Part shown: piece after piece, positions 1 to 5,202 of the stretch | Numbering within the stretch: position 1 is the stretch's first letter | Layout of the letters: each line of letters starts with the position of its first letter | Assembly: GCA_009392075.1 (NCBI GenBank) | Contig: VFHG01000027.1 | Location: forward strand, 1-5,202 | DNA: 5,202 nt | Reading direction: 5' to 3' | Source of the DNA: SAR202 cluster bacterium | GTDB lineage: Bacteria > Chloroflexota > Dehalococcoidia > UBA3495 | Translations under genes and position numbers: made by a program | The notes under the pieces: generated by a model | Databases searched by the model: none | What the model saw: the letters and a program-made list of their open reading frames with translations, nothing else | What the model was told of the DNA's origin: nothing

Positions 1-1431
1 TTTGGCCTGTCTAATCCGCTCGTGACGCCGGTCTCGCATAGCGATAGGGACGATAGACCGGGCAAAGCGGCCTACCAGATCGGCATAAAAATCTTCGACT
101 GAGACCTTCAGTAGGTCTCGACTTATTCCGGGTTTCCGAACGACCTCGTCAGCCGTCTGTGCGGTGGTGCCTGCCATAAGGACCAACAGACTATCGATCT
201 CATCGTCTTCTAGTCCATTAGCTAAAAGGACAAGGATGTCCGCGCTCACCAGCCTCTCGCGGACTTGGTAAAAGACATCGCCTACCATCGTTTCCAAGAA
301 GAACCACTCTTCTAGGTCCTCTGGCGAGGGGAACGGCACACCAGGTTTCGAGGTGGCTGCCTCGAAATAAAATGCTCTGATATCGGCGGTGAGATAACGC
401 AGCAACTGGGGCATCGGATGAGCATAACCATCCGGGACTTCCATGTCGGCGTCCGCTGAGAAGTTCACCAAGACCCCGAGCATCTCGCCGATGGAGTCGG
501 GTCCTTTGCCGCTCGTTCCGACGGTGGTGCGGCCCCGCCTGCGGAGTCCTTCATCGAACCATGGCCGCAGCAGTTGAGTTTCCCTACGCAATTGGGCCTT
601 CAACGAGTCGGACTCGGTATGTGGTTCAGCCGTAGGGAAAATCACAGGGCAAGACCATCCCTCCTCGTCGGGGATATCGTCTTCAATTATGTCGGGATAG
701 TCGACCAGTGCGGGGGCGGCTGGCTGGTCCACCAATCCCAAGGTTTGGCGTAATACGTCGATCTGGACATCAGGGCGATTGGGCGGGCCCAACGGCCGAC
801 CCAACGGGAACGGCACCCACAATGCCCGAGGCGGCCGCACTGCTTCTGAGACTGGTCTGATCAGGCTCACCTGGACCGTCGCAATACCGGCGCCGCCTTC
901 GCTTACAGCACGTTCTATGTATTGAGAGAGTACGCCCACGGCGTAGGTGCAATTGGGTCAAACAGGTATGAGCAACACCAGATTAACGTGGTCTCCGAGA
1001 AGGAATTTTGAAACCTCAGTTGCGGCCTGTTCCATACGCTCGGGCGCCGTTGATCCCATGAAAGAATAATGCCAGTCCGCGACGGACCTAATCTCCTTGG
1101 AGCCAACCAAGGTCCTCAAGTGGTCCAGGGGAAAACAAACGTTCACATCTTGTTGGTATGCGCTGCGGTCAAAGTTCGTGCTGGAGTGCGTCATCGCCAG
1201 GTCTTTATAGGCGATATCGCCGGGTATGATGCGGTAATCGCCCTCGTGACCAGAAAATGGCCGGTCATCGGACCGGTGGATCGCAGCCGTTGTTACGATG
1301 GCGACCCGGGCGTCGGTCAACTTCGGGGCTTCTACCCAGGCAGTCTGTTCAAAAGGCGGGGAGTATCTCCGGCCTAACCGCTCCTTTAGACTCGCCTGTT
1401 CATTTGGATGAATATCTTCCCAACGGACCAT
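1..1431 (-). CDS. GrdB-like selenoprotein (glycine/sarcosine/betaine reductase selenoprotein B family), partial, in-frame UGA read as Sec
   Basis: The frame opens at ATG 1431-1429, meets one TGA at 960-958, and then stays open for 319 codons to the left edge, so 477 residues including Sec158 are visible and the C-terminus is missing. I translated the whole stretch by hand and found no other stop. The N-terminal 157 residues carry family landmarks: VAIVTTAAIHR (about 44-54), a GDYRIIPGD block, NVCFPLDHLR (about 97-106), ADWHYSFMGS, then LLIPV-U-PNC. Residues after the UGA continue the same domain (PPRALWVPFPLGRPLG, about 197-212). Known family members have Cys or Sec at this place, giving a CxxC/UxxC redox pair. 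GrdB proteins use Sec for reductive cleavage of amino-acid C-N bonds; the substrate here is unknown and GrdA/C/D are absent. Beyond about residue 230 lies an acidic, probably helical region with WSCPVIFPT and RRRGRTTVGTSG blocks. No good Shine-Dalgarno precedes the ATG; an in-frame TGA at 1461-1459 limits the start upstream. Confidence 0.85.
931..945 (-). promoter_or_regulatory. Candidate bacterial SECIS stem-loop downstream of the UGA
   Basis: In the mRNA, UACGCC (945-940) pairs perfectly with GGCGUA (936-931) around a GUG triloop (939-937). There are 18 nt between the UGA and the loop. The loop begins with G and contains U, which fits the general bSECIS model of a short stem, a small loop with an early G, and a UGA-to-loop distance of roughly 16-37 nt. 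A short lower helix is possible between AUUG (953-950) and CAAU (924-921). The element lies inside coding sequence, as bacterial SECIS elements do. Fold and SelB binding are inferred, not shown. Confidence 0.65.
958..960 (-). other. In-frame UGA, predicted selenocysteine codon (Sec158)
   Basis: The codon reads TGA on strand - between GTT (Val157) and CCC (Pro159), followed by Asn and Cys, giving U-P-N-C. Homologues of the GrdB-like family are known with Cys or Sec at this position. Coding similarity continues on both sides in the same frame, which a true stop would not explain. A bSECIS-like stem-loop follows at the right distance. A nonsense mutation is the main alternative. Confidence 0.85.
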
Positions 1432-1458
1432 AATTAGGGTTTCTCGCTTAAGTTCGAA

Positions 1459-1487
1459 TCAATATGGACTTGAAGGAGATGTGCCAA
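1459..1487 (-). promoter_or_regulatory. Possible proximal promoter of the GrdB-like gene
   Basis: On strand -, TTGGCA (1487-1482) is followed after 17 bp by TATTGA (1464-1459), which would start transcription about 20 nt before the ATG at 1431. The -35 is good (5 of 6) but the -10 is weak and lacks the final T. The two operator-associated promoter candidates further upstream (around 1800 and 1905) are alternatives. Confidence 0.25.
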
Positions 1488-1773
1488 GAGAAAATTAACC
1501 GCCGGGCCAACCGAACCATTCTATAACTAAAGGCAAGACCAACTATGATTTCGGTTAACCGGAGTCCATAGAAGCTGAATGGGGATTGTTTATATATCGT
1601 CTGCCGGTGCTCTCTAATTGAACTCTTTATTGCCGTTCATTGTTGTACAACGTAGAGGAGATTGATCCAGGAACTCTTAGGAAATCGGTCTCCACCCAAC
1701 GGGCCGTGGTAAAAGGGTGGACCGGGTAATTGTTTTAAGTTGGTATCACCATCGCGTATTGGCCGGCCGGGTG

Positions 1774-1805
1774 GTGAAACGTGTTTCACAATCTACCGGG
1801 CAATA
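1774..1805 (-). promoter_or_regulatory. Operator module A (32 bp): inverted repeat plus conserved tail
   Basis: On strand + it reads GTGAAAC-GT-GTTTCAC (7-bp perfect arms, 1774-1789), one base, then ATCTACCGGGCAATA (1791-1805). It matches module C at 27 of 32 positions. On strand - the tail gives TAGATT as a -10 candidate with TTCCCA 17 bp upstream, placing the palindrome at the start of transcription toward the GrdB-like gene. This is the usual geometry of a repressor operator. The binding protein is unknown. Confidence 0.6.
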
Positions 1806-1878
1806 GTTGTTATGGGAACTTCATAGGGGCATCGGTGCCCCCATCCAATTGTGAATATCTGTTGTCGGGATCTGATGT

Positions 1879-1910
1879 GTGACATCGATGTCACAGTCTA
1901 TCGAGGAATA
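1879..1910 (-). promoter_or_regulatory. Operator module B (32 bp), centred on a perfect 18-bp palindrome
   Basis: The core TGTGACATCGATGTCACA (1878-1895) is a perfect 18-bp palindrome, followed by GTCTATCGAGGAATA (1896-1910). It matches module A at 22 of 32 positions with identical internal spacing; the outer GTGA/TCAC are kept and the centre differs. On strand -, TTGGCC, 16 bp and TAGACT form a promoter candidate immediately before the palindrome. Its start is 105 bp from that of module A. Confidence 0.6.
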
Positions 1911-1955
1911 GAAAACGGCCAATTGCGGGCATAGAATAATCGCAGGTTGGTATAG

Positions 1956-3059
1956 TTAGCCCCACACTTTGCGTACGGTATCTACGACCAGTTCCAACTT
2001 CCGGCGTTGGTCTTCATCAGAAAGCAAATTACCCTCGGCAACTGAAGCGAACCCACACTGCGGGCTGAGTGCCAACTGATTAATTGGCAGGTATTTTGTT
2101 GCCTCGTCGATGCGGTGCAATATATCGTCTTGTTTTTCCAGCTGACCATGTTTAGTCGTTATCAAGCCCAATACCACCGTTTTTCCGCTGGGTACGAACC
2201 TAAGGGGATCGAACGCCCCTGCTCGGTCGCTGTCGTATTCCAACAAGAATCTGTCTACATTGAGCGACGAAAATACCTGCTCAGCTAGCCAGTCGTAACC
2301 GCCACTTCGTCCCCAACGGCTTCTCGAATTACCACGACAGATATGGATGGCTAGAGTTACATTTTCCTTAGAAACGGAATCGTAACATGCATTTTCGGCC
2401 GCAATGTCCGCCGCCAATCTCATATCAGGATCTTCCCCATTCCTTCGTAGCTGATCTAACCAATCTGCGCTTATGTAGTCAGTAAATCCCTCGTCGAGCT
2501 GGATGTAGGAAACTCCATCAGAAACGAGGGCGAGCATTTCACTCCGGACAATCTCCACCAGTTCTGCCAAGAACAACTCACGTGTAGCGTAGGCCTCGCT
2601 GGTAACTCCGTCTTTGTAGCCGCTTCTGGATATAGAAACAGGACTGGGCATGGTTATTTTGAAAGGGCCAGGGGAATGCCGCTTCAAAAATGATGATTCG
2701 TGCCCTGTTAATCGTTGAGTCTGGAGCAATTTGCTCGCCGCTATCTTCGACCGGCTCGGTTCGTCAACAATACTCCCATCTGGATTGTGCCATCGGAGGA
2801 TATTGTGATCGTCAATGAAGCCCTCTACTGCGTCAGCTAGATCAGACATCCACGCATCTCGACGCATCTCGCCATCACTAAACACTTCGATGCCGACTTG
2901 CTTCTGCATTGCCAACACGTCAATTATCGCCTCGTCTTCTAGCGAACGTAATTGTTCTAAACCTATCATGTCGGCTTTATAGGCCTGCCTTGCTTGTAGG
3001 AGTTCTGTGGGGCGCAACAGGCTTCCTACTTGGTCGGCTTTAAATTCCGGTTTCGGCAT
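1956..3059 (-). CDS. Cobalamin-independent methionine synthase-like (MetE C-terminal/YxjG-type) zinc methyl/alkyltransferase
   Basis: The 367-aa product is a single TIM-barrel-type domain about the size of the MetE C-terminal half and of YxjG- or epoxyalkane:CoM transferase-type relatives. Visible family blocks are VGSLLRP (11-17), SDGEMRRDAW (61-70), TMPSP (136-140), IQLDEG (186-191), HICRGN (239-244), LLEYDSDRAG (272-281), GLITTKHGQLE (298-308) and LSPQCGF (331-337). By analogy with MetE, His239, Cys241, Glu274 and Cys335 are the zinc ligands, all present. The family alkylates a zinc-bound thiolate; methyl donor and thiol acceptor here cannot be told from sequence, and methionine synthesis proper is uncertain since the MetE N-terminal half is absent. 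ATG 3059 is preceded by AGGTGG at a good distance. Modules A/B lie past its 3' end and C upstream. A cytosolic enzyme; no signal peptide. Confidence 0.9.
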   Translation of the reverse strand: MPKPEFKADQVGSLLRPTELLQARQAYKADMIGLEQLRSLEDEAIIDVLAMQKQVGIEVFSDGEMRRDAWMSDLADAVEGFIDDHNILRWHNPDGSIVDEPSRSKIAASKLLQTQRLTGHESSFLKRHSPGPFKITMPSPVSISRSGYKDGVTSEAYATRELFLAELVEIVRSEMLALVSDGVSYIQLDEGFTDYISADWLDQLRRNGEDPDMRLAADIAAENACYDSVSKENVTLAIHICRGNSRSRWGRSGGYDWLAEQVFSSLNVDRFLLEYDSDRAGAFDPLRFVPSGKTVVLGLITTKHGQLEKQDDILHRIDEATKYLPINQLALSPQCGFASVAEGNLLSDEDQRRKLELVVDTVRKVWG

Positions 3060-3144
3060 CTCTCCACCTACTCATTGCCACGATTTTGTTCTTTTACATT
3101 TTTCGACTATGGAACGAAGATAACAAAAATCGATGAACGAAAGA

Positions 3145-3177
3145 AAGGGCCACCGCACAACGCGAACGGTGACCCTT
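3145..3177 (-). promoter_or_regulatory. Leader hairpin of the MetE-like gene, possible attenuator
   Basis: On strand -, AAGGGUCACCG (3177-3167) pairs with CGGUGGCCCUU (3155-3145) over 11 pairs with an 11-nt loop, followed by UCUUUCGUUC. The one non-Watson-Crick position is a U·G wobble on strand - but a C/A mismatch on strand +, so the fold favours the leftward transcript. It lies between operator C and the MetE-like start, the position of a transcription attenuator. The U-tract is interrupted, so termination may be weak. Confidence 0.4.
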
Positions 3178-3189
3178 CTGTTGGGGTGA

Positions 3190-3221
3190 GTGACACGTGT
3201 GTCACCATCTACCTGGCGATA
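3190..3221 (-). promoter_or_regulatory. Operator module C (32 bp) upstream of the MetE-like gene
   Basis: On strand + it reads GTGACAC-GT-GTGTCAC (3190-3205, 7-bp perfect arms), one base, then ATCTACCTGGCGATA (3207-3221). It is 27/32 identical to module A, and the arm differences at positions 5 and 12 are compensatory, so symmetry is kept. On strand - the tail contains TAGATG just before the palindrome, consistent with an operator at the start of transcription of the MetE-like gene about 140 bp away. The hydrolase on the other side could also respond. Confidence 0.6.
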
Positions 3222-3325
3222 CAAATGCCAGACCTCTATCAGGAGATCGTGAGGGTTGTGATTTGCTTTCTGGTCCCGTGGTAACCTTAGTCACCTTTTC
3301 CGTTCCCAAGGAAGGAGGCGGACTT

Positions 3326-3370
3326 ATGTCCGGAGTTATAACCGAAAAGTCACCCGTTATAGAAACTTGA
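3326..3370 (+). CDS. Candidate 14-aa small ORF / leader peptide with strong Shine-Dalgarno
   Basis: ATG at 3326 encodes MSGVITEKSPVIET and ends at TGA 3368-3370. It is preceded by GGAAGGAGG (3310-3318) with a 7-nt gap, the strongest ribosome-binding site in the window, far better than those of the longer genes. The peptide shows no amino-acid run typical of an attenuator leader and I do not recognise it. It may be a regulatory uORF upstream of the hydrolase, a remnant of a decayed gene start, or chance. Confidence 0.3.
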   Translation: MSGVITEKSPVIET

Positions 3371-3392
3371 TGTTTTTCTATTCGAGTGGTGA

Positions 3393-3423
3393 TTGCGTTT
3401 CAGCTTGGAAGCCGTGCTATCCT
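3393..3423 (+). promoter_or_regulatory. Candidate promoter of the hydrolase gene
   Basis: TTGCGT (3393-3398) is followed after 19 bp by TATCCT (3418-3423), with an extended -10 TG at 3415-3416. Transcription would start near 3430, about 60 nt before the GTG at 3492. This would leave the 14-aa ORF upstream of the transcript. A degenerate GTGA-TTTCA half-similarity to the operators overlaps the -35, but is not strong enough to call. Confidence 0.3.
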
Positions 3424-3477
3424 GTCGCCACCAGTTACAATGAACCCAATACGGTCCGTTGAAACCTACCTTTTATC

Positions 3478-3483
3478 AAGGAG
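3478..3483 (+). promoter_or_regulatory. Shine-Dalgarno that fixes the hydrolase start at GTG 3492
   Basis: AAGGAG lies 8 nt before GTG 3492. An upstream in-frame TTG at 3459 would add 11 residues but has no ribosome-binding site and would place this AAGGAG inside the coding sequence. Confidence 0.75.
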
Positions 3484-3491
3484 TAACTATC

Positions 3492-4238
3492 GTGCCGATC
3501 TTTACCAATGGCGATGTCAGCATCCACTACGAAGAAGCAGGGTCCGGTTTCCCGCTTCTGGCCACACCCGGCGGGGGATTGAACTCCCTAGTCAGCAATT
3601 GGCCTGGCCAAGTGTTCGACGCCATGGAGGAGTTCAAGAACGATTTCCGCTGCATCACCATGGACCAGCGCAACGCCAACGGCGGCGAGTCTAGCGGGCC
3701 GGTCCCAGTCGACGATCCGTGGGGCGCATTCGCCGACGATCAACTGGCGTTATTGGACCACCTAGGCGTAGATAAGTTCTTGTTCATCGGATACTGCATC
3801 GGCGGCCCGTTTGCGCTAAAACTCATGGAACGGGCGCCTGAGCGAATCGTGGCCGGCGTGCTCTGCCAGCCGGTGGGCCACAATGCCAAGTTCCCTGATT
3901 CCATGTACGACTCCGGTCATGATCTTTGGGGGCCTGTGTTGTCCGACCGCCGGGACGACGTGACCATGGAGACCGTCGATGCCTACCTAAACAACCTCTA
4001 CCGCGTCGATTCAACCGACTTCGTTTACAGCGTGTCCCGCGACTTCGTGCGTACGTGTCAGACTCCGATGCTAGTCATGCCTGACAACACACCGTCGCAC
4101 TCGTACGAGGCTGCCATCGAAGTGATTGAATTGGCTCCAAATGCCGAGTCAACGGTTTATCCCTGGAAAGAAGACCCGGACATTTTGGCCAAGACCATCA
4201 ACCAAGTCCGCGATTACCTCAAGGCACATCAAGTTTAA
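3492..4238 (+). CDS. Alpha/beta hydrolase with Cys nucleophile (GYCIGG elbow)
   Basis: The 248-aa product starts at GTG with a clear AAGGAG. It shows the alpha/beta hydrolase order: N-terminal strand pair (IHYEEAGSG, 11-19), oxyanion-loop type TPGGG (25-29), CITMDQRNANGGES (54-67), then the nucleophile elbow FIGYCIGG (98-105) with Cys102 replacing the usual Ser. MDQRN followed by GCIGG-type elbows is a combination I associate with a poorly characterised hydrolase family; dienelactone hydrolase also uses Cys in a GYCxGG elbow. Asp198 and His203 in MPDNTPSH are the likely remaining triad members, and the C-terminal tail (YPWKEDPD) lacks the usual late His. The substrate is unknown; esters, thioesters or lactones are possible. 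No signal peptide. A strong terminator follows 31 nt after the stop, so it is probably monocistronic apart from any upstream small ORF. Confidence 0.88.
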   Translation: MPIFTNGDVSIHYEEAGSGFPLLATPGGGLNSLVSNWPGQVFDAMEEFKNDFRCITMDQRNANGGESSGPVPVDDPWGAFADDQLALLDHLGVDKFLFIGYCIGGPFALKLMERAPERIVAGVLCQPVGHNAKFPDSMYDSGHDLWGPVLSDRRDDVTMETVDAYLNNLYRVDSTDFVYSVSRDFVRTCQTPMLVMPDNTPSHSYEAAIEVIELAPNAESTVYPWKEDPDILAKTINQVRDYLKAHQV

Positions 4239-4269
4239 ACAGCGGACAGGCTCAGCGGAGAAACCAAAG

Positions 4270-4308
4270 CCCCCGGTCTTATTGAATAGGATCGGGGGTT
4301 TTTGTTTT
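4270..4308 (+). terminator. Intrinsic terminator after the hydrolase gene
   Basis: CCCCCGGTC (4270-4278) pairs with GATCGGGGG (4290-4298), and the pairing extends inward through TTAT/AATAG to about 13 pairs, with G·U wobbles on strand +. It is followed by TTTTTGTTTT (4299-4308). On strand - the wobbles become mismatches, which favours rightward use. Confidence 0.92.
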
Positions 4309-4401
4309 GGCTGCTCGCCAACGGACCCGGCACGAACCCATCCGACTGTGTATGCATCAAACACTTGCGAGAAACACCCACGTTTGAGTGCACGGGAAAA
4401 C

Positions 4402-4407
4402 TCTAAT
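4402..4407 (+). promoter_or_regulatory. Possible -10 element of the first cupin gene
   Basis: TCTAAT (4402-4407) ends 10 nt before ATG 4418, so a transcript starting around 4414 would be almost leaderless. No convincing -35 is seen at 16-18 bp. This supports the 4418 start over the GTG at 4388, which would overlap the element. Confidence 0.25.
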
Positions 4408-4417
4408 CGAATCAAAG

Positions 4418-4735
4418 ATGCACGATAAGAAAATGGCCGGAGGAGACGCAGTTCAAATCGCACCTCATGTTTACAAGGTTGTTCTGGAGAACGAGCATGT
4501 GAGGGTGTTGTACACCCGCACTGGACCCGGTGACAGTTCCGAGATGCACAGCCATCCCAACATGGTTGGTTACGCGATATCCGATTGCACGTGGGACCTT
4601 ACGGGCCCAGACGGCCCCACGGTCCTAGTACCAGTCAAAGCCGGTGAGACCTTTTACTTGGACGCGGTTGACCATTCCGCGCACGATGTCGGGACCACCG
4701 GTTCCCACGCTCTGTTGATCGAACTGAAGAAGTAG
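4418..4735 (+). CDS. Small single-domain cupin protein
   Basis: The 105-aa product has one cupin barrel. Motif 1 is seen as GDSSEMHSHPNMVGYAIS (38-55) with His44 and His46 as metal ligands; the usual Glu of motif 1 is absent. Motif 2 is AGETFYLDAVDHSAHDVG (75-92) with His86 and His89 as candidate third ligand. The ENEHVRVL (24-31) opening and HALLIELKK end are typical of short cupin proteins whose members are mostly uncharacterised metal-binding enzymes or sensors. Possible starts are GTG 4388, ATG 4418 and ATG 4433; none has a strong Shine-Dalgarno, and 4418 is chosen because an AT-rich -10-like box sits just upstream and the family domain begins after residue 10. It lies between two terminators, so it is probably its own transcription unit. 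The cytosolic function is unknown. Confidence 0.85.
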   Translation: MHDKKMAGGDAVQIAPHVYKVVLENEHVRVLYTRTGPGDSSEMHSHPNMVGYAISDCTWDLTGPDGPTVLVPVKAGETFYLDAVDHSAHDVGTTGSHALLIELKK

Positions 4736-4766
4736 GGTCCCGGAGCAATCCGCCGGATTGGAAAAA

Positions 4767-4826
4767 ACGGCAAATGCATAGGCCCCAGCTTTGAATTCAG
4801 ACGCTGGGGCCTTCTGCTTTTGCCGT
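4767..4826 (+). terminator. Extended, probably bidirectional, intrinsic terminator after the cupin
   Basis: AGGCCCCAGC (4780-4789) pairs perfectly with GCTGGGGCCT (4803-4812). After an internal loop, an outer stem ACGGCAAA (4767-4774) pairs with TTTGCCGT (4819-4826). On strand + the inner stem is followed by a U-rich TCTGCTTTT. On strand - the outer stem is followed by a run of six T (4767-4762), so it could also stop leftward transcription. Confidence 0.85.
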
Positions 4827-4867
4827 CAAAAATCGCGGCATCACCACACGTCTTACGTATGGTAAAG

Positions 4868-4897
4868 TTGCCCATCAGCTGAAGGTACACATAAAAT
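4868..4897 (+). promoter_or_regulatory. Candidate promoter for the second cupin-like gene
   Basis: TTGCCC (4868-4873), an 18-bp spacer and TAAAAT (4892-4897) form a good sigma-70-like promoter. Transcription would begin near 4904-4906, at or just before the first residues with cupin-family similarity. That implies a leaderless message or a downstream start at GTG 4945. Confidence 0.4.
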
Positions 4898-4905
4898 AGG
4901 TTCGC

Positions 4906-5202
4906 CTGCACGCAGACTCGGGCGTCGAGACGCACTTCGAGGATGTGGAGATTGAGTTCGCGGAAGGGACGGTCACATCCGGTAGCAATCCGGGAGGGCT
5001 GTCGGCTCCTCAGCCAACCTCGGATTCTTTCTTCGCCACCTACTACAGCGCCTTTTTTGTTGATTTCCATCCGACTCCACGAACGCAGTGGTTCGTTGTT
5101 TTATCGTTAGTATGGGAGTTCGGTGCTAGCGACGGTGAAGTCCGGAGAGTGGAATGCGGCGACGTGGTTCCCCTAGACGACATGGATAGCAAAGGCCACA
5201 CA
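4906..5202 (+). CDS. Second cupin-like protein, 3' end cut by window edge, unclear start
   Basis: The frame from 4900 to 5202 is open and reads as a second cupin family. Landmarks are ADSGVETHFEDVEIEF, then DFHPTPRTQWFVVLS, ASDGEVRRVECGDVVPLDD and DSKGHT at the edge, in the order HPxPRxQ, SDGE, GDV, GKGH that I recall for this group. The in-frame codon just before is TAG (4897-4899), and no ATG, GTG or TTG occurs until GTG 4945, which would remove the ETHFEDV block. CTG 4906 is listed as a provisional start because a promoter candidate would put transcription right there. The sequence departs from the family at normally glycine-rich turns (SLVWEF, VECGD), so gene decay or an N-terminal mutation is possible. 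Identity as coding sequence is fairly sure; start and integrity are not. Confidence 0.6.
   Translation, partial: MHADSGVETHFEDVEIEFAEGTVTSGSNPGGLSAPQPTSDSFFATYYSAFFVDFHPTPRTQWFVVLSLVWEFGASDGEVRRVECGDVVPLDDMDSKGHT

Follow-up and report, generated by a model that had tools for sequence, protein, structure and literature searches.

The locus described here raises the question whether a TGA that splits a reading frame on the minus strand ends a short gene or is an internal selenocysteine (Sec) codon and, in the latter case, to which family the complete protein belongs and what chemistry it might perform. In the window, i.e. the whole stretch of 5,202 nucleotides that was analysed, the frame occupies positions 1..1431 (minus strand) and is regarded here as a selenoprotein gene of the PrdB/GrdB superfamily in a long, stand-alone form. 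The overall reading, a Sec-decoded, stand-alone and enlarged protein of the PrdB branch with about 479 residues and selenolate chemistry, is given a probability of roughly 0.88.

The start codon ATG lies at 1431-1429 on the minus strand, and 477 codons fall within the window: 157 residues (1431-961), the TGA (960-958) and 319 stop-free codons down to base 1. The chance of so many sense codons in a row is about (61/64)^319 = 2e-7 if equal base use is assumed. The database protein P0002 (315 aa, 96% identical to the downstream part) and the orthologues L001-L004 and L006 end 2-3 residues further on; hence the gene is nearly complete in the window, and about the last two to three residues and the stop codon fall past its edge. 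The TGA (958..960, minus strand; codon 158) is read as Sec, which, from the site counts and the alignment, would be the first residue of a UxxC motif (U-P-N-C) with Cys161 (codon 949..951, minus strand) as its partner. Two domains are predicted. The N-terminal alpha/beta domain with the Sec residue (approximately residues 1-250; 682..1431, minus strand) corresponds by homology to PrdB and the later portion of GrdB, as judged from profiles, alignment and an AlphaFold2 model. In the alignment and the model it is followed by an all-helical C-terminal part (approximately residues 273-477; 1..615, minus strand), which is absent from the aligned PrdB and GrdB proteins. The AlphaFold2 model of the whole read-through protein is a single confident fold (pLDDT 89.9, pTM 0.90); structure and fold comparison returned neither a solved structure nor a clear fold match that would back a mechanism.

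In protein databases the gene is stored in two pieces. A search with the read-through query gave 291 relatives (7997 candidates scored). Among the 120 listed, 116 span just 51-66% of the query, and the 13 of these that were examined were all downstream pieces starting right after the TGA or later; the remaining four (P0117 and P0119-P0121) cover about 75% of the query and have Cys at the site. With the upstream piece as query, 924 relatives were found; of 120 listed, 114 are 152-159 aa long, the length of the TGA-cut protein; P0122, an upstream piece ending at the TGA, is 99% identical. Names such as 'selenoprotein B glycine/betaine/sarcosine/D-proline reductase' and 'D-proline reductase (dithiol) PrdB' occur among the upstream pieces. 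Annotation thus recognises the family, yet stores it in two pieces. The helical part is present in databases only within the separate downstream pieces, and this split storage conceals the C-terminal domain. The first-pass annotation had expected gene callers to leave bases 1-957 empty, which is not the case: an ORF starts at GTG 939, and 315-aa pieces such as P0002 are in the database. It had also placed PPRALWVPFPLGRPLG directly after the TGA. That stretch begins at residue 200, 42 residues later, and it is PNCTYAVG that follows the TGA.

Were the TGA a true stop, the locus would be a pseudogene or two genes, the second re-initiated at GTG 939. ORF finding does split the gene there, and both pieces are in databases. 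The state of the site in relatives speaks against it. A scan of GTDB contigs yielded eight loci, seven titled Chloroflexi/Dehalococcoidia and one Alphaproteobacteria (L007), and TGA was found in all seven that span the site (six Dehalococcoidia/Chloroflexi orthologues and L007). In PrdB-type loci at large, which are best matches and hence a non-random sample (tblastn, E <= 1e-5, alignment covering residues 150-170), the site was read at 89 places. Of the 82 distinct ones, window included, 78 have TGA, three TGC and one TGT, which supports the proposal of Sec at codon 158 of a single gene and agrees with the Cys or Sec expected there in homologues. The Cys forms are single ORFs (P0119, L174, L175), and in a tree of the 82 proteins they require three changes, every Cys branch joining a Sec form. 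Homologues ending naturally at residue 157, named in the first-pass annotation as a point against read-through, were not seen, such pieces stopping at the TGA of continuing genes; a sequencing error, likewise raised there, is contradicted by the recurrence of the same TGA in independent assemblies.

Constraint on the part after the TGA is a further point against a stop. Compared with five orthologues, pN/pS was 0.12-0.17 before the TGA and 0.21-0.28 after it, by which measure the downstream part is under purifying selection as well. Together with the 319 confirmed stop-free codons and the many downstream homologues, these values bear out the earlier claim of one reading frame continuing past the TGA. 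Cys161 is invariant in the 69 rows of alignment A3, which comprises the window and all listed long relatives but L072 (68 of 69); in the short-form relatives L182 and L184, Asp occupies this position. The Cys161 codon lies between the TGA and the GTG at 939, and a re-initiated downstream protein would therefore be without it. Lastly, both parts fold as one confident model.

A UGA read as another amino acid, e.g. Trp, either organism-wide or via near-cognate suppression, would account for the open frame and for nothing else. A second UGA terminates the same gene in four of the seven loci (L001, L004, L005 and L007), so the codon has not simply been reassigned. Where relatives differ at the site they have Cys, and the window's TGA aligns exactly with the Sec of PrdB (L185, Terrisporobacter plasmid) and of a canonical GrdB (L080, from genome G006). 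The hairpin signal and the association with SelB described below also point away from such a reading. Taken on this comparative evidence, the UGA at codon 158 is almost certainly decoded as Sec.

In bacteria, the model of the Sec insertion hairpin (bSECIS) given in the accessible part of PMC13188914 has a loop of 3-9 nt with G in the first two loop positions, a distance of 16-37 nt from the UGA, a stem of at least 4 bp and an energy limit of <= -7.5 kcal/mol. The predicted hairpin of the window (931..945, minus strand) begins 12 nt after the UGA and combines a 6-bp stem (UACGCC/GGCGUA) with the loop GUG at a UGA-to-loop distance of 18 nt; loop, spacing and stem agree with the model, and the energy is -7.4 kcal/mol (45 nt). 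In synonymous shuffles of the window, its pair number was reached by 32.5%, its stem energy by 10.5% and its overall folding energy by 84%. By itself, this hairpin is weak and unremarkable. Rfam returned nothing at the gathering threshold in the window, nor at E <= 1 in positions 1-1900; it is not known to contain a general model of the bacterial SECIS.

Across the family, comparison of the 78 TGA sites gives a strong signal of a covarying, predicted hairpin. There, 85% of cells are paired versus 30-55% with one arm slid by 1-3. At least five of the seven pairs form in 77 of the 78 sites, two pairs are present in all 78 (one of the two with six pair types), and the loop begins with G in every one. 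The contiguous stem under the model is at least 4 in 71 sites and 3 in the other seven. Against shuffles of synonymous codons, the number of pairs has z = 17, the stem energy z = -15.7 and the overall energy z = -6.2; these values overstate the certainty because related sequences are not independent. The Cys sites, only four in number, show no excess (z 0.9, -1.3 and 0.1), and two of them can still form six of the seven pairs.

The search for Sec machinery suggested by the first-pass annotation was carried out in the genomes of seven relatives, those behind L001-L007, and was largely positive. The MAGs behind the named loci we take to be marine and of the SAR202 group. SelB was above its cut-off in all seven genomes and tRNA-Sec with the anticodon UCA was present in six. 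In the seventh, G004, no tRNA-Sec was found; its best match is a tRNA-Ser that nevertheless passes the Rfam score, and an Rfam tally of 7/7 is therefore too generous. SelD was above cut-off in six genomes, five of them with an in-frame TGA of its own, and below it in G002. In the class of G006 (Dehalococcoidia by title), 128 of 393 genomes match the protein at E <= 1e-3, with TGA within every match among those listed (at most four candidates scored per genome). SelB, counted at E <= 1e-60 with three candidates scored per genome, occurs in 49 of the 50 class genomes whose match reaches E <= 1e-40 versus 211 of the 343 others. It was found in 111 of the 128 genomes with any match and undetected in 17, 16 of which have weak matches (E > 1e-40). 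Within the class of the Alphaproteobacteria relative, 39 of 337 genomes match at E <= 1e-10; among the 68 matches listed, 58 contain TGA, nine have no stop and one has TAG only. A paper on sponge symbionts reports, in its accessible part, SelA and SelB together in most symbiont bins.

Selenoproteins of another kind were encountered in the same class. Of 197 class genomes, 60 have a match to the UGSC family (NF041046) at E <= 1e-3 and 39 have one above cut-off; every match among those listed contains a TGA. In one genome bin of about 5.0 Mb (G034), the motif U-G-[S/T]-C-T occurs 102 times versus three times for the reversed pattern. Of 100 motif sites examined, 93 lie in frames that stay open before and after the TGA and are mutually homologous across it. 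Identity to the closest paralogue has a median of 71% and a maximum of 90%, so these 93 genes are not near-identical strain copies. All six genes scanned were above the Pfam UGSC cut-off and under the stricter one of NCBIfam, two narrowly. The sites carry a hairpin signal (z 10.6 for stem length), and SelB and ribosomal protein S8 are present in one copy each; tRNA-Sec was not found among the 150 of 734 candidates scored (best match tRNA-Ser). G034 is a bin and possibly a mixture. Its divergent UGSC-type genes with a TGA in frame number at least 93, more than the 63 predicted selenoprotein genes given as the maximum in the accessible part of PMC13188914. Such numbers in Dehalococcoidia-class genomes bear on the selenium demand in their habitats.

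As to family, the best profile is TIGR04483 (PrdB), which the read-through protein matches with E 8e-27 and 94.2 bits (curated cut-off 300 bits) and the 157-residue piece alone with E 1.5e-17 and 64 bits. The better score of the read-through protein indicates that homology crosses the TGA; profile scans of the Pfam/NCBIfam type matched the downstream piece alone to no family. The GrdB-type profile TIGR01918 gave 41.8 bits versus a cut-off of 65.45, over profile positions 220-398 of 431 only. PF07355 gave 25.5 bits, above its gathering cut-off of 22, and covers only positions 223-344 of 347; this is the only curated cut-off reached, those of PrdB and the GrdB types being missed. All 69 members of A3 match both PrdB and GrdB-type profiles at E <= 1e-3, the best E being 4.8e-50 for PrdB versus 1.3e-18 for GrdB types. 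Plasmids contributed 22 records with at most 46% query coverage, 15 of the 20 listed being annotated prdB, and no relative was found on viral contigs. The first-pass annotation had spoken of a GrdB-type selenoprotein; the selenoprotein part of that name stands and the GrdB label gives way to PrdB-type, which fits better. We consider a stand-alone PrdB-type protein very likely.

For GrdB and PrdB, the accessible part of PMC13188914 describes a carbonyl of the complex that holds the amine substrate, an attack by Sec and a Se adduct that is passed on or reduced; Schiff-base chemistry of GrdB-type reductases is treated in the accessible part of PMC10838667. In our case, SelB and tRNA-Sec very probably decode the UGA of codon 158 as Sec, directed by the short hairpin 12 nt downstream. 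The selenolate of Sec158 in U-P-N-C would then attack a small substrate, either at an electrophilic carbon-heteroatom bond or at a disulfide. Cys161 would release the Se adduct as a selenenyl sulfide, to be re-reduced by a cellular dithiol. The additional helical domain, of about 205 residues, probably takes the place of a partner in completing the substrate pocket. Reductive cleavage of a small organic substrate, as opposed to another redox role, is proposed tentatively, at somewhat less than even odds.

The alternative that survives best is a Sec-dependent protein of thiol redox metabolism or detoxification, i.e. a scavenger of peroxides, disulfides or electrophiles with no specific organic substrate, to which we would give about two chances in five. 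The UxxC motif, the lack of a conserved partner gene and the occurrence of relatives in two classes, some genomes having several copies, are all in keeping with such a role. The model, by contrast, was read as not thioredoxin-like (alpha/beta domain, Sec at the start of a helix), and His82, Asp88, Asp103, Gly126, Glu173 and Gly182 are among the residues common to all six aligned rows, a conservation shared with the amino acid reductases.

PrdB and GrdB need a pyruvoyl subunit, which activates the amino acid as a Schiff base. If the present protein were a true subunit of a D-proline or glycine-type reductase, with PrdA or GrdE encoded elsewhere, the best profile and the alignment of Sec and its flanks with PrdB and GrdB would be as observed. 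The deficit of 94 bits versus a cut-off of 300 and the distribution of the partner run counter to it. PrdA was above cut-off in none of the seven relatives' genomes, the sole weak hit (G006) lying within a gene of PF09338, the pyruvoyl-subunit family. Of 197 class genomes, 10 contain PF09338 itself; among the 26 with a strong PrdB-type match it is present in one, again G006, the 26 being counted on the assumption, suggested by the order of the handles, that the 197 are those numbered up to G203. In G006 it adjoins a separate GrdB gene, L080, which also contains an in-frame TGA and is complete by PF07355 (452 bits over positions 2-347). With PF09338 not found in 25 of the 26 genomes, the long form stands without the partner family in nearly all that were tested, which makes a true reductase subunit improbable. 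It also follows that the substrate of a stand-alone protein probably needs no Schiff-base activation, most tested genomes being without a pyruvoyl subunit.

Some cousins are arranged in tandem pairs (L067-L069 and L081). An all-versus-all comparison of neighbouring ORFs revealed no gene that accompanies the long form throughout the named loci; gene context therefore indicates no substrate. A 524-residue protein (GMC oxidoreductase by Pfam in the L006 copy scanned) lies within a few kb in four of the eight loci (L003, L004, L006 and L008) and was rejected as a partner on account of its varying positions and orientations. The largest neighbour cluster (32 loci) was set aside as probable antisense ORFs inside the gene itself, the coordinates having been checked for L004. 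The neighbours in the window, a MetE-like protein, an alpha/beta hydrolase and a cupin, had no match in L001-L008. As for the two readings that dispense with Sec, a true stop and a UGA decoded as another amino acid are each scarcely credible in view of the site, selection and termination evidence given above.

A wider proposal, which we regard as speculative and rather doubtful, is that these proteins form a distinct class: a PrdB-type Sec domain fused to its own helical domain, free of the pyruvoyl subunit, the selenolate of which would cleave carbon-heteroatom bonds of dissolved organics in Chloroflexota and Alphaproteobacteria. The class might then be one arm of a selenium-based catabolic system, with the UGSC-type selenoproteins (at least 93 genes in one genome) as the other.

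Marine selenoproteins resembling PrdB are not new, having been published since 2005. In the accessible parts of the surveys, 'proline reductase (prdB)' ranks third in abundance among the selenoprotein families of the Sargasso Sea with 42 Sec genes (PMC1088965), the Global Ocean Sampling data contain PrdB with UxxC in 235 Sec and 110 Cys genes (PMC2398784), and in a later survey of the sea (PMC9402790) 6.4% of the selenoprotein genes are 'proline reductase'. The marine 'PrdB' family very probably includes the long form. The accessible text of the open-licence papers searched contained no account of the long stand-alone form, of the clade that hosts it or of the absence of a partner, and the deep-Sep paper yielded no mention of PrdB, GrdB, UGSC or Chloroflex. 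The name PrdB implies fermentation of D-proline together with PrdA, and it is PrdA or the partner family that is missing from nearly all strong-match genomes tested. If the abundant marine form is the longer, partner-free protein, the function of marine PrdB becomes testable on a single chain with a confident model.

Compared with known systems, the protein is closest to PrdB (TIGR04483). With the PrdB of the Terrisporobacter petrolearius plasmid NZ_CP154621.1, for example, it is homologous over approximately residues 24-235 with the Sec in the same column, at 28-30% identity between the window protein and PrdB. The UxxC motif of the plasmid protein is U-G-T-C instead of U-P-N-C, and its gene comprises 241 codons and is located one gene after prdA, whereas the protein described here runs about 240 residues further. 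Towards GrdB, GrdF and GrdH (PF07355, TIGR01917, TIGR01918, NF040794 and NF040795), the Sec column and the region of His82 and Asp88 are homologous to profile positions 220-404; the first 220 or so residues of GrdB are without counterpart, and all NCBIfam GrdB-type scores are under cut-off. The marine surveys (PMC1088965 and PMC2398784) supply, in their accessible parts, a family name, counts and a motif; on full length, host clade, partner status and a C-terminal domain those parts are silent. The nearest chemical parallel is FarB, a GrdB-like protein of Synergistota, for which an attack of Sec on a bond other than the C-N bond of an amino acid (fluoroacetate reduction) has likewise been proposed, according to the accessible part of PMC10838667. 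Unlike the stand-alone protein described here, FarB is assigned there to a GrdB-like complex that also contains FarE, and its host is an anaerobic bacterium of the rumen.

The selenoprotein gene shares its strand with a gene for a MetE-like protein (window 1956-3059, reverse strand; PF01717), which is located approximately 525 bases upstream. The nearest NCBIfam model of this protein, NF005085, was matched with 284.7 bits, below its cut-off of 313. Three copies of a palindromic motif (window 1774-1805, 1879-1910 and 3190-3221) occupy the intergenic regions on both sides of the MetE-like gene. Each copy consists of GTGANA-N4-TNTCAC followed by NNTCTANC, and three copies within the window were reached by none of 200 shuffles. 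An exact match to the motif was absent from the 184 loci that were searched. The motif may act as an operator or may be a short dispersed repeat. The forward strand encodes an alpha/beta hydrolase (3459-4235; PF00561), a small cupin-like protein (4388-4732; PF07883, below cut-off) and a partial ORF that continues past the window edge (4945-5202). The latter had no Pfam match at E <= 1 and may encode a second small cupin.

Among the relatives, PrdB-type genes also occur as tandem pairs with one TGA per copy (L067, L068, L069 and L081). The two copies of each pair from L067-L069 fell on separate tree branches. In some genomes of the class of G006, the genome of a relative titled Dehalococcoidia, such pairs are located near genes for RecQ-type and Lhr-type helicases. 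A PrdB-type relative with a Cys codon in place of the TGA (L174) originates from one genome of the class Alphaproteobacteria. The gene adjoining this Cys form encodes what we take to be a TauD/TfdA dioxygenase, with a presumed TetR-like regulator nearby. This gene neighborhood may hint at a catabolic role.

SelD in the genomes of five relatives (L056-L059 and L061) is interrupted by an in-frame TGA and hence is likely a selenoprotein itself. From a 5.0-Mb genome bin in the class of G006 (G034, L085-L152), 100 U-G-[S/T]-C-T sites were fetched, of which 93 lie within read-through ORFs that are homologous to one another and related to UGSC-family selenoproteins. At least 130 codons follow the TGA in 66 of these ORFs and fewer in the remaining 27. 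A tRNA-Sec was not found in this bin among the 150 of 734 candidates that were scored. The count of 93 exceeds the highest published number of selenoprotein genes, which is 63 (PMC13188914).
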